NCBI RefSeq assembly: GCF_005869845.1
Contig: NZ_VAWF01000003.1
Coordinates: 434,001 to 498,000 of the forward strand
Length of the DNA: 64,000 nucleotides
DNA from: Fodinibius saliphilus
Lineage (GTDB): Bacteria; Bacteroidota; Rhodothermia; Balneolales; Balneolaceae
Direction of reading: 5' to 3'
Shown here piece by piece: positions 1 to 64,000 of the stretch. The first letter of the stretch is position 1. Each line of letters begins with the position of its first letter. Made by a program: the position numbers and the translations under genes. Under the pieces are notes generated by a model. It was not told the DNA's origin. It saw only the letters and a program-made list of their open reading frames with translations, and searched no databases.

Positions 1-209
1 GATTGCTGTTTATTCCAAGTTAGAGCTGTTACTATCACGTAGTTGAACTTGAAAAAAAATAAATTGTTCCGAAATTTTTAGAAATGTAAGGGTATTGCCA
101 ATTTAAGTAAGCTATATAAGCAAACTATTATCATTTAATGATTGAACTATTACGGTGAAACAATTATTCTTAGACCCAAACAACTGAAACTGATATTGAA
201 AGCTTTATT
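1..209. other. Gene-free left edge
   Basis: This AT-rich stretch before the first gene has no convincing open reading frame on either strand. It presumably carries the promoter of the small gene at 210, but I could not single out a clear -33/-7 pair. I see no repeat or RNA gene here. Confidence 0.5.
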
Positions 210-491
210 ATGATTACAACTGCTCAATTTACTTATATCCCTCTAAAAGCATCTGACCCCCGTGAAAGTGTAGACTTTTTGTTAGAGTTAGTGGCGCAAC
301 ATGATGTTGAGGTTGATGTAAACTATATGTCAACAAGTGTGCGCGGTGAGACAGAAGTGGTTTTTGAGCTCATCCATGAGATGTATAATACAATGACGAT
401 AGAAAAAGAAGAGTTTCGTTTTCACGTAGAACTGTTGAGTCCAGTTGCAGAAGATAAAGATCCGGTTGAGATTCCAACTGAAGATGACTAA
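210..491 (+). CDS. Small thiamine-binding-like protein (MTH1187/YkoF fold)
   Basis: This encodes a 93-residue cytoplasmic protein with no signal peptide or membrane segment. The layout resembles the MTH1187/YqgV thiamine-binding family: an opening strand (AQFTYIPLKA), a helix, a second strand ending in YMSTSVRGE, then a helix with VFELIHEMYNTM and a last strand. In that family the T-x-x-x-G segment after the second strand and the following E-x-hhphhpphp helix are characteristic. Members bind thiamine or related pyrimidines in a ferredoxin-like fold, but their cellular role is unclear. The acidic C-terminal tail is extra. The gene stands alone, ended by a strong hairpin terminator about 20 bases after the stop. 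The family call is by eye, and a generic ferredoxin-like protein is the alternative. Confidence 0.6.
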   Translation: MITTAQFTYIPLKASDPRESVDFLLELVAQHDVEVDVNYMSTSVRGETEVVFELIHEMYNTMTIEKEEFRFHVELLSPVAEDKDPVEIPTEDD

Positions 492-510
492 CAGCGTGAT
501 TCTCATTTTT

Positions 511-546
511 AAAGCCCAATACTGTTAAGGTGTTGGGCTTTTTTTA
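511..546 (+). terminator. Rho-independent terminator
   Basis: AAAGCCCAA and TTGGGCTTT form a 9-bp perfect stem, with a 13-base loop and a T run straight after. It lies 20 bases after the stop of the 210-491 gene and separates it from lepA. Confidence 0.85.
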
Positions 547-580
547 TGGAATAAAAGTAGTTTTTACTCGTATGAATATA

Positions 581-613
581 TTGTGCAATACCACTACCAT
601 TTTTGTATCTTTA
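581..613 (+). promoter_or_regulatory. Probable Bacteroidota-type promoter of lepA
   Basis: A TTG at 581-583 and TATCTTTA at 606-613 resemble the Bacteroidota -33 (TTTG) and -7 (TAnnTTTG) elements, with a spacer slightly longer than usual. The predicted start of transcription lies about 40 bases before the lepA ATG. No clear Shine-Dalgarno sequence precedes that ATG, which is common in these bacteria. Confidence 0.45.
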
Positions 614-657
614 GCGTTCTTTTGAGAAAGCCAAAATGCTGTTGACGGCACACCTTT

Positions 658-2466
658 ATGACTCAGATACGCAACTTTAGTATTATCGCCCACATCGATC
701 ACGGTAAATCGACACTCGCAGATCGCCTGCTAGAGCGTACCGGTGCTATCACCGAACGCGAAATGCAGGAGCAGATTCTCGACGATATGGATCTGGAGCG
801 GGAGCGTGGTATTACCATTAAGAGTCATGCTATTAAGATGGATTACGAGCGCCCAAGCGGCGAGCGTGTGATTTTTAACCTTATCGATACTCCCGGTCAC
901 GTGGATTTTGCTTATGAGGTATCGCGTGCTTTAAAAGCATGTGAAGGGGCATTACTTGTGGTCGATGCATCACAAGGAATTGAGGCACAGACAATATCAA
1001 CGCTTTATCAAGCCATGGAGCAGGATCTGGAAATTGTGCCCGTACTTAATAAAATTGATCTTCCGGGAGCTGATCCGGAAGGAGTAGGACAGCAGATCGT
1101 AGATCTTATTGGATGTGACCATGATGAGATTTTAGAAGTCTCAGGAAAGACTGGTGAAGGAGTTGATGAACTGCTTGAGGCCATTGTAGAACGCATACCT
1201 CCACCGGGACGAGAAGATGAAAAACCGCTGCGAGCTCTTATCTTTGATTCTATTCACGACAGTTACCGTGGTTCCATTGTGTATGTTCGTGTAATGGAAG
1301 GTGCCTTAAATAAAGGGGACGGCATTCGTTTTATGGCTACCGATAAAGAGTATGAGGCCGAAGAGATTGGGTTTTTAAAGCTTACGAAAGAAAAAACGGA
1401 TAGGTTAGAGGCCGGTGATGTGGGATATATCGTCGGAAGTGTAAAGTCACTGGATGATGCCAGGGTTGGTGATACGGTGACAAGAACTGATAATCCTGCT
1501 GATGAACCTATTCCCGGTTACCAGGAGCCTAAACCAATGGTATTTAGTGGAATCTTCCCTACTCAATCTGATGATTTTGAAGATCTGCGGTCGGCTTTGG
1601 AAAAGTTACAGCTTAATGATGCTTCACTAACCTATCAGCCGGAAACTTCTGAAGCTCTTGGTTTTGGATTTCGTGCTGGTTTTTTGGGAATGCTGCATAT
1701 GGAAATTGTACAAGAACGGCTGGACCGAGAATTTAATATCGATATTATCACTACCGTACCTAATGTTGAATATGAGGTGATGGTGACTAAACGTGGGGAA
1801 CAGGAAAAGGTGCTTGTCGATAATCCCAGTGAGATGCCAGATCCCGGTGATGTTGATGTTGTGTATGAGCCTTATATAAAGGCCAGCATTTTAACGCCAT
1901 CTGATTATATTGGTCCTGTAATGACGTTATGTCAAGAAAAAAGAGGCAAGTACGTTAATCAAATCCATATGCAAAGCCAGCGGGTTGAAATTAAATATGA
2001 ACTTCCGATGGCAGAAGTGGTATTCGATTTTTACGATCGATTAAAAAGTGGAACCAGGGGATATGCATCTCTGGATTATGATTTCTTGGAATATCGTGAA
2101 GGGGATTTGGTACGGCTGGATATTTTACTAAATAAAGAGCCAGTAGATGCGTTATCAAGCATTATCCATCGTGATAAGGCCTACGAATTGGGACGAAAGC
2201 TATGTAAAAAGCTTAAAGAATTGATCGATAGACACCAGTTTGAGGTACCCATACAGGCAGCTATTGGTTCAAATGTTATTGCCCGTGAAACCATACCGGC
2301 AATACGGAAAGATGTTACAGCTAAATGTTATGGTGGTGATGTTTCTCGAAAAAGAAAGTTATTGGAGAAACAGAAAGAGGGTAAGAAACGTATGAAGCAG
2401 GTAGGTACAGTTGAAGTGCCACAAGAGGCATTTCTTGCTGTACTTTCGATGGATGATGATCAATAA
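658..2466 (+). CDS. lepA: Elongation factor 4 (LepA), ribosomal back-translocase GTPase
   Basis: A 602-residue translational GTPase, the normal length for LepA/EF4. G1 is AHIDHGKS near the N-terminus, the switch region carries RGITIKS, G3 is DTPGH and G4 is NKID. EF-Tu-like domain 2 and the EF-G-like domains III and V follow. The C-terminal tail unique to LepA is recognisable ([20 protein letters not shown]), and this separates it from EF-G, BipA and TypA. It acts on ribosomes, remobilising stalled or mistranslocated complexes and helping subunit biogenesis. As in many bacteria, signal peptidase I (lepB, 3183) lies downstream, here separated by one secreted protein. The start at 658 gives the canonical N-terminus. 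Confidence 0.97.
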
Positions 2467-2500
2467 ATTTCAACGGAAATATTTAGGTGTAAAAAGTCAA

Positions 2501-3136
2501 ATGGCTACAGCAAATAAAACCATTACTTTCTTAACGCTAGTCTTAAAGAGAAGTCTGCAATCGATTTTACCGATCGTATTTGTTGTTCTATTTACTACTG
2601 TTGGTTTTGCCCAGTTTGAGGAACCCGACTTCGAGAAGGTGGATACCAAGGATGCCAAATGGTTCATGAAGAAGTTTGAAGATGTTAGCTGGACTGGTCG
2701 CGGACTATATCGAAAGACCGATCTGGATGGCACCCAAACCAATGAAATTAGAGCACGACTTCAAACAGTTTTTGGGAACCCCACAAAAACATTGGAAGAC
2801 TTGATAAGCACAGAAGGTTTTCGCCCCGGACAAGCGATACAGTTTGAATATTGGTTTACAGTGAATGACAGTATTCCTTTGATGGTCTTGGATGTTGATG
2901 GACCTTTTACAGATGGATTGGTTTTTGGGGGAGCTAGCAAATATATAGATTTGATGCCCCAGATTAAGCGAACATTTGCCAAGAAATTGCTAGAGGTAAA
3001 GGCTTTGGATCCATTCCAGGATTATTTTTATTCTCCCGAACGAGAACAATGGTTTAAAGTGGCCTATAGGAATGGGAAGTATAAGACGAAAGAAATTTCA
3101 TCGCCTGAAGGGATGGAAATCGATTTTGACTATTAA
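2501..3136 (+). CDS. Secreted protein of unknown function between lepA and lepB
   Basis: I do not recognise this family. From the ATG at 2501 it encodes 211 residues. An in-frame start at 2411 inside lepA would add a tail before the signal peptide and is rejected. The N-terminus has basic residues, a hydrophobic stretch (ILPIVFVVLFTTVGF) and AQ at the probable signal-peptidase cut, so the mature protein should be periplasmic or attached to the envelope. The mature part is soluble, mixed in charge and without obvious metal-site clusters. It begins 35 bases after lepA and ends 46 bases before lepB, so all three genes are probably co-transcribed. That suggests, but does not show, an envelope role. 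Confidence 0.75.
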   Translation: MATANKTITFLTLVLKRSLQSILPIVFVVLFTTVGFAQFEEPDFEKVDTKDAKWFMKKFEDVSWTGRGLYRKTDLDGTQTNEIRARLQTVFGNPTKTLEDLISTEGFRPGQAIQFEYWFTVNDSIPLMVLDVDGPFTDGLVFGGASKYIDLMPQIKRTFAKKLLEVKALDPFQDYFYSPEREQWFKVAYRNGKYKTKEISSPEGMEIDFDY

Positions 3137-3182
3137 TAAACGAATCTTTAATTACAGCTATTAACGATTTAAAGGAGTAACA

Positions 3183-4268
3183 TTGGCAGATCAACTTTCA
3201 AAAGAGGAGCGCAAAAAGCGGCGCGAAAAAAGAAATAACCAAAATGAAAAGGCTAAAAGCTGGTTGCGAGAGTGGCTTGATGCCTTGATGTTTGCGGCTG
3301 TTGCAGCACTCATTATCCGTACTTTTTTCTTTGAGGCATATCGCATTCCTACTCCCTCAATGGAGAAAACATTACTTACGGGTGATTTTCTCATTGTTTC
3401 TAAAATAAATTATGGACCTCGTACGCCTATGGTCTTGGGAGTTCCTTTTACTAACATCCATTTACCTGGCCTAGTATTACCTTGGACACGTCTGCCCGGT
3501 TTTGAAGAAGTTGAGAGAAATGATATTGTTGTATTTAATTATCCCATAGATTTAGCACCTATTGCAGCTAAAACAAATTATATTAAACGGGCGGTTGGTA
3601 TGCCCGGTGACTCTTTATATCTCGATGATGCACAACTGTATGTAAACGGTGAAAAGGCTACGCCTTTCCCCGGTATACAGCAGACCTATACTGTGAAGGT
3701 TCGAGATCGGGTGCGATTGAGTCCGGCAAAAGTAAAAGCGGCAGGTGCTCAGCTTTATCGACAGCAGGGCAGCAATGGCTATCGCGTAAATATGACGAAA
3801 CAGATAGCAGAAAAAATGAGTCAGTGGCCTGAAGTCACCAGTGTAGACCCTTTTGTATTGCCTGAAGATTTTAACGAGTTTCGACAGAGTAAATTTAATT
3901 TCTCTTCCGGCTTTAATAATCATCACCACCTTTCTCCGTTTAAAGTACCTTCTGCCGGTGATACTGTGAGTCTAACTCCTGAAAACTATCATATCTATGA
4001 GAACATTATTACCAGATACGAGGGTAACAATGTGGAGCAAAATGCTGATCAGTTTATTATTAATGGTGAGGAGACAAATAAGTATACTATCCAGCAGGAT
4101 TATTACTTTGTGATGGGAGATAACCGGGATAACAGTGAAGATAGCCGGTTCTGGGGATTTGTACCTCAGTCGCATATTGTAGGAAAGGCAGGCATGATCT
4201 ATTTTTCTTGGGATAGCGAACGTTGGTTCCCGCGTTTCGGTCGTCTATTGGATGTTATTCATGACTAA
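3183..4268 (+). CDS. lepB: Signal peptidase I
   Basis: S26 family leader peptidase of 361 residues that removes signal peptides from exported proteins at the periplasmic face of the inner membrane. A very basic N-terminal tail is followed by one hydrophobic anchor (about residues 32-50). The catalytic Ser59 lies in PTPSMEKTL, the general-base Lys in IKRAVGMPGD, and the closing box is MGDNRDNSEDSRFWGFVP. A poorly conserved insert of roughly 100 residues between the Lys box and the last box makes it longer than E. coli-type enzymes of similar layout, as is common in Bacteroidota relatives. The start is a TTG at 3183, supported by AAAGGAG at 3171-3177. No better-placed ATG keeps the anchor. Confidence 0.95.
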   Translation: MADQLSKEERKKRREKRNNQNEKAKSWLREWLDALMFAAVAALIIRTFFFEAYRIPTPSMEKTLLTGDFLIVSKINYGPRTPMVLGVPFTNIHLPGLVLPWTRLPGFEEVERNDIVVFNYPIDLAPIAAKTNYIKRAVGMPGDSLYLDDAQLYVNGEKATPFPGIQQTYTVKVRDRVRLSPAKVKAAGAQLYRQQGSNGYRVNMTKQIAEKMSQWPEVTSVDPFVLPEDFNEFRQSKFNFSSGFNNHHHLSPFKVPSAGDTVSLTPENYHIYENIITRYEGNNVEQNADQFIINGEETNKYTIQQDYYFVMGDNRDNSEDSRFWGFVPQSHIVGKAGMIYFSWDSERWFPRFGRLLDVIHD

Positions 4269-4436
4269 AATGGGATATTTTGTTCCGGAGTCGGTAGTAA
4301 AAAACAACTTTCAGCAATTCCTGTAGCCAACTCATGCTTAATGAGTAATTTATAGGTAAGATAAATTGGAGTTCGGCTAACTAACGATACCTACTTATCA
4401 GTATTTAGTTTTAAGTGCCGAATAGGAAAAATGCTA

Positions 4437-5549
4437 TCAATTTTTTCTGATCGATTTACCCATCGGTTGTCCATCTTTAATAGCCAGTTGTCCACAACCG
4501 GCATCAATATCGTCACCGCGACTTCGACGTACAGTAGCTGTAATATCGCGCTTGACAAGTTCTTGCATAAAGTTGTCCAGTCTATTTTCACGGGCTCGTT
4601 TAAGAGCCACACCCGCAACATCGTTATACATAATGATGTTTACTTTGCTGGGTACCCACTGTACAATTTCGGCCAATTCACGGGCATCTTCCGGACTGTC
4701 ATTGAACTCATCAAAGAGTAGGTATTCGTAAGTGATAGGGCGGTGAAGCTTATTATAATAATATTGTACAGCTTCTTTTAGCTGTTCAAGATTCATTGAG
4801 TTGTTGATCGGCATGATCTCATCACGTTTTTCGTCGTTAGCAGCATGTAGAGAAATTGCTAGATTAAACGGTTGTCGTTCATCGGCTAGTTGTTTAATCT
4901 GCTTTGTTAACCCGACCGTTGAAACTGTTATCCTTTTTGGAGAAAGTCCGATACTCAATTCATCGGTAATGATATTAGCTGAGTTGACAACGGATTGATA
5001 GTTATGAAGCGGTTCGCCCATCCCCATATACACAATATTGGTGATGCCTTTGCCGAATCTTTCTTCGCAAAGCTCATCGATATATTGAACTTGGTCGACA
5101 ATTTCACCATGGGTAAGACTGCGAAAGAATCCCATTTTACCGGTTGCACAAAAAGAACATCCAAAAACACATCCAACCTGTGAGGATACACATACTGTTA
5201 AGCGGTTGGCGACCCCGTCATCATAAAAGTCAGGAATAAGCACGGATTCTACACGGTGTCCTTCCTCTCCCTGAAGCCTAAACAGGAACTTGATGGTTCC
5301 GTCCTGCGACTCTTGCTGCCTTATATGTTTTATTGTGGGAATTTTGGCCACCTCTTTTAGACGAGCACGCAGATCTTTGGAGAGGTTGGTCATCTCATCA
5401 AAACTGTGCACGCCTTTTTGATAGAGCCACTGGAAAATTTGGTCACTACGAAATGATTGTAGTTCCCAATCCTCGCAAAACTCCTGTAATTCAGCTTTAG
5501 TAAGGTCTTTAAGGTTTACTTTTTCGGAAATATCTTTTTCTGTATTCAT
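4437..5549 (-). CDS. rlmN: Dual-specificity RNA methyltransferase RlmN (23S A2503 / tRNA A37)
   Basis: Radical-SAM methyltransferase of 370 residues that makes 2-methyladenosine at 23S rRNA position 2503 and in some tRNAs. The 4Fe-4S motif is CVFGCSFCATGKMGF (CxxxCxxC). A further hallmark is the GMGEPL segment in VYMGMGEPLHNY, and the C-terminal catalytic Cys lies in IDAGCGQL. The N-terminal helical accessory domain (LTKAELQEFCEDW, SDQIFQWLYQKG) is complete. It converges with lepB across a 168-base gap without a clear terminator. The start at 5549 lies only 7 bases from a TATCTTTG -7 element, so the mRNA is probably nearly leaderless. Confidence 0.96.
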   Translation of the reverse strand: MNTEKDISEKVNLKDLTKAELQEFCEDWELQSFRSDQIFQWLYQKGVHSFDEMTNLSKDLRARLKEVAKIPTIKHIRQQESQDGTIKFLFRLQGEEGHRVESVLIPDFYDDGVANRLTVCVSSQVGCVFGCSFCATGKMGFFRSLTHGEIVDQVQYIDELCEERFGKGITNIVYMGMGEPLHNYQSVVNSANIITDELSIGLSPKRITVSTVGLTKQIKQLADERQPFNLAISLHAANDEKRDEIMPINNSMNLEQLKEAVQYYYNKLHRPITYEYLLFDEFNDSPEDARELAEIVQWVPSKVNIIMYNDVAGVALKRARENRLDNFMQELVKRDITATVRRSRGDDIDAGCGQLAIKDGQPMGKSIRKN

Positions 5550-5554
5550 AACCC

Positions 5555-5562
5555 CAAAGATA
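5555..5562 (-). promoter_or_regulatory. -7 element (TATCTTTG) of rlmN
   Basis: Read on the minus strand this is TATCTTTG, a perfect match to the Bacteroidota TAnnTTTG element. It ends 5 bases before the rlmN start codon. A convincing -33 TTTG at the usual distance is not seen. Confidence 0.45.
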
Positions 5563-5665
5563 CAAATAGTATGGCAAGGTTGTTAATTGAATGAATATGA
5601 AAATTTTATTCGGTTATAACAGGAGTTATATTGCAGAGTGTTGTGCAGACAGGTATATATTCTTA

Positions 5666-6304
5666 TTAATCTTCAGGATAGTACGCTTTAGCGGCACTTA
5701 AGAGTACATCTGAATCAATACGGGTTTTGTAATTTGGGTTCACATATTGAAATGTAATCAGCCCATCGGGATTAATAAGATAAACTGCTGGAGCAGGAAG
5801 CAGATGGTGATCATAGCCGGAGTTTTTCTCAAGATCAATCCCAGCTTCTTTGTACCGTTGAACGGTTTTGTCATCCACTTTAAAAGCCAACCCAAAGGCT
5901 TTGGTAAGGTTCATTGGGCTGTCTGAAAGTAGAGTATAATCAAGGTCGTGTTTACTAATACTCTTTTTTAATATTTCAGGACGGTCAGGACTTACAGCCA
6001 TTATTTGGTATCCCATATCCACGAGTTTTTGTTCCACACGCTGGAGTTCAGCCAAATGTTTATTGCAATAGGGGCACCAGCCACCACGGTAAAAAATGAG
6101 TACGGTAGGTTTTTGACTAATTATCTTTTTTAGCTCTATAGTTTCATCGTCAACTGTTTTGACCGAGGCATTGGGTATTGTGGTCCCTGTAAGAGCGGGT
6201 TCTACTTCAGAGGCTTCTGGAGCATAGGATGTTTGTGCATAAGTAGTAGAAGCAAACGTAAAGAGTAGAGAGCAAAGTGTAATTGTTTTTAAAAGTGATT
6301 TCAT
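5666..6304 (-). CDS. Exported peroxiredoxin-like (AhpC/TSA, PRX_like2) protein
   Basis: A 212-residue thioredoxin-fold protein. A signal peptide (basic start, LLKTITLCSLLFTFAS, cut near TYAQ) places it in the periplasm. The redox motif FYRGGWCPYCNKHL holds a CxxC pair and belongs to the peroxiredoxin-like group that couples an AhpC/TSA fold to a WCPYC active site. It probably reduces peroxides or disulfides. Downstream motifs fit the fold: VSPDRPEILKK, TLLSDSPMNLTKAFG, and a cis-Pro strand (PAPAVYLINPDG). It sits next to osmC on the same strand, but a terminator at 6361-6388 ends osmC transcription, so the two need not share an mRNA. Substrate is not evident from sequence. Confidence 0.85.
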   Translation of the reverse strand: MKSLLKTITLCSLLFTFASTTYAQTSYAPEASEVEPALTGTTIPNASVKTVDDETIELKKIISQKPTVLIFYRGGWCPYCNKHLAELQRVEQKLVDMGYQIMAVSPDRPEILKKSISKHDLDYTLLSDSPMNLTKAFGLAFKVDDKTVQRYKEAGIDLEKNSGYDHHLLPAPAVYLINPDGLITFQYVNPNYKTRIDSDVLLSAAKAYYPED

Positions 6305-6360
6305 AAGCGAATTATTGTTGGAGTTTAATAATAGAGTGGGTGGGAGTATTATTTCTTACT

Positions 6361-6388
6361 AAAAAAGGATGCCCGATAAAGGGCATCC
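6361..6388 (-). terminator. Rho-independent terminator of osmC
   Basis: On the minus strand GGATGCCC and GGGCATCC pair in a perfect 8-bp GC-rich stem with a 6-base loop, followed by six T. It lies about 20 bases beyond the osmC stop. Confidence 0.9.
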
Positions 6389-6409
6389 CCAAATAACTAT
6401 AATATGAAA

Positions 6410-6838
6410 TTAGTTATTGAGTGTAGCATTTAACTCAATATTGACGCCGGCCAAGGCTTTAGATACGGGACAGTTATTTTTGGCTCCCTCAGCATGTTCC
6501 TGAAAGGAATCGGCATCAATGCCTGGAATATTTGCTGTAACCTCGAGTGTGATAGTAGTAATGGCGGGGTCTCCATCTACCATCTCAAGAGAGACAGTCG
6601 CTTCGGTAGAAACTGACTCAGGATTAAAGCCGGCTTCTGCCAGAACGCCCGAGAGTGCCATAGAATAGCAGCCGGCGTGCGCGGCACCGATTAATTCTTC
6701 GGGATTGGTACCTGATCCATTTTCGAACCGGGATTTAAAGGAGTAGTTACCCTTATAGGCACCGCTCCCGAAAGCCATTTCTCCATTTCCACTATTAAGG
6801 TCACCATTCCAACGAGCATTTGCTTTTCTTTTTGGCAT
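6410..6838 (-). CDS. osmC: OsmC-family organic hydroperoxide reductase
   Basis: A 142-residue cytoplasmic protein of the OsmC subfamily, a thiol peroxidase acting on organic hydroperoxides. The peroxidatic Cys57 is in HAGCYSMAL and the resolving Cys123 in NNCPVSKAL, each in the usual place. The N-terminus (RKANARWNGDLNSGNG) and the segment NPEELIGAAHAGC are typical of OsmC rather than Ohr. Its own terminator follows. The neighbouring exported peroxiredoxin-like gene suggests a small oxidative-stress cluster. No regulator gene is adjacent. Confidence 0.93.
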   Translation of the reverse strand: MPKRKANARWNGDLNSGNGEMAFGSGAYKGNYSFKSRFENGSGTNPEELIGAAHAGCYSMALSGVLAEAGFNPESVSTEATVSLEMVDGDPAITTITLEVTANIPGIDADSFQEHAEGAKNNCPVSKALAGVNIELNATLNN

Positions 6839-7032
6839 AATTAAATAATATTTTATTGAAAAATTTCAAGTCAGATTTGATAACATGCATAGTTTAAAAG
6901 ACATTCCGAAATGTTAGTTTTAAAAAATGTTTTTTTTGATCTGGCAGAATAAAAGTTTCTTTATCTTTCTTGGGTGAATGAACGTTTTATACTGGTAATC
7001 TATTAAGAGGTATATTAATCAAGAAAAGTGCA

Positions 7033-7968
7033 ATGACAACAAATTTAACTGAGATGAACATTAGTATTGAGCAAGCATACGATCAGCTGATAGATAAACT
7101 GCAGGGCTGGTTAAATGCAACAATTGAGATGCTTCCAAATTTGGTTCTTGCAGTTATTATCCTTGTGGCTTTCGTGATTTTAGGGAAGCTAATCCGGAAG
7201 ATGGTAAATCGATTGCTCCATAAAGCGACTGACAACAAAACGATTATAGATCTGCTGGAAACCATCGCCGGTGTAATTATTGTGGGCATTGGGGTATTCA
7301 TTGCCTTAGGAGTACTCCAGTTGCAGGGTACAGTAACCTCGCTTCTTGCCGGTGCCGGTATTGTCGGTTTGGCCATAGGTTTTGCGTTTCAGGATATTGC
7401 AGCGAATTTTATTTCTGGTGTTCTTCTTTCATTCCGACATCCGTTTGGCAAAGGTGATATCATTGAAAGTAACGACTACTATGGAACTGTACAGAAGATA
7501 AATCTGCGTAATACTTTGATTAAAACCCCGCAGGGGCAACTCGTCTATGTTCCCAATAAAGTGGTATACGAAAATCCATTTATAAATTATACGGCCAGTT
7601 ATGAGCGTCGAATAGATTTGTCTTGTGGTGTTTCGTATGGTGATGATCTTGAGAAAGCCAAAAAGCTTGCTATTGAAGCGGTGGAAAGTCTAGATAATTA
7701 TGACAATAGTAGAGAGGTAGAACTATATTATGAAGAGTTTGGGGGGAGCTCAATAAATTTTAGTATTCGGTTTTGGGTCGATTTTCGTCAAAACAGTGAT
7801 TTTCTATCTGCAAGAAGTGATGCCATCATGGCGATTACCAAGAAGTTTGATGAGCATGATATCATGATTCCATTCCCTATTCGCACTCTTGACTTTGGAA
7901 TTCGCGGGGGAGAAAAGTTGAATACTGTGCTGGGCGACGGGAAGCAATCAACGCAGGAGGATAATTGA
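7033..7968 (+). CDS. Small-conductance mechanosensitive channel (MscS family)
   Basis: A 311-residue inner-membrane channel that opens under membrane tension and releases solutes during osmotic downshock. The start lies in an extracytoplasmic helix, followed by three TM segments (about 33-53, 70-92 and 97-128). The pore-lining third helix has the typical small-residue pattern (LAGAGIVGLAIGFAFQDIAA). The cytoplasmic beta domain begins with PFGKGDIIE and has VYVPNKVVYENPF, and the lower vestibule domain is complete. It is close to E. coli MscS in size, with a slightly longer, polar tail. The upstream region has TTTG (6935-6938) and TATCTTTC (6962-6969) as a weak possible promoter. Expected to help a salt-exposed cell. 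Confidence 0.94.
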   Translation: MTTNLTEMNISIEQAYDQLIDKLQGWLNATIEMLPNLVLAVIILVAFVILGKLIRKMVNRLLHKATDNKTIIDLLETIAGVIIVGIGVFIALGVLQLQGTVTSLLAGAGIVGLAIGFAFQDIAANFISGVLLSFRHPFGKGDIIESNDYYGTVQKINLRNTLIKTPQGQLVYVPNKVVYENPFINYTASYERRIDLSCGVSYGDDLEKAKKLAIEAVESLDNYDNSREVELYYEEFGGSSINFSIRFWVDFRQNSDFLSARSDAIMAITKKFDEHDIMIPFPIRTLDFGIRGGEKLNTVLGDGKQSTQEDN

Positions 7969-7997
7969 GATATTATTTGTAAGCCTGGTCATATTAC

Positions 7998-9263
7998 TTA
8001 AAATCGAGGATTGACAATATTGTTGTAGATAGATCCAAAAGAGTATTCAATACCGATTGAACCGCGATAGGAATAAGAGGTGCTCTGCTGGCGTAGATTC
8101 AGCAGTTGTTCTGCGTCAGATATATTACCTTTAGGGATCGAAAGCTGGTCATTAATCAGTGAGTACCTGCCCGAGAGGCTTAGCTCTAACCCTCGAAATA
8201 TACGAAAGTCAAGTTCAAGGTTAAGGTCAAGTCGGTTTTTACTGAGGTCTTGAAGATAGGTAGAGGCGTTTACTCGTCCTTCAATTTCTCCCCATGGTTG
8301 GGTAAAATCCATTCGACCTCGCAGCTGAGGACGGATGAGAAAGTCAGTCTTTTTATTGAAGATAGTTTCTTTTTTGTAGTTAAAGTAACCGGCTGACATT
8401 ACATACATAAAGCTTATTCGGCGTTCAGCATATTCTTCGTAGGGGAAGATATTATACTCAATAGCAGGACTGCCAGAAATGTTAAAGTCAATGTTATTAC
8501 GGCTTGATGAAAAGGATTCGCCAAGTATACCTAAGGACCAATGGTCTGATAAGCTTTTAACAATAGAACTTTCAAAACGTTGCCCCCGGGTTACAAAAAT
8601 ATCAGTAACTTCGTTACCCAATGAGTCGGTAGATGTGAAGGTTCTTCTGTTATAATCATAGTCATACTCAATGTTTACTTTCCAATTTTTAGTCACGTGA
8701 TCTGCTGATGCACCCATCGAAATAAATAGGTTTTTTCTACTTTCTTCTCCATTAAAAAAGCTTCTTCCATCCAGCTCAAATACCCAATAATTCCATTTAT
8801 CAGATTGGGCAGATTCCTGGGGTGCAGACTCGCCATCTCCTGCATAGGTAATATCGAGATTATCTAATACAGAACTGTTTGATAAGTAGGGTAGAAGCCC
8901 AACTTTTATTTTTTTAACTAAACCTTTGCGTTCTTCGTCTTCGGTATCAGATTTTAGAGAAGTATACTTTAGGTTTTGATCTTGTGAATCTAAATTTTCA
9001 CGTCCAATATAACGTAAAGTATATTCAGTGCCTCCGCTACCTGTGCGTTGTTTAGAAATTAAGAGATGTACTTGGGAATCTTCCTTATCACGTACATAAT
9101 TAACAAAGTTGATGTTATCCCGAATATATGAGCGGTCGCATCGATTACAATCTAGGAATACTTTGACTGTTCTATCTATAGTGCCATTTACCTGGCCAAA
9201 AGTTTCTAAAGGAAGAGCAATGAGTAAAAAGATACCGATGAAACTGTATTTGTTGTATGCCAT
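7998..9263 (-). CDS. Probable outer-membrane beta-barrel protein, function unknown
   Basis: I do not recognise a named family. From the ATG at 9263 it encodes 421 residues. A TTG 18 bases earlier is the alternative start. A signal peptide (FIGIFLLIALPLETF, cut near GQ) is followed by a DCNRCDRSYIRDN segment with two Cys. The N-terminal region resembles small periplasmic domains described in secreted Bacteroidota proteins of unknown role. The C-terminal two thirds has alternating hydrophobic/polar strands with many Tyr, Arg and Asp, and ends in an aromatic residue (NPRF), as outer-membrane barrels do. Many Ser and Asp residues occur in the loops. It lies convergent to mscS with a 29-base gap and is probably monocistronic. 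Confidence 0.7.
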   Translation of the reverse strand: MAYNKYSFIGIFLLIALPLETFGQVNGTIDRTVKVFLDCNRCDRSYIRDNINFVNYVRDKEDSQVHLLISKQRTGSGGTEYTLRYIGRENLDSQDQNLKYTSLKSDTEDEERKGLVKKIKVGLLPYLSNSSVLDNLDITYAGDGESAPQESAQSDKWNYWVFELDGRSFFNGEESRKNLFISMGASADHVTKNWKVNIEYDYDYNRRTFTSTDSLGNEVTDIFVTRGQRFESSIVKSLSDHWSLGILGESFSSSRNNIDFNISGSPAIEYNIFPYEEYAERRISFMYVMSAGYFNYKKETIFNKKTDFLIRPQLRGRMDFTQPWGEIEGRVNASTYLQDLSKNRLDLNLELDFRIFRGLELSLSGRYSLINDQLSIPKGNISDAEQLLNLRQQSTSYSYRGSIGIEYSFGSIYNNIVNPRF

Positions 9264-9416
9264 TATATGGATTGGAATCAATTTTATTATTTCAGTATAG
9301 GCCTAGAACACTGAGCTATAATTAAGATTTTTTAAACTTAAGGGCTAGCTGATGAGTGCAAAAGTTTTTAAAAAGGAGGGGATAAGTATTAAAAAAGGTT
9401 ACAGATGTACTTACCA

Positions 9417-9454
9417 TAAAAAATCCCCTGCCTGGATTTGTGTCCAAACAGGGG
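9417..9454 (-). terminator. Rho-independent terminator of the S9 peptidase gene
   Basis: On the minus strand CCCCTGTTTGGA and TCCAGGCAGGGG make a 12-bp stem with two G-U pairs, followed by ATTTTTT. It lies about 25 bases beyond the stop at 9479. Confidence 0.88.
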
Positions 9455-9478
9455 TAAGTAAATAATCGTTCTATTTTT

Positions 9479-11716
9479 TTACTTAAGGTGTTCGAGTAGA
9501 TAGTTAGTATATGTTTCGTAGAGCAGATAGTAGCTGGCCGTATTAAAAGCAACACCGTGCGCACCCGGTGGATAGATCCGTAAGTCCACATCTTTACCAT
9601 TGCTGGTAAGGGCAGTCATGAGCTGCATCGTATTTTGAACATGTACGTTTTCATCCATAGTAGAATGTGAGAGCAACAGCTTTCCTTTGAGGTCACTGGC
9701 ATGGGTTACTGAGGCACTTTTTTTATAGCCTTCCTTATTGTTTTTCATGAGTCCCATATATCGCTCGGTATAAATACTGTCATATAGTCGCCAATCGGTT
9801 ACAGGTGCTGTAGAGATGCCAGCCGCAAACACATCAGGATGGGTAAACAAGGTGTAGCTTGTCATATAACCACCGTAGCTGTGACCACGAATTGCCATGT
9901 TGTTACCATCCACCCAGTCTTTTTTGGCCATATACTCTGCTGTTTCAGCAAAATCTTTAGCTTCATATTTGCCCAGCTGTTTGTAAACAACTTTTTCGAA
10001 GTCGGAGCCGTATCCGCCACTACCTCGGTTATTGACATTAACGATGACAAATCCTTTTTGAGCAAGATATTGGTTCCACCCGCTGGATTCCCAAGAATTA
10101 TATACTCCTTGAGCCCCGGGACCTCCATAGATATTTAAAACCAATGGATAGCTTTTTGTGGGGTCAAAGTTGAAAGGTTTAATTATATAGCCATCAAGCT
10201 TTTGCCCGTCAGATGTGGTAAAAGAGAAAAGTTCTCGGGGAGAGTAAGCATGAGAGTCGGTAAATTCTTCTACCGGAACATTATCTTCTAAGACCTCAAG
10301 TTTACCGTCCATAGTGTTCCAAAGTTCAACTTGGGTAGGAGTAGAAATGTTAGAATAGCGATTGATGAAATATTTGCCGTTAGAACCCATACTAATGTTG
10401 TGGCGCCCTTCAACCTTAGTATGTTTCATTTTATTCCGCCCGTTAAAGTTCACTGAATAGAGGTGACGCTGTAACGGAGATTCTTCTGTAGAGTTATAGT
10501 AAATACGGTTATTACGGTAATCCACGGTGTGTACATAGGTGACTTCCCAATTTCCTTTAGTAACTTGGTTTTTTACTTCACCATCGTAACCGTAGCGATA
10601 GATGTGGCTCCAGCCATCACGATCAGAGATCCAGAAAAACTCTTCACTGTCTTTCGGGAAGAAAAACAGGTGATTAATACCCGCAAAGAAATCAAACACA
10701 TCAATCCATTTGTCAGAAGTTTCTTCCATAACCAACCGACTGTTACCGGAATTGATGTCGCTGAATGATAACTTTAAATTTGTTTGGGCACGATTAAGGT
10801 GCACAATAGCTAGTTTATCATTTTTTGATGTCCAATACAGGCGGGGAATATATCCTCCCTCCGGGGTTTCCAGCCACTGTTGTTCGGAAGTTTCAACATT
10901 AACAACTCCAATTTTTACTTTAGGGTTTTTATCGCCCACTTTTGGATAAGGAATCTTTTCATATTCCGGGTGTTGTCCTGAGTAATCAGTCATTTGAAAA
11001 ATATTAACGTGACGTTCATCCGTTTGCCAGTAGGCAATATGTTTGCTGTCAGGTGACCAAACCCAAGCTTGAGCCAACCCAAACTCTTCTTCATATACCC
11101 ATCCAAAACGTCCATTATAAAAATACTTGTCAGCGCTGTTGGTAAGTTGGGTTTCTTGTTCTGCTTGTAAATCATAAACGAATAGATCGCCTTCACGCTC
11201 ATAACCGATTTTTTGTCCATCAGGGGAGAGTTCAGCCGTACGAGCATCTTCAACCAGCAGTTCCAGTGATCCTTTTTCTACAGAATATAGATAGTAATCT
11301 GAGATACCTGAATGGCGATAAACCGGACGAAAATTAGACTTGAAAACCAAGTACTTGGAATCTTTTGACCATTGAAAAGAGGAATATTCAAATGTCTTTT
11401 CGGAGTCAGGGAAAGTATGTTCTGTATTGTTAAATATCAGTTCATCCTTTTTAGTAGCCGGATCGTAGGCCCGGATCTCCATACTTTCTGTTTCTTGGTT
11501 GTATTGCATATAGGAGTAACGATTTCCGTTGTCAATCCAATTGACATTACGAGGACCGTTAGAACCACTGAGTTGCCTACTTTTTGAGAGGGCTTCTTTA
11601 ACACTTGAATATTCTTTTTTCTCTTGACCAAAAGCTTGCTGTTGGAAAAGGAATCCTCCAACAAGCAGGCTAAAGAACAAAAGTTTACATACTGTTTTTA
11701 ATGTGTTCATTATCAT
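9479..11716 (-). CDS. Secreted S9 (dipeptidyl peptidase IV-type) serine peptidase
   Basis: An exported prolyl oligopeptidase-family enzyme of about 745 residues. The ATG at 11716 (or 11710) precedes a signal peptide (TVCKLLFFSLLVGGFLF, cut near AFGQ). A TTG 45 bases upstream is less likely. The N-terminal half is the DPP-IV beta-propeller, with repeated WSPDSKHIAYWQ- and SKDSKYLVF-type blades and the RFGWVYEEEFG segment, whose Glu pair binds the substrate N-terminus in DPP-IV enzymes. The alpha/beta-hydrolase domain has NIYGGPGAQ (oxyanion), nucleophile Ser in GHSYGGYMTS about 130 residues from the end, Asp in STMDENVH and His in PPGAHGVAF. It should release X-Pro or X-Ala dipeptides from peptides in the periplasm, for nutrition. 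Confidence 0.93.
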   Translation of the reverse strand: MIMNTLKTVCKLLFFSLLVGGFLFQQQAFGQEKKEYSSVKEALSKSRQLSGSNGPRNVNWIDNGNRYSYMQYNQETESMEIRAYDPATKKDELIFNNTEHTFPDSEKTFEYSSFQWSKDSKYLVFKSNFRPVYRHSGISDYYLYSVEKGSLELLVEDARTAELSPDGQKIGYEREGDLFVYDLQAEQETQLTNSADKYFYNGRFGWVYEEEFGLAQAWVWSPDSKHIAYWQTDERHVNIFQMTDYSGQHPEYEKIPYPKVGDKNPKVKIGVVNVETSEQQWLETPEGGYIPRLYWTSKNDKLAIVHLNRAQTNLKLSFSDINSGNSRLVMEETSDKWIDVFDFFAGINHLFFFPKDSEEFFWISDRDGWSHIYRYGYDGEVKNQVTKGNWEVTYVHTVDYRNNRIYYNSTEESPLQRHLYSVNFNGRNKMKHTKVEGRHNISMGSNGKYFINRYSNISTPTQVELWNTMDGKLEVLEDNVPVEEFTDSHAYSPRELFSFTTSDGQKLDGYIIKPFNFDPTKSYPLVLNIYGGPGAQGVYNSWESSGWNQYLAQKGFVIVNVNNRGSGGYGSDFEKVVYKQLGKYEAKDFAETAEYMAKKDWVDGNNMAIRGHSYGGYMTSYTLFTHPDVFAAGISTAPVTDWRLYDSIYTERYMGLMKNNKEGYKKSASVTHASDLKGKLLLSHSTMDENVHVQNTMQLMTALTSNGKDVDLRIYPPGAHGVAFNTASYYLLYETYTNYLLEHLK

Positions 11717-11788
11717 AAATGTCTGTTGTAGGTAATTCTTTGAATAGGTTGAAGTAATCAAATTATAGACGGTGGGGCAAATGATTTT

Positions 11789-12544
11789 TTAACCGATAAG
11801 CACTTGAAAGACAATCATCAGTGCTATCGCAAGGGTAATGGTAGTAGCAACAGTTGAACTATCGGAATCCTCGAGCGCGTCGGGGATAAGTTCAGCAAAA
11901 ACCATCCATATCATGGCACCACCGGCAAAACCCAGCCCCATAGGCAAGTAGGTGCGAAAAATTTCGATAAAGAGAAAAGCGGGTACGGCCATCAAGGGTT
12001 GGGGCAGGCTTGAAAAGATACTCCACCACATCGCTTTAAGTGGGGATGTACCGCGCGGTATTAAGACAAGGCAAATGGCCAGGCCCTCAGGAATATTATG
12101 AACGGCAATAGCAGTGGTGATAAATACTCCAAGGTCCAGACCACCGCTAAAAGAAACACCCACACTAACACCTTCTGTAAAGGAGTGAAGGGTCATAATA
12201 CCGACAATTAATAACATCTTGGTACTGTCGGCCTGTTTTATATTCTTTATCCCAAATTGGTCTTCATATCCATTCAATATTTTTTGGCTAAAGAAGATAA
12301 ATGCGAGTCCAATGAGTATACCAAAAAAGGTAAACCAGAGATCATAGTTGAGGCCTTCATAGATAAGTCCAAAGCTTGCAGCCAGCATAAGACCTGATGC
12401 AATAGCATTGGAGATACCAAGCCAGCTGGCCGTCAGCTTTTTAAAAAAGAAAAAGGGAATAGCTCCTAAACCCGTTGCTACCGCAGTTACCAGGGCATAA
12501 AGGAATACGTCTGTTGCCGGGTGTTGTAGTAATTCACTCATCAT
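11789..12544 (-). CDS. ZIP-family metal transporter
   Basis: A 251-residue inner-membrane protein with eight predicted TM helices. The ZIP metal-site helices are recognisable: HSFTEGVSVGVSFSG in TM4, then [13 protein letters not shown] in TM5, with His/Glu ligands in each. Members import or exchange Zn2+, Fe2+ or Mn2+. Metal choice cannot be read from sequence. The His-rich cytoplasmic loop of many ZIPs is absent. A second, only distantly similar ZIP gene is at 61654-62493, so the organism carries two. The gene stands between the S9 peptidase and the phosphohexomutase on the same strand with gaps of about 70 and 115 bases. Confidence 0.92.
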   Translation of the reverse strand: MMSELLQHPATDVFLYALVTAVATGLGAIPFFFFKKLTASWLGISNAIASGLMLAASFGLIYEGLNYDLWFTFFGILIGLAFIFFSQKILNGYEDQFGIKNIKQADSTKMLLIVGIMTLHSFTEGVSVGVSFSGGLDLGVFITTAIAVHNIPEGLAICLVLIPRGTSPLKAMWWSIFSSLPQPLMAVPAFLFIEIFRTYLPMGLGFAGGAMIWMVFAELIPDALEDSDSSTVATTITLAIALMIVFQVLIG

Positions 12545-12660
12545 AATTCGCTGTTTAAGAAAGGGAATATAAATAGTGGAAATTGCATATCCACCTTCTT
12601 ACAAGTATTTAGAATGATTACATATGCTACTTCACAACGGGGTGATGAGTAGTGATTGGA

Positions 12661-14397
12661 TTAGTCTGTTAGGTCAGCGATAACGCGATCCATTTTATTT
12701 TCCAACCTCTGGGTCACTTCATCAAATTCAGCCCTGTTCTCAAGGTTTGTGTTTACACTGCAGTAGAACTTTATCTTTGGTTCTGTACCTGAGGGGCGGA
12801 CTGATACAATAGTACCATCTTCGGTAAAAAACTGAAGGACATTAGAAGTTGGAAGGTCAATTGTTTCTGTTTCTCTTGATCTGAGATCTTTCGCTTTCTG
12901 CATTTTATAATCTTTAACCATAACAATTTCTGAACCGTCAAGAGAAGCAGGAGGGTTCTCACGATAATCTTTTAACATTTGCTGGATCTCTTCGGCTCCT
13001 TTACGTCCACGTTTATAGATAGAGACCAATCGTTCGCGGTAATATCCGTGTTGGATATACATATCCAGCAGGGATTCAAATAAACTACTCCCCTTATCTT
13101 TATAATAAGCAGTCATCTCAGCTATGATAGCAGCAGAGACAACAGCATCTTTATCACGCACGTGTTCACCAATAAGGTAGCCATAGCTTTCCTCGCCACC
13201 GGCAATGAACTGTTTTTTTCCTTCCAGCTCTGTAATAAGTTCTCCAATATACTTGAAGCCGGTGAGCGTATTATAGCAATCTACCCCATACTGTTCCGCA
13301 ATGTGATCGATGAGGTAGGAGGTTACAATAGTTTTTACTACATACTCATCACCGGAGAGTTTGCCTGCTTCTTTCCAGGCATTAAGCATATAGTTAATGA
13401 TAAGTGTCCCCGTTTGGTTACCGTTTAGGAGCACCCATTCTCCGTGATTATCTTTCACAGCTATACCCACGCGATCAGCATCGGGGTCGGTACCCATTAC
13501 GAGTTCCGCATCAATATCTTTTGCCTTTTCCAGGGCCATAGAGAGCGCTTCCTCTTCTTCCGGATTCGGATATTCTACTGTTGGAAAATCTCCGTCGAAG
13601 CTCATCTGTTCTTCAACAAGAGTAACATTTTCAAATCCATATCGCTTAAGGGCAGGGGGCACCATTACTCCGGAAGTGCCGTGGATAGGAGAGAATACAA
13701 TACTCAAATCTTTTTGACGGGCAATGGCATCATGTGAAATTGAAAGTTCAGTAATGGCGGCAAGGTATTTTTCATCGATTGATTCGCCGACCATCTCAAT
13801 ATAGTTCTCATCACCATTAAAATTGATTTCGTCAATATTATCAATCTTTTGTACTTCCTGAATCACTGCCTTGTCTTCGGGAGATACCAACTGGCAGCCA
13901 TTGGCATCATATGCTTTATATCCATTGTACTCTTTGGGATTATGGGAGGCCGTTAACATAACGCCTGCCTGACAGTCAAGTTCACGGATCGCAAAGGATA
14001 GTTCAGGGGTAGGGCGCAGACCATCAAAAAGATAAACATAGATGCCGTTAGCAGAAAAGATATCAGCAACAGTTTTGGCAAGTGACTGCGAATTGTTACG
14101 ACAGTCATATGCAATAGCTACTTTAATTTCATTGTCTGGATATTTCTTTTTCAGATAATTGCTTAGCCCTTGGGTAGCCATTCCAAAGGTATATTTATTG
14201 ACCCTGTTAGAGCCAACGCCCATGATACCGCGCAGGCCGCCAGTACCAAACTCAAGATTCCTATAGAAGGCATCTGTTAACTCTTCATATTTTCCGTTGT
14301 CCAGTTGCTGGCGGATTTTTTCCTTAGTGGCTTCATCATAATTCCCATTTAACCACTGATCAATTTTTTCTTGGATATCAGAGTCTAAAGCTTGCAT
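12661..14397 (-). CDS. Phosphoglucomutase/phosphomannomutase (alpha-D-phosphohexomutase)
   Basis: A 578-residue cytoplasmic phosphohexomutase, of the long PgcA/YbbT-type. All four family signatures are present: the phosphoserine loop MLTASHNPKEYNG, the Mg2+ loop GTDPDADRVG, the sugar-binding loop GGEESYGY and the phosphate-binding loop RPSGTEPKIKFY. It interconverts hexose 1- and 6-phosphates, linking glycolysis to polysaccharide and envelope precursor synthesis. Related enzymes can also act on phosphopentoses, so exact substrate is open. The N-terminal region (FGTGGLRGIMGVGSNRVN) is complete. It lies 24 bases after lgt on the same strand and is probably co-transcribed with it. Confidence 0.94.
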   Translation of the reverse strand: MQALDSDIQEKIDQWLNGNYDEATKEKIRQQLDNGKYEELTDAFYRNLEFGTGGLRGIMGVGSNRVNKYTFGMATQGLSNYLKKKYPDNEIKVAIAYDCRNNSQSLAKTVADIFSANGIYVYLFDGLRPTPELSFAIRELDCQAGVMLTASHNPKEYNGYKAYDANGCQLVSPEDKAVIQEVQKIDNIDEINFNGDENYIEMVGESIDEKYLAAITELSISHDAIARQKDLSIVFSPIHGTSGVMVPPALKRYGFENVTLVEEQMSFDGDFPTVEYPNPEEEEALSMALEKAKDIDAELVMGTDPDADRVGIAVKDNHGEWVLLNGNQTGTLIINYMLNAWKEAGKLSGDEYVVKTIVTSYLIDHIAEQYGVDCYNTLTGFKYIGELITELEGKKQFIAGGEESYGYLIGEHVRDKDAVVSAAIIAEMTAYYKDKGSSLFESLLDMYIQHGYYRERLVSIYKRGRKGAEEIQQMLKDYRENPPASLDGSEIVMVKDYKMQKAKDLRSRETETIDLPTSNVLQFFTEDGTIVSVRPSGTEPKIKFYCSVNTNLENRAEFDEVTQRLENKMDRVIADLTD

Positions 14398-14421
14398 AGG
14401 TAATTATTAAAATGTCTGAAA

Positions 14422-15447
14422 TTATGCGTTTATTTGTGGCTTTTTTTGCCAATCTACTTTTTTGCTAATGAGCCAGATCCCGGCAATAATAAGAGGGACG
14501 CTAAGCCACTGACCCATATTGAAGATCCAGTCAGCGGCAAATGCAGCTTGTTCCATCTTTGTAAATTCGAGCAAAAAGCGTCCGCTAAATAGTATTGTTA
14601 AAAATAGGCCGAAGAGGGAACCTTCAGGCGGATTGTTATTGTAGTTTTTGTAGACTTTCCAGAGTATGGCAAAAACAACAATGCATAGCAGAGCTTCGTA
14701 AAGCATTGTTGGGTGGCGGGGAACCATATCAAGTCGTTGGAAGACGATACCCCATGCCATTTCAGTAGGTTCTCCAATAATTTCGGAGTTCATAAAGTTA
14801 CCTGTTCGAATAAAGGCGCCTGCAATAGCTACTACTATAACTACGCGATCTGTCAACCACAGAAAGCTCATCTGCTTTTTTTTATTTACAAAAACGTAAA
14901 GCGCTAACAGTATGCCAATAGCAGCTCCATGGCTGGCTAATCCCCCATTCCAGACAGCCAAAATTTGGAAAGGGTACCGAAAGTAGAATGATGGATCATA
15001 AAAGAGAACGTGTCCCAGCCGTGCTCCTACAACAGTAGCAATAATGACATACATGAAGAGTTGGTCTACCTCCAGGGGATTGCGACCGGCATGGATGAAC
15101 ATTTTTCGTGTGAGCCATATACCAACCACAAAAGAACCTGCAAAAAGCATGCTATACCAACGTAGCTGTATAGGACCAATTTCGCTGATAGTGGGGGATG
15201 GTAATATTAAAAACGCAAGCTGGCCTAAGACGAAAGAGCCGATGATGAGGCCAGTTAACTTAAGGGGATGAATTTCAGGCTCTTTATCCTCAGTTTGATT
15301 GTCGGGTGCAAGCCATTGGTATCCAAAATAGATGATTACAAAAGCAGCGAAAATGCCATACAAGGTAATTGGGAAAGGGAGATGAAATGTACCTAAATCA
15401 ATAGCTACAGGATCTGCATTCCAAACCAGATGATCAGAATTTTGCAT
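14422..15447 (-). CDS. lgt: Prolipoprotein diacylglyceryl transferase
   Basis: A 341-residue inner-membrane enzyme with about seven TM segments that transfers diacylglycerol from phosphatidylglycerol to the lipobox Cys of prolipoproteins, the first step of lipoprotein maturation. Diagnostic features are GARLGHVLFYDP, the NGGLASHGAAIG signature loop with its essential Arg/His region, IRTGNFMNSEIIGEPTE and RHPTMLYEALL. It is somewhat longer than E. coli Lgt because of an extended first loop (residues about 45-65) rich in Asp/Glu, as in other Bacteroidota. It heads a pair with the phosphohexomutase gene. Lipoproteins that would be substrates include the product at 41043. Confidence 0.95.
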   Translation of the reverse strand: MQNSDHLVWNADPVAIDLGTFHLPFPITLYGIFAAFVIIYFGYQWLAPDNQTEDKEPEIHPLKLTGLIIGSFVLGQLAFLILPSPTISEIGPIQLRWYSMLFAGSFVVGIWLTRKMFIHAGRNPLEVDQLFMYVIIATVVGARLGHVLFYDPSFYFRYPFQILAVWNGGLASHGAAIGILLALYVFVNKKKQMSFLWLTDRVVIVVAIAGAFIRTGNFMNSEIIGEPTEMAWGIVFQRLDMVPRHPTMLYEALLCIVVFAILWKVYKNYNNNPPEGSLFGLFLTILFSGRFLLEFTKMEQAAFAADWIFNMGQWLSVPLIIAGIWLISKKVDWQKKPQINA

Positions 15448-15801
15448 TGGTTAAGTAAATAATAGGGAGTGAGCTAAATTGGCTGCCCGCTCTTGGTATT
15501 AAAATTAGTAGTCTTTTTATAAAATAACTCGTAATAATGAGGCAGAAATATATAGTTTCTGAATAGATTGGTAAACATTTTTCCTCTCTTTTTAAGAATG
15601 TGTATTGTATGGGTAATATGTACCAATTAAAGTAATTATTATCATTGTAAAAACTACTTGATAATTACTGTATAGGTCTCAAAAGCATGAACGGGACGCT
15701 CACGCTATTTTTCGTGTTTGGTTCCAAAAGGAAAGCTGACTTGTGAAAAGGCAGCGTATTTATACCTATTTGGGAAAGAGGGATCTAATGTAGTAATACT
15801 A
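15448..15801. other. 354-bp gene-free region between lgt and cysS
   Basis: AT-rich and without a plausible coding frame on either strand. It probably holds the lgt promoter. I found no strong hairpin terminator for cysS and no recognisable RNA or repeat. Confidence 0.5.
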
Positions 15802-17262
15802 CTATTTTTTGATCTTAAAGTCGGTACCCTCCGGGCCATCCATTAGCTTAATACCCATTTTCTCCAAACGGTCACGGATCGCATCTGAAAGTTCGAAGTT
15901 TTTCTTATGGCGTGCCTCATTACGGAAATCGATAAGTAATTCAATAAGTTGTTCTGTCTTATCATCTGTTGTAGAAACTTGTTCTTTTTTTGGCCATAAA
16001 CCCAGAACTCCGTCTACAAAAGTATGCAGGAATTGACTGATCTCCTCGATATTAGCGGGAATATTACCACTGTTGATATCCTTGCGAATTGTTTTCAATT
16101 CTTCAAAAAGTACGGCAATAGCTTGTGCGGTATTGAAGTCATCATTTAACTTGCTTTCCAGCAACGTTCGCAATGACTCAAGGTCATAAGAGGAATCTCC
16201 AGCATCTTCTAGCTTTGCTTGATCAATAGTTTGAACCATCTCTTGTAGACTGCGCAGCCCATTTTCAGCACCTGAAAGTGCATCTTCAGAAAAATCGGTA
16301 GTACTGCGGTAATGGCTTTGAAGCAAAAAGAACCGAATAATTTGTGGATCCCATGCGCGAGAAAGAAGCTCGTGGTCACCTGAGAAAAATTGATGCAGCG
16401 AAATTGCATTACCCAGCGATTTGCCCATCTTTTGCCCCTCAAGCGTTACCATATTGTTGTGCATCCAATAGTTTGCAAAAGGTTTGTTATGGGCTCCCTC
16501 GCTTTGGGCAATTTCGCATTCGTGGTGGGGGAATTGATTGTCCATGCCGCCACCGTGGATATCAAAATGTTCACCCAGGTATTTTGTTGACATTGCCGAA
16601 CATTCTACGTGCCAGCCGGGATAGCCCATTCCCCATGGGGAAGGCCACTTCATAATATGTCCGTCATCGGCTTTTTTCCAGAGTGCAAAATCTTCAGGTG
16701 ATCGTTTGTCATTGGCCGTTTCAATACGGCTTCCACTTTCCTGTTCCTCAATATCGCGGCCACTAAGTTTTCCATACTCTTCATCAGAAGAAACGTCAAA
16801 GTATACGTTCCCATCGGTTTCATAAGCATGTCCATTATCGATTAGCTTTTCGACCATCTGGATCTGCTCAATGATATGTCCGGTTGCGCGAGGAGAAATG
16901 TCAGGGCGCTGTACACCTAACGCATCCATATCCCGGAAATAGTTGTAGGTGTACTTTTCGGCAATTTCCATAGGTTCAAGTTGCTCAATAGCAGCTTGTT
17001 TCTCGAGTTTGTCTTCGCCCTGGTCAGCATCATCAGTGAGATGCCCCACATCCGTAATATTTTGTACATAACGCACTTGGTAGTCGAGATAACGCAAGTA
17101 GCGGATTACTACATCAAAAGAGACATAACTTTTAGCGTGTCCCAAGTGGGGGTCGCCGTAGACTGTTGGGCCGCACACGTAAATACCGACAAAGCCCTCT
17201 TTGATAGGTTCAAACTTTTCCTTTTCACGACTAAGCGTATTATATATATGTAGTGTATCCAT
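15802..17262 (-). CDS. cysS: Cysteine--tRNA ligase
   Basis: Class I aminoacyl-tRNA synthetase of 486 residues, the normal length. The HIGH-like box is GDPHLGHAKS and the KMSKS box is KMGKSLGNA. Zinc ligands are visible: the first Cys in CGPTVYG, Cys in WHVECSAMS, and His/Glu-type residues in HHECEIAQSE. The DALR-type anticodon-binding helices follow (DDFNTAQAIAVLFEELK), with the C-terminal KKNFELSDAIRDRLEKMGI segment typical of CysRS. It charges tRNA-Cys with cysteine. It appears to be transcribed on its own, about 140 bases downstream of the AsmA gene start side on the same strand. Confidence 0.97.
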   Translation of the reverse strand: MDTLHIYNTLSREKEKFEPIKEGFVGIYVCGPTVYGDPHLGHAKSYVSFDVVIRYLRYLDYQVRYVQNITDVGHLTDDADQGEDKLEKQAAIEQLEPMEIAEKYTYNYFRDMDALGVQRPDISPRATGHIIEQIQMVEKLIDNGHAYETDGNVYFDVSSDEEYGKLSGRDIEEQESGSRIETANDKRSPEDFALWKKADDGHIMKWPSPWGMGYPGWHVECSAMSTKYLGEHFDIHGGGMDNQFPHHECEIAQSEGAHNKPFANYWMHNNMVTLEGQKMGKSLGNAISLHQFFSGDHELLSRAWDPQIIRFFLLQSHYRSTTDFSEDALSGAENGLRSLQEMVQTIDQAKLEDAGDSSYDLESLRTLLESKLNDDFNTAQAIAVLFEELKTIRKDINSGNIPANIEEISQFLHTFVDGVLGLWPKKEQVSTTDDKTEQLIELLIDFRNEARHKKNFELSDAIRDRLEKMGIKLMDGPEGTDFKIKK

Positions 17263-17402
17263 TTAATATGGGTGACTCTGGTTTTCTCACTAAATTTATT
17301 GAACACTAAGATAAAGCTTAGAGTGAATAGTTTACAACATGTATTTACAATTAGAAGTTGAGTAGGCTATTGTTGGTTCCATTTAAAAAAAATGAATCGG
17401 AA

Positions 17403-20400
17403 TTACCCATCAAATAATTTTTTAAGGGCATTGCCCGCTTTGTTTTTTAAGAATTCTTTGATAATTGGGGTAATCGCTTTTTCGTCAGGTGTAACAACGG
17501 GCTTAGTCTGAGTGCCTCGCACCCGTAGCGGGACCATAATAGTACCGTTTTCTTGGGTAAGCGCGGTAGCTGCTTGTTTACTGATAACCGAAGCAATGGC
17601 TCCTTTGAATCGTTCGGGCAAGAAGAGTTTTAGCTGATAATTAATTTTGCCCGTCTGCATATGTTGCGTGCCATTCATTTCGGCCCCGATATTGCCACTG
17701 GTAAGGCGGAGGTCTTTAATCGTAAAAACATTGTCTTTTAGTGTATAGGTGCTTTGCCACTTATCCAGGGCAATATTTCTTAACTCATCGGCTTTCAAAA
17801 AAACCGCAATTTTATTTTGCAGTGGATGACCTTTGAGGCGTGCTTTGGTCATCCCGAAGTCTCCTTCCATCGTAGAAGTTTTCATAACGGGCTGCAGGTA
17901 TACATCAAGCTCTGAGGAATAGTTCACCTGAGCCGTAAACGCTCCTGAAATATATTTGTGGAACTTGCTGTCTTCTCCCAATATGGGATATTCGCGAAAA
18001 AATGATTTAGATTGCAGGCTGTCCAGCGAACCGCTAAACGTAAGCTCCGTGCGGTCAGGTTGGGGAACATCCCAGGTAAAAGAACCATTAGCTTCTCCAT
18101 CAAAAAGCTGTACCGATGCTCTTTCAAGTTTTATTTGCTTTGGAGTTGTGGAAGCACGGGCTTTTAGGTTTTTCATAGAAATACCAGTTACTACAAGTTC
18201 AGAAATATCAGCTGTTACCGAACTGTTTAGATCAGGAAGGTGAATAGGTGTTTTTTCTGTGCTCGAAGTATCTTCCCAGTTAATCAGTTCATCAACATTA
18301 AGCAGTTTACTTTTATAAGAACCCGTTAAGTTTGGGGTAGTGCTGCGATCTTTTTCAGCTTTCAGGTATTCCATATGATTCTTGAGCGACCCGCCCAGTT
18401 TAAAGTCAGAGGACCCAAGATTGAATTGGAGCGCATTTAAAGCAACAGTTTGGGGATCAAAAGTGAGCTCGCCATTTAATTTTTTCAGGGGTTGAACCAT
18501 CGCATCACCATTCATATTGACATCTGAGACAGTCATAGTACCGTCAAAATGCATTTCTGCCGATTTCGTTACAGGTCCTGAAGCAGTCAGGTTTAGCTTG
18601 GTTTTTCCAGTTAGTTCAGTGATTGTTGGCTTAAGATCATAGTAATTGGTGATTTCTGATAAATTGGCATTGCCATTGAGTTGAAGGTTAATGATACGAT
18701 CTTCGGCCAGGTAATTTTTGATAGACCCTGACAGCGAGAGGTTGTTATCACCAGTTTTGATACGGGCTTCAGAAATAGAAAGCGTTGGGCCGTCTAGTTT
18801 AGAATCGAAAGCAATTTCTTGCAAAGGAGTGCCCAGTGATTTATGCTCAATATACCCATTAGCAAGGCTGATAGTGCCGGACTGTACGGCTTGTTCAAGT
18901 CGGTCTGCTTTCCCTTTTAATGTGGCATTGGCAGTTAGCTGGCCGCGCATTTCCAGAGTATCCTCATCAATAGGGTAGAACTCTTTGATGGTTGATAAAT
19001 CAAATTGTAGCTCTGTGTTCAGATCTACTGTTCGTTCTACTTCCTTTAATGGCTGGTTGATAACTCCCTGCATCGAAAAAGTATTTGAAGCAGTCTCAAG
19101 AGCCATGTTGTTGATTGTTATTTTGGTATGGTTTGCCTGAGCATCAATGGCGATGTTCTCAATCGCTTTAGGAACCTCGGTATATTTGAGACGGCCATTT
19201 GTAAGTTTTGTAAAAGCATCGAAAGTAGCTTTTTCGGGCTTTGCTCTATTACCACTGGCCTTGCCTTTCACAGTCAGCTTTCCACTAAGTTCTTGAATAT
19301 CAAACTGACTGATATCATAAAACTGACTTACTGTTGCCAGGTTGATATTGCCATCAAAGTCAATGGAAAAATCGCCATTCTCATTAAGAGGGTTAGTGAG
19401 TTCTCCTTTGGCAGAAAAGTTATTTTCTCCTGCCCGGGCGTTCAATCTAGTAAGTGTAACCAAATTGTTATTTGCTTGAGCAGTAAACTGAATTTCCTTA
19501 ATAGGTTGAGGCAGCTCCGGGTTTTTAAGGTAACCGTTGCTTACCTGCATATTAAGATTGAATTGGGGGAGCTCGTCAGCTATTAGCGGTCCCTTTATAG
19601 TACCATCTATAGCCAGAGAACCTTTAGTTTCAAGCCCTTCAACATATTCTTCATATTCCGGGGGTACCAACCTAAGGAGCTCGCCAAAATTTTCTGATGA
19701 CGAGCTTATAGAGAGATCTGTACTTAATGTATTACTCCAGTCCGTTATGGTCCCTGACAAATTAAGGGCTAGGCCGCGTATAGAAAGGGTACCGCTTTGA
19801 AGGTTTAGTTTTTCTTCGGAAAGGTTAATTGTTGACTGCTGTTGGAGGGTGAGGGGTAAGTCGTTTAGATAACGATTTTCTCCGACCGTAGCAGAAAAAC
19901 CGCCTATCTGCAGGTCAATAGTACTTTCAATCGTGTCGGCATAACGAAGAGAAATATCTGCGCTGAGATCATTAATGAAAGCGTTGGTATTTGAGGTTGA
20001 ATCCCGATACGTGAATTGAGCACCCGATACTTGTAGCGAAGGTATATTGACTGCCAAGCCAGCAGAATTATCTTGGGAACTTCCCTCGTTACTCATCAGA
20101 AAGTCAATATTTGTGCTGCTGTCAGGGTGAACAATATAGGTAAATGCCGGCTTTTCAACACTCAGGTTTGCAATCTCTACTTGGTCGCCCAAAAGGGAGA
20201 ATAACTTCACTGATATTATAAGTTCATCAACTGATAGTAGGGTATCTGATTCTGTTGCCCCCGGAATACTCATTTTTTGGATGCTAATACCCGGTTGAGG
20301 AAAAGAGCTGAAAAAGGTGAGTGACATCGATTCAACATTAACCGTACGCCCAACGGCATTATTAAGTTGGGGCATCACCGTGCTTTTAAGGCGTTCATCC

Positions 20401-20480
20401 GTAAAATAAATACTGAGGCCTACAGCTGTTAAAATGATAATAACCAGAAAGCCTGCTACAACTTTTAAGAATGTTTTCAT
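17403..20480 (-). CDS. Large AsmA-family envelope protein
   Basis: A 1025-residue protein with one N-terminal TM helix (about residues 7-28) and a very long periplasmic region. The start is typical AsmA: YFTDERLKSTVMPQLNNAVGR followed by VNVESMSLTFFSSFPQPGISIQ. The body consists of many repeated beta-strand units of about 100 residues (for example ISLRYADT, LSGTITDWSN, LSGSIKNYL), as in the AsmA/TamB/VPS13-like repeating-groove proteins that carry lipid between membranes. The C-terminus has the AsmA_2-type segment GNIGAEMNGTQHMQTGKINYQL. It is a likely inner-to-outer membrane lipid transport or outer-membrane homeostasis protein. The AsmA name is firm and the transport role is inferred from the family. 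Confidence 0.85.
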   Translation of the reverse strand: MKTFLKVVAGFLVIIILTAVGLSIYFTDERLKSTVMPQLNNAVGRTVNVESMSLTFFSSFPQPGISIQKMSIPGATESDTLLSVDELIISVKLFSLLGDQVEIANLSVEKPAFTYIVHPDSSTNIDFLMSNEGSSQDNSAGLAVNIPSLQVSGAQFTYRDSTSNTNAFINDLSADISLRYADTIESTIDLQIGGFSATVGENRYLNDLPLTLQQQSTINLSEEKLNLQSGTLSIRGLALNLSGTITDWSNTLSTDLSISSSSENFGELLRLVPPEYEEYVEGLETKGSLAIDGTIKGPLIADELPQFNLNMQVSNGYLKNPELPQPIKEIQFTAQANNNLVTLTRLNARAGENNFSAKGELTNPLNENGDFSIDFDGNINLATVSQFYDISQFDIQELSGKLTVKGKASGNRAKPEKATFDAFTKLTNGRLKYTEVPKAIENIAIDAQANHTKITINNMALETASNTFSMQGVINQPLKEVERTVDLNTELQFDLSTIKEFYPIDEDTLEMRGQLTANATLKGKADRLEQAVQSGTISLANGYIEHKSLGTPLQEIAFDSKLDGPTLSISEARIKTGDNNLSLSGSIKNYLAEDRIINLQLNGNANLSEITNYYDLKPTITELTGKTKLNLTASGPVTKSAEMHFDGTMTVSDVNMNGDAMVQPLKKLNGELTFDPQTVALNALQFNLGSSDFKLGGSLKNHMEYLKAEKDRSTTPNLTGSYKSKLLNVDELINWEDTSSTEKTPIHLPDLNSSVTADISELVVTGISMKNLKARASTTPKQIKLERASVQLFDGEANGSFTWDVPQPDRTELTFSGSLDSLQSKSFFREYPILGEDSKFHKYISGAFTAQVNYSSELDVYLQPVMKTSTMEGDFGMTKARLKGHPLQNKIAVFLKADELRNIALDKWQSTYTLKDNVFTIKDLRLTSGNIGAEMNGTQHMQTGKINYQLKLFLPERFKGAIASVISKQAATALTQENGTIMVPLRVRGTQTKPVVTPDEKAITPIIKEFLKNKAGNALKKLFDG

Positions 20481-20617
20481 AAACTCTCCATTGATCAGTT
20501 TTATATGATGAGATATAATTATATGCTACTTAATAGTACAATAAAAATCGATTTTATTGCTACAAGTTCCTTATGTTATAAAATAACGCTAATTAGTTGC
20601 TATAATACTGATTAACT

Positions 20618-21286
20618 ATGTTGAATTGGGGATCCGGAGCTAATAATCCAAAATTTAAACGCCGCCGAGAACGGTTAGTCGAAACGTTGGCAGATAAAGG
20701 TATTGAAGACCCACGGGTATTGGAAGCTTTTAGTATCGTACCTCGGCATGTGTTTGTAGATACTGCTCTTCAAGATCGAGCCTACAAAGATACGGCTCTT
20801 CCTATTGGTAAAGAGCAAACTATTTCACAGCCTTTTACTGTGGCCAGCCAGACAGAACTGCTTGAAGTACAACCGGGCGAGAAAGTATTAGAGATTGGTA
20901 CTGGTTCGGGCTACCAAGCCGCAATATTATGCGAACTTGGAGCCGAAGTGTATACTGTTGAGCGCCATAAGAAGCTCTACGAAAAGGCACGTACTACTCT
21001 AAAAAATCTCGGTTATTCTATTCGGGCAAAACTGGGTGATGGCACCTTGGGTTGGTCAGCTTATGCTCCTTATGATGCTATTGTTGTTACAGCCGGTGCC
21101 CCGGTAGTTCCTGAAGACTTGGTAGGGCAATTAGCACTAAACGGTCGATTGGTAGTGCCTGTGGGTAATGAAAGTCGTCAAGAGATGGTCCGTATTATAA
21201 AGATACGCGAAGATGAATATGAGGAAGAACATTACAGTGATTTTAAATTTGTACCGCTCATTGGCAAAAAAGGTTGGCAGAAGTAA
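20618..21286 (+). CDS. pcm: Protein-L-isoaspartate O-methyltransferase
   Basis: A 222-residue cytoplasmic SAM-dependent methyltransferase that methylates isoaspartyl residues arising in aged proteins, starting their repair. The N-terminal helix region (VLEAFSIVPRHVFVD) and the substrate loop ISQPFTVASQTELL are typical of PCMT. The SAM-binding motif I is VLEIGTGSGYQAAIL, and YDAIVVTAGAP is motif II. The family usually has a Met in the AxMT position of the substrate loop, and here it is Gln. The gene opens a plus-strand run with the DUF368 and universal-stress genes, divergent from the AsmA gene. Confidence 0.93.
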   Translation: MLNWGSGANNPKFKRRRERLVETLADKGIEDPRVLEAFSIVPRHVFVDTALQDRAYKDTALPIGKEQTISQPFTVASQTELLEVQPGEKVLEIGTGSGYQAAILCELGAEVYTVERHKKLYEKARTTLKNLGYSIRAKLGDGTLGWSAYAPYDAIVVTAGAPVVPEDLVGQLALNGRLVVPVGNESRQEMVRIIKIREDEYEEEHYSDFKFVPLIGKKGWQK

Positions 21287-21374
21287 TTAGGAATTTGAAA
21301 TGATCAATGAAAAACTGGTCTCCTTGCTATATCTTTCAACGATTTTAATTCCTAATTCCTAACTCTTATTTCCT

Positions 21375-22508
21375 TTGTCTAAAACTGATCAATCCAACTC
21401 CACTTCTAAAGCACAATCCTGGAAGGAGTATCCTTTTCTATTATTAAAAGGTTTTCTGATGGGCTCTGCTGATATTGTGCCCGGCGTAAGCGGTGGAACA
21501 ATGGCCCTTATCGTAGGTATTTATACGCGTCTTATTGATGCCATTAAAAGTTTTGACACTGATTTCTTTAAGCAGCTGTTTACCCTTAGACTCAAAGAAG
21601 CATTTGAGGGGGTGGATTGGCGTTTTATGGGAGTTTTGCTGGCAGGGATGTTTGCGGCTGTACTCTTTTTTACGAAAGTCGTTCCCCTGCAGGTTTATAT
21701 GTTCACCGATCCGGAACTTATTTATGGACTTTTCTTTGGATTGATTGTCGGCTCAATTGTTATTCTAATAAATGCGATAGAAAATTTTGGGTGGATTCAT
21801 GCTTTGCTGATACTGGTTGGAGCCGTCATCGGTTTCTGGGTAGTTACCTTGGTACCTGCTGACACCCCCGATTCCTCGTTATATGTGTTTCTAAGTGGGT
21901 CTGTAGCCATATGTGCAATGATTTTGCCGGGTATTTCGGGCTCCTATATTTTGCTCATTCTCCGGAAATATGATTATATACTTAGCCAGATAGGAAGTCT
22001 CGGAACAGCTGATACCTCAATGGCTTTGTTTGCTTTGGCCCCTTTTGTAGCTGGGGCAGTTTGCGGGCTTATGCTTTTTTCGCGGCTCTTATCTTGGTTG
22101 TTAAATCGATATGAGGCAAAGACTCTTGCGGTATTGATTGGTTTTTTGATTGGCTCGTTGTACGTTATTTGGCCTTATCAAAACCGGATGTACAAAGAGA
22201 TTGTGACTAAGAAAAAAGTGGTTGAATACACCAGTCCCAAAGTTGTTGAGTTGCGAAATAATCCCCCTTCCGAAAATCGCCCGGAGTATCAGCGAATAGG
22301 AGAAGTACAGAACCCTGAAGCAACTTCTGATGAACTTAAAAAAGTGGTATTACTTACGGTTAAGAAGAAATTGATTAAGAGTGATCCTTATATCCCATAT
22401 GCAACGGACAAAGGTGCCCGAACACCACATTTTTGGGATGGAATAATCGGGATAATTATCGGACTTTTAATGGTTCTGGGACTTGATTCTTTACGCGCGA
22501 AAGGATAA
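21375..22508 (+). CDS. DUF368 membrane protein, PopT-type undecaprenyl-phosphate translocase
   Basis: A 377-residue polytopic inner-membrane protein. The DUF368 hallmark is at the N-terminus: GSADIVPGVSGGTMALI, with a second similar re-entrant motif LPGISGSYILLI near residue 190. DUF368 proteins (PopT) have been shown to recycle undecaprenyl phosphate across the inner membrane, in parallel with DedA-type UptA proteins, so that the lipid carrier can be reused for cell-wall synthesis. A charged cytoplasmic insert of about 75 residues (around residues 275-350) before the last TM helix is longer than in most relatives. The start is a TTG at 21375 with little Shine-Dalgarno signal. The assignment of function is by family. 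Confidence 0.85.
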   Translation: MSKTDQSNSTSKAQSWKEYPFLLLKGFLMGSADIVPGVSGGTMALIVGIYTRLIDAIKSFDTDFFKQLFTLRLKEAFEGVDWRFMGVLLAGMFAAVLFFTKVVPLQVYMFTDPELIYGLFFGLIVGSIVILINAIENFGWIHALLILVGAVIGFWVVTLVPADTPDSSLYVFLSGSVAICAMILPGISGSYILLILRKYDYILSQIGSLGTADTSMALFALAPFVAGAVCGLMLFSRLLSWLLNRYEAKTLAVLIGFLIGSLYVIWPYQNRMYKEIVTKKKVVEYTSPKVVELRNNPPSENRPEYQRIGEVQNPEATSDELKKVVLLTVKKKLIKSDPYIPYATDKGARTPHFWDGIIGIIIGLLMVLGLDSLRAKG

Positions 22509-22520
22509 TCTTCAGTAAAG

Positions 22521-22545
22521 AAAAAGAGACTAAATTGTCTTTTTT
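22521..22545 (+). terminator. Weak rho-independent terminator after the DUF368 gene
   Basis: AAAAGAGAC and GTCTTTTTT form a 9-bp stem with one G-U pair and a 6-base loop, with the T run overlapping the stem. It is AT-rich, so only modest strength is expected. Confidence 0.5.
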
Positions 22546-22572
22546 ATAAAAAGCCATTAAGCCGGTATCATC

Positions 22573-23568
22573 ATGAAGCAGATAAATAAAATATTAGTAC
22601 CTACAGATTTCTCAGTTAACTCAGTAATTGCTTACCAGCATGCCCAACAAATAGCAGCAAAGTTTGGGGCAAAAATTGATCTTATCCATGTAATACCCAC
22701 TCTAAAGTATTTCAACGATAGTATTGCACAACTGGGAGCACCAATTAGCATGGATTCTGATATCTATCCCAAAGTACAGGAACAGACTTCACAGAAGCTC
22801 AATGAGCAGATGGAGCTGAATATTGCAGAAGAGTACAGGGGAGAGGTCCTTCGGCCGATCCATAGGAGAGCGTCTTCAAAAATATGTGAAGTCGCAAGCG
22901 ATGGGCAATATGATTTAATTGTAATGGCCTCCAAGGGGGGGCATGGCACTCCATTACTACGAGGGTCCACAACCGAAAAGATTATCCGACATTCAAAAGT
23001 ACCGGTATTTACGGTTGATGATAGCCTGGATGTTGAGGGTTTGCGGCAGATACTCATTCCAACAGATGGATCTGCTCTCTCTTTTTCTGCCTTAGTTCTT
23101 GCATTACCACTGGCCGAAATTTATGAGGCTGAGATTACTCTTTTTCATGCTATTGAACTGTATGGCGATCCCATGCAGGATGTGATGGGGCGTCCAGAAC
23201 AGTCTGACGAGACCAATATTTATACCGCACTTATTGATAAATTGGAAACCTATCTTGAAAATAGTGATGAGGTTTCTTTAAATAGGTACGAAAGTGATTT
23301 TAAAGATCAATTAGTGATTTCAAAGGGAGCCTCAAGTCAAACGGTCAATCTAAAAACTGTGATAGAAAAGGGGGTTTCTGCTCATCTTGCTATCGAGGAC
23401 TATGCCAGTGAGAATGCCGACCTCGTAGTTATGACTACTCACGGCCACAGCGGATTGGCACATTTCTTTTTGGGTTCAACTACCGAAAAGGTTTCACAGC
23501 ATCTATCTATTCCGGTACTTACCGTCAAGCCGGCAAAGGAGAAATTGAAAGAAAAAACGAAAGCGTAG
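22573..23568 (+). CDS. Tandem-domain universal stress protein
   Basis: A 331-residue protein with two UspA domains (about 1-160 and 165-322). Each ends with an ATP-binding loop: MASKGGHGTPLLRGST in the first and THGHSGLAHFFLGST in the second, both of the G-2x-G-9x-G(S/T) kind. It should be a cytoplasmic ATP-binding stress protein. Tandem Usp proteins act as monomers that mimic a dimer. Precise function cannot be read from sequence. Between the domains there is a 40-residue acidic insert (about 205-245) containing GRPEQSDETN. It follows the DUF368 gene but is separated from it by a weak terminator. Confidence 0.9.
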   Translation: MKQINKILVPTDFSVNSVIAYQHAQQIAAKFGAKIDLIHVIPTLKYFNDSIAQLGAPISMDSDIYPKVQEQTSQKLNEQMELNIAEEYRGEVLRPIHRRASSKICEVASDGQYDLIVMASKGGHGTPLLRGSTTEKIIRHSKVPVFTVDDSLDVEGLRQILIPTDGSALSFSALVLALPLAEIYEAEITLFHAIELYGDPMQDVMGRPEQSDETNIYTALIDKLETYLENSDEVSLNRYESDFKDQLVISKGASSQTVNLKTVIEKGVSAHLAIEDYASENADLVVMTTHGHSGLAHFFLGSTTEKVSQHLSIPVLTVKPAKEKLKEKTKA

Positions 23569-23597
23569 CATCATATTTGATATTTCCAGGGGGGGGC

Positions 23598-23627
23598 TTT
23601 ACCAGACAGCATTTGCTGTCTGGTAAA
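23598..23627. other. Perfect 13-bp hairpin after an 8-G run, followed by a second hairpin
   Basis: TTTACCAGACAGC and GCTGTCTGGTAAA pair perfectly around the 4-base loop ATTT. No T run follows, so this is not a canonical terminator. A second weaker inverted repeat (AACGAACGA with TCGTTTGTT, about 23632-23659) follows closely. The hairpins lie between the universal-stress gene and the desaturase gene and could protect the 3' end of the upstream mRNA or be a degenerate palindromic repeat. Confidence 0.6.
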
Positions 23628-23746
23628 AGGCAACGAACGATTTTTCTAGTCGTTTGTTCCGTTGTATTGTATCAGTGAAAAAATTTTTAACTGATGCATA
23701 GAAATAATATGTTTACTTTCATTCTTTAGGACTAAGAGTAGTTACT

Positions 23747-24670
23747 ATGCCAGAACTTATTACAATACAAGAGCTTATGGATATGGGGCTGCCTCCGATA
23801 ATAATATATGCAGCTCCGGTAATGTTTGCCCTTGTATTTATTGAGTGGGGATTAAGCGCATGGCGAAAATGGGATCTGTATGATACCAAAGACTTTTGGG
23901 CTTCTACAGCTATAGGGATAGGTAATATTATAGTTAGTTCAGCCACAAAGATCAGTATATTTGCATTGGTGCTGTTCTTTTATAACATGGTTCCTTGGCG
24001 GGTGCCACATACTTGGTGGTCGTATGTACTTTGCTTTATTCTGCTTGATTTCTGTCGCTATTGGGCACACCGTATAGCCCATGAACAAAGAATTTGGTGG
24101 GCTACCCATGTTCCACACCATTCCTCCGAAGAGTATAACTTTTCTGTTTCTTTTCGGTTATCGTGGGTGCAAGGCTTTAAGGTGATCTTTTTTTTACCGG
24201 TAGCACTAGCCGGTTTTCACCCTGTGGCATTTTTTATTTGTCACCAGATTGCGGTGCTTTACCAGTTTTGGATCCATACCGAACTTATCGATAAGCTTCC
24301 TCGCCCTATTGAGTTTATTTTTACCACCCCCTCGCATCATCGGGTGCACCACGCCAAAGATGATCATTACCTGGATAAAAATTATGGTTCGACCTTAATT
24401 ATTTGGGATCGGATGTTTGGTACTTTTCAGCCGGAACTAAATACACCGAATTACGGCATTACCAAGCCCCCGGACTCCTACAACCCGGTCTATTTGGTAT
24501 TTCATGAATTTATTGCCATCTGGAAAGATCTGAAGAAGGCTGAAGGGTGGAGAGATTGGCTGTTTATTCTATTTGCAAGTCCCGCCGAACAGGCTCGGGT
24601 AGCAAAAGAATCGGAAGGGAATAGGTCGGATAATGTCGCTTCTTTATCTTCAGCTGAAGCAGAGGAATAG
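23747..24670 (+). CDS. Sterol desaturase / fatty-acid hydroxylase superfamily membrane enzyme
   Basis: A 307-residue integral membrane di-iron oxidase with about four hydrophobic helices. The His clusters that hold the diiron centre are present: HRIAHEQRIWWATHVPHH, then HHRVHHAKDDHY further on. The general fold is the C-4 sterol methyl oxidase/carotenoid ketolase-like superfamily. Typical bacterial members act on sterol-like, carotenoid or hydroxylated lipid substrates, and the substrate here cannot be inferred. The C-terminal third is soluble and charged. It is single, ahead of a convergent pilin-like gene whose stop lies 7 bases from this stop. Confidence 0.88.
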   Translation: MPELITIQELMDMGLPPIIIYAAPVMFALVFIEWGLSAWRKWDLYDTKDFWASTAIGIGNIIVSSATKISIFALVLFFYNMVPWRVPHTWWSYVLCFILLDFCRYWAHRIAHEQRIWWATHVPHHSSEEYNFSVSFRLSWVQGFKVIFFLPVALAGFHPVAFFICHQIAVLYQFWIHTELIDKLPRPIEFIFTTPSHHRVHHAKDDHYLDKNYGSTLIIWDRMFGTFQPELNTPNYGITKPPDSYNPVYLVFHEFIAIWKDLKKAEGWRDWLFILFASPAEQARVAKESEGNRSDNVASLSSAEAEE

Positions 24671-24677
24671 GTGTCTA

Positions 24678-25067
24678 TTACTGGGTAGAATCGGCCCAAC
24701 TAATTTGAACTCCCCCTTGGCTGATGCTAGCAGTAGTAGTAAGTTTTACAATATTATTTGTACCGGTACCGGTTATGGTAACTGTTGATCCGGAGCCCGA
24801 TATTTGATAGCTGCCATTTTCATTGGTGGGCTTGATTGAGCGAATATTAGCTTCTGAAATATCATCAAATGACTGGTTTCCTCCACCTATAGCTGCTGGC
24901 TTTTGATAGTAGGTTTGAGCGTCATTAATGACCAGTAGGATATCTTGCCGAATAGCAGATTTCCTAGATTCAGTCCGACTCTCGTTCATTGAATCTATTG
25001 CAATGACAGTACCAATCCCTACAATAACGACAACAAGTATAATAAGTAACAGTTGTTGTGCCATCAT
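24678..25067 (-). CDS. Pilin-like single-TM protein, function unknown
   Basis: I do not recognise a family. The 129-residue product has an N-terminal hydrophobic helix (LLLIILVVVIVGIGTVIAI) and then a charged helix (MNESRTESRKSAIRQDILL), giving the stalk shape of a type IV pilin or pseudopilin. The region after it is Gly/Thr/Ser-rich and beta-like. It lacks the G/A-FT-L-x-E prepilin cleavage motif: the residues before the helix are MMAQQ, with no Glu at position +5. No pilus-assembly genes are in the window. Its role could be a minor pilin using a relaxed site, or a simple membrane-anchored protein. It converges on the desaturase gene with 7 bases between the two stops. Confidence 0.6.
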   Translation of the reverse strand: MMAQQLLLIILVVVIVGIGTVIAIDSMNESRTESRKSAIRQDILLVINDAQTYYQKPAAIGGGNQSFDDISEANIRSIKPTNENGSYQISGSGSTVTITGTGTNNIVKLTTTASISQGGVQISWADSTQ

Positions 25068-25165
25068 ATTGTTTTTGAACCCCGTTTTATCCCCTTCCCT
25101 AACAACATTTGCTTTATATACTTTCTAAGTGCCAATTAAAAATGGGTAATATGTATAATTATCCG

Positions 25166-25173
25166 TATCTTTG
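25166..25173 (+). promoter_or_regulatory. -7 element (TATCTTTG) ahead of the DEAD-box helicase gene
   Basis: This matches the Bacteroidota TAnnTTTG -7 element exactly. No strong TTTG is visible at the usual -33 spacing. If used, transcription would start near 25180 and leave a leader of about 170 bases. Confidence 0.5.
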
Positions 25174-25179
25174 CCCCGT

Positions 25180-25350
25180 TCTGGTGTTACTTTATCCCGC
25201 CTATTCGTTTAAACAGGTTCTCACATCCCTTCTCAGGTCTGTCGGCGCCTCAAGTTATGTACGGTTTTAGGATGGCAGCTTAGCATGCTGGTACTAAAGG
25301 TACATGTTGTAGCGTCAGGTAATTATCTAATACTCATTTTATTTATCTAT
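25180..25350 (+). promoter_or_regulatory. Long 5' leader of the DEAD-box helicase mRNA, probably structured
   Basis: About 170 bases lie between the -7 element and the ATG at 25351, with no convincing coding frame. A hairpin is possible at 25266-25298: TTTAG/CTAAA outside and CAGC/GCTG inside. Long structured leaders are typical of cold-shock or autoregulated DEAD-box helicase mRNAs in other bacteria. This is inference, and no named riboswitch consensus is seen. Confidence 0.4.
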
Positions 25351-26916
25351 ATGACAGATTCGAATTTTAGCGATTTAAACCTAGCCCAGCCAATTCTTAA
25401 AGGGTTAGAAAGTATGGGCTTTGAAAGTCCAACCCCCGTTCAGGAAAAATGTATTCCTGCACTTTTAGAAGGAAAAGATGTAGTAGGACAAGCACAGACA
25501 GGAACCGGAAAAACAGCAGCATTTGGAATTCCTGTAGTTCAACAAACTGATGTTGACATTGCCAAAGTACAGACCATTATAATGTGCCCTACACGTGAAT
25601 TGGCGATACAGGTTACCGGTGAGCTTATAAAGATTGGTAAGCATCTTGGCGGGCTTAACGTGATTCCTATTTATGGCGGGCAATCTATTTCTCGGCAGAT
25701 TAAGGCATTGAAAAGAGGAGCGCATATTGTTGTAGGTACTCCCGGTCGTACGATTGATCACCTACGTCGCGGTACCATGAAACTTAATAACCTGAAGCGT
25801 GTTGTCTTTGACGAGGCGGATGAGATGTTGAATATGGGATTCCGTGATGATATGGAACAGATCTTGTCATATGCTGATGGGCCTGTACAGACGATTATGT
25901 TTTCTGCTACCATGTCTAAAGGTATTAAGAAGATTATGAAGCGGTATATGAATAATCCGCAGACGATTGCCATTGAACGAAAGAAGATGACTGCGCCTAA
26001 TATTGAGCAATATAAAGTTGAGGTGCGAGATTCGGTACGAACAGAAGCTATTTGTCGGTTTTTGGATATCAACGGCTTTGCATTAGCATTGGTTTTTTGT
26101 AATACCAAACGGAAAACGGAAAAGGTGACTCGAGAGCTGCAATCTCGCGGTTATTCTTCTGATTTTATAAATGGAGACCTTAATCAGAATCAGCGTGACC
26201 GTGTGATGGCTAAGTTTCGATCTGGTGCTATTGATGTATTGGTGGGCACCGATGTTGCTGCTCGCGGACTTGATATCGATGATATTGAAGCCGTCTTTAA
26301 TTATGACATTCCCCAAGACCCAGAGTATTATGTGCACCGTATTGGACGTACAGGGCGGGCCGGTCGTTCAGGTATGGCTATTACATTTACTACGCGAAAC
26401 AAGCGAAAGCAGCTTCGCGCTATAGAGAAACAGATTAAAACTCAGTTAAATCCTTTGGAGATGCCAACTCCGGCCGATGTTCGAATCTCGAAACTCGACG
26501 GACTGATGGAAGAGATGGTAGAGGTGCTCGAAAAAGGAGACCTGCGTGATTATATCGAACAGATTGAAAGTTTTGTCGATGATCGTTTTACAACGATTGA
26601 AATTGCAGCAGCTCTGTTAAAGATGAATTCGGGCAAAAAAGAATCACAAGATGCAAGCCAACAGGCTAAGCAATATAACGATTCAGATATGATCAAGGTC
26701 TACTTCAACGTGGGTAAAAAGAACAATGTATATCCCGGTGATTTAGTCGGAGCTATTGCAGGTGAGTCTGGTATCCCCGGAAAAGTGATTGGAAATATCG
26801 ATATTTTCCCCAAACATTCTTTCGTTGATGTTCCCGGAAAGTATGTAAACCAAGTGATTTCCGGAATGGATCATAACAGAGTAAAAGGGAAGAAAGTGCA
26901 TGTGAAAGTTGCCTAA
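25351..26916 (+). CDS. DEAD-box RNA helicase, DeaD/CsdA-like with C-terminal RNA-binding domain
   Basis: A 521-residue ATP-dependent RNA helicase. The ATG at 25351 begins the Q-motif region (FSDLNLAQPILKGLESMGF) and an upstream in-frame start at 25285 is rejected because it lies in the leader. Motif I is AQTGTGKTAA, motif II is DEAD in VFDEADEMLN, motif III is SATMS and motif VI is HRIGRTGRAGRSG. The last about 75 residues (IKVYFNVGKKNNVYPGDLVGAIAGES) match the DbpA RNA-binding domain, which targets 23S rRNA or other structured RNA. Typical roles are ribosome biogenesis, mRNA unfolding and cold adaptation. A strong terminator follows. Confidence 0.94.
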   Translation: MTDSNFSDLNLAQPILKGLESMGFESPTPVQEKCIPALLEGKDVVGQAQTGTGKTAAFGIPVVQQTDVDIAKVQTIIMCPTRELAIQVTGELIKIGKHLGGLNVIPIYGGQSISRQIKALKRGAHIVVGTPGRTIDHLRRGTMKLNNLKRVVFDEADEMLNMGFRDDMEQILSYADGPVQTIMFSATMSKGIKKIMKRYMNNPQTIAIERKKMTAPNIEQYKVEVRDSVRTEAICRFLDINGFALALVFCNTKRKTEKVTRELQSRGYSSDFINGDLNQNQRDRVMAKFRSGAIDVLVGTDVAARGLDIDDIEAVFNYDIPQDPEYYVHRIGRTGRAGRSGMAITFTTRNKRKQLRAIEKQIKTQLNPLEMPTPADVRISKLDGLMEEMVEVLEKGDLRDYIEQIESFVDDRFTTIEIAAALLKMNSGKKESQDASQQAKQYNDSDMIKVYFNVGKKNNVYPGDLVGAIAGESGIPGKVIGNIDIFPKHSFVDVPGKYVNQVISGMDHNRVKGKKVHVKVA

Positions 26917-26943
26917 TTGCTCTCAATTTTGACACTATAATAT

Positions 26944-26977
26944 AAGCAGGTACTCAAAAAGAGTATCTGCTTTTTTA
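26944..26977 (+). terminator. Rho-independent terminator of the DEAD-box gene
   Basis: AAGCAGGTACTC pairs with GAGTATCTGCTT (one G-U pair) around AAAAA, followed by a T run. It lies 28 bases past the stop. Confidence 0.9.
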
Positions 26978-27322
26978 TTTTCTGGATTCAACTGGTAAGG
27001 ACAATCTGTAAGAAGATGTTCAGAAGTGTGACTTGAGGACTTCGGGAAAGTGGTTTGTATTTGTGTGGTAATGGTAAAATACAATCCAACCAACTCAGCA
27101 AAGAAGATCGTCATCAGATCAAAGCACTATTGGGTGCAGGCCATAATAAAACGCTGACCTGCGATAATCATAAGGTCTTTGCCATCATCAGAAAATACCC
27201 AATCAGTTTGGAGCTGATGTTTATTTTACGAGTATTGCCCGCTTAGTACAGAAAAATTATAATAAAAACATAGTTGGGTGATCAGGCACTTCCTTTTAAA
27301 AGAGACAGTAATTTACTTGTTG
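26978..27322. other. 345-bp stretch without a supported gene, before the marR operator
   Basis: A 63-codon frame from a TTG at 27055 to 27246 exists but has no recognisable domain and no ribosome-binding site, so it is not called. No hairpin or RNA gene stands out. Confidence 0.4.
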
Positions 27323-27343
27323 ATTAGTTGCATAGACAACTAT
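27323..27343 (+). promoter_or_regulatory. Probable MarR operator 1 (upstream of marR)
   Basis: The 21-bp sequence ATTAGTTGCATAGACAACTAT has a palindromic core, AGTTG(N6)CAACT. Its exact reverse complement recurs at 27846-27866 on the other side of the regulator gene. A repeated palindrome flanking a MarR gene is the usual sign of its own binding sites. Here it lies about 30 bases before the marR ATG, consistent with autoregulation. Inference: binding blocks the promoter. Confidence 0.7.
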
Positions 27344-27372
27344 ATATTGCATTAAACAAATGTAACAACAAT

Positions 27373-27825
27373 ATGGCTAAAGAAATACCTGAAATTCTGG
27401 ATGATGCGATTGGTTTTAATATCTATCGTGTAGCACTACTGTTTCGAAATGAACTGCAGAATGCGCTATCCGAATATAGTCTTACGCCCGAGCAGTGGCA
27501 GGTAATGCAGACGCTGTGGTCAACAGATGAAGTGATGAACCAGAACGATATAGCACATTTAACTCTGAAGGATAAACATAATATATCTAGGATGTTGGTA
27601 CGCATGGAAGACAACGGTTGGATTAAACGAAGCAGAGATCCTGAAGATGGCCGGGCATATATTATTGAGCTTACCAAACAGGCAAAATCGAAACGTGAAG
27701 AGGTAAGGGCTAAGCTATTGGGTCACTTTTCCAGCATTTTTGATGTAGCCGACGAGCAGGAGCTTGATCAGTTGCTCAAAACGTTGAAGAAATTCAGAGA
27801 CCGTTTGAACGATAAACCAAAATAG
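27373..27825 (+). CDS. MarR-family transcriptional regulator
   Basis: A 150-residue winged-helix regulator from the ATG at 27373. A TTG at 27328 is in frame but falls inside the operator and is rejected. The profile is typical: an N-terminal dimerisation helix, then SLTPEQWQVMQTLWSTD, HTH helices (MNQNDIAHLTLKDKHNISRMLVRMEDNG is the recognition region) and the wing RDPEDGRAYIIELT. C-terminal helices complete the dimer. MarR proteins repress efflux, stress or catabolic genes and release DNA on binding small phenolic ligands or on oxidation. There is no Cys in the HTH, so redox sensing is less likely. Two identical 21-bp palindromes flank the gene, so the target is probably itself plus the membrane gene at 27879. 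Confidence 0.92.
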   Translation: MAKEIPEILDDAIGFNIYRVALLFRNELQNALSEYSLTPEQWQVMQTLWSTDEVMNQNDIAHLTLKDKHNISRMLVRMEDNGWIKRSRDPEDGRAYIIELTKQAKSKREEVRAKLLGHFSSIFDVADEQELDQLLKTLKKFRDRLNDKPK

Positions 27826-27845
27826 GACAGCTATTTTTTATCAAA

Positions 27846-27866
27846 ATAGTTGTCTATGCAACTAAT
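27846..27866 (+). promoter_or_regulatory. Probable MarR operator 2 (upstream of the 27879 membrane gene)
   Basis: The sequence ATAGTTGTCTATGCAACTAAT is the exact reverse complement of the 21-bp site at 27323-27343. It ends 12 bases before the ATG at 27879. A regulator bound here would block transcription or initiation of the downstream gene. Confidence 0.7.
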
Positions 27867-27878
27867 AAATATATTATT

Positions 27879-28340
27879 ATGAATCGATCAATAATTGTAA
27901 CCATACATGCGGCAAGTAGCACAATCGCACTTTTTTTAATAGCAAGCTTTTTCATTTCTACTGTTATTGTTGAACTCTTAGGTACATTGCAGTATATACA
28001 ATTGGTAAAACAGTATATTGTCTATGGACTCGTGATATTAGTACCTGCGATGGCAATATCTGGACTTTCCGGTAATAAATTGGGAGGTAGCAGTAAAGCG
28101 AAGCCCATTCAGCAGAAGAAGCAGAGAATGATACGCATTATGCTGCTGGGTTTAACTGTGCTTTTACCATCAGCAGTTGTTTTACATTACTTGGCTCAAT
28201 CTACCGATTTCGGAGGGCTATTTTACAGTATCCAGCTCGTCGAATTTGTTGCAGGTGGTACAAACATATATTTGATGGCACAAAATATGAAGTCAGGTCT
28301 TATTCTAAGTGGTCGTATGCCCCAAAAGGTGCAATCTTGA
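27879..28340 (+). CDS. Small four-TM membrane protein under MarR control, function unknown
   Basis: A 153-residue integral membrane protein with about four helices: near 11-36, 44-63, 86-104 and 115-134, separated by a basic loop (NKLGGSSKAKPIQQKKQR). I do not recognise the family, although small MarR-regulated membrane proteins of this kind are frequent in Bacteroidota relatives. It follows marR by 53 bases and the second 21-bp operator, so it is the likely regulated gene. A transporter or membrane stress role is a guess only. It converges with the monooxygenase-like gene at 28348-28647, with 7 bases between the two stops. Confidence 0.7.
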   Translation: MNRSIIVTIHAASSTIALFLIASFFISTVIVELLGTLQYIQLVKQYIVYGLVILVPAMAISGLSGNKLGGSSKAKPIQQKKQRMIRIMLLGLTVLLPSAVVLHYLAQSTDFGGLFYSIQLVEFVAGGTNIYLMAQNMKSGLILSGRMPQKVQS

Positions 28341-28347
28341 ATAGAAA

Positions 28348-28647
28348 TTAGTCGTCAAAGCTTTGCTTTACTTGGTAAGTTTGGGAGCTGTAAGGTTTTA
28401 GTTGGTATGGGAATAGTTTTGATACGAGTGCATCGTGTTCAGGACTATCTGCCCATTTCCGCAGAAGGGGTTCATCTTCAAACCGTAATAAAAGTTGTGA
28501 CTCGCTGGCTTCATCGATCTCTTCGATTATTTCAAGGGAAATAAATCCTTTAAAGTCGGATAGTATATCGGCTACTTCACTAACCCATTTACCAAAATAC
28601 TCCTCACCTTGTTGGTTAAGAAAGTGTTTGATATGTACAATAATCAT
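28348..28647 (-). CDS. Antibiotic biosynthesis monooxygenase (ABM)-like small protein
   Basis: A 99-residue protein that looks like a dimeric alpha-beta barrel: an opening strand MIIVHIKHFL, a helix, a central strand GFISLEIIEEIDE, a strand QLLLRFEDEPLLRKWADSPEHD with the W-x-x-S-x-E-H feature of ABM/YgiN-type domains, and a short C-terminal extension. Such proteins oxidise or detoxify small aromatic or haem-like compounds, or act as quinol monooxygenases without a cofactor. Substrate unknown. It converges with the membrane gene at 27879-28340, 7 bases between stops, and starts 50 bases from the end of the nucleotide-hydrolase gene upstream on its own strand. Confidence 0.6.
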   Translation of the reverse strand: MIIVHIKHFLNQQGEEYFGKWVSEVADILSDFKGFISLEIIEEIDEASESQLLLRFEDEPLLRKWADSPEHDALVSKLFPYQLKPYSSQTYQVKQSFDD

Positions 28648-28697
28648 AATCTGAAATTTTATTTAATAACGAATTAATGATTCTGGGAAATAAGCAG

Positions 28698-29096
28698 TTA
28701 AGAAAAGATCTGTTGAATAATCTTTTTTGCTTCCTCAACTTCGGAATACTCAAAACATTTAATCGCAGGAGCACCGTTAATCATTGCTGAAAGTGCTTTA
28801 TCTTTATCGGTTTGGTGTAAACAAAATACCTGTTTATCCATGGCAATAGCTTGGCCTATTTCATAACCAACTCCATGCGAAGGGGTAGTAACTTCTCCAA
28901 TCAGAATATCAGCTTCTTTAAGCCACTTCATATCTTGTTGGTAAATTTGTTCGTCGGTAGGCTCATTGCTGATATTGGATGCCCCAACATGTTCAGTTAG
29001 TACATTCCCAAATTTTTTTAACTCATTGATGAGTTGATTATACAATGCAGCATCCTGTCGACCACCTCTGATTGAGCCGGAAAAATAGATATTCAT
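28698..29096 (-). CDS. DNPH1/Rcl-like 2'-deoxynucleoside 5'-phosphate N-hydrolase
   Basis: A 132-residue nucleoside 2-deoxyribosyltransferase-fold enzyme that resembles vertebrate DNPH1 (Rcl) strongly at the motif level. The substrate loop IYFSGSIRGGRQD at the N-terminus, the segment GNVLTEHVGAS, then DMKWLKEADILIGEVTTPSHGVGYE (split here as DMKWLKEADILIGEV and TTPSHGVGYEIG) match the family in order, and LSAMINGA near the C-terminus also fits. DNPH1 cleaves the glycosidic bond of 5'-phosphorylated deoxynucleosides, sanitising abnormal nucleotides. It has no signal peptide. It is divergent from the four-gene operon starting at 29294, with a 197-base shared intergenic region. A house-cleaning role is expected, and a defence link is only speculative. 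Confidence 0.85.
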   Translation of the reverse strand: MNIYFSGSIRGGRQDAALYNQLINELKKFGNVLTEHVGASNISNEPTDEQIYQQDMKWLKEADILIGEVTTPSHGVGYEIGQAIAMDKQVFCLHQTDKDKALSAMINGAPAIKCFEYSEVEEAKKIIQQIFS

Positions 29097-29293
29097 TCAG
29101 TTAAAAAGCTAAAATTAAAGTTTGTTTCTTAAAGTTTATCAAACAATTCTAACAACTCCATTTACTCAGTTTTAGGTTCTCATCTTGCTATTTTAAAAAT
29201 ATAGCACTTAATTAGAATGCAAGTCAAAAGGGAGAGGATTAGTATAAGGGTTGTTCTGCTAAATCAAGAGTTATTAATTAAAAAACTGTTGTC

Positions 29294-30490
29294 ATGTTCG
29301 GGATTGAAGCGTTAAATGTTGTTGTAGGCCTTATTTTCGTATACCTGTTGTTTAGTCTTTTTGTAAGTATTATCAATGAGATTTTAAGCAGTTTGTTACA
29401 GATCCGTGGGACAGAGCTTAAGTCTATTATTCAGAATATGGTATCCTCGGAGCTGGTAGATAAGATCTATGAAAACCCAAAGATACAAACATTTTTACGT
29501 AGAACCGGGAAGCTTAATTATGGTTCGAAGTCGTTTCTTGAAAAGCACCATCATGGAATATTACCGGATGAGATTCCTCCAGAAGATTTTACAAATGCAT
29601 TAATAGAAACGATTAAAGAGGAGAAGGAAGATGATCAGACAATCTCCCAGTATTTAAAAAGTTTGGATACCCAATCGAGTGTGGGGCTCAACTATTTAGC
29701 AAGCCTGGCTGAGGAGGTAGAGCAGGATCTGAATGCCTTTGAGAAGGAGGTAAAGCAGTGGTATGACAAGGTGATGGGTTATGCTTCTGATTGGTACAAA
29801 AGAAAATTACGATGGATTTTAATTGCTTTGGGATTGGTTGTTGCTGTTGCATTTAATGTGGATTCCATATCTATATTCAAGACGCTGTCAGATAATCCAC
29901 AGGCTAGACAGGCCCTTATAGCTCAGACTGAAGCATTTGTTGATGATTATGCAAATGAGAATGGACGTATTGTATTAAAAGAGGCAAGCGATTCAACAGT
30001 TATGATTTCTCATAAAACGATGCTGTCACAATCGTTAAATGAGCTGAAAAAAGATTTTCGAACGGACATTGATAATCGCTATTACAAGAGTGTTAAAAAC
30101 GATATAAAAAAGAAGATGGCCGCAGAGGAAAATTGGCAGGATACTACTAGTGATGGCTATAAAGACCATTTGGTAGTAGCTGTAGAAGATTCACTGTATT
30201 TGATTGCACAAGATTCTTTGAAAGCCAAATATCCACAAGCAGTGGCAGTAGATTCTGCTTACAACAGACTAATGACTCTACAAGAGCAACAGATTAACAA
30301 AGCTGCCAGCACTCTGGGAATTGGTTGGGATACCAGTAAGCCACGGTGGGGCTTGCACTGGTATTCGATTATCGGTTGGCTCATAACAGCTCTGGCAATT
30401 AGCCTTGGGGCTCCATTTTGGTTTGATACGTTGAAAAAGGTAATCAACATTAAGAGTGAGATTACTAAGCAAAAGGGGGTTAAAAGATGA
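29294..30490 (+). CDS. Three-TM membrane protein of unknown function, first gene of the subtilase operon
   Basis: A 398-residue protein of a widespread but functionally uncharacterised membrane family. An N-terminal helix is at about 8-36 (VVVGLIFVYLLFSLFVSII), a second at about 171-190 (WILIALGLVVAVAFNV) right after the basic WYKRK turn, and a third near 360-380 (IIGWLITALAISLGAPFWF). The segment VKQWYDKVMGYASDWYKRK is the feature I would use to recognise relatives. Between TM2 and TM3 is a long, mostly helical, charged domain of about 160 residues that is likely cytoplasmic or periplasmic. The gene overlaps the protease gene by 4 bases (ATGA), so translation is coupled. Function unknown: a membrane effector or anchor for the protease is inference from the coupling. 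Confidence 0.7.
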   Translation: MFGIEALNVVVGLIFVYLLFSLFVSIINEILSSLLQIRGTELKSIIQNMVSSELVDKIYENPKIQTFLRRTGKLNYGSKSFLEKHHHGILPDEIPPEDFTNALIETIKEEKEDDQTISQYLKSLDTQSSVGLNYLASLAEEVEQDLNAFEKEVKQWYDKVMGYASDWYKRKLRWILIALGLVVAVAFNVDSISIFKTLSDNPQARQALIAQTEAFVDDYANENGRIVLKEASDSTVMISHKTMLSQSLNELKKDFRTDIDNRYYKSVKNDIKKKMAAEENWQDTTSDGYKDHLVVAVEDSLYLIAQDSLKAKYPQAVAVDSAYNRLMTLQEQQINKAASTLGIGWDTSKPRWGLHWYSIIGWLITALAISLGAPFWFDTLKKVINIKSEITKQKGVKR

Positions 30491-31578
30491 GTGGAACTAA
30501 AATTCGTGATGTTACCCGAGTTGTAAAAACGGATGAGGAGATCCCGATTCGAACTAAACTGCCTGAACGAGGGGGCGATTCAAATAAAAAAGGTGTTCTA
30601 TATGCAGGTTTTGAGGTACAGGTAGCAGAAGAATGGAATGGGGAAGAGATAGAGGGTAATAACCTATGGTACCGTGATAAGAATGGAGACTTTTATTGGA
30701 GCGGTTGGTTTGAAGAGATAAAACAGGATTCAGAGATATCAATAGAAGGAGACCAAAGTATTGAACTCTCATGGTGGTTATCCGGCTTTGGTATTAAGGA
30801 GGTATGGGATGAAGGATATATGGGAGAAGGGGTATCTATAGCAGTATTGGATACGGGAATAGATATCGATCATCCCAATTTAAAACATAGCTTCAATCAA
30901 ATTGATAGCTTTAATTTTTTATCACGGGATAAGGATGTGCAGGATTGGAATGGTCATGGTACCCACTGCAGCGGGATTATTGCCGCTAATGGAGTAAACA
31001 ATGTGTGGGGAGTGGCTCCCAAGGCAAAAGTCATTTCAGGGAAAATTACCCGGTCTGTAATAAGTGGTATAAATTTGGATGTTTTGGCTGATGCTATCGA
31101 GTATTACAACGGGAAAGTAGATCTTATTTCAATTTCAGCGGGTGTTTCAAGAATAAATAAAAGAGTACGAGAAGCCATTGAGGCTTGTGAACAAACACTT
31201 ATTGTCGCTGCTATAGGTAACTCGGAAACTCGCCGAAAAGGGGATTACCCAGCAGAGCATGAGTCGGTATTAGCAGTGGGAGCAGTAGATGAATTAGAAA
31301 AAATCACGGATTATACCATAAGGTCTAAAAATTTGGGAATTTGTGCTCCCGGTCATGAAATTTATTCTACTGCCCAAAAAGGAGGCTATAAAACAGATTC
31401 CGGTACGTCCATGGCTACCCCTTATGTATCCGGATTATTAGCATTGGCTAAAAGTAAAAGCCCACAAAAAAGTATGTCAGAGTTGTCAAACCTTCTTATC
31501 GAAACATGTGTGACAAAGCAAAGCGGGAACTATTCTTATGATATTATAAATTCAACTAAATTTATGGAGAGAGTGTAA
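30487..31578 (+). CDS. Cytoplasmic subtilisin-like serine protease (S8) with an N-terminal SH3-like segment
   Basis: A 363-residue S8 peptidase without a signal peptide or inhibitor I9 prodomain. The catalytic triad is intact: Asp122 in VLDTGIDIDHP, His157 in WNGHGTHCSG and Ser308 in DSGTSMATPYVSG. The oxyanion-hole Asn245 is in AAIGN. The first about 100 residues hold a WYRDKNGDFYWSGWF pattern, an SH3-like beta segment seen before the catalytic domain of several Bacteroidota S8 proteins. Lack of a prodomain suggests folding or activation inside the cell and possibly a tethered target. It is coupled by overlap to the membrane protein before it and by one base (TAATG) to the large exported protein after it. 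Confidence 0.9.
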   Translation: MSGTKIRDVTRVVKTDEEIPIRTKLPERGGDSNKKGVLYAGFEVQVAEEWNGEEIEGNNLWYRDKNGDFYWSGWFEEIKQDSEISIEGDQSIELSWWLSGFGIKEVWDEGYMGEGVSIAVLDTGIDIDHPNLKHSFNQIDSFNFLSRDKDVQDWNGHGTHCSGIIAANGVNNVWGVAPKAKVISGKITRSVISGINLDVLADAIEYYNGKVDLISISAGVSRINKRVREAIEACEQTLIVAAIGNSETRRKGDYPAEHESVLAVGAVDELEKITDYTIRSKNLGICAPGHEIYSTAQKGGYKTDSGTSMATPYVSGLLALAKSKSPQKSMSELSNLLIETCVTKQSGNYSYDIINSTKFMERV

Positions 31579-33770
31579 TGCGCAATTTAATAATTGTAAT
31601 ATCAATTCTATTTATTACTCTGCCACTATCTGCCCAATCTATTTATCAGGATGTACTACGGTTAGAAAAGTATGTTCAACAAACGGGAGTTGACATGAAA
31701 ATGGATGTTTACAGAGGTGATTCTACATATGTTAGTATTCTTAAAAAGTATATCCCCGAAGAAAAGCGCGATAGTATCAATACCAATACCGATTTTCACT
31801 GGCACTTTAGAAAGAATGGTAACCGTTTTTTAAGTGCTTATTTTGATAGCTCGGGAACCACTAGCAATATTGATACTCCGGTTATTGCAGCAGAGGAAAA
31901 GAAGTTGTCTAAAGCTGTTGGGGGATTAAACGTATCTACCATCGCTGATGGGATCGCCAAGTTTTTAGTAGAACGGGCAAATGAGGAGTTGAGCATTGCC
32001 TTTTTTAGTCGATTCAAGAAAGAAATTAAAAAGAATGTCGAGTTAACCACGCTTTTCCCGACTAGTACAAGATTAATAGAGCGGTTAGATCCCTTACAGT
32101 ATTCATATATGTTAAATGCGCTCAAAGAGGCGTTCCGGGATGATATTTCAAAACTGGTGGTGAATATTGAAGATCTTGTAGAGACCAAAAAATATCGGGA
32201 GCTGATTGCCAGTAATGAAGATCTGAAATTTATCTATCTGGCCATTGAGGCTAGCCAGATTGTTTACAAACTGTCAAAGGGATCACACCCCGCAGATGTT
32301 ATTGATGGACTTGGTAAACATAAAAAGGTGGAAAAGGTTTCAACAAATCTGGCAAATGGTCTCAAAGTGGTTTCCCTACTTTCATCCAGTATTAGAGATT
32401 CTGCTGATGGCAGTGCCTATGTATCTGCCGGCGAGCTTAAAGAAAATATTTTTAATAACACGGTAAGTCGCGATTTATTTTTGGGCTTGCTTTACCAGCG
32501 TTCTCTTGGGATAACATTTGACAAAAAAGAGGAAAAGGGGATCCTGTCATTTGCCAAGGTAATTAAAAAAGTTGAGGGTAAAGTGGGTCAGTTTGAAACG
32601 GTATATACCAATCTTATCACCCATTATGAAGTGGTCCAAAAACACTTTAAGGAGGTTGGGGAAATACCCGTAACAGATAGGAGGTATCTGGATTATTATG
32701 AACTTTTTGTGACACTGCCCAATTTTATTGACTCCGGTTTTGACGAGATCGAACGGTTATTCGAGAGTGATTCTACTCAAATAAAAGACTACAGGGATAA
32801 GGTAGATCGCTATCTAATGGTTGCTCGAGAAGGGGGAGATATAATGAAGAATGTACGTAGTAAAAACTATGCTTCGGCTATTGTGAACCTGGTAGAAATC
32901 TATGATTATGCGATCGGGATAAAAGTAGATGCTATAAATAAATCCATGAAAGAGCTAATGGATAGCTATCAGCGTTGTGTTGATAAGATTGATAAATGTG
33001 AGGGTGAGGCTAATTATAAAGGAGTAAAAGAACGTATCGTTAGCCTTTTACAGGTTGAGACTCAACATTTTGACGGGATTACGTTCAGGGATCTGACTGA
33101 TAGCAAGAAAAGTCGGAAGGAGTTTCGAAAAAAGGTCATCACATATTTCGAGGATAATGTATTTATTGATAAACAAATGGATACAAAGCTGATGAAATAT
33201 GGAATATTCATGGCAAATGTAGCCAAAGCTGAAAATTCTGACCAAGTGCAGGCGGCTATCAAAGCGGCAGCCTTGCCGGCCGGTAGTTCCCGGATTAAGA
33301 GAGTATCTAAATGGAATTTATCTGTTAATGCCTATTTAGGAGGTTTTGGGGGAGGAGAAAGGCTTAGAGAAAATAACGATCTTAGTGGCACAGTTGGAGT
33401 GTTTGTTCCTATCGGGATTGCCTTAAGTAGAGGTTGGGGATATGGAAACGAAACCAGAAAGAGTGTGAATTCGATATCCCTTTTTATCAATGCCATAGAT
33501 TTGGGGGCCCTTGCCAGTTATAGAATCAAAGATAAGGCAAAACAACTACCAGAATTTACTCTTGAAAATATTATTGCACCGGGGGCATATTTGGCATGGA
33601 ATGTAGGGGGTACCCCACTGACTGTAATGGGAGGTGCGCAACTAGGCCCCCAACTACGAAAAATTGATACGGGCAGCCCCACGTTGACGAAGAGCAGTGC
33701 TTGGCGTTGGCAAGTGGCGGTTACTGTAGATATTCCATTATTCAATTTGGGCACTGCAACGTGGAACTAA
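31578..33770 (+). CDS. Large exported, helix-rich protein with a barrel-like C-terminus, function unknown
   Basis: A 730-residue protein with a signal peptide (NLIIVISILFITLPLSAQ). About residues 20-570 look all-helical with many Lys/Glu/Asp pairs and coiled-coil-like stretches. From about residue 580 the pattern changes to Gly-rich alternating strands (LSVNAYLGGFGGGERLREN, IGIALSRGWG, AWNVGGTPLTVMGG) and ends QVAVTVDIPLFNLGTATWN, consistent with insertion in or association with the outer membrane. No known domain is recognised. It starts at the overlapping TAATG of the protease gene, so it is translationally coupled. In the operon it is the only exported partner and could be the target or the outer-membrane arm of the system. 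Confidence 0.7.
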   Translation: MRNLIIVISILFITLPLSAQSIYQDVLRLEKYVQQTGVDMKMDVYRGDSTYVSILKKYIPEEKRDSINTNTDFHWHFRKNGNRFLSAYFDSSGTTSNIDTPVIAAEEKKLSKAVGGLNVSTIADGIAKFLVERANEELSIAFFSRFKKEIKKNVELTTLFPTSTRLIERLDPLQYSYMLNALKEAFRDDISKLVVNIEDLVETKKYRELIASNEDLKFIYLAIEASQIVYKLSKGSHPADVIDGLGKHKKVEKVSTNLANGLKVVSLLSSSIRDSADGSAYVSAGELKENIFNNTVSRDLFLGLLYQRSLGITFDKKEEKGILSFAKVIKKVEGKVGQFETVYTNLITHYEVVQKHFKEVGEIPVTDRRYLDYYELFVTLPNFIDSGFDEIERLFESDSTQIKDYRDKVDRYLMVAREGGDIMKNVRSKNYASAIVNLVEIYDYAIGIKVDAINKSMKELMDSYQRCVDKIDKCEGEANYKGVKERIVSLLQVETQHFDGITFRDLTDSKKSRKEFRKKVITYFEDNVFIDKQMDTKLMKYGIFMANVAKAENSDQVQAAIKAAALPAGSSRIKRVSKWNLSVNAYLGGFGGGERLRENNDLSGTVGVFVPIGIALSRGWGYGNETRKSVNSISLFINAIDLGALASYRIKDKAKQLPEFTLENIIAPGAYLAWNVGGTPLTVMGGAQLGPQLRKIDTGSPTLTKSSAWRWQVAVTVDIPLFNLGTATWN

Positions 33771-33826
33771 ATGCCTATTGGATGGTGCATTTTAGGGTAT
33801 CGATAAACAACTAAGCCAATAAATTT

Positions 33827-35200
33827 ATGGGTGATCAATTCGAAAAAAGGCGCGATGCTATCATTTATGTGCCGGCCTTGAGCAAAGAACATGGTAACGA
33901 TTCTATTAATGCTATGGCCAATAGACTGGCAGCAGCCTTCGATCGAAATGCTGAGTCCGGGGAAGCAGAATTCTATATCAAAAAGGAGGCAAGGGAAGAC
34001 TTTCGAGAATTTGATAGCCCTCGGTTTACGATTATACAAAAAGGAGATGAGGATATCCCTGTTGTGGATCTATATGAGCTTGATTATCGTGATTTATTGC
34101 TGTCCCCAATGAATGAGCGAAAGCCTGTTGTTCACTTGCTTTCAATACTATGGTCCTGTCTCGGAATGGTACCACGCCTTATTAAAGGAATGAAAAGAAC
34201 CAGCAAGACAAGTTTAGAAAAATGGCAGGTATTTTATGGGTGGGCAATGGCTGGAACGGTATCAACATATTTTTTTCTTCTTCTTTTTGCTCTTGGAGCT
34301 ACCCTCTCTGATTTCTCTGCTGTAATTCATGGGCCTCAAGCGAATACAGTCGCTCCAAAGACGGTGCCTGATATTACTTCGGGGATGGTTAAAATAGATT
34401 CTGTTGAAAGTGGTAATACTACTGTTGCTGATACAACAAAAAGTAAACTACAGGAGAAATCTATATATTCTGTTTTGAAGCGTTTATTTCTCTGGTTGCC
34501 AGTTCCGATAGTGATTGTGGTAGCCGCTCTTGGCTTGTTTTCGAAAGAGGATTTCAAGCAAATGATATCTGAGCTTGGAAAAGAGTTGGCTGCAGCAGAA
34601 AACTACCTGTCTGTGGATGAAAAGCGGAGTAAAATACGCGGGCAATTTGCAACTCTGCTGGAACATATTTCGGAAAAGGAAGGGGAGGGACTTCCCAAAT
34701 ACGATAATATACACCTGCTTTCATACAGCTTTGGTTCTATTATTGCCTTGGATTCTCTGTTCCCCAACGACAGCCCATTAGTACCGCGTTTCCAAATGGT
34801 TGATAGTTTAACAACAATAGGCACTCCCTACGATTTTATCAGTACCTATTGGCCTGAGTACTTTAACAGTCGAATGCAATACGATGGTGTTCCCCGGAAT
34901 TGGATTAATATCTATATGAAATCTGATGTGTTTGGTTCCAATTTTACCGACTCGAAGACAGGAGAGACCTCAGGTATTGAATTCCATCCTGATTATTGTC
35001 TGGATGAAAAATCTTCAATAGCACCGAATGTCAATCGTTTGTCGGGACCGAACAGATCCCTAAAAGATTATGGTTGGTTCAATCGACTAAGGCTGATTGG
35101 GTTTAAAACACATTCCCAATATTGGGAAGGAGAGGCGGGTTTTGATGTCAATAGTATTGATATCGTTGTACAAGAGCTTTTTACAAATGAATCAACTTAG
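33827..35200 (+). CDS. Membrane protein with alpha/beta-hydrolase-like nucleophile motif, last gene of the subtilase operon
   Basis: A 457-residue protein with no signal peptide. An N-terminal cytoplasmic part (about 1-100) opens with a strand and acidic loop (AIIYVPALSKEHG). Two TM helices follow near 139-163 and 220-239, and a soluble C-terminal domain from about 245. That domain carries HLLSYSFGSIIALDS, a nucleophile elbow in which Ser301 occupies the nucleophile position of the usual GxSxG and the first Gly is replaced by Ser. Downstream GTPYDFISTYWP and a late His (KTHSQYW) could complete a lipase/esterase-like triad. This supports a membrane-bound esterase, lipase or acyl-enzyme, but activity is not shown. 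It lies 56 bases after the exported protein. No terminator follows. Confidence 0.65.
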   Translation: MGDQFEKRRDAIIYVPALSKEHGNDSINAMANRLAAAFDRNAESGEAEFYIKKEAREDFREFDSPRFTIIQKGDEDIPVVDLYELDYRDLLLSPMNERKPVVHLLSILWSCLGMVPRLIKGMKRTSKTSLEKWQVFYGWAMAGTVSTYFFLLLFALGATLSDFSAVIHGPQANTVAPKTVPDITSGMVKIDSVESGNTTVADTTKSKLQEKSIYSVLKRLFLWLPVPIVIVVAALGLFSKEDFKQMISELGKELAAAENYLSVDEKRSKIRGQFATLLEHISEKEGEGLPKYDNIHLLSYSFGSIIALDSLFPNDSPLVPRFQMVDSLTTIGTPYDFISTYWPEYFNSRMQYDGVPRNWINIYMKSDVFGSNFTDSKTGETSGIEFHPDYCLDEKSSIAPNVNRLSGPNRSLKDYGWFNRLRLIGFKTHSQYWEGEAGFDVNSIDIVVQELFTNEST

Positions 35201-35391
35201 CAGGTGGGGTTACAGCATAATTGTAATTCAAGCCTGTAACATTATAAGTCCTTTACTAAGTTCAACTATCACATCGTTTTGAGGTTCAAATCAGCCAATT
35301 CTATGAAATAGATCACAAGTATGGCATTAACTGCGGCGAAATATTCACTCAAGGGAGTATGAATGTAACTGTTTTTTCAAAAGGCAGTTAC

Positions 35392-36021
35392 TTAATCATC
35401 TGTGTTCCGAGATGATAAAATATCAAACTCTTTGTTTGATATTTCCATTTCTTTAATCGAAACAGCTTCTGAAACCCAAATGTAATTAGGTGCTTTGACC
35501 TTAAATTTAAGCGGAAGGGCTCCATTGCTGGCATTCATAAAGGCACTCCATCCTCCAAAATTATGGTCTTTAAAATTTGCTGGATTTACTGAAATATCAG
35601 GATTATACCAGTATGTAGTTTCATCATGTTCTGTTTTAATAACTACTTTGTGGCAAGTTTTACCCATTACCTCCACCTTTTCATCGCTATGTTCAACAGA
35701 AATAATTTCACTAACCTTCTTAGCAGCTTCAACAGCAATTAATTTTCCGTTATTGGGACTTCGGAAATAATAGGTATTAGTATCACTGTGGTACAACTGG
35801 CGAAGAGTACCTTTTTCATCATAGGCATGATAATTTTCGGCATTGATGAAAAAGTGTTTTTCCTTGCCAAAGAACTTTTTCATTTTTTCGGTGATAGTTT
35901 CACCGTTTGCCGGATCCTGGAATTCATATTTATAGGTTATTTTACCGCTAAAATTTGCCGTTTGCCCTAGTAACGGCATAGCAATGACAATGAATAAAAT
36001 AGAGAGAAGGTACTTCTTCAT
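35392..36021 (-). CDS. Exported GLPGLI/DUF4412-like protein
   Basis: A 209-residue protein with a signal peptide (KKYLLSILFIVIAMPLLG, cut near QT). The mature start NFSGKITYKYEF and later MGKTCHKVVIKTEHDETTYWYNPD resemble the DUF4412 and GLPGLI families of periplasmic proteins of Bacteroidota, which have a strand-rich fold with an antiparallel sheet around a ligand pocket. Function of those families is unknown. It is the last gene on this strand before the plus-strand subtilase operon and converges with it across about 190 bases. Confidence 0.65.
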   Translation of the reverse strand: MKKYLLSILFIVIAMPLLGQTANFSGKITYKYEFQDPANGETITEKMKKFFGKEKHFFINAENYHAYDEKGTLRQLYHSDTNTYYFRSPNNGKLIAVEAAKKVSEIISVEHSDEKVEVMGKTCHKVVIKTEHDETTYWYNPDISVNPANFKDHNFGGWSAFMNASNGALPLKFKVKAPNYIWVSEAVSIKEMEISNKEFDILSSRNTDD

Positions 36022-36373
36022 GTCCTTATTTTTAATATTTGTCCCTTACAGATTCTGCAAATCTTCTATTGTAGTAATAGATAAACTCGCCTTAATACAT
36101 CGATTTTCATTGATAAAAGCAAATTAGTACTGTCACTAATAAGACATTAGTGGTTTTATTAAAAAAAATTAATGCATGCCGGAAAAATTACTATACGGTA
36201 TCATATACCTGGGTTCTTTCCCATCTTCATCAATAGCTCCAGTCTTCTTCCTTCATAAATTGTTCAAAAAGAGTAGAATAGATTTTACAAAGTAACCTTT
36301 TAAACTATAGGAGGTTTGTAGGAAGTTAATGAAAAGCTATACGGAAGCTGTAAATTTGGATATGGTTTTAAAA
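36022..36373. other. 352-bp gene-free stretch
   Basis: AT-rich with no supported gene. A short minus-strand frame ends with the residues EQFMKEEDWSY but has no start, ribosome-binding site or recognisable family. It may be a fragment. No hairpin is convincing. Confidence 0.4.
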
Positions 36374-37075
36374 CTATTCTTGATAATAAGAAGAGATTAC
36401 TATATCAATTCTAAGGTTAATATCAGTATCAACTAAATTGTTATCGATGATACTACTTATTCGTTCCCAGTAACTGCCTTGGTACGAGATATTCCAATTA
36501 AAACGGTTAATTGTTAGATGTGTTCTATATCTATAGGGGAGTGAAGCACTTTTTTTGATCCTATTGATAATAAAAGATACTGGCTTAGTAACATCTTTGA
36601 TTGTCAGATTGGCTGTTGCCCGTATTTTATGAGCAGATATTATTTTAGTTTCTGTTATACGTAGTTGTGTATTCGGATATTTGTCCACGTGGAAGAAGTC
36701 GTCACTTTTTAAGTGATTGCGGAGCCTCCTGCGAGGGACAGGTTCATCTTCCGGAATATCAGTAATTGATATGTTAGTCATATCCATAAGAAAAAAGCCC
36801 CCTGCTATTCGGCTTTTGTCAAATATGAGATAACCGTTTTCGAAAGGTAGGGTCCCTTCATGTGTGAGCTCGATTGCCACATCTCAGTACCCATCCATTC
36901 GATATTGGAACGGTCGGTGTCAATACGTATGGTGTCACTAGTTGTTGGACCTGTTTGTAAGAAACAATCATGAAAATCGGTTTTTGTTTGGGTATGGGCC
37001 CCATGGTTTGTGTGTCCCGTGAGGGGGGGGGATTACGACAGCCAATATGAATGAAATAGCCCCTATGTTACTCAT
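36374..37075 (-). pseudogene. Frameshifted secreted YceI-like protein
   Basis: Three reading frames together spell one YceI-family secreted protein. The ATG at 37075 opens a signal-peptide-like start (MSNIGAISFILAVVIPP), which leaves frame at a 9-C run (minus strand, 37023-37031). The next frame encodes the YceI opening IDTDRSNIEWMGTEMW. Near 36860-36866 a second shift moves to the frame encoding EGTLPFENGYLIF, IAGGFFLMDMTNI and the rest. Losing one C and 2 bases near 36860 would restore one frame reading WQSSSHEGTLPF, as in the family. The GTG-started frame 36374-36880 is only the C-terminal part. The start overlaps the stop of the dioxygenase-like gene (TATGAGTAA). YceI proteins bind isoprenoid lipids and act in envelope stress. 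Sequencing error at the C run is possible; the second shift is harder to explain that way. Confidence 0.8.
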
Positions 37076-37706
37076 ACCCTGGAATGTTTTTGCCCAATAT
37101 AATATCACGTTTTCCTACCCAGAGACCATTCATTTTCGTGAGAGTAAGCACCCCGCTGTGGCCACCTCTGGGTGATTTCTGATTCCGTTGCTTGCCTTTT
37201 AGAAGGGGATCATCTTCAAAGAAGTAGCTCCCGAGCCAATAGTAGCGCCCGTTGGGTTCCAGGATAATAGGATGAATATGGGCAGGGTTGGAGCTGTATG
37301 AGCCGGGTTTGAAGGTATAAAAAGTATAACGGCCGTCAGCTCCGGTTTTTACCCAGCCACGAATATAACCATGACGTTTAGCCCATCCCTTTTCATTACC
37401 AGTTTTAGGATATACGCCCTCCTTATTAGTATGGTAGATATATAGAATAACGTCTTCTGCAGGTGTTTTTCCGTTACTTTCGTAGATCGTCCCTGTTATT
37501 TTGATCTGGGGGGTATGATTCTCAAATTCGGGCAGCGTATCCTCAGGGGTTAAGGTTCTGTTTCCATATTCAAACACAGCCTCGCAGCCTTCGCATTGTC
37601 CTACTAATTGAGCCTCGGACTGTTTGATGTCCTGTGAGTATAAATAGTTGTTGGTAAAGGCGAATATTGGCAATATGAGTAATAAGAAATATGGCTGTAT
37701 CTTCAT
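37068..37706 (-). CDS. Secreted intradiol dioxygenase-like protein
   Basis: A 212-residue exported protein (signal YFLLLILPIFAFTNNYLYSQ). The core is the intradiol ring-cleavage dioxygenase fold: KITGTIYESNGKTPAEDVIL opening, the loop GVYPKTGNEKGWAKRHG, the strand GWVKTGADGRYTFYTFKPGSY and the HxH ligand pair in NPAHIHPII. In protocatechuate dioxygenases iron is held by two Tyr and two His; Tyr of GVYP, Tyr of PGSY and both His of the HIH pair are candidates here. The catalytic role on an aromatic is not certain, since exported members are poorly studied. It overlaps the start of the YceI pseudogene and is the first gene of that pair. Confidence 0.75.
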   Translation of the reverse strand: MKIQPYFLLLILPIFAFTNNYLYSQDIKQSEAQLVGQCEGCEAVFEYGNRTLTPEDTLPEFENHTPQIKITGTIYESNGKTPAEDVILYIYHTNKEGVYPKTGNEKGWAKRHGYIRGWVKTGADGRYTFYTFKPGSYSSNPAHIHPIILEPNGRYYWLGSYFFEDDPLLKGKQRNQKSPRGGHSGVLTLTKMNGLWVGKRDIILGKNIPGYE

Positions 37707-37842
37707 CGCTGTTAGATTATAAGATTATCGACGATTATAGAAATATCGCCTTTTTATGAGTGTTAGAAGAAAGCTAGTAATCAATGAGAAGGGTTGGAAG
37801 GGCTATTATACGAGTCGAGTAGTTTATATTATAAGCTGAGTA

Positions 37843-38685
37843 TTAAAGCAGTATTTTTTTTACCGGTTTAGCATAGGTACGGCTCAGACGAAGTATTTCT
37901 CCATCTCTGGTGAGTAAATCGTAATCACCATTTCCGCGGGATTGCAGCTCTTCAATGATATCGGTATTGGCAATAGTGGAGCGATGAATTCTTTTGAAAT
38001 GATCGGGAAGTGAACGAATGATATTTTTGAGACTATCTAATACGACATAAGTGTTTTTTGTCGTAATGACAGAGAGATATTGGCCGTCGGCTTTTATCCA
38101 TTTTATCTGGTTAATATCAACCCTAACTGAACGTTTCCCATTTTTAACAACAAGATGACCGGTTTTTTGGGGAGATCTGTTGTCTGCATGAGATAATTCA
38201 CCTTGGGTTTTTACACGGTAATAATAGGTGGCCCAAAGAATGATATAGCAAGCCAAAGCTATATATAGACGGGTCGAAAGTTTTTCTGTCAGCAGGTAGT
38301 ATAACGACCAGGATTCTTTATACAGCACGCTTGATATGCTGAAAAGGAGCAAAGAAAAGAGAATCAGGTGGGCAAAGGCCGTCAATACAACCAGGATCCC
38401 GGTTACTACACTGTTGAGGGGGGTTACAGACCGTTTATTCCACCACTTGATCAACACGAGACTAAAGGGGATGAACAAAGGCCAAAAGAGCTTGTAAGAG
38501 AGGGAATCAGATATCGAAAAAGGATTGCCATTAACGGCCGAGCTAATCATATCCTGGCTGAGCTCCAGTACCATCATAAGAAAACAGAATGCACTGAGCC
38601 AGAGAACTAACTTCTTTTTAGCACTATCTGTATCGATAACAGTTGCTAATGAAGAAAATGGATATTTTTTCTTAAGACTGAGCAT
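37843..38685 (-). CDS. Membrane-bound LytTR transcriptional regulator
   Basis: A 280-residue protein: four TM helices in the first about 160 residues, a linker, then a C-terminal LytTR DNA-binding domain (about 178-280). The domain is recognisable from KRSVRVDINQIKWIKADGQY, DSLKNIIRSLPDHFKRIHRS and NGDYDLLTRDGEILRLSR. LytTR proteins bind imperfect direct repeats. Membrane fusions of this kind act as one-component regulators sensing something in or at the membrane. There is no receiver domain, and no histidine kinase gene is next to it. It lies 157 bases after the RDD gene with no clear link to it. Confidence 0.85.
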   Translation of the reverse strand: MLSLKKKYPFSSLATVIDTDSAKKKLVLWLSAFCFLMMVLELSQDMISSAVNGNPFSISDSLSYKLFWPLFIPFSLVLIKWWNKRSVTPLNSVVTGILVVLTAFAHLILFSLLLFSISSVLYKESWSLYYLLTEKLSTRLYIALACYIILWATYYYRVKTQGELSHADNRSPQKTGHLVVKNGKRSVRVDINQIKWIKADGQYLSVITTKNTYVVLDSLKNIIRSLPDHFKRIHRSTIANTDIIEELQSRGNGDYDLLTRDGEILRLSRTYAKPVKKILL

Positions 38686-38754
38686 TGCTTTAGTAAAGTT
38701 TATAAAAGCAAGTTGCTCAATTTTGCTATGTATATCAATACAGAGATCTGTTAA

Positions 38755-39852
38755 TTAGTTTAGCAGGTTTTCTTCTTCAAGAATTTGATCACGTAGCTTC
38801 TTGGTTTTTAGTCTCTTAGAGTCTCGCAGATCCACTACAACCGTTCCTGCAATCTTATCATGGATGCCTTGCCTGTTTGGGTCCCAGTATATCTGGAAAA
38901 ATCCTAAGAGTCCTGTGGCAAGTCCGGCAGCATATCCTCCAAAACGTTCAAAGGAATACCATAAACCGATATCCTTATTATCGAGGCGTCGTACTTGCAA
39001 ATTTAAAAACTTCTTGCCAATGGTTTTCCCCTTAAAGAATGCCAGGCAGCAGATAAAATAGATACCGACCCATCCAAGGGTAAGCCCCATAAAGTTAAAC
39101 CCGGCTTTGAGTGTGCGATAGATACTGGGGTCCTGTAACATTTCATTCTCTTTTTCAACCGCAATGATTTTATTTCCCAGCAGTTCAATTTCGTTTTCCA
39201 GGTTAGAAAGTTCGGGACGGGCTATTACAGAAGCGATTTGAGAACGCAGGGAATCGGCGCGTTTTTGGTCCTGCTCTTTAATAGCTTGGGACAAAACAAG
39301 AAGATTGGCTGAGAATGTATCGGGAAGGTCATTATAAAATGAAGAATCTACAGCAACAGCATTCGTAGGAAGTTCCTTTTCCAACTTTTTTTCTATTTTC
39401 TGAATAGCCTTTTTTGTCTCTTCTTGGTTGGTATGATCAATATTTGCCATTTCTTTGCTGAACTCTTTCCAGTCTACGGAAGCGCCGGATGTGACGATTC
39501 CTCTTTTGGCAAGTTCTTTGGCTACTTCTTCATCCGTATCAGTTGTTTCGGAGCCCTCCAGTACCCCTATAACTACCACAAAGATCAAAAGGCTCCCGAT
39601 TCCGGCCATTGAAAAGCGCATAATATTTCTCCATACGCTTTGAGTCCTGGTTCTAATAGCAATCCAGAAGAAAAGGATGGTTACCGCTACTGCCAAGATG
39701 AAATTACCCAGCGATCCAAGGATAGAGGCGATGATAAGATCCAGAAGTAAAGCTGTAAGCCTGCGTTTAGGTGTTGCAAGCGGTAATCCCAATAGCTCGG
39801 GATGCACGTTAAAGGCAAAAGGAGTAACAATTTTTTTGGGATCCTTCTTCAC
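38755..39852 (-). CDS. RDD-family membrane protein
   Basis: A 365-residue inner-membrane protein. The RDD signature (R in KRRLTALLLDLI, two D in later helices) opens the domain at about residues 27-45, and the second half is at about 255-345 (FFKGKTIGKKFLNLQVRRLD, WDPNRQGIHDKIAGTVVV). Between them an insert of about 150 residues contains a helical, charged coiled-coil region (residues about 130-240) that is unusual for the family. RDD proteins are of uncertain role and some act in Na+/H+ exchange in halophiles. The start at 39852 is the first ATG in frame. Confidence 0.85.
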   Translation of the reverse strand: MKKDPKKIVTPFAFNVHPELLGLPLATPKRRLTALLLDLIIASILGSLGNFILAVAVTILFFWIAIRTRTQSVWRNIMRFSMAGIGSLLIFVVVIGVLEGSETTDTDEEVAKELAKRGIVTSGASVDWKEFSKEMANIDHTNQEETKKAIQKIEKKLEKELPTNAVAVDSSFYNDLPDTFSANLLVLSQAIKEQDQKRADSLRSQIASVIARPELSNLENEIELLGNKIIAVEKENEMLQDPSIYRTLKAGFNFMGLTLGWVGIYFICCLAFFKGKTIGKKFLNLQVRRLDNKDIGLWYSFERFGGYAAGLATGLLGFFQIYWDPNRQGIHDKIAGTVVVDLRDSKRLKTKKLRDQILEEENLLN

Positions 39853-40383
39853 GATATGACAAATATCTTGATTAATATATTGGTTTGCAGTCGACTATAG
39901 CCTGGTAATCTCTTTCTCAGTCCCCAAGAAGCGATGTGATGTATCTTGTATTCTGTATCATACAATTTTAGTGTGAATGGAGCAAGGGGTGAATATCACG
40001 TGGTCTTTTGGGATGGGGGCTATTTGGAATCCGGTTTCTGGTATTGGGTGCAGAGGTATTTAGGCGACCTCGCACCAACGTTATACAATATGACTGATCT
40101 GCAGAAAGGGGATATTGATATACATCACACTCTTTTAATTCTAATGCTCATATTCATTTCGAATAATTAATAAAAATATGTGCCCCTGAACTTAATTCGG
40201 GAACTCCTTATCCAAGAATGTATGGGATTCAAAGAGTCGTTTTTGCTAGTTGTCTTGAACTCTTCCCCCATGTCGCTTGGCTCTATCTATTAGGTTCATA
40301 AATAATAGTTATTGATGGGGTCCGAGATAAAAAGTATGTTAGTTCAACATTAAACTAATTAATATAAAACAAATAAGGTACAA
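39853..40383. other. 531-bp gene-free region with a degenerate repeat
   Basis: A 74-codon frame at 39946-40170 has no recognisable features and is not called. Near 40184-40215 the sequence CCCCTGAACTTAATTCGGGA resembles a decayed copy of the CCTGAACTT-type intergenic repeat found in many Bacteroidota-group genomes. The region 40340-40383 probably contains the promoter of the YceI gene. Confidence 0.45.
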
Positions 40384-40929
40384 ATGAGTACAGCAACAAA
40401 AACAGTTTGGAATATTGATCCCACACACTCCGAGATTCAATTTAAGGTGAAGCACTTGGTGATATCAACGGTAACCGGAAACTTTGGCTCGTTTGAGGGA
40501 AGCCTGGAAACCGACGGTGAGCAACTTGAAGGGGCAGACATACAGTTCAAAGCGGATATTAACAGTATCGATACCAATAATGAAGACCGAGATGAGCATC
40601 TGAAGTCAGATGATTTCTTCAATGCGGGAGAATACCCGGAGCTGACTTTTACTTCTACATCTTTTGAAAAGAAAGGAAGGGACAGTTACCGATTAATTGG
40701 CGATTTGACCATTCGTGGTAACACAAAAACAGTAGAGCTTGATGCTGTACATGGCGGTACAGTAGAAGATCCCTATGGGCAAACAAAAGCAGGGTTTGAA
40801 ATTACTGGCACAATAAATCGAAAAGAGTTTGGTCTGGAATGGGATGCGGTTACTGAGGCCGGGAATATCGTTGTTGGAGAGGAAGTAAAGCTACAGTTGA
40901 ATGTACAGATTGTAGAACAGGAAGGATAG
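40384..40929 (+). CDS. YceI-family lipid-binding protein
   Basis: A 181-residue intact YceI protein without a signal peptide, so probably cytoplasmic unlike the secreted copy at 36374. The lipocalin-like fold is seen in WNIDPTHSEIQFKVKHLVIS and TGNFGSFEGSLE. DFFNAGEYPELTFTST and GDLTIRGNTKTVELDAV are the characteristic middle strands, and the end has VVGEEVKLQLNVQI. YceI proteins bind long isoprenoid chains such as quinones or polyprenols. It is monocistronic and ends with a strong hairpin terminator. Its sequence in the DFF box is DDFFNAGEYP, against DDFFHVDKYP in the pseudogene. Confidence 0.93.
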   Translation: MSTATKTVWNIDPTHSEIQFKVKHLVISTVTGNFGSFEGSLETDGEQLEGADIQFKADINSIDTNNEDRDEHLKSDDFFNAGEYPELTFTSTSFEKKGRDSYRLIGDLTIRGNTKTVELDAVHGGTVEDPYGQTKAGFEITGTINRKEFGLEWDAVTEAGNIVVGEEVKLQLNVQIVEQEG

Positions 40930-40954
40930 TATCTTTTCCATGGTTAATTCAACT

Positions 40955-40988
40955 CACCTGCAGGTTTGAATGCCTGCAGGTGTTTTTT
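40955..40988 (+). terminator. Strong rho-independent terminator of the YceI gene
   Basis: CACCTGCAGG and CCTGCAGGTG pair perfectly (10 bp), with an 8-base loop and six T. It is 26 bases beyond the stop. Confidence 0.93.
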
Positions 40989-41042
40989 ATTCAATAGGTT
41001 TATGCTGAAAGAAAGATGAAAATAAGGCGAAGCCACATTTAA

Positions 41043-41387
41043 TTAATTATCGGAGCGATCTATAATAATATCTTTATAGTAGCTGTCCATATCTTCAGAA
41101 ATACTGATCGATTTGTTGTAGGGTTCAAATCCATCTTTCTCTGCTTTCAAATTATAGGTCCCGGGCTCTAAACGTAAGCTATAGTCTCCCATATCATCAG
41201 AAGTGGTACTTTTACTTCCGGCTGTAATTGTGACATCGGGTACTGGATCAGAAGTACTGTTGGCATTTCGTTCTAATACTTGGCCGTTGACAACAATCTC
41301 TTCCAAGGTAGACTCAGATGAAGTCGATTTTGAGCATCCAATAAATAGAACAAGTAATAGAATTGAAACGGTAACGGATATTCTCAT
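41043..41387 (-). CDS. Lipoprotein with a carboxypeptidase-regulatory-like domain
   Basis: A 114-residue lipoprotein: the lipobox LLVLFIGC puts Cys at about residue 18, followed by a Ser-rich linker. Residues about 30-110 form a carboxypeptidase-regulatory-like or PEGA beta-sandwich (VNGQVLERNANSTSDPVPDV, GDYSLRLEPGTYNLKAEKDG). The domain is generic and found on many Bacteroidota envelope proteins. It presumably sits on the periplasmic face of the inner or outer membrane. No enzyme is attached and no operon partner is evident. Confidence 0.8.
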   Translation of the reverse strand: MRISVTVSILLLVLFIGCSKSTSSESTLEEIVVNGQVLERNANSTSDPVPDVTITAGSKSTTSDDMGDYSLRLEPGTYNLKAEKDGFEPYNKSISISEDMDSYYKDIIIDRSDN

Positions 41388-41638
41388 AGGTGATTGTAAT
41401 TATAAAGGTTTAAGAACATGAAGTAGTAATTTCATGGTGATAGTACGATCTATTGTAATTTTTATGTAGATGGTGTCGGTATCAACGGTAAATACGAAAG
41501 GTTCTACCGATAATCTCTTGGTTTCTAATAAATGCCTAAGATTGATGTCTTAATTAGGCGGCCTTAGGTTATGGAAAAGAGAACTGTTATTCGATAGATA
41601 ATAAATTGTATTTCAAAAAGCCAGCTTTGCTGTTGCAG

Positions 41639-42172
41639 CTATTGGGTAATAAACTTCTTTAGCTCTTGATAGGAGAGGGCCCCGGCAGAGCGTTTTATTT
41701 CTTCACCCTCTTTCATAAGCAATAGGGTCGGCAATCCTTTTACATTGTATTGTGTGGCTAATTCCTGATGCTGTACGGTGTTTACTTTAACAATAGTACA
41801 ATCAATGTTTTCCGATTCAGCCAGTTTTTTCAAGGGTTTGTTCATCATAATGCACGGTCCGCACCATTCGGCCCAAAAATCGATAAGAACGGGCTTTGTC
41901 CCCTGTAAAATGTGATCCAGCTGTTTGGGGGCAATTTCATTGACGGCATTTGGCAGGATAGATCTTTCAGGATTGCCACTTCTTTCGGCAAACTTTCTTT
42001 TCAGGGAAGCTAACGGCCAGCGTACAACAGCAAGAAAATTGCTGATCATCAATACCAGGATAAGAAGCAGATAGCCTCCCATTCGTAAGGGTAAAAGATG
42101 GTGTTTAGATTTTGTTTTCTCGAGCCACTCTTCCAGTTGGTTGAGGCGCTGTATCAATGAGTTTGAATTCAT
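41639..42172 (-). CDS. Membrane-anchored thioredoxin-like protein
   Basis: A 177-residue protein: an N-terminal helix with charged residues, one TM segment (LLLILVLMISNFLAVV), then a thioredoxin domain (about 80-177). The active-site motif is FWAEWCGPCIMMNKPL and the cis-Pro is in KGLPTLLLMKEG. It could reduce disulfides at the membrane. Topology is ambiguous because it lacks a cleavable signal; with the charged segment first, the thioredoxin domain may face the periplasm. It is monocistronic. The stop is at 41639. Confidence 0.88.
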   Translation of the reverse strand: MNSNSLIQRLNQLEEWLEKTKSKHHLLPLRMGGYLLLILVLMISNFLAVVRWPLASLKRKFAERSGNPERSILPNAVNEIAPKQLDHILQGTKPVLIDFWAEWCGPCIMMNKPLKKLAESENIDCTIVKVNTVQHQELATQYNVKGLPTLLLMKEGEEIKRSAGALSYQELKKFITQ

Positions 42173-42673
42173 GCCGGGGAATGATGTTCACAAGGGATTA
42201 AGATATTCTGCACCAAACACAGATGCCACAGTGATTTTTAAGATTGCAAGAGTAATGATAAAAAGAGAAGCGGTCAAGAAGATGGTTCAATATTTATTTA
42301 AATATGCACTGCTGTATAAAAGCATTTAATAGGCTTCAGAAAAAGGAGTGAGTCATAGTCTATTCAATTTCTGATCTATACGTTCAACACTATATTTCGG
42401 CCCGTATTTGGGATGGTCCCGGGTTACTCGGGACAGTCTCTGTCCTTTGATGGAGGATAAGCCTGAAAAGAGCCTGTCTGCCTACTGGCGAAGGTTTGGA
42501 TGCCGGCAGGTAATCCGAGCTTGATCAGCGACACCGGTCGCCAGCTAACGGTTTGAATTATGGATTTATAGAAATGATGAAATAAGTAACTAGGTGAGGA
42601 CTGTCTGCTTGACATTTTCCTTTTTAGAGTGGTTATAGGGCTATAAAAACGGAAGAAATATTTGGATCTGATT
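42173..42673. other. 501-bp gene-free region with nested hairpins
   Basis: No coding frame is convincing. It contains several inverted repeats: GTCCCG/CGGGAC (42416-42434), GGACAG/CTGTCC (42431-42445) that overlaps it, and a pair CTGCCTACTGGC with GCCGGCAGG (42478-42510). The two first hairpins share bases and exclude each other. They look like debris of palindromic intergenic repeats, or a small structured RNA. Confidence 0.5.
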
Positions 42674-42940
42674 TTAGTTAGATTCTTCGGAATCCTTTTC
42701 TTCCGCTGAGTAAGAAATTCCACCACCGATAATAATGCCAATACCGCTATAGATCATAATATTTTTGGCATTATTTCTTTTTTGAGCACGCCCTAGATTG
42801 GCTTGACCAGTCTGTAATCTTTGTCCCAAATTAGTGCTATTGTTTTCTTCGGATTGATTTCCTAAATATTTGAGCCCTCCATAGGCAAAAACAATTATCG
42901 CTATAACTAAAATTATATTTCCAAATTTTTTGAAATCCAT
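42674..42940 (-). CDS. Small membrane protein, DUF3185-like
   Basis: An 88-residue protein with two TM helices (IILVIAIIVFAYGGLKYLG and NIMIYSGIGIIIGGGISY) joined by an Asn/Gln/Arg-rich loop. The shape resembles the DUF3185 family of short, two-helix membrane proteins. The ATG at 42940 is preferred over an in-frame GTG at 42949 because AGGGGTGG lies 5-12 bases before it. The acidic tail EEKDSEESN is likely cytoplasmic or periplasmic. Function unknown. Confidence 0.65.
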   Translation of the reverse strand: MDFKKFGNIILVIAIIVFAYGGLKYLGNQSEENNSTNLGQRLQTGQANLGRAQKRNNAKNIMIYSGIGIIIGGGISYSAEEKDSEESN

Positions 42941-43204
42941 AATAACCACCCCTGAATAATTTATTAACCAACGTATATTAATAAGTAAACTAATTCTTGT
43001 AATCTAATTTGAGAAAGGCAAGAATTAAGCTGGAAGTGCCCTATAACCTATGATTATCGCAACTAGGCGGTTGCATAATAATGTTATTGTTCAACGATCG
43101 TAAGTTGTATAAAAGGCTGCTAAGGGCAAAATCGAATATTATAGGGGTATGTTATGGTGCAGTTATGTGCTATAACATGTTGACATAATATTCTGGTCAG
43201 CAAC

Positions 43205-44401
43205 CTACCTCACCTCTTGCGGGCGGCCGGCGCCGAGGCCGAAGATCAGCTTGGCAATCAAGATCACAAACAGGAACAGCAGCGGGACAAACCAGGCGTG
43301 GGTAAGGTCATGGAGGGCGCCAAAGAGGGTGGGACCCACCGCGGCCAGCAAGTAGCCGATCGACTGGGCCATGCCCGAAAGCTCGGTGGCAGTTTCGGAG
43401 TCTTGGGTGCGTAGTACAATAAACAGCAGGGCCAGTCCAAAGCTGCCGCCCAAGGCCAGGCCAATGAGCGAGGCCCATACACTTACCAGGAAGGCATCCG
43501 GCAGCATCAGTCCGCCAAGGCTAACTGCCTCGCAGATCATCAGTACCCATACCAGTATACGCTGGTCGCTGATCTTTTCGGCCCAAACGGGAATCAGAAT
43601 GGTGCCTACCACGCCCATACCCTGGGAGAGCGAAAGCATCCAGCCGGCGGTATTGGCATTGAGGCCACGGTCCTGCAGTATTTCGGGCAGCCACGCCAAA
43701 ATCACATAAAAAGCCAGCGACTGCAGTCCCATAAACAGGGCTACCTGCCAGGCCAGCGTATTGCCGCCCAGATCTTTCATCGCCTGTATAAAACTGCGGT
43801 CATGTTTGGGTAGCGTCAGGTTTTTAAGCTGGGGCAGCCAGATTATTAAAGCCAGGATTGCAAGGAAGGCCCAAGCGCCTAGTGACCAGCGCCAGCCCAA
43901 TCCCCAGTCCTGGGCCAGCGGTACGCTGATGCCTGCGGCCAGGGTAGCGCCAATACCCAACATGCTGGAGTAGACGCTTGTCATAATACCGGTATGGTTG
44001 GGGAAGTCACGCTTGACCAGACTGGGCAGCAATACATTTCCGAAAGCGATAGCAATACCCAGCAGCAGGGTGCCGCCGAAAAGAGGCAGGTTGCCGGGAA
44101 TTACGCGCAGTAATATTCCACCGGAAAGTAGGCCCATGGCCAGCGCCAGGGTGCCTTCGATACCCAGCTTGCGCGTAAAAAGGGGCGTGAGCGTAGAAAG
44201 CACGCCAAAGGCAAGCAGCGGCAGGGTGGTCAGTAATCCCAGTAGGGTATTGGAAAGACCGGTGGTCTCGCGGATAGTACTAATCAGGGGACCTACGCCT
44301 GCCAGTGCCGGGCGCAGATTTACGGCAATGAGCACAATGCCGGCAATAAGCAGAATGTTTTTGGCAGTCGAATTTTGTTCAAAGGGTGATGATGCGGCCA
44401 T
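43205..44401 (-). CDS. MFS transporter of the CynX/NimT (cyanate/nitroimidazole) type, GC-rich
   Basis: A 398-residue inner-membrane transporter with 12 predicted TM helices. The first helix (LLIAGIVLIAVNLRPALAGVG) and the loop after it (GPLISTIRETTGLSNTLLGLL) match the CynX/NimT family, which moves cyanate, nitroimidazoles or similar small substrates. The ATG at 44401 is used; a start 60 bases upstream would add a hydrophobic extension. Its DNA is visibly richer in G and C, with GCC/GGC/CTG codons, than its neighbours, suggesting recent acquisition from a higher-GC donor or from a different part of the genome. No neighbouring operon genes. Confidence 0.9.
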   Translation of the reverse strand: MAASSPFEQNSTAKNILLIAGIVLIAVNLRPALAGVGPLISTIRETTGLSNTLLGLLTTLPLLAFGVLSTLTPLFTRKLGIEGTLALAMGLLSGGILLRVIPGNLPLFGGTLLLGIAIAFGNVLLPSLVKRDFPNHTGIMTSVYSSMLGIGATLAAGISVPLAQDWGLGWRWSLGAWAFLAILALIIWLPQLKNLTLPKHDRSFIQAMKDLGGNTLAWQVALFMGLQSLAFYVILAWLPEILQDRGLNANTAGWMLSLSQGMGVVGTILIPVWAEKISDQRILVWVLMICEAVSLGGLMLPDAFLVSVWASLIGLALGGSFGLALLFIVLRTQDSETATELSGMAQSIGYLLAAVGPTLFGALHDLTHAWFVPLLFLFVILIAKLIFGLGAGRPQEVR

Positions 44402-44724
44402 CAAAAAAATGTAGCTGTTATACGGTGATAAATTGTATGAAAAAGCGAGCAAAAGATACAAAAGAAAAGGCGGGATTCATGATATCAACCGGGAGTGAGG
44501 CTTGCCAGTGGAATTAACTCGGTATCATGGGGCTTCTCGCCATAGATTGAATAATAGCTTGGTATTTTCTGGGTTAATGATTTCTTTTGAGTAGCAAAAA
44601 GGAGGCGCCTGCGATGGTGCTTCCCAATGAGTATCATACGTTTTATTAATTAATATCAACAGATGGGGTTCCATGTTTCTGAGGAGACGATTGGTATTAT
44701 CAACCGCAATACAGGAAATGTTCT
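44402..44724. other. 323-bp gene-free region
   Basis: Divergent intergenic region between the MFS gene and the oxidoreductase gene. It must contain both promoters, but I cannot name a clear consensus. Nothing else is visible. Confidence 0.4.
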
Positions 44725-45750
44725 ATGAGACAAATTGTTAATACGGCCAACGGAAGTTATGATGTTTTGGAAGTACAGGAAGTACCGGATCTCGTTCCCC
44801 AATCGGATGAGTTGATTATTGATGTAAAGGCGTCGGGCCTCAATTTTGCGGATATCTTAGCGCGGAAGGGACAATACCCTGATGCCCCGCCCAAACCGTG
44901 TGTGGTTGGATATGAAGTGTCGGGCAGGGTGCGTGAGGTCGGCAACAATATTCGTGAAGATTGGATCGGCAAGGAGGTGTTGGCGTTTACTCGTTTTAAG
45001 GGACAGGCCGAACAGGTGGCGGTAAAGCCCGGGCAGGTATTTGAAAAGCCGGAGTCGCTTTCTTTTGTGGATGCGGCTGTGATCCCTGTTAATTATATCA
45101 CCGCTTATCTGCTTATTGAGGTAATGGGGTCGCTGCAGTCGTATGAGTCTATTTTGATCCATAATGTGGGGGGCGGGGTAGGTATTGCGGCCCTGGATAT
45201 AGCCCAGCACATCGGGGCTACTACTTATGGTACGGCGAGCCGCCGCAAGCATGATTTTCTGCGTGATCGCGGTTTGGATTATGCGATCGACTATCGCAAT
45301 AAGGATTGGTATGAGGAGCTAATGGCCCTGACTGATGGTAGGGGCGTGGAGCTTATTACGGATCCGTTGGGAGGCAAGGAGTGGAAGCGAAGCTATAATG
45401 CGCTTCGGTCCACCGGTCGTCTGGGGATGTTTGGAGTATCATCGGCCAGTGACAGTAGTTCCGGTAGTTTCAGGGCAACATGGAATATGCTGAAGACGGT
45501 AATACAGATGCCGTTTTATCACCCGCTCCCGCTGATCAACAAGAATAAGGGGGTTTTTGGCGTTAACCTGGGGCATTTATGGCATGAAGGGGATAAGGCA
45601 AATACGTGGATCCGAAAGATCATGGCGGGCGTTGAAGAAGGCTGGGTGAATCCCCATGTGGATACAACGTTTAGCTTTGATGATGTGGATAAAGCGCATC
45701 GCTATATTGAGGAGCGCCAAAATATCGGTAAAGTAATTTTGGAGCCTTAA
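44725..45750 (+). CDS. Medium-chain quinone-oxidoreductase-like alcohol dehydrogenase
   Basis: A 341-residue NAD(P)H-dependent medium-chain reductase of the zinc-free quinone oxidoreductase/VAT-1 group. The catalytic N-terminal domain has GLNFADILARKGQYPDAP and VGYEVSGRVREVG, and the nucleotide-binding fold has LIHNVGGGVGIAALDIAQ. Zn ligands (the Cys cluster of classical ADH) are missing. It reduces quinones or activated double bonds. A loop of about 20 residues (SASDSSSGSFRATW) follows the Rossmann helix. It starts divergent to the MFS gene and is monocistronic. Substrate not evident. Confidence 0.9.
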   Translation: MRQIVNTANGSYDVLEVQEVPDLVPQSDELIIDVKASGLNFADILARKGQYPDAPPKPCVVGYEVSGRVREVGNNIREDWIGKEVLAFTRFKGQAEQVAVKPGQVFEKPESLSFVDAAVIPVNYITAYLLIEVMGSLQSYESILIHNVGGGVGIAALDIAQHIGATTYGTASRRKHDFLRDRGLDYAIDYRNKDWYEELMALTDGRGVELITDPLGGKEWKRSYNALRSTGRLGMFGVSSASDSSSGSFRATWNMLKTVIQMPFYHPLPLINKNKGVFGVNLGHLWHEGDKANTWIRKIMAGVEEGWVNPHVDTTFSFDDVDKAHRYIEERQNIGKVILEP

Positions 45751-45826
45751 TACGAATGTGTGTAAATATTTTTATGGGACGCAGAACTCGTAATATATTA
45801 AAAAGCGAAGGTCCTGCTATTAGCGT

Positions 45827-45857
45827 GTTACTGTTTTTCAGTGACGAAAAAAGTAAC
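45827..45857. repeat. Hairpin: degenerate intergenic palindrome A
   Basis: GTTACTGTTTTTC and GAAAAAAGTAAC pair with one mismatch around AGTGAC. The pattern is like the GTTACTTT...AAAGTAAC elements seen between genes of many Bacteroidota-group genomes. Followed immediately by a larger palindrome. Confidence 0.55.
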
Positions 45858-45876
45858 CCAAAAAGTCACCGACTAA

Positions 45877-46003
45877 GAATTCTGAAAACAGTTCTGAACT
45901 TTCGGTGGGAGTATTTCAATGGTCCATTGAGACAGGTGCCTGGATAAATGATATTACCGGTATGAAATACTCCTGATCACCTACTGTTCTCCACTCAGAA
46001 TTC
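45877..46003. repeat. 127-bp nested palindromic element
   Basis: Two nested perfect inverted repeats: GAATTCTGA (45877-45885) with TCAGAATTC (45995-46003), and GGAGTATTTCA (45908-45918) with TGAAATACTCC (45963-45973). They have no coding frame inside. This is consistent with a MITE-like or REP-like non-autonomous element or a structured RNA. No flanking target duplication was identified. Confidence 0.6.
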
Positions 46004-46080
46004 GTTATGTCGGGGGGGGCTAAGCAAGCAACGTATTGCAAGTTTTTTTCCGCCCACCAATTAAAAACCATAAAAAAGCA

Positions 46081-46236
46081 GTGTCATTACGAGGAAGAGT
46101 GTTTTTCATCTGACGACGTAATCCCCTGATAACAATACGCGTAGTATCAAAAGGCAGCCTTCACGGATCAACTAGTTATTTCATGGAGATTGCCACGTCG
46201 TCCCGCCAATCCGCGGAACTTCTCGCAATGACGGGC
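46081..46236. repeat. Intergenic repeat of the GTCATTACGAGGAAG type
   Basis: The ends are imperfect inverted repeats: GTCATTACGAGGAAG near 46083 and CTTCTCGCAATGACG near 46219. The next inner pair, GACGACGTAATCCCC (46112-46126) and GGAGATTGCCACGTCGTC (46185-46202), also fits. This matches the general form (CATTGCGAGGA... TCGCAATGACG) of a repeat family common between genes of Bacteroidota and other bacteria. It carries no gene. Confidence 0.65.
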
Positions 46237-46510
46237 GCTGATGATAGAATGATGAGTCCTCCTTGTTTAGGTCTGCCAGTACAAATCGAAGGATGTGCAG
46301 GAGGATTTCCGCACTATCTTCTCTGTTCTTTTTTTGTCCTCATCTGCCGTTTGTCGGACCAGCAAAGAAGAATTAATAATACCTTTCAAAAATAATATCC
46401 CTCTAAGTTTTAAATGTTGATCCCTCCAGAACCAGAACGATTGAAATAGAGTCACTCTCTAAAATTCCTTATCATGAATCAACAGACCAGAAAAGAAACA
46501 AATTGATCAG

Positions 46511-46951
46511 ATGGAAATAGTATATGTAGATATGGATAACGTCCTCGTAGATTTCCCATGGGGCGTAGATCAGCTCTCCGATGAGCTCAAAAAAGAGTAT
46601 GAGGGCGACCTCGATGAGATTCCTAATTTTTTTAATGATTTGCCACCTATTGATGGAGCTATTGATGGGTTTCGGGCCCTTAGCAGTGAGTATGAAACCT
46701 ATATATTATCAACGGCCCCTTGGGGCAACCCCACCGCGTGGATTGATAAGGTTCGTTGGGTGCAGCGGCATCTGCCCGAGACCGGGTACAAGCGCTTGAT
46801 TCTGAGTCACAATAAGCATCTTAACAGGGGCGATTACCTGATCGACGACCGAACGGCTAACGGCGCAGGTGAATTTGAGGGCGAACATATTCAGTTCGGG
46901 AAGGCCCCCTTCCAGGATTGGGATGCGGTGCTCAATTATCTGCTGGGCTAG
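46511..46951 (+). CDS. 5'(3')-deoxyribonucleotidase (NT5C-like, HAD superfamily)
   Basis: A 146-residue HAD phosphatase of the NT5C family, close in size to the T4-type and human deoxyribonucleotidases' core. The catalytic Asp pair is in VYVDMDNVLVDF (DxD), the Ser/Thr motif is in LSTAPWGNPTAW, the Lys of motif III probably in DKVRWVQRHL, and the acidic motif IV is DYLIDDRTANGAGEF. It removes phosphate from deoxynucleoside monophosphates, limiting excess dNMP pools. It is not adjacent to other nucleotide genes, although the DNPH1-like gene at 28698 acts on related substrates. It converges with the NTF2-like gene, whose stop is only a few bases away. Confidence 0.85.
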   Translation: MEIVYVDMDNVLVDFPWGVDQLSDELKKEYEGDLDEIPNFFNDLPPIDGAIDGFRALSSEYETYILSTAPWGNPTAWIDKVRWVQRHLPETGYKRLILSHNKHLNRGDYLIDDRTANGAGEFEGEHIQFGKAPFQDWDAVLNYLLG

Positions 46952-46954
46952 CTA

Positions 46955-47464
46955 TTATTTTTCTTTTGGAAGATATTTTTTGGGCAGGGGATGGGCCTTG
47001 TCCTCTTCATGCCAGATCAAAGACACAACTTTCCATTGCTCATCTTTTTTCATCATCTGTATACTGTTAATCCCCCGACCGATAGTGCGGCCATCCGGTG
47101 TTTGTAATATAGTTTTATAGGTGCTGAAAATATGCAGGATGGGGCCATACTGCTCAGTTTTGCGATGCAATTCCTTTTCTACAAAAGAGATGATTTTACC
47201 CTCTCTGCACTGCCGGGTCATCGCCTTTCGGTAATCATCCGGTGTCATGGTAATCGAGCTGGTATCTCTCACACTAATTAGCTGGCTGTTATCAGTAAAA
47301 AGTGTTTCAAAAGCATCATAGTTTGGGTCATTGTCGGGACTAAATGAGATTGATTGGTACAGTTCAGCTAGTGTGGCGTCTATAGAGTGGTTTTGAGCGC
47401 TGATGGGTACAGTGATAATAAACAGGCCGATAAAAAAGAGCGCGCTGAGAAGACTTTTTTTCAT
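46955..47464 (-). CDS. Exported NTF2-like (SnoaL/DUF4440-type) protein
   Basis: A 169-residue protein with a signal peptide (LLSALFFIGLFIITVPISAQ). The mature part has the cone fold of NTF2-like/DUF4440 proteins: helix TLAELYQSISFSPD, YDAFETLFTDNSQLI, MTPDDYRKAMT and strand EQWKVVSLIWHEED. NTF2-like domains bind small ligands or act as isomerases in varied roles. No specific function can be inferred. Its stop is 3 bases from that of the deoxyribonucleotidase gene. Confidence 0.8.
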   Translation of the reverse strand: MKKSLLSALFFIGLFIITVPISAQNHSIDATLAELYQSISFSPDNDPNYDAFETLFTDNSQLISVRDTSSITMTPDDYRKAMTRQCREGKIISFVEKELHRKTEQYGPILHIFSTYKTILQTPDGRTIGRGINSIQMMKKDEQWKVVSLIWHEEDKAHPLPKKYLPKEK

Positions 47465-47747
47465 TGTGTAAAATTAGTTGAGGTATGTTGTTTGTACTAA
47501 AGTAGCATATCTCTGCTAATTCGCAAGACGAGGTTATTTGGAAAGCTTTTGCAGGGATGCATGATGCTCTTATCTAGTATTGTAGCATTATTGCAAAAAA
47601 AAGCTAAGCTGGCTATAGCGATTCTTGTCTCGTTCGTTTTAAACATCAATTGTTCTATATCTCATCAATTGGCACAGTTATTTCATTATATAAAGTTGAT
47701 GATCCGTTTTTATGACAAGGATACTGGCAACAGTAAAAAGGATAAGA
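47465..47747. other. 283-bp stretch with no supported gene
   Basis: A 107-codon frame at 47549-47872 overlaps the start of the next gene and has no recognisable domain. It is not called. The region presumably contains the promoter of the membrane gene at 47748. Confidence 0.4.
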
Positions 47748-48191
47748 ATGAATTCAATGGAGAGAAATACACCAATTATATACGTGCTCATGTTTTTGGT
47801 CTTTTTCCAGGCCGCGAGCGGATTGTATGGCGGTGGAGCACTGATTTGGGATCCTTCGGGAACTATACTTGAGATGCCTTTGGAGCTACTTCATCCTTCT
47901 CCCTTCAGTGATTACCTGCTGCTGGGAGTTATACTACTTATTGTCCTCGGTATCTATCCTGTTATCGTGTTCTACAGCCTTTACAAAAGGCACTTGTGGG
48001 CAGAAACAGGAGCGCTGATTTTGAGCCTTGCCCTTATAGTTTGGATAGGCGTTGAAATTATCATGATTGGGTATCATACCAGTCCGCCATTGCAGCTTAT
48101 TTATGGTTTGCTGGGTTTCGTCATGTTGATTTTGAGCATCATTTCTATGGCTACTACATCTGTGAATTCTAACAAACAAGATTATGATTAA
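47748..48191 (+). CDS. Small four-TM membrane protein, function unknown
   Basis: A 147-residue integral membrane protein. The ATG at 47748 (MNSMERN) is preferred because AAAAGGATAAG stands directly before it. The TM helices are near 12-29, 56-79, 88-110 and 118-136. I recognise no family. Its last 8 bases overlap the nitroreductase start, so the two are translationally coupled, which suggests a shared function that cannot be named from the sequence. Confidence 0.65.
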   Translation: MNSMERNTPIIYVLMFLVFFQAASGLYGGGALIWDPSGTILEMPLELLHPSPFSDYLLLGVILLIVLGIYPVIVFYSLYKRHLWAETGALILSLALIVWIGVEIIMIGYHTSPPLQLIYGLLGFVMLILSIISMATTSVNSNKQDYD

Positions 48192-49158
48192 TTTAAACAC
48201 CCTCGAGAGACTAGTAGAATACGGTATACAGGCACCGTCAGGACATAATACGCAACCTTGGATCTTCTCACTTGAAGACGATGAGATTCGTATTTACCCG
48301 GATTTTGATCGTGCTATGCCGATCATAGACACCGATCAACACGAACTGTTCATAGCCTTGGGATGTGCAACTGAAAATATTGCTATTGCGGCCACCTCTA
48401 TGGGCATTCGTCCTCGCATAACTGTGATGCAATCTAAAAACAGTGATGATTATATATCGATTTCCCTAACAAAAGAACCCACTATTGAGGTTGATAAATT
48501 AGTGGATGTAATAAAAGTACGGCAAACCAGAAGGAATAAATATGAAGATAGTAATGTGCCCAAAGAAGATCTGGAAGCGTTAGAGAACGCTTTTGATTTC
48601 AGGGGAGTAGAAGTCTTGACCTTTGTGGGTTCAGAGGAGATGAGTGAGATAAAGCCGTTTGTTTTATCAGCAAATAACAAGCAGTTTAAAAACGATGATT
48701 ATATTGAAGAGGTGATACGGTGGAGACGTTTTTCTAAACAGAAAGCAAAAGTAAAGGGTGATGGTTTGCAGGCAAAATGTTTAGGGCACTCTCCTGTGCC
48801 TTCCTTTGTCGGTTCAATGATGATGAAGCACTTTGTTTCGGCTAAAAGCGAAGCACGGCGTTGGTCAAAAATGATTGATGCTTCGGCGGGATTAATGCTT
48901 TTTACGGTTGCTCACAATAATATTTCTCATTGGGTACGTTTGGGACGGGCGTTTCAGCGTTTTGCGCTTACGGCCACCAAGTTAGGTATTAGCCATGCCC
49001 ATGTAAATATGCCGTGCGAGGTACCTAAGATTCGTAAAGCACTTGCGTATCGGCTTAATTTGGTGGGGTTAACTCCATTACTGCTTATCCGTTTTGGTTA
49101 TTCTGGTACTATGCCCTATTCTGAGCGAAGAGATTTAGATGAAGTAATAAGAAGGTAG
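48184..49158 (+). CDS. Nitroreductase-fold protein of the Acg type
   Basis: A 324-residue protein of the nitroreductase superfamily. The N-terminus (LERLVEYGIQAPSGHNTQPWIF) is the FMN-phosphate binding loop, with SGHNTQPW being the typical signature. Later motifs IALGCATENIAIAATSMG and ALTATKLGISHAHVNMP match the Acg-like group of FMN-binding proteins, some of which lack classical reductase activity and act in redox stress or FMN storage. Its start overlaps the membrane gene at 47748-48191. Activity and substrate cannot be told from sequence. Confidence 0.85.
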   Translation: MINLNTLERLVEYGIQAPSGHNTQPWIFSLEDDEIRIYPDFDRAMPIIDTDQHELFIALGCATENIAIAATSMGIRPRITVMQSKNSDDYISISLTKEPTIEVDKLVDVIKVRQTRRNKYEDSNVPKEDLEALENAFDFRGVEVLTFVGSEEMSEIKPFVLSANNKQFKNDDYIEEVIRWRRFSKQKAKVKGDGLQAKCLGHSPVPSFVGSMMMKHFVSAKSEARRWSKMIDASAGLMLFTVAHNNISHWVRLGRAFQRFALTATKLGISHAHVNMPCEVPKIRKALAYRLNLVGLTPLLLIRFGYSGTMPYSERRDLDEVIRR

Positions 49159-49183
49159 GTTGATGTAGCCGATATAAATGAAA

Positions 49184-49981
49184 TTAGCAGTTGGAAGGTA
49201 AGCCGTCTGATTTAAGAAAGTTGAGTGAAACCTCATTAAAGGTTTCCGGTTGTTCTACATTTACTACATGGCCGCACTTTTTTACGACTTCTAAGACCGA
49301 TTTTTTGTGGTCATCCACGATCTTTTTGATAGGGGGAAGAAAGAGATAATCTTCACTGCCCATTACATACAAGGTGGGTATTTCCAGCTCTTTTTCGCGA
49401 AAATATTTTAGCAACGGGTTTACTTCATGGGTCATATTAAACCATTTCATAAACTCTTTTTTATATAGCTTTTTTGCTTCTCTTATAAATAGGTTTCTCG
49501 ATTCGGAGTGCCGTTTTTTGGGCAAGATAATCCACGCAAAAAGTTTGTACAACCACATAAAGGGCACTACTTTTTTGAAAAGGTGTCCCAGTGAAACAAG
49601 GAACCGAGAGCGAATATTTAGCCGCATGATGGCCCCGCACATGACCATAGACCGTACCCGTTCAGGCTGCATTTCACCGATTGTTCGTATAATGATAGTG
49701 CCTAGTGAAACCCCAACAAAATGAGCTTTTTCGATACCTGCATCATCGATAACGTCAATGATGTCTTGGCTGGCCATCTTAAAAGAATACTCGTTTTCGT
49801 AGTACTGCTGGAGCATTCCTTTCGATTTGCCATGCCCGCGAAGGTCAACCATAAGAACATTAAACTCTTCTTTATAGGCTTTGAGCTGTTTAAACCATAT
49901 AGAAGAGCTGCCACCGGCGCCATGGACAAAGACGACCCATTCGGCCTCGTCACTTTTGTGATATGTTTTATAATATAGCAT
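49184..49981 (-). CDS. Alpha/beta hydrolase
   Basis: A 265-residue alpha/beta-hydrolase. The oxyanion region is FVHGAGGSSSIW, the nucleophile Ser is in FVGVSLGTIIIR (GVSLG), the acid is probably in YVMGSEDYLFLPP, and the catalytic His is in KKCGHVVNVEQPE. No signal peptide is seen, so it is cytoplasmic. Candidate activities are an esterase, a lactonase or a haloalkane/peptidase-like enzyme. A basic segment (KKVVPFMWLYKLFAWIILPKK) inside the lid region is unusual and may help membrane contact. It converges with the nitroreductase gene. Confidence 0.88.
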   Translation of the reverse strand: MLYYKTYHKSDEAEWVVFVHGAGGSSSIWFKQLKAYKEEFNVLMVDLRGHGKSKGMLQQYYENEYSFKMASQDIIDVIDDAGIEKAHFVGVSLGTIIIRTIGEMQPERVRSMVMCGAIMRLNIRSRFLVSLGHLFKKVVPFMWLYKLFAWIILPKKRHSESRNLFIREAKKLYKKEFMKWFNMTHEVNPLLKYFREKELEIPTLYVMGSEDYLFLPPIKKIVDDHKKSVLEVVKKCGHVVNVEQPETFNEVSLNFLKSDGLPSNC

Positions 49982-50043
49982 AGACTTATTTTTATCGACT
50001 GTAAATCTACAAAAGCTAAATGGGCTTTCAAATATAGAAGATT

Positions 50044-51510
50044 CTATTTTGCTTTAGCAGCTTCGTCTGCAATATGATCGATCATGCTTGAAAATATGAG
50101 TGCATGCAGAGGATACAAGCTGTACCAGTAGAGAAGGCCCAAAAGTCCTTTGGGAGCAAAGTAGGCCGTTTGTATGAGCTTGGTTCCATTATTGTCCTCG
50201 TTGGGTATCGACTGGAACTCAAGCCAGGCACGTCCCGGTACTTTCATTTCTGCTCTGAGCCGCAGTAGTTTGCCGGGTTTAATGGCTTCTACACGCCAAA
50301 AATCGAGGGCATCGCCCACACGCAACTCTGTAGGGTGGCGTCGTCCACGTCTAAATCCAACACCTCCAACCAGGCGATCAAAAATACCGCGCAGCTTCCA
50401 GGCCCAGTTGTAGGTAAGCCATCCTTTTTCGCCTCCAAGGCTGCTAAAGGTATCATAGACCTGTTGTGGCTCTGTGTTGACCTCTCTAATACGGCGTTCG
50501 ATATTGAGTCCCTGTTTTGACTTCAGTATCACCGGCTGTTCATTACCTTTACTGCTGATTAGTGCATCGCTCCAAGTGGTTTCTACATCCTCGGTGTTGA
50601 TACGAACCATCGCTAGTTCTACCGCTTTTTCATAGCTAATGGGATTAATTTCAGGAAACAGCTGCTGGGCTTTATCATCCTTGACTATAACATCATTCTT
50701 AAGGCCTTCTATAAGGGGACGAGCCAGGGAGGCCGGTACAGGAGTCATCCAGTGAACCCAGTGGGAAGAGAGCGTGGGGCTAAGAATTGGTACAGGAATC
50801 AGTATTCGTTTAAGTTCGTTTATTTGGGCATAGATGCGCATCATGTCGGCATAGTTGATAACACTGCTGCCGCCAATCTCAATGATTTCATCTTTTGTTT
50901 CCGGTTTTTCCAGTACTGATACCAAGTATTGTAGCACATCCCGAATAGCAATGGGTTGCACCTTACTGTATACCCACGAAGGGCAGATCATAATCGGTAC
51001 TCGTTCTGTAAGGTACCGTATCATTTCAAAAGATTTACTGCCGGAACCAACTACAATAGCAGCCCGAAATTCTGTTACCGATACATTAGAATCATGCAGC
51101 ACTTGCCCTGTTTTCTGGCGCGATGCAAGATGCTCTGATAAATCATCCTCAGGATCACCCAGTCCGCCAAGATATATTATTCGGTCTACGCCCTCATTTT
51201 CAGCTACTTTGCTAAAATTTTGGGCAGCCTGTAAATCACGACTATGAAATCCGGAACTATTATTCCCACTCATACTGTGGATAAGATAATAGGCTACATC
51301 GATACTTTTGAACGCTTTGGAAAGAGTTTGTGGTTGTAATACATCAGCTTCTACGACTTCGACATCATCGATCCACGGGCGGCCCTGCAGACGCGAGGTG
51401 TCTCGTGACAAAACACGAACCTGGTATCCTTTTTCAAGGAGGCATGGAACCAGTCGTCCCCCGATATAGCCGGTAACACCGGTTACTAAACAACGAATAT
51501 TGTGAGCCAT
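50044..51510 (-). CDS. NAD(P)-binding SDR fused to a DUF2867 C-terminal domain
   Basis: A 488-residue protein. The N-terminal half is an extended SDR/NmrA-like Rossmann domain: LVTGVTGYIGGRLVPCL is the dinucleotide loop and YLIHSMSG and SVTEFRAAIVVGSGS follow. The C-terminal about 160 residues form a START-like DUF2867 domain (LTYNWAWKLRGIFDRLVGG, ELRVGDALDFWRVEAI). The fusion is widely found in bacteria and its substrate is unknown, with carbohydrate or lipid reductase roles proposed for relatives. It lies 62 bases upstream of the alpha/beta-hydrolase gene on the same strand, so they may be co-transcribed. Confidence 0.88.
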   Translation of the reverse strand: MAHNIRCLVTGVTGYIGGRLVPCLLEKGYQVRVLSRDTSRLQGRPWIDDVEVVEADVLQPQTLSKAFKSIDVAYYLIHSMSGNNSSGFHSRDLQAAQNFSKVAENEGVDRIIYLGGLGDPEDDLSEHLASRQKTGQVLHDSNVSVTEFRAAIVVGSGSKSFEMIRYLTERVPIMICPSWVYSKVQPIAIRDVLQYLVSVLEKPETKDEIIEIGGSSVINYADMMRIYAQINELKRILIPVPILSPTLSSHWVHWMTPVPASLARPLIEGLKNDVIVKDDKAQQLFPEINPISYEKAVELAMVRINTEDVETTWSDALISSKGNEQPVILKSKQGLNIERRIREVNTEPQQVYDTFSSLGGEKGWLTYNWAWKLRGIFDRLVGGVGFRRGRRHPTELRVGDALDFWRVEAIKPGKLLRLRAEMKVPGRAWLEFQSIPNEDNNGTKLIQTAYFAPKGLLGLLYWYSLYPLHALIFSSMIDHIADEAAKAK

Positions 51511-51670
51511 AGAATAATTTGTGGGTTTTGATTAGTGAATGGTAACATAATTTTGGGTACAAAAGGTTCAAAATATATAATACTCCATGAGTTATCTTTT
51601 GGACAATAAAAACGGTATTTTGTCTTCAAATAAAAGAAGTTTAGGTTTTAAAGTGTTTTGATTTGGGGGA

Positions 51671-53188
51671 ATGTTAATTTTGTTTCGTTTTTATTATCAG
51701 GTTGTTCGATTCTATATCCCAAAAAGTAAAAAGAATTGGTCATCGTCAGGAAAAGTAATGTTACTTTTCTTGGTCATACTTTCGGGTTATTGTAATAGTG
51801 CTTTTTCACAAAGTGAAAGTGATTCACTGTGGTCATTGTCTACACTTCGTATAGATGCTAACCAGGATGATACCCTTGATTACCTGGGGACTACTGTGAC
51901 TGTTGGCGGGATAACAAATACTGCTTCGGGACAGATTCATACGAATAATCTCAAAGCTTTTCTTCAGAATGAGCATTTCGGCTTTCCACTGTTTAGTAAA
52001 ACGATTGGTGCTTCTTTTGATGTAGGGGACAGTCTTGTTGTAACCGGAAAGCTGCAGAACTATGACGGGATGGACGAGATTTATGTAGAATCCTACAACG
52101 TATTTCCTGAAGTTGATCACAGTTTTGAGCCTGTGGCTCTTTCCAGGGTAGTTGATAACCCTGAAAAATATATTGGAATCCTGGTTGGAGGTACTGCTAA
52201 GGTTATCGATAAGGGCAAAGTTGATAATGGTAGATACCTTGAAGTTTTAACTGAGGGTTCATTGGAAGGTTCCTTGGTAATATACTTGTCCAATTTTCAC
52301 CGGCAGTTCAATGAGTTCGATTTTGATTTGTTAAGTGTCGGTGATAGAGTTCAGGTAAAGGGTGTCGTAGGAAAGTACAAAAGCGAAACCAAGGGGATTT
52401 ACTATCCGGTATATTTGCGGACTCCCGCTGAACTGGAATATGCCGGCGTGCCCAAATATTATTTTTCCATCGGGATCGTTGCTTTGATTGTCACCTTATT
52501 GAGTATTGGAGCATGGATTGTTAGCCTGCGTCAGCAAGTAGATCATAAGACAGAACGCATACAGGAATCACTCAATGAAAAGGATGTTCTACTTCGTGAG
52601 ATTCACCATCGCGTAAAAAATAATCTTTCTATTATATCAGGCCTTATTGGACTTCAGCTTGACAGTACTGATGATGATACTGCTCAAGAAGTGCTAAAAG
52701 ATAGCCAGTCCCGTATACAATCGATGGCCCTTATTCATGATAAGTTATACCAGACAGACTCACTGTCGGATATTCAGCTTGATATATACCTAAGTGAATT
52801 GGTGGAAGCTATCCATAGTACATTCACCGAATATAGCAGTGATATTGATTTGAAGTTTGCGATGGAATCTGTTGAAATCGATATCGACAAGGTTATTCCT
52901 TGTGGATTGCTTGTTAATGAATTAGTTGTGAATGCTTTTAAGCATGCTTTTACCGCTGGAGAAGCTGGCGTTTTGGAGGTGTCATTAAAACACGTTGATG
53001 GTAAGGTTGAATTGATGGTAAGTGATAATGGGCCTGGTTTGCCCGATGATTTTGACTTTGGTACCGGCGAGTCACTGGGCTCTATGTTGATACAAACCTT
53101 TGCTGCACAACTAGAAGCAGAAACAGAAATTATTACCAGTAGAGAAAGCGGAGCAGCGTTTAAGTTTACTTTTAATTTGGATGGGTAG
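51671..53188 (+). CDS. HisKA_2-type sensor histidine kinase with OB-fold-like sensor region (copy 1)
   Basis: A 505-residue membrane kinase. An N-terminal hydrophobic segment (MLLFLVILSGYCNSAFSQ, about 30-47) acts as signal or anchor. Residues about 55-255 are periplasmic and contain two OB-fold-like units, each with a strand-rich YLG(T/K)TVTV-type start and VGDxVxVxG. TM2 is about 263-288. The kinase part begins DVLLREIHHRVKNNLSI, with the phosphoacceptor H312 or H313, then an HATPase with VPCGLLVNELVVNAFKHAF-type N box (here IPCGLLVNELVVNAFKHAF) and DNGPGLP. The kinase is of the HisKA_2/HWE-like class that often pairs with separate receivers. The paralog at 53504 follows. Confidence 0.9.
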   Translation: MLILFRFYYQVVRFYIPKSKKNWSSSGKVMLLFLVILSGYCNSAFSQSESDSLWSLSTLRIDANQDDTLDYLGTTVTVGGITNTASGQIHTNNLKAFLQNEHFGFPLFSKTIGASFDVGDSLVVTGKLQNYDGMDEIYVESYNVFPEVDHSFEPVALSRVVDNPEKYIGILVGGTAKVIDKGKVDNGRYLEVLTEGSLEGSLVIYLSNFHRQFNEFDFDLLSVGDRVQVKGVVGKYKSETKGIYYPVYLRTPAELEYAGVPKYYFSIGIVALIVTLLSIGAWIVSLRQQVDHKTERIQESLNEKDVLLREIHHRVKNNLSIISGLIGLQLDSTDDDTAQEVLKDSQSRIQSMALIHDKLYQTDSLSDIQLDIYLSELVEAIHSTFTEYSSDIDLKFAMESVEIDIDKVIPCGLLVNELVVNAFKHAFTAGEAGVLEVSLKHVDGKVELMVSDNGPGLPDDFDFGTGESLGSMLIQTFAAQLEAETEIITSRESGAAFKFTFNLDG

Positions 53189-53503
53189 ATTCATTAAGCA
53201 AATTTTTAAGGAAGGTCTCTTCCGATAAATGTGCTTTTTCCTCCTTAACTCATCCGACTGAAAAAGACGGATTACTAAGAAATGACTGGTTTGCTATTTC
53301 TTCGTCAAGACAAGTAAGCAATCTGATTGATGAATAAAATTCCTATAATAGGATTATCCCCTCATCCCCGGTCTTAATGGGAGTTGTAATTTTAATCAGT
53401 TTTTGAGCCTGTTTTATTCCCGTTACTTTTTTATAATGGTAAAAAATATACAGAGGCTAGATTATTCAGGTTTAGGAATACTTTAGGTTACTTCGGGGAA
53501 TAT
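53189..53503. other. 315-bp intergenic gap between the two kinases
   Basis: No supported gene. It must contain the terminator and promoter separating the paralogs; a weak -7-like TACTTTAG at 53480-53487 lies just before the second start. No hairpin is convincing. Confidence 0.35.
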
Positions 53504-54970
53504 ATGGAAAAGAATGCCGGCACAGCTTTAAAGGCTGTATCTTTTTTTGTGGTTATAATACTGTCTATCCCAACGCTGGGGTTAGCACAGGAGGCATCCG
53601 TTGATCTTTGGACATTTGAAAAAGTAAGAACGGATACAAATAATGACAGGAATTTGGATTATCTTGGGAAGACCGTTACGGTAACGGGAATTGCCAATAT
53701 GGCTACCGGAGTATTCCATGAAAACTATTTACAAGCGTTTATTCAGAACGATTCGACGGGTATTTCACTCTTCAGTAAAAAGATAACTACGCCCTTTAAG
53801 CGGGGGGATAGTTTGGTCGTTACCGGCGAGATCCAAAATTATAAAGGGATGGCAGAGCTTAATGTTAGCTCATATAAAGTGTTTCCGGATGCCGCCCACC
53901 CCCCTCAACCTAAACCATTGCCCCAAGCGATAAATAGTCCCCAAAAGTACATAGGGATGGTGGTGGAAGGGAAAGGAACAATCATAGAGAAAGGAACGGT
54001 TTATAATGGTAAATATTTGCGGATTACCTCCTCTGATACCAGTAGTAATTCTATTATGGTTTACGTTTCCAACTTTAATATCCATTATAAAAAGTTTGAT
54101 TTTGATGTTCTGAGTATTGGGGATAAGGTTTCGGTAACAGGCATTGTAGGAGAGTATAATCCCGACTTCCCTAATCAAAGAGAATACAAGGTGTTTCTGC
54201 GTACCCCTGAAGATTTAAACTATGCTATAGTTCCACGATATTATTGGTACTTGGCAGGTGGAGCAGCAGTTGTTGTATTACTATTGGTTATTGGTTGGAT
54301 CGTGATGTTGCGGCGTCAGGTTCATAAGCAAACAGCAGATCTTAAGCAGTCACTGAAAGAGAAAGATGCCCTACTTCGCGAGATACACCACCGTGTTAAA
54401 AATAGCCTTTCTATTGTATCCGGCCTTATTGGCTTACAACTGGATAGTACAGAGCACCAAGAAGCATTGAGTGTACTTAAAGACAGCCAATCTCGAATCC
54501 AGTCGGTTGCTCTAATTCATGACAAGCTATACCAAACGGATTCACTGGATGATGTGCGGTTGGATCAATACCTACAAGAACTTGTAGAAACGCTGCATTC
54601 TACTTTTACCAATTACAGAGAGGCAGTGGACCTAAAATTTGATCTCGAAGAAGTTACTGTTGATGTGGATACGGCTATCCATTGCGGATTATTAGTAAAT
54701 GAACTGGTTGTGAATGCTTTTAAGCATGCATTTATTGTAGGTGAATCGGGAATGTTGGAGGTATCATTAAAACAGTTTGATGGCACTGTTGAATTGTTAA
54801 TTGAAGATAATGGACCGGGCTTGCCCAATAACTTTGGTTTCGATACCGGTGAATCACTGGGCTCTATGTTGATAGAAACGTTTGCGGCGCAACTAAAAGC
54901 AGAAACAGAAATCGTTACCGATAAAGGTAGCGGGGCTGCTTTCAAGTTTGCTTTCGCGCTAGATGATTAG
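53504..54970 (+). CDS. HisKA_2-type sensor histidine kinase with OB-fold-like sensor region (copy 2)
   Basis: A 488-residue paralog of the kinase just upstream, with the same architecture. A signal peptide (FFVVIILSIPTLGLAQ) is followed by two OB-fold-like units (VTVTGIANMATGVF and VSVTGIVGEYNPDF), a TM helix near 245-268 and the HisKA_2/HATPase domains (LLREIHHRVKNSLSIVSGLI, IHCGLLVNELVVNAFKHAF, EDNGPGLP). Differences cluster in the sensor region, so the two may sense different ligands or cofactors while sharing a target. The tandem pair looks like an old local duplication. A stand-alone receiver at 61171 is a possible partner but not linked. Confidence 0.9.
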   Translation: MEKNAGTALKAVSFFVVIILSIPTLGLAQEASVDLWTFEKVRTDTNNDRNLDYLGKTVTVTGIANMATGVFHENYLQAFIQNDSTGISLFSKKITTPFKRGDSLVVTGEIQNYKGMAELNVSSYKVFPDAAHPPQPKPLPQAINSPQKYIGMVVEGKGTIIEKGTVYNGKYLRITSSDTSSNSIMVYVSNFNIHYKKFDFDVLSIGDKVSVTGIVGEYNPDFPNQREYKVFLRTPEDLNYAIVPRYYWYLAGGAAVVVLLLVIGWIVMLRRQVHKQTADLKQSLKEKDALLREIHHRVKNSLSIVSGLIGLQLDSTEHQEALSVLKDSQSRIQSVALIHDKLYQTDSLDDVRLDQYLQELVETLHSTFTNYREAVDLKFDLEEVTVDVDTAIHCGLLVNELVVNAFKHAFIVGESGMLEVSLKQFDGTVELLIEDNGPGLPNNFGFDTGESLGSMLIETFAAQLKAETEIVTDKGSGAAFKFAFALDD

Positions 54971-55076
54971 GAGAATTAGTATTTTGATGAGAGATAACTG
55001 TTCCCAATTGCCTATTCTATACTTCTATATTTCTACTGGTTATATAAAAAAGATGAATAAATTTATGGCGATGATA

Positions 55077-55643
55077 CTACTTATTCATCAAATCAAGTAA
55101 GTGGTCTGTTTGTTGTTGCTCTACTTGGGTAATAAGATCATCTTGGGCAGTAGCCTTAACCTCTTTTAGAACTTTTCTACTATCATCATCCTGTTTCATC
55201 TCAGTCCAAATGCGATGAAAACGTGCCGCTTGTATGGCGCCTTCCAGGGGGTCGGGGTTAATACATTCTCGGGCAGCAAGGTAGGCTGGTGCACTTTCTT
55301 CTCCCTGGCGCAGCCCCACAGAATCGGTTGCTACAGCAGCCCCCTCGGTTTCTTCATATAATTCCTTTAGATCCTCTGTTGTTGCCTCTTGGATGATTGC
55401 TTCTTCTGCAAGGTCAAGGATCTTTTTCTGCATGGGCTTAAGCTTATCATTAATCTGGCGGGTACACCATACCGCAAACTTCCGTAATAATATTTGACGT
55501 CCTTCTTGATCCAGATACTTGAGCATCGATGTAATTTGGTCATCTTTCTCATCTACCTGTTCACCGGTTTCGCTATCGATCATAATAATTTTCTGATGAT
55601 CAGAATCATAAATGTAAATAAGATCTTGTTGTTTTGACTTCAT
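55077..55643 (-). CDS. Putative immunity-protein-like helical protein
   Basis: A 188-residue cytoplasmic protein, mostly helical. The segment PAYLAARECINPDPLEGAIQ holds the AYxAARxCxxxDP...A pattern of some Imm-like proteins that neutralise polymorphic toxins, but the toxin partner is missing from the window. A conserved-looking DxExG start (IYDSDHQKIIMIDSETG) precedes. I cannot assign a function. It could be an orphan immunity gene, or an unrelated scaffold protein. It is divergent from the UMF1-type transporter gene. Confidence 0.5.
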   Translation of the reverse strand: MKSKQQDLIYIYDSDHQKIIMIDSETGEQVDEKDDQITSMLKYLDQEGRQILLRKFAVWCTRQINDKLKPMQKKILDLAEEAIIQEATTEDLKELYEETEGAAVATDSVGLRQGEESAPAYLAARECINPDPLEGAIQAARFHRIWTEMKQDDDSRKVLKEVKATAQDDLITQVEQQQTDHLLDLMNK

Positions 55644-55747
55644 AATACCTAATCTTTTGGTCAGCTGTGAATTTCAATATATATAACAAATTGCATTTCC
55701 CAACTATTCCAATCATACTTGGTATGAATTTTATATAAAAATGACAG

Positions 55748-57046
55748 ATGAACAAGTTGAAAAAAGCACCTGATTCTTTTGCCGGGCTCTTTTCATGGGC
55801 GCTATATGATTGGGCCAATAGTGCATTTTTCGTTGTAATACAAACATTTGTATTCGCCACTTATTTCATGGGATCGGTTGCAAAGAATGATACGCTGGGC
55901 AGTTCGCAGTGGGGCTATACAATTGGTGCAGCAGGACTAGTTGTAGCTATATGCGCTCCTTTTGTAGGAGCGGTTGCCGATCAGCTGGGACGACGGAAAC
56001 CATGGATAGGTTGGTTCTCGTTACTCTGTATTTTTGCAACTGCAGCCTTGTGGTGGGTAGAGCCCTCACAAAAGTTTGCTATGTTTGGACTTGCGCTGGT
56101 ATTTCTGGGTACTGTGGGCTCAGAGTTTGCTATCATCTTTTATAATGCGATGCTCCCCGATTTGGCTACAAAAGAGCGAATGGGACGATGGTCGGGCTGG
56201 GCTTGGGGGCTGGGCTATGCAGGTGGTCTTGTTGCATTGGTGGTAGCCCTGTTTGTGTTTGTAGATGTCGATATCCCACCTTTCGGGTTAGAAAAGGCAT
56301 CAGCAGAACATGTGCGCGCTACCTTTATATTAGTAGCTGTTTGGTATTTCCTGTTTTCTATCCCAATGTTCCTATTTACAAAAGATCGTCCCAAAACTGG
56401 AACCTCGCTTCTGGGGGCGGCACGTTCGGGGTGGAAACAGCTTGTAGATACAATTAAAAATGTGAGACAGTATCGGCATATTGTTCGCTTTCTTATAGCA
56501 CGAATGATATTTATCGATGCACTAGCCACTGTTTTTGCATTTGGTGGTATATATGCCGCCGGCACCTTCGATATGAACGAAAAGGATGTACTTATTTTTG
56601 GTATCGGCTTAAATGTAACCGCTGGTATTGGTGCGGCTCTTTTTGCATGGCTGGATGATAAACTGGGTAGTAAGAAAACAATGATGTTTGCTCTTATTGG
56701 ACTGATTATTACCACGGCCGGTGTACTGCTTGTGACAACCCTCAACTGGTTCTGGGGCTTGGGGCTGGCATTGGGAATCTTTGTAGGACCTGCACAAGCA
56801 GCCAGCAGAACCTATATGGCACGGGTTTCTCCTCCCGATTTAGAAAATGAGATGTTTGGACTGATGGCTCTTTCAGGAAAGGTGACGGCATTTTTAGGTC
56901 CGCCTTTGGTAGGGTGGTTAACGTATGTGTTTAGTAGTCAGCGTATTGGTATGAGTTTTATTGTGCTGTTATTTATAGTGGGACTCGCTATTTTATATAC
57001 AGTACCCGAGGCTAAAGAGGTACAGATCGGGCTTGAAGATTCTTAA
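55748..57046 (+). CDS. MFS transporter of the UMF1/Atg22-like family
   Basis: A 432-residue inner-membrane protein with 12 predicted TM helices and a conserved opening (FSWALYDWANSAFFVVIQTF) that marks the UMF1 (uncharacterised MFS 1) family related to yeast Atg22. The motif VADQLGRRKPWIGWF is the MFS loop 2-3 signature. Atg22 exports amino acids from the vacuole, and bacterial UMF1 members are thought to be effluxers of unknown substrates. An insert at about residues 145-180 (MGRWSGWAWGLGYAGGLVAL) is part of the family pattern. It is monocistronic, with divergent immunity-like gene upstream. Confidence 0.9.
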   Translation: MNKLKKAPDSFAGLFSWALYDWANSAFFVVIQTFVFATYFMGSVAKNDTLGSSQWGYTIGAAGLVVAICAPFVGAVADQLGRRKPWIGWFSLLCIFATAALWWVEPSQKFAMFGLALVFLGTVGSEFAIIFYNAMLPDLATKERMGRWSGWAWGLGYAGGLVALVVALFVFVDVDIPPFGLEKASAEHVRATFILVAVWYFLFSIPMFLFTKDRPKTGTSLLGAARSGWKQLVDTIKNVRQYRHIVRFLIARMIFIDALATVFAFGGIYAAGTFDMNEKDVLIFGIGLNVTAGIGAALFAWLDDKLGSKKTMMFALIGLIITTAGVLLVTTLNWFWGLGLALGIFVGPAQAASRTYMARVSPPDLENEMFGLMALSGKVTAFLGPPLVGWLTYVFSSQRIGMSFIVLLFIVGLAILYTVPEAKEVQIGLEDS

Positions 57047-57165
57047 AAAAAGTACGGGCTTTTAATGCAGAATATGGTACATTAGGGCTTATTATTTGGA
57101 TGGAATCATTCCAGGGAAAGAAAAAATGTCTTTCCTAACTTAACAACAACATAACGGATAAAAAC

Positions 57166-57342
57166 ATGAGCCGATTTGATGAATTAAAAGGTATTGTAGA
57201 AGGAGTTGAAGAAGATATGGGCAAGTTTTACGAAAAAGGAAACAAGGCTGCTGGTACTCGAGCTCGCAAGGGTCTTCAAAATCTGAGAAAACTGTCCCAG
57301 GAAGTACGCCTTGAAATCCAAGACATTAAAAATAACGGATAA
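57166..57342 (+). CDS. Histone-H1-like DNA-binding small protein
   Basis: A 58-residue protein that is easy to miss because of its size. It starts with the ATG at 57166 and has the sequence MSRFDELKGIVEGVEEDM, then KFYEKGNKAAGTRARKGLQN and RKLSQEVRLEIQDIKNNG. The KFYEKGNKAAGTR region is typical of the short histone-H1-like/Hc1-related proteins of the Bacteroidota/Chlorobi group. They are abundant, basic-to-neutral and associated with the nucleoid. A ribosome-binding signal is not obvious, but a hairpin at 57337-57353 and a strong terminator just downstream show a short independent transcript. Compare with unrelated small coiled coils if the family search fails. Confidence 0.85.
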   Translation: MSRFDELKGIVEGVEEDMGKFYEKGNKAAGTRARKGLQNLRKLSQEVRLEIQDIKNNG

Positions 57343-57362
57343 GTTTTATCCGATTTCTATTG

Positions 57363-57389
57363 AAAAGCCACTTTATTGTGGCTTTTTTT
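57363..57389 (+). terminator. Rho-independent terminator of the histone-H1-like gene
   Basis: AAAAGCCAC and GTGGCTTTT form a 9-bp stem around a 6-base loop, followed by a T run. Another perfect stem (CGGATAA with TTATCCG, 57337-57353) covers the stop codon. Confidence 0.9.
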
Positions 57390-57432
57390 GTACCTGCTTT
57401 TTGAGTTAATGTTATTATAGATCATATAATAT

Positions 57433-57924
57433 ATGCGTTCCTCACCACAGCAAAAATTGTCAAAATCGGCTATTAAGGCCTGGCGCGTTTCAACGGCTAT
57501 TGTTTGTCTGGTTTTTATATTGATCCCTCTCTTCTTTTGGGTATATAACACTTTTAGCCCAAGCAATACGAATTTTTCAATATGGTTGATTGGTAGTATT
57601 TCAGCCGTGCTTTTCATTATTTCCGGTTTGATTATATTTTTTCTTCCGGAGATTCGTTGGCAACATTGGTACTACCAGGTTGATGAGCATGAGATAGATC
57701 TGCAAAGCGGAATCTTTGTTATCACTCGTACGCTAATACCGGTAAAACGTGTGCAACATGTTGATACACGACAGGGGCCAATCCTACGTTCTTATGGCTT
57801 GGCGGATGTCACTATTTCAACTGCTGCTACTACACACCGTATTCCGGCCCTGGATGAAAAAACGGCTGACCAGGTTCGCGATAGAATTTCAAAATTTGCC
57901 CGACTTGCTAAAGAAGATGTTTGA
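57433..57924 (+). CDS. PH-domain membrane protein (YdbS-like)
   Basis: A 163-residue protein with two TM helices (about 18-41 and 52-72) and a bacterial PH (bPH_2) domain in the second half. The PH strand pattern is HWYYQVDEHEIDLQSGIFVITRTLIPVKRVQHVDTRQGP (divided here as HWYYQVDEHEIDLQSG, IFVITRTLIPVKRVQ and HVDTRQGP). It is a YdbS-like partner of the next gene, with an 8-base overlap. YdbS/YdbT proteins in Bacillus and other bacteria are linked to cell-envelope stress and to resistance to some bacteriocins. The specific ligand is unknown. Confidence 0.85.
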   Translation: MRSSPQQKLSKSAIKAWRVSTAIVCLVFILIPLFFWVYNTFSPSNTNFSIWLIGSISAVLFIISGLIIFFLPEIRWQHWYYQVDEHEIDLQSGIFVITRTLIPVKRVQHVDTRQGPILRSYGLADVTISTAATTHRIPALDEKTADQVRDRISKFARLAKEDV

Positions 57925-59383
57925 AGCACAACGCCAACATCCGGCTGCTGCTCTTGCTAATGCATTTGACATTATCAAAGCTAACTTTATCACTATCCTA
58001 ATCCTCATATTTGTGGGAACTGGTGGTAAACAAGGGGATTATACTCTGTACTGGATCTTTGGTACTTTTGTGGCGCTGCTTATCTGGGGCGTTATTTCAT
58101 GGCTTCGTTTTCAGTTTAGTGTTAACGAAGGGGAGCTGAAAATTGAACAAGGGGTTTTTGTTCATAAAAAGTTGTATTTAACCTCCGATCGTATTCAAGT
58201 AATAGATATTACTGCGGGTGTTATTCAACGAATATTTGGATTGGTAGCAGTAGAGATAAAAACGGCCGGTAGTAGTTCAAAAGAGGCAAAGATTAATGCC
58301 ATCAGTCGTCAAGAGGCAGAGAAATTAAAAAAATTACTGCGTAAAGGGGGCGAGCAAGAAACAGAAGAAATATCTGAGAAAGCCAATAAAATATATGCCC
58401 TTGATAATCGTGACTTAGTTATTGCAGCAACTACATCCGGTAGAATGGGGGTTGCACTGTCAATTGTGGGGGCCGTATTTTCCCAGTTAGATCAGGTTAT
58501 TTCGGATCAGGAAATTATTCGATTCATTGAAACGCACCTGCCTAATTTTACCTCTTTTTCTATTGTAGTTATTTCAATAGTGGGGATGATTCTTGCGGCA
58601 TGGGTGTTGTCATTCCTTAGTACTATTATTACCTATTATGATTTCAAGGTCGAGATACGTGAAGATGATCTGCTTATTTCAAGAGGTCTTTTTGAGCGTA
58701 AACAGCTAACAATACCTTTCAATCGTATACAAGCTGTACAGATTAAAGAGGAAATTTTACGCCAGCCTTTGGGGTATGCTTCTCTTGTTATTGAAAGTGC
58801 GGGTTATGGCGAGGATCAGGGAAATTCAAATACACTGTTTCCTCTTATATCCAAGGAACGTATGCATGCTTTTATAGATGAAGTGATTCCTGAATACCAC
58901 GTTAAAGTCGACCATACGGTAAGTATTGGTAAAAGGGGATTGCGAAGATATATACTGCAGATGGTGTGGCTGTCGCTGGGTATTATTGCTGTGGTCTGGA
59001 GTATGGTACCTTACGGCGTATATGCTTGGTTTATATTGCCATTTATGTTGTTATTGGGGTACCAGCAATATCGCGATGCTGAGGTGAAATCCGGGGAAGA
59101 CACGATTATTATGAGCAGTCGCCTGTTAAGTAAAACGACGGCTATAATAAAAAAATACCGTATACAAGCAATAGAAGTTAAACAGAATCCCTTTCAGTCT
59201 CGGTTAGACCTTGCAGACCTTATTATACATGTGGCTAGTGGTAACCAAGGGAGGACTTTTAAAGTTCGCGAATTAGTTGATGAACAGGCAACGGCCTATA
59301 AAGACTGGTTGGCTAACAGTAAGAGAAAGCGACAGTTGGAAGCTGATATCGATCAAGATCAGTCTTCGGAATCGATAGAGTAA
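57917..59383 (+). CDS. Multi-PH-domain membrane protein (YdbT-like)
   Basis: A 488-residue protein from the ATG at 57917, which overlaps the previous stop (ATGTTTGA). Up to three bPH_2-type units are separated by TM pairs: the first around 75-140 (VNEGELKIEQGVFVHKKLYL), a second about 250-330 (IREDDLLISRGLFERKQLTI) and a third about 390-460 (IMSSRLLSKTTAIIKKYRIQ). About six TM helices are predicted. It is the YdbT partner of the YdbS-like gene. Such pairs are found in many bacteria and are proposed to act in membrane homeostasis. An in-frame upstream start at 57749 lies inside the previous gene and is rejected. Confidence 0.88.
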   Translation: MFEAQRQHPAAALANAFDIIKANFITILILIFVGTGGKQGDYTLYWIFGTFVALLIWGVISWLRFQFSVNEGELKIEQGVFVHKKLYLTSDRIQVIDITAGVIQRIFGLVAVEIKTAGSSSKEAKINAISRQEAEKLKKLLRKGGEQETEEISEKANKIYALDNRDLVIAATTSGRMGVALSIVGAVFSQLDQVISDQEIIRFIETHLPNFTSFSIVVISIVGMILAAWVLSFLSTIITYYDFKVEIREDDLLISRGLFERKQLTIPFNRIQAVQIKEEILRQPLGYASLVIESAGYGEDQGNSNTLFPLISKERMHAFIDEVIPEYHVKVDHTVSIGKRGLRRYILQMVWLSLGIIAVVWSMVPYGVYAWFILPFMLLLGYQQYRDAEVKSGEDTIIMSSRLLSKTTAIIKKYRIQAIEVKQNPFQSRLDLADLIIHVASGNQGRTFKVRELVDEQATAYKDWLANSKRKRQLEADIDQDQSSESIE

Positions 59384-59389
59384 CTAAGA

Positions 59390-59863
59390 TTAACCGAAAA
59401 CGATTCTGTGATAAATCGCCAGTGTAACAATACCGAATATAACATGTAATCCCAATATGAAATAGGGCATAAGAACACCCCACCGTCGACCCAGTATCCC
59501 CGGATCTGATATTGGTTTGTCATCTCCGATATAGGGATGACTTTCGGCAAGCATTCCCATAATAGACCCCACAAATATACCGTGGCCAAACCCCCATAAA
59601 ATACCGGCTGGCCAGTTGGGAGTAACAACCATGGCAGTTAACAGGAAGACATAAAGAATACCCCATCCGGCTCCAATAAGGAGGTGCGCAATAATTCCAA
59701 CCGTATAAGTTTTTCTCCTATTTTGGATCCCAACAAAACGAGAACCAATGAGGTAGGGGATATCCAGATCGTAGCCAAAGAATTTTAGCAGGTAGATTAG
59801 CAAGGTGAGTACAAACGCGCCTATCAAGCCAGAAAGTGCTGCTATTAATAAATTCGCATCCAT
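59390..59863 (-). CDS. Small multi-TM membrane protein of unknown function
   Basis: A 157-residue protein with about four TM helices: near 8-31, 53-78, 85-108 and 134-155. The ATG at 59863 is chosen because AGGAGGAATT is just before it. An upstream in-frame start would add an unrelated tail. I do not recognise the family. A Gly-rich re-entrant-looking loop (WGFGHGIFVGSIMGMLAES) between TM3 and TM4 is the most distinctive feature. It converges with the YdbT-like gene, 6 bases between stops. Confidence 0.6.
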   Translation of the reverse strand: MDANLLIAALSGLIGAFVLTLLIYLLKFFGYDLDIPYLIGSRFVGIQNRRKTYTVGIIAHLLIGAGWGILYVFLLTAMVVTPNWPAGILWGFGHGIFVGSIMGMLAESHPYIGDDKPISDPGILGRRWGVLMPYFILGLHVIFGIVTLAIYHRIVFG

Positions 59864-60010
59864 AATTCCTCCTGTTTTCCGATTATAATCGGTATTACAG
59901 TTGAATATGTAACGTCGTAACCGTAGCAAAAAGGCAAGGTCAATTGTTATTCTTCACCTTTTGCACATATATAATAAATAGTAATGGCTGGGCAGTAATG
60001 CAACAAGCTT

Positions 60011-61099
60011 TTAAGCCGTGGCCGGACTCCCGAACTTTTTAAGCGTATTGTAGTGAGATTTGATAGCGATACCCAGTGTCTCGTGGTAGTTATAAGGGAC
60101 ATCATACTTTTGGGCTACCTTACGGACAATATGACTAATTTCGGGGTAATGGATGCTACAAACTTTTGGGAAAAGGTGATGTTCAATTTGATAGTTTAGT
60201 CCCCCGATATACCAGCAGAGAAGATGGTTGTCATGTGCAAAATTAGAAGTAGTTTCTAGTTGATGTATCATCCACGCATTTTCAATATTGCCATCTTCAT
60301 TTTCAGTGGGATGTTCGGTTTCTTCAACAACGTGAGCCAGCTGGAAAATAACCCCTAAGATGACACCCGAAGTAAATTGGAAAATTAAAAAGCCGATAGC
60401 CAATTGCCACCAGGTAATCGGGAGTAGAATGTAAGGTAAAACAAGCGTGTAACCGTAATAGAGTATTTTGGTGACAAATAGGATAACCCATTCTTTGAGC
60501 GGGTGCGTTTTGTCTTCATAGGGTCCCAGACTAGACTGCAGAAAGTATTTATAATCCTTTACAAATGCCCAAAAGAGACTGGCGAAACCGTAGGCAAAGA
60601 AAGCAAGTATATGTTGGGCCTGATGGATGGGTTTATATTCGGCATTGGGAGATAACCGTATAAATGCGGCTACTTCAAGATCTTCATCATGCTCATAAAT
60701 ATTTGTATAAGTATGATGGATAATATTATGCGTGATCTTCCAAATATAGCTGTTAGCTCCTAACATATCGAAGGTATAGCCCAGCCATTTATTTACTTTT
60801 TTGTTCGAGGAGTATGCTCCGTGCAATGCATCATGAGATATCGAAAAGCCAATACCGGCCATGCCAACTCCCATTAGAACACAGAGAAAAGCCATGCCTA
60901 ATAAGTTAAAAGTCCCGCTTATGATGAGACCATAAGTGCCTAAATAAAGGGTAAGTAGTATAATGGTTTTGGTAACCATTTGGGTATTTGCATGCTTAGA
61001 GAGATTGTTCTCCTCAAAATATGCATTAACTTTTTGCTTTAATTCACGAGAGAAATTTTGCTGGTCCTTCCCCTTAAAAGAGATTCGAGTTGCTGACAT
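60011..61099 (-). CDS. Membrane acyl-lipid/acyl-CoA fatty-acid desaturase
   Basis: A 362-residue integral membrane di-iron desaturase with about four TM helices. Three His boxes are present: SHDALHGA (first), HNIIHHTYTN (second) and QIEHHLFP (third, with the Q replacing a first H as in front-end desaturases). It introduces a double bond into a fatty-acyl chain and adjusts membrane fluidity. The third box with QxxHH is like delta-5/delta-6 or linoleoyl desaturases, but the N-terminal cytochrome b5 domain of those enzymes is absent. It is monocistronic. Confidence 0.9.
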   Translation of the reverse strand: MSATRISFKGKDQQNFSRELKQKVNAYFEENNLSKHANTQMVTKTIILLTLYLGTYGLIISGTFNLLGMAFLCVLMGVGMAGIGFSISHDALHGAYSSNKKVNKWLGYTFDMLGANSYIWKITHNIIHHTYTNIYEHDEDLEVAAFIRLSPNAEYKPIHQAQHILAFFAYGFASLFWAFVKDYKYFLQSSLGPYEDKTHPLKEWVILFVTKILYYGYTLVLPYILLPITWWQLAIGFLIFQFTSGVILGVIFQLAHVVEETEHPTENEDGNIENAWMIHQLETTSNFAHDNHLLCWYIGGLNYQIEHHLFPKVCSIHYPEISHIVRKVAQKYDVPYNYHETLGIAIKSHYNTLKKFGSPATA

Positions 61100-61170
61100 T
61101 TTTTATTACACCCTAAGCCGTTGATTTTATTATTCTGGTGCAATAAAGGAAATTACAGGCAGGAAAAAAA

Positions 61171-61563
61171 TTATTCTGATCCGTTGGATGTAAAAGCTTT
61201 ACGAATAGACTTTTTGAGATGACTCATCTGAATAGGTTTGATGAGATAATCTACATAGTTAGTCTCCTTGGCTCTTGATAAATTATATTGATCGGAATTA
61301 CCGGTAATATAAATAACCGAGACATCAGATTTTTTTCTGATCTCCTGCATTGCCGATATACCGTCAATATCATCTTTGAGCTGGATGTCCATCAAGATAA
61401 GATCGGGTTCAAGCTCAAAAGCATTATCAATAGCATCGCGCCCGGTTATAACTTTATTTAATACATTATGACCAAGTTTCAGGATCATTCGTTCTAATAC
61501 CATAGAGATGATCATGTCATCTTCTACGATAAGTACATTTTTTTCTGGAATAGATTCACTCAT
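61171..61563 (-). CDS. Receiver-only response regulator
   Basis: A 130-residue CheY-like receiver with no output domain. The acidic pair is at E14-D16 (VEDDMI), the phospho-acceptor Asp is D59 in LILMDIQLK, Thr in YITGNSDQ and Lys109 in YLIKPIQM. Such proteins pass signals to other proteins or receive from HisKA_2-type kinases. The tandem HisKA_2 kinases at 51.7-55.0 kb are possible partners, but no proximity supports it. It is monocistronic, between the desaturase and ZIP genes. Confidence 0.93.
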   Translation of the reverse strand: MSESIPEKNVLIVEDDMIISMVLERMILKLGHNVLNKVITGRDAIDNAFELEPDLILMDIQLKDDIDGISAMQEIRKKSDVSVIYITGNSDQYNLSRAKETNYVDYLIKPIQMSHLKKSIRKAFTSNGSE

Positions 61564-61653
61564 TCGTCTTCCTTAAAACTATCTCAAAAAGTAGTATGGA
61601 TATTTTGCTATAAATAAAAAATAAGGATACGAATATAGGAAGTTTTCAACTAA

Positions 61654-62493
61654 TTATCCTAATGCAACATCCAAAACCATCATAACACTAAAACCGACCA
61701 TAGTACCCACGGTGGCAATATCTGTATTTCCACGATGTTGAGATTCAGGAATAAGCTCTTCAACCACAACATATATCATGGCTCCGGCTGCAAAAGCCAG
61801 GGCATAGGGTAACAATGGTTGAATCATTAAAACTGCTGCAGCGCCTATAACGGCCGATATTGGTTCTACAATGCCCGAAAGTTGTCCGTACCAAAAACTC
61901 TTACCCACTGAAAGTCCCTCTCTGCGTAGAGGCATTGAAACGGCTGTTCCCTCCGGAAAGTTTTGAATCCCGATACCGATAGCTAGTGTAATTGCACTGG
62001 CTACCGTAGCACCACCGGCAGCTTCAATCCCCAAAGATGCGGCTCCAAAGAGCACGCCAATAGCCAATCCTTCGGGAATATTGTGCAGCGTTATGGCTAA
62101 AACCAATAGTGTTGCTCGTCGCCAGGTTGTGGGTACCCCTTCTGCTTCTTCTACCGGTAAGCCAATATGGAGGTGGGGTAAGTAGGCATCACATATCCGA
62201 AGGAAGATACCGCCGGTCAAAAATCCAATCACAGCAGGGAGCCACTCAATCATGCCCTGGGCACTAGCCATATCAATGGATGGGACAAGCAATGACCAAA
62301 AGCTGGCGGCGATCATGACACCGGCTGCAAATCCCATCATGGCATCAAGTAGTTTGTAGTTAACACGTTTGGTGAAAAAAACCAGGGCTGCTCCCAATGC
62401 GGTAAGCGTATATGTGAAAATTCCGCCAAGCAGGCTTTGGGTGATGGGGCTTAAGCTGTAAAAAAGCTCTTTAAGTTCTGCGAGTTCAAACAT
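61654..62493 (-). CDS. ZIP-family metal transporter (second copy)
   Basis: A 279-residue transporter with eight TM helices. The ZIP motif [14 protein letters not shown] and the following [12 protein letters not shown] hold the metal ligands, and the third helix begins with [15 protein letters not shown]. It is closer to the ZupT/GufA type than the copy at 11789. It has an acidic loop [12 protein letters not shown] between TM3 and TM4 rather than the His-rich loop of Zn-specific members. Substrate: Zn2+, Fe2+ or Mn2+ by family. Confidence 0.92.
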
Positions 62494-62617
62494 TGTTACT
62501 TTACTAACTATCCTGTGATAAATTGAATCAGCAATAATAGGAAAAGGTAAGCTAAATCAAAAACTAAAATTAGCTTAGGCTAATAGTTGTATGGGGAAGT
62601 ATCGGGTTACCCGCAGT

Positions 62618-63688
62618 CTACTTCCTAGTCTTTTTCCAGAAGATAATGCCGCCGGCTTGTTTACCCACCTCTATGACGTCTGTTCGTTCTAGCTCTTCTA
62701 TATCGATTATATCAACTGATCCGGCTTGCCCCCCAATTCCTTCTACAGAGACAAAAGCATATTTACTATCGGGCGTAATACTTACCCCATGAGTTACTTT
62801 TCGGCTATTGCTAATTTTAGCAACTTCTTTCCCTGATTTCAGATCCCATATCCCGGTGGCTGCTTCTCCCTTATAACTGGCAACCAGGTACTGACCATTA
62901 TTGCTTACCTCAAGGTTATACGGAGCCTTTCCGGTCTTGAAACGCCGTAGTATTTCCCATTTCTTAATATCTACTTCGATAATTTCATCAGAACCGTTGC
63001 CAGCTACGTATACAATATTTTTCTTTGGGTGTGGATCTGCCCATGTTGGTTTAACCTGAGGAGAATTGTTTTCATCTTCAGATAATTTTAAGCGTCGGCT
63101 GAGCTCCATGGTTACCGTATTGATCTGCATAAGCTCATCCGTCATCATTGAAACATGGTATTGGTATTTCCCATCATCACTAATGCGCGATCCATGGGGC
63201 ATAATACCAGTTTTAATCTCTTTGACAACGGTCATGGCTTGCGGATCAACCACTGAAACGGTGCTGGGTTTCATATCCCCATGTAAGTTAAAGTTAACCA
63301 CATAAAGGAGTCCTGTTGCTTTCGAGATTTCCAAGCTGGCAGGGAACATTCCCAGTTCGGTTCGTTCAACAAATTTGTTGGTAGCCGTTTCAAATTTATA
63401 AAGCCATCCATAGGGATTTCCGTGTGCAATGGAGAGATACCAATATTTGCCATCGAGACCTACGTTAATACCATGCGGTCCTTCGGTTTCAGTAGGATAT
63501 TGCCCCACGGAAATGACATCAGTAACGATGCTTTTTTGAGTCTGGACGTCGTAGGCTATTTGATATACCTCATCGTCTGATTCCGCAGCAACATACGCGT
63601 GATACGTTTGTCCATCTGCAGGCTTGGCCGCGACTATCAGTACCAATGCAATGATGAAATAAGAAATACTATGGATGCTTTGTTTCAT
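62618..63688 (-). CDS. Secreted YVTN-type beta-propeller protein
   Basis: A 356-residue protein with a signal peptide (YFIIALVLIVAAKPADGQ). The mature part is built of YVTN/YncE-like beta-propeller blades (GPHGINVGLDGKYWYLSI, PYNLEVSNNGQYLVASYKGE, THGVSITPDSKYAFVSV and others). No haem-d1 or quinoprotein ligands are recognised, so it is probably a structural or scaffold protein of the periplasm. It follows the partial LVIVD-repeat gene at the right edge on the same strand, and the two may form a transcriptional unit. Confidence 0.82.
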   Translation of the reverse strand: MKQSIHSISYFIIALVLIVAAKPADGQTYHAYVAAESDDEVYQIAYDVQTQKSIVTDVISVGQYPTETEGPHGINVGLDGKYWYLSIAHGNPYGWLYKFETATNKFVERTELGMFPASLEISKATGLLYVVNFNLHGDMKPSTVSVVDPQAMTVVKEIKTGIMPHGSRISDDGKYQYHVSMMTDELMQINTVTMELSRRLKLSEDENNSPQVKPTWADPHPKKNIVYVAGNGSDEIIEVDIKKWEILRRFKTGKAPYNLEVSNNGQYLVASYKGEAATGIWDLKSGKEVAKISNSRKVTHGVSITPDSKYAFVSVEGIGGQAGSVDIIDIEELERTDVIEVGKQAGGIIFWKKTRK

Positions 63689-63777
63689 AGTAATAAGAGG
63701 TTATTCTTAAGAATTCATGAATAAGTAGGTATGGTGGGCTTATATCAAACCCCATAAATTTCAAATATTCAATTGGT

Positions 63778-64000
63778 TCATTGGTTGGCTTTATCCTCTA
63801 GCTTGTATGCCCAGATGCCTGAGTTCCAGTCTGATACAAAGATATAACCTTTATAGGGTTGTGGTCCCCAAGTCATAGCAGCATTGGGGATGTGCCCCTC
63901 GGGATGAGTCGGGATATGTTTGGCAATTTCACGTCCCTGTTCGTAGAGATTACCCATAAGTTCACCAGAGATATCAACAACCCGGAGCCCAGCATTGTAA
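63778..64000 (-). CDS. Partial LVIVD-repeat protein (C-terminal end only, cut by the window)
   Basis: The right edge cuts this gene. The last 73 residues visible start YNAGLRVVDISGELMG and end with SGIWAYKLEDKANQ. The visible stretch has GLRVVDIS, a motif of LVIVD repeats, and a final blade GYIFVSDWNSGIWAYKL. Members are secreted beta-propeller proteins of unknown role found in Balneolota and Rhodothermota. The N-terminus, including any signal peptide, lies beyond 64000. Confidence 0.75.
   Translation of the reverse strand, partial: YNAGLRVVDISGELMGNLYEQGREIAKHIPTHPEGHIPNAAMTWGPQPYKGYIFVSDWNSGIWAYKLEDKANQ

Follow-up and report, generated by a model that had tools for sequence, protein, structure and literature searches.

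Putative MarR operators before a marR gene and the adjoining membrane protein gene of Fodinibius saliphilus

The locus and its paired 21-bp sites

We analysed a 64,000-nucleotide stretch from the genome of Fodinibius saliphilus, a salt-loving bacterium (hereafter, the window), in which a marR gene is followed on the same strand by a gene for a membrane protein. Each of the two genes is preceded by one copy of the same 21-bp sequence, and these copies are named operator 1 and operator 2 after their putative function. The locus comprises the following features:

27055-27246: short open frame with LSKEDRHQIKALLGAGHNKT, single-copy
27320..27348, + strand: sigma-70-like promoter TTGATT-N17-TATATT, a consensus match overlapping operator 1
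27323..27343, + strand: putative operator 1, ATTAGTTGCATAGACAACTAT, ending 29 bp before the marR ATG; 21/21 bases are the same in F. halophilus
27373..27825, + strand: marR, 150 aa, without cysteine; Pfam MarR (PF01047) 48.8 bits against a cut-off of 24.6
27846..27866, - strand: putative operator 2, the exact reverse complement of operator 1; palindrome kept at the same position in F. halophilus and in an Acaryochloris MAG
27879..28340, + strand: membrane protein gene, 153 aa; modelled with moderate confidence as four long helices
28351-28647, - strand: antibiotic-biosynthesis-monooxygenase (ABM) domain gene; convergent with the membrane gene
28701-29096, - strand: nucleoside 2-deoxyribosyltransferase-like gene (PF05014)

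The winged-helix domain of the marR product was recognised both by its Pfam family and by profile matches to solved MarR chains. We placed its start at the ATG common to homologues; an alternative in-frame TTG at 27328, inside operator 1, would yield a protein of 165 aa. Upstream of marR, the short frame carrying LSKEDRHQIKALLGAGHNKT resembles the decayed start of an IS30-type transposase, although it matched no Pfam family up to E 0.1. The segment 26990-27260 had no other match in the window genome. As for the genes further downstream, marR and the membrane gene of Ruegeria (L018) are separated by an ABM-type gene, and another is found nearby in F. halophilus, beside what looks like another marR-type gene. 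A look-alike of the nucleoside 2-deoxyribosyltransferase-like frame is also located downstream in the latter genome.

An earlier note on this DNA had described two exact copies of the 21-mer in opposite orientation, just before marR and just before the membrane gene, each with an AGTTG(N6)CAACT core. All of this holds: the copies end 29 and 12 bp before the respective ATGs, and the only two perfect matches to the core in the window are the ones inside them. With up to one mismatch, the core was matched seven times (the two perfect matches included) against 1.99 expected. The 21-bp pair is also the longest exact inverted repeat in the window (arms within 1.5 kb), the runners-up being 14 bp long, and no match to the 21-mer at up to three mismatches was obtained in 100 dinucleotide-preserving shuffles of the window. 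The genome scan with mismatches that the note had recommended (3,606,883 bases, 3.6 Mb, 98.71% complete) detected no third copy at up to three mismatches, only the two places in the window. Since the genome holds just two copies, we rejected the possibility, considered in the note, that the 21-mer is a common and widespread repeat. The core spans 16 bp, or 18 bp with an outer T/A pair, which fits the size of MarR sites given in excerpts of PMC6018408 (16-20 bp, with a palindrome that is not always perfect).

Operator 1 spans the spacer of the sigma-70-like promoter and reaches both of its hexamers. An operator lying across the spacer and hexamers of a promoter is a usual geometry for repression by polymerase exclusion. 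The same promoter-like hexamers and spacing are found in F. halophilus; such consensus matches are frequent here, with seven in 27200-28000 (801 bases) against a mean of 2.8 in shuffles. A promoter-like match is likewise present at operator 2 (27850-27877), but it is probably not the real promoter of the membrane gene, because transcription would start at or after the ATG of that gene. Within 27200-28000, no terminator-like site was detected.

Being exact reverse complements, the two copies could also be read as RNA elements, pairing within the marR transcript as a 21-bp duplex that joins its ends and sets expression. This is extremely unlikely: a correct promoter call at 27320-27348 would leave site 1 outside the transcript, ahead of its first base, and in the Acaryochloris MAG described below the sites run in the same direction, so that any pairing would be confined to their near-palindromic arms. 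No special meaning is needed to account for two copies in opposite orientation, as the site is nearly symmetric.

Conservation of the sites with the marR clade

The closest named relative is Fodinibius halophilus (L008, phylum Balneolota), which has the same gene pair with both sites kept. Its MarR protein is 87% identical to that of the window and its membrane protein 69-70%. All 21 bases of site 1 are unchanged amid an otherwise diverged upstream region, while site 2 has two changes among its 21 bases and retains both AGTTG/CAACT arms. The exact 21-bp identity is, therefore, particular to the window genome, and the conserved element is the palindrome. The same gene pair also occurs in an Acaryochloris MAG (L009), whose MarR is 58-59% identical to the window's. 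Here, two sites lie before marR, 31 bp apart, and one lies before the membrane gene; all three have perfect AGTTG/CAACT arms and share one direction. The idea advanced in the earlier note that the sites jointly control marR and the membrane gene is thus well supported, as far as prediction from sequence goes, by conservation at both positions in these two relatives.

The same note had also envisaged a repression loop, in which MarR dimers would hold both sites together in a loop of about 522 bp enclosing marR, a reading compatible with their function as operators. Core-to-core distances are 522 bp in the window, 524 bp in F. halophilus and 511 and 542 bp in the Acaryochloris MAG. These distances differ from that of the window by 2, 11 and 20 bp, each close to a whole number of 10.5-bp turns, a weak hint of looping that would also fit a shared helix face. 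However, the spacing mostly follows from the length of marR, the comparison covers just three loci, of which two are close relatives, and a loop needs a tetramer or a bridging protein, with no sign of either. Moreover, phase matters little for sites more than 500 bp apart. We consider the loop unlikely; conservation speaks for joint control of both genes, and the loop is left with the spacing hint.

In a Spirochaetaceae MAG (L010), three sites precede marR, each matching 9 of the 10 arm bases, and no membrane gene of the window family was found in the 8.4 kb around marR. The distribution of the two proteins is sparse. Among 58 related genomes, the window's included in each count, the MarR protein was present in two, both Fodinibius (E <= 1e-20), and the membrane protein in three (E <= 1e-5). 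The marR clade was retrieved at E <= 1e-35 in 1 out of 339 genomes of the phylum of the Acaryochloris MAG, namely that MAG, and in 10 out of 344 of the phylum of the Spirochaetaceae MAG, counting the query genome. On plasmids, 120 records with MarR relatives were detected, every one of them below 60% identity.

We counted palindromic sites in the 160 bp upstream of 13 marR loci: the window, F. halophilus, the two MAGs and nine loci (L052-L060) from the phylum of the Spirochaetaceae MAG. Distances were measured from the start, or from the first matched residue for L052-L060, and L050 and L051 were omitted as second copies of L009 and L010. Sites with at least 8 of 10 arm bases were found at 11 of the 13 loci, whereas dinucleotide shuffles gave an expectation of 1.25, and sites with at least 9 of 10 at eight loci, against 0.09 expected. 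The motif was first noticed at the window, L008, L009 and L010. Without these four, the figures are 7 out of 9 against 0.81 and 4 out of 9 against 0.07 (summed per-locus shuffle values). No site was found within 160 bp upstream of marR in L056 and L060, and the best upstream site in L057, L058 and L059 has just 8 of the 10 arm bases. Two sites of L052 read AGTTGTC-NN-GACAACT; each window site thus combines an AGTTGTC half of this kind with a variant half, AGTTGCA.

An exact inverted repeat around one gene could equally mark the ends of a small mobile cassette carrying marR, and relatives of the pair do occur in distant phyla and in 2 of the 12 genomes of the genus. We rejected this reading, which is highly improbable, because the sites of the Acaryochloris MAG all point in the same direction and are not inverted ends. 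In that MAG, moreover, the membrane gene accompanies marR despite lying outside the repeats. Of the nine additional loci from the phylum of the Spirochaetaceae MAG, seven have sites upstream of marR. The window genome has no other copy of the 21-mer, and there is no transposase-sized frame between the repeats.

A regulator other than the MarR protein of the window might instead bind both sites, given that the genome encodes three further MarR-type proteins with weak similarity to it (E <= 1e-5). This is improbable, as the motif accompanies this particular marR clade in Fodinibius as well as in the Acaryochloris MAG and the phylum to which the Spirochaetaceae MAG belongs, and the window genome has no further close copy of the 21-mer.

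The extended palindrome TAGTTG-N6-CAACTA had no perfect match in the window genome beyond the two operators. At up to one mismatch, nine places were retrieved against 24 for a reversed control pattern, and a wider regulon in this genome was accordingly rejected. The regulon is probably local, since the relaxed scan gave no sign of other targets, with the proviso that sites weaker than one mismatch would escape it. In the relatives, AGTTGYNNNNRCAACT at up to one mismatch was found at 41 places in F. halophilus (control 55), 106 in the Acaryochloris MAG (control 68) and 30 in the Spirochaetaceae MAG (control 25). Many of the Acaryochloris places listed include GCGATCGC, which we take to be a common cyanobacterial repeat. 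F. halophilus has one extra perfect core site, roughly 15 kb away from the gene pair, and the Acaryochloris MAG has two beyond those of its gene pair.

Taken together, conservation of the sites with the gene pair in F. halophilus and the Acaryochloris MAG and their presence upstream of 11 of 13 marR loci support the reading that the 21-mers serve as operators for the MarR-family protein whose gene they flank, which would repress both marR and the membrane gene; we put the probability of this reading at about 0.88. Against it stand the two loci without a site (L056 and L060), the late transcription start implied by the promoter-like match at operator 2, the extra core sites in the relatives and the different palindrome type that precedes some relatives of the membrane gene, described in the following section.

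The membrane protein and its genomic neighbourhoods

The predicted target belongs to no Pfam family above its cut-off, the best match being DUF2231 (E 0.066, 13.7 bits against 26.4), and it had no match in NCBIfam up to E 0.1. Its structural model had a mean pLDDT of 72.1, while the other four models had 51.5-55.2. A fold search with this model returned no match at E <= 0.001; in a second one, many four-helix bundles were matched, the best (Z 16.2) being a designed bundle. The model thus pointed to no known membrane fold, which says little about novelty. Compared by hhalign with a DoxX-like alignment of two rows, the protein obtained a probability of 0.1%, both profiles being shallow.

Homologues of the membrane protein were present in 5 out of 296 genomes of the window's phylum (E <= 1e-10, window genome counted) and in 31 plasmid records, with 34-44% identity among the 20 listed. 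Ten of these plasmid loci were inspected. In six of them (L015, L017, L018, L019, L020 and L023), an annotated MarR-type gene is adjacent to the relative of the membrane gene or one gene off. L021 has an annotated TetR-type gene on one flank and an unannotated frame matching the marR profile (E 2.1e-5) on the other, and L024 carries an AraC-type gene. TTGACA/TGTCAA-like palindromes, a type different from AGTTG/CAACT, precede the membrane gene in L013, L015, L018 and L021. AGTTG/CAACT-like palindromes are located just before the relative in L022 (Photobacterium sp. DA100, position 2902, 10/10 arm bases) and L016 (Vibrio sp. THAF191d, position 2930, 9/10 arm bases). No marR was found in the 6.4 kb around the relative in these two loci; the marR profile had no match at E <= 1e-3 in either of them, both unannotated, nor in L023, which has an annotated MarR-type gene.

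In L057 and L059, a member of the membrane family is divergent to a marR relative (E 1.4e-27 and 1.4e-38), and in L059 it lies behind a YceI-like gene (20.7 bits, below the curated cut-off of 23.7) that is likewise divergent to marR. A YceI-like gene (73.4 bits) also adjoins the membrane gene in L007 (951-1962), and in L058 one (24.5 bits) is divergent to marR, together with a different small membrane protein. These neighbourhoods suggest a unit of YceI and a membrane protein. The Pfam matches of the frames neighbouring the window pair (25285-30487) include no YceI gene beside the membrane gene. According to excerpts of PMC9113575, a Neisseria YceI lipocalin was reported with ubiquinone-8 bound, and in Burkholderia the lipocalin BcnA and cytochrome b561 act against lipid peroxidation. 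On account of the YceI-like neighbours in relatives and of these published roles, a part for the window membrane protein in envelope protection is a fair guess by analogy, no more.

The gene divergent to marR in the Spirochaetaceae MAG (3283-3804, - strand), located upstream of it, encodes a short DoxX/MauE-like membrane protein with a MauE score below the cut-off (18.9 bits against 27). DoxX/MauE-like membrane proteins with weak, below-cut-off Pfam scores are divergent to marR in L054 and L055, as is a small membrane protein, DoxX/MauE-like by eye, in L052 and L053. Judging from these sequences, the same marR clade seems to be paired with different small membrane proteins. A plasmid search with the DoxX/MauE-like neighbour from the Spirochaetaceae MAG gave no match, which says little because the query was shifted by one codon.

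The predicted circuit and known MarR systems

In the circuit that we propose, a MarR dimer would bind the AGTTG-N6-CAACT pseudo-palindrome. At operator 1, it would cover the spacer and the hexamer edges of the marR promoter, repressing marR and also, through read-through, the membrane gene. Operator 2 would provide the membrane gene with its own layer of repression, either by covering a promoter or by stopping polymerase arriving from upstream; on the sequence, this site may thus act at a promoter of its own, as a block to upstream transcription or as an auxiliary site. A ligand, probably small, lipophilic or aromatic, would free the dimer and turn both genes on. The lack of cysteine in the MarR translation excludes thiol-based sensing by MarR itself, and direct binding of a ligand is the likely trigger. 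What the sequences display directly is the two sites, where they lie, their conservation alongside the gene pair and the promoter-like overlap at operator 1; that MarR binds and represses, what kind of ligand it responds to and how operator 2 works are inferred.

Gene control at this locus would be ordinary, a MarR repressor circuit; the less ordinary part is its target. The operator pair points clearly to what this marR clade likely controls: a membrane protein that matches no Pfam family, whose relatives lie beside MarR-type genes in several phyla. With a predicted operator and a probably local regulon, a ligand screen would be simple and could lead to a function for the membrane protein family. 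More tentatively, the gene pair might be one form of a widespread, undescribed envelope module switched by MarR, in which the four-helix protein, adjoined in some relatives by YceI-like lipid-binding proteins, would shield the membrane from, or mend damage caused by, a lipophilic or oxidised compound sensed directly by the cysteine-free MarR, with the target-side operator as a second control layer; we hold this broader view to be possible, though doubtful.

Our literature searches retrieved no paper joining MarR with AGTTGTCTAGACAACT (a weak test, being an exact-letter search), none on Fodinibius and MarR, none recognised as dealing with the locus or motif, and none joining MgrA, SarZ and AGTTGT with binding. 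By sequence profile, the solved chains closest to the window MarR are 4hbl and 5hlg-5hli (E 2e-17 to 7e-17), which we take to be AbfR of Staphylococcus epidermidis. AbfR is a cysteine-based oxidation sensor, whereas the window MarR has no cysteine.

MhqR of Staphylococcus aureus is described in excerpts of PMC6798810 as a MarR-type repressor at the head of its operon, with a promoter-proximal inverted repeat, and inactivated without a thiol mechanism; the window MarR, likewise, has no cysteine. It differs from the window MarR in operator sequence, in its known quinone ligand and in its target genes; moreover, the excerpts describe an operator upstream of the operon and no second one inside it, whereas the window has a putative one before the membrane gene. 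YvmB/PchR of Bacillus subtilis (excerpts of PMC4992311) resembles the circuit proposed for the window in autorepression via a palindrome, and the site that it has in the yvmC operator region overlaps a promoter -10 element. In contrast to the proposed circuit, it has a wider regulon and a divergent target; its conserved core is 14 bp. In SCO3205 of Streptomyces coelicolor, as proposed for the window, separate pseudo-palindromic operators serve the regulator's own gene and a neighbouring target gene. The excerpts of PMC3737563 place these operators in one divergent intergenic region, while those of the window flank marR and the target lies downstream on the same strand; they also report that separate self and target operators were measured for this one MarR protein.
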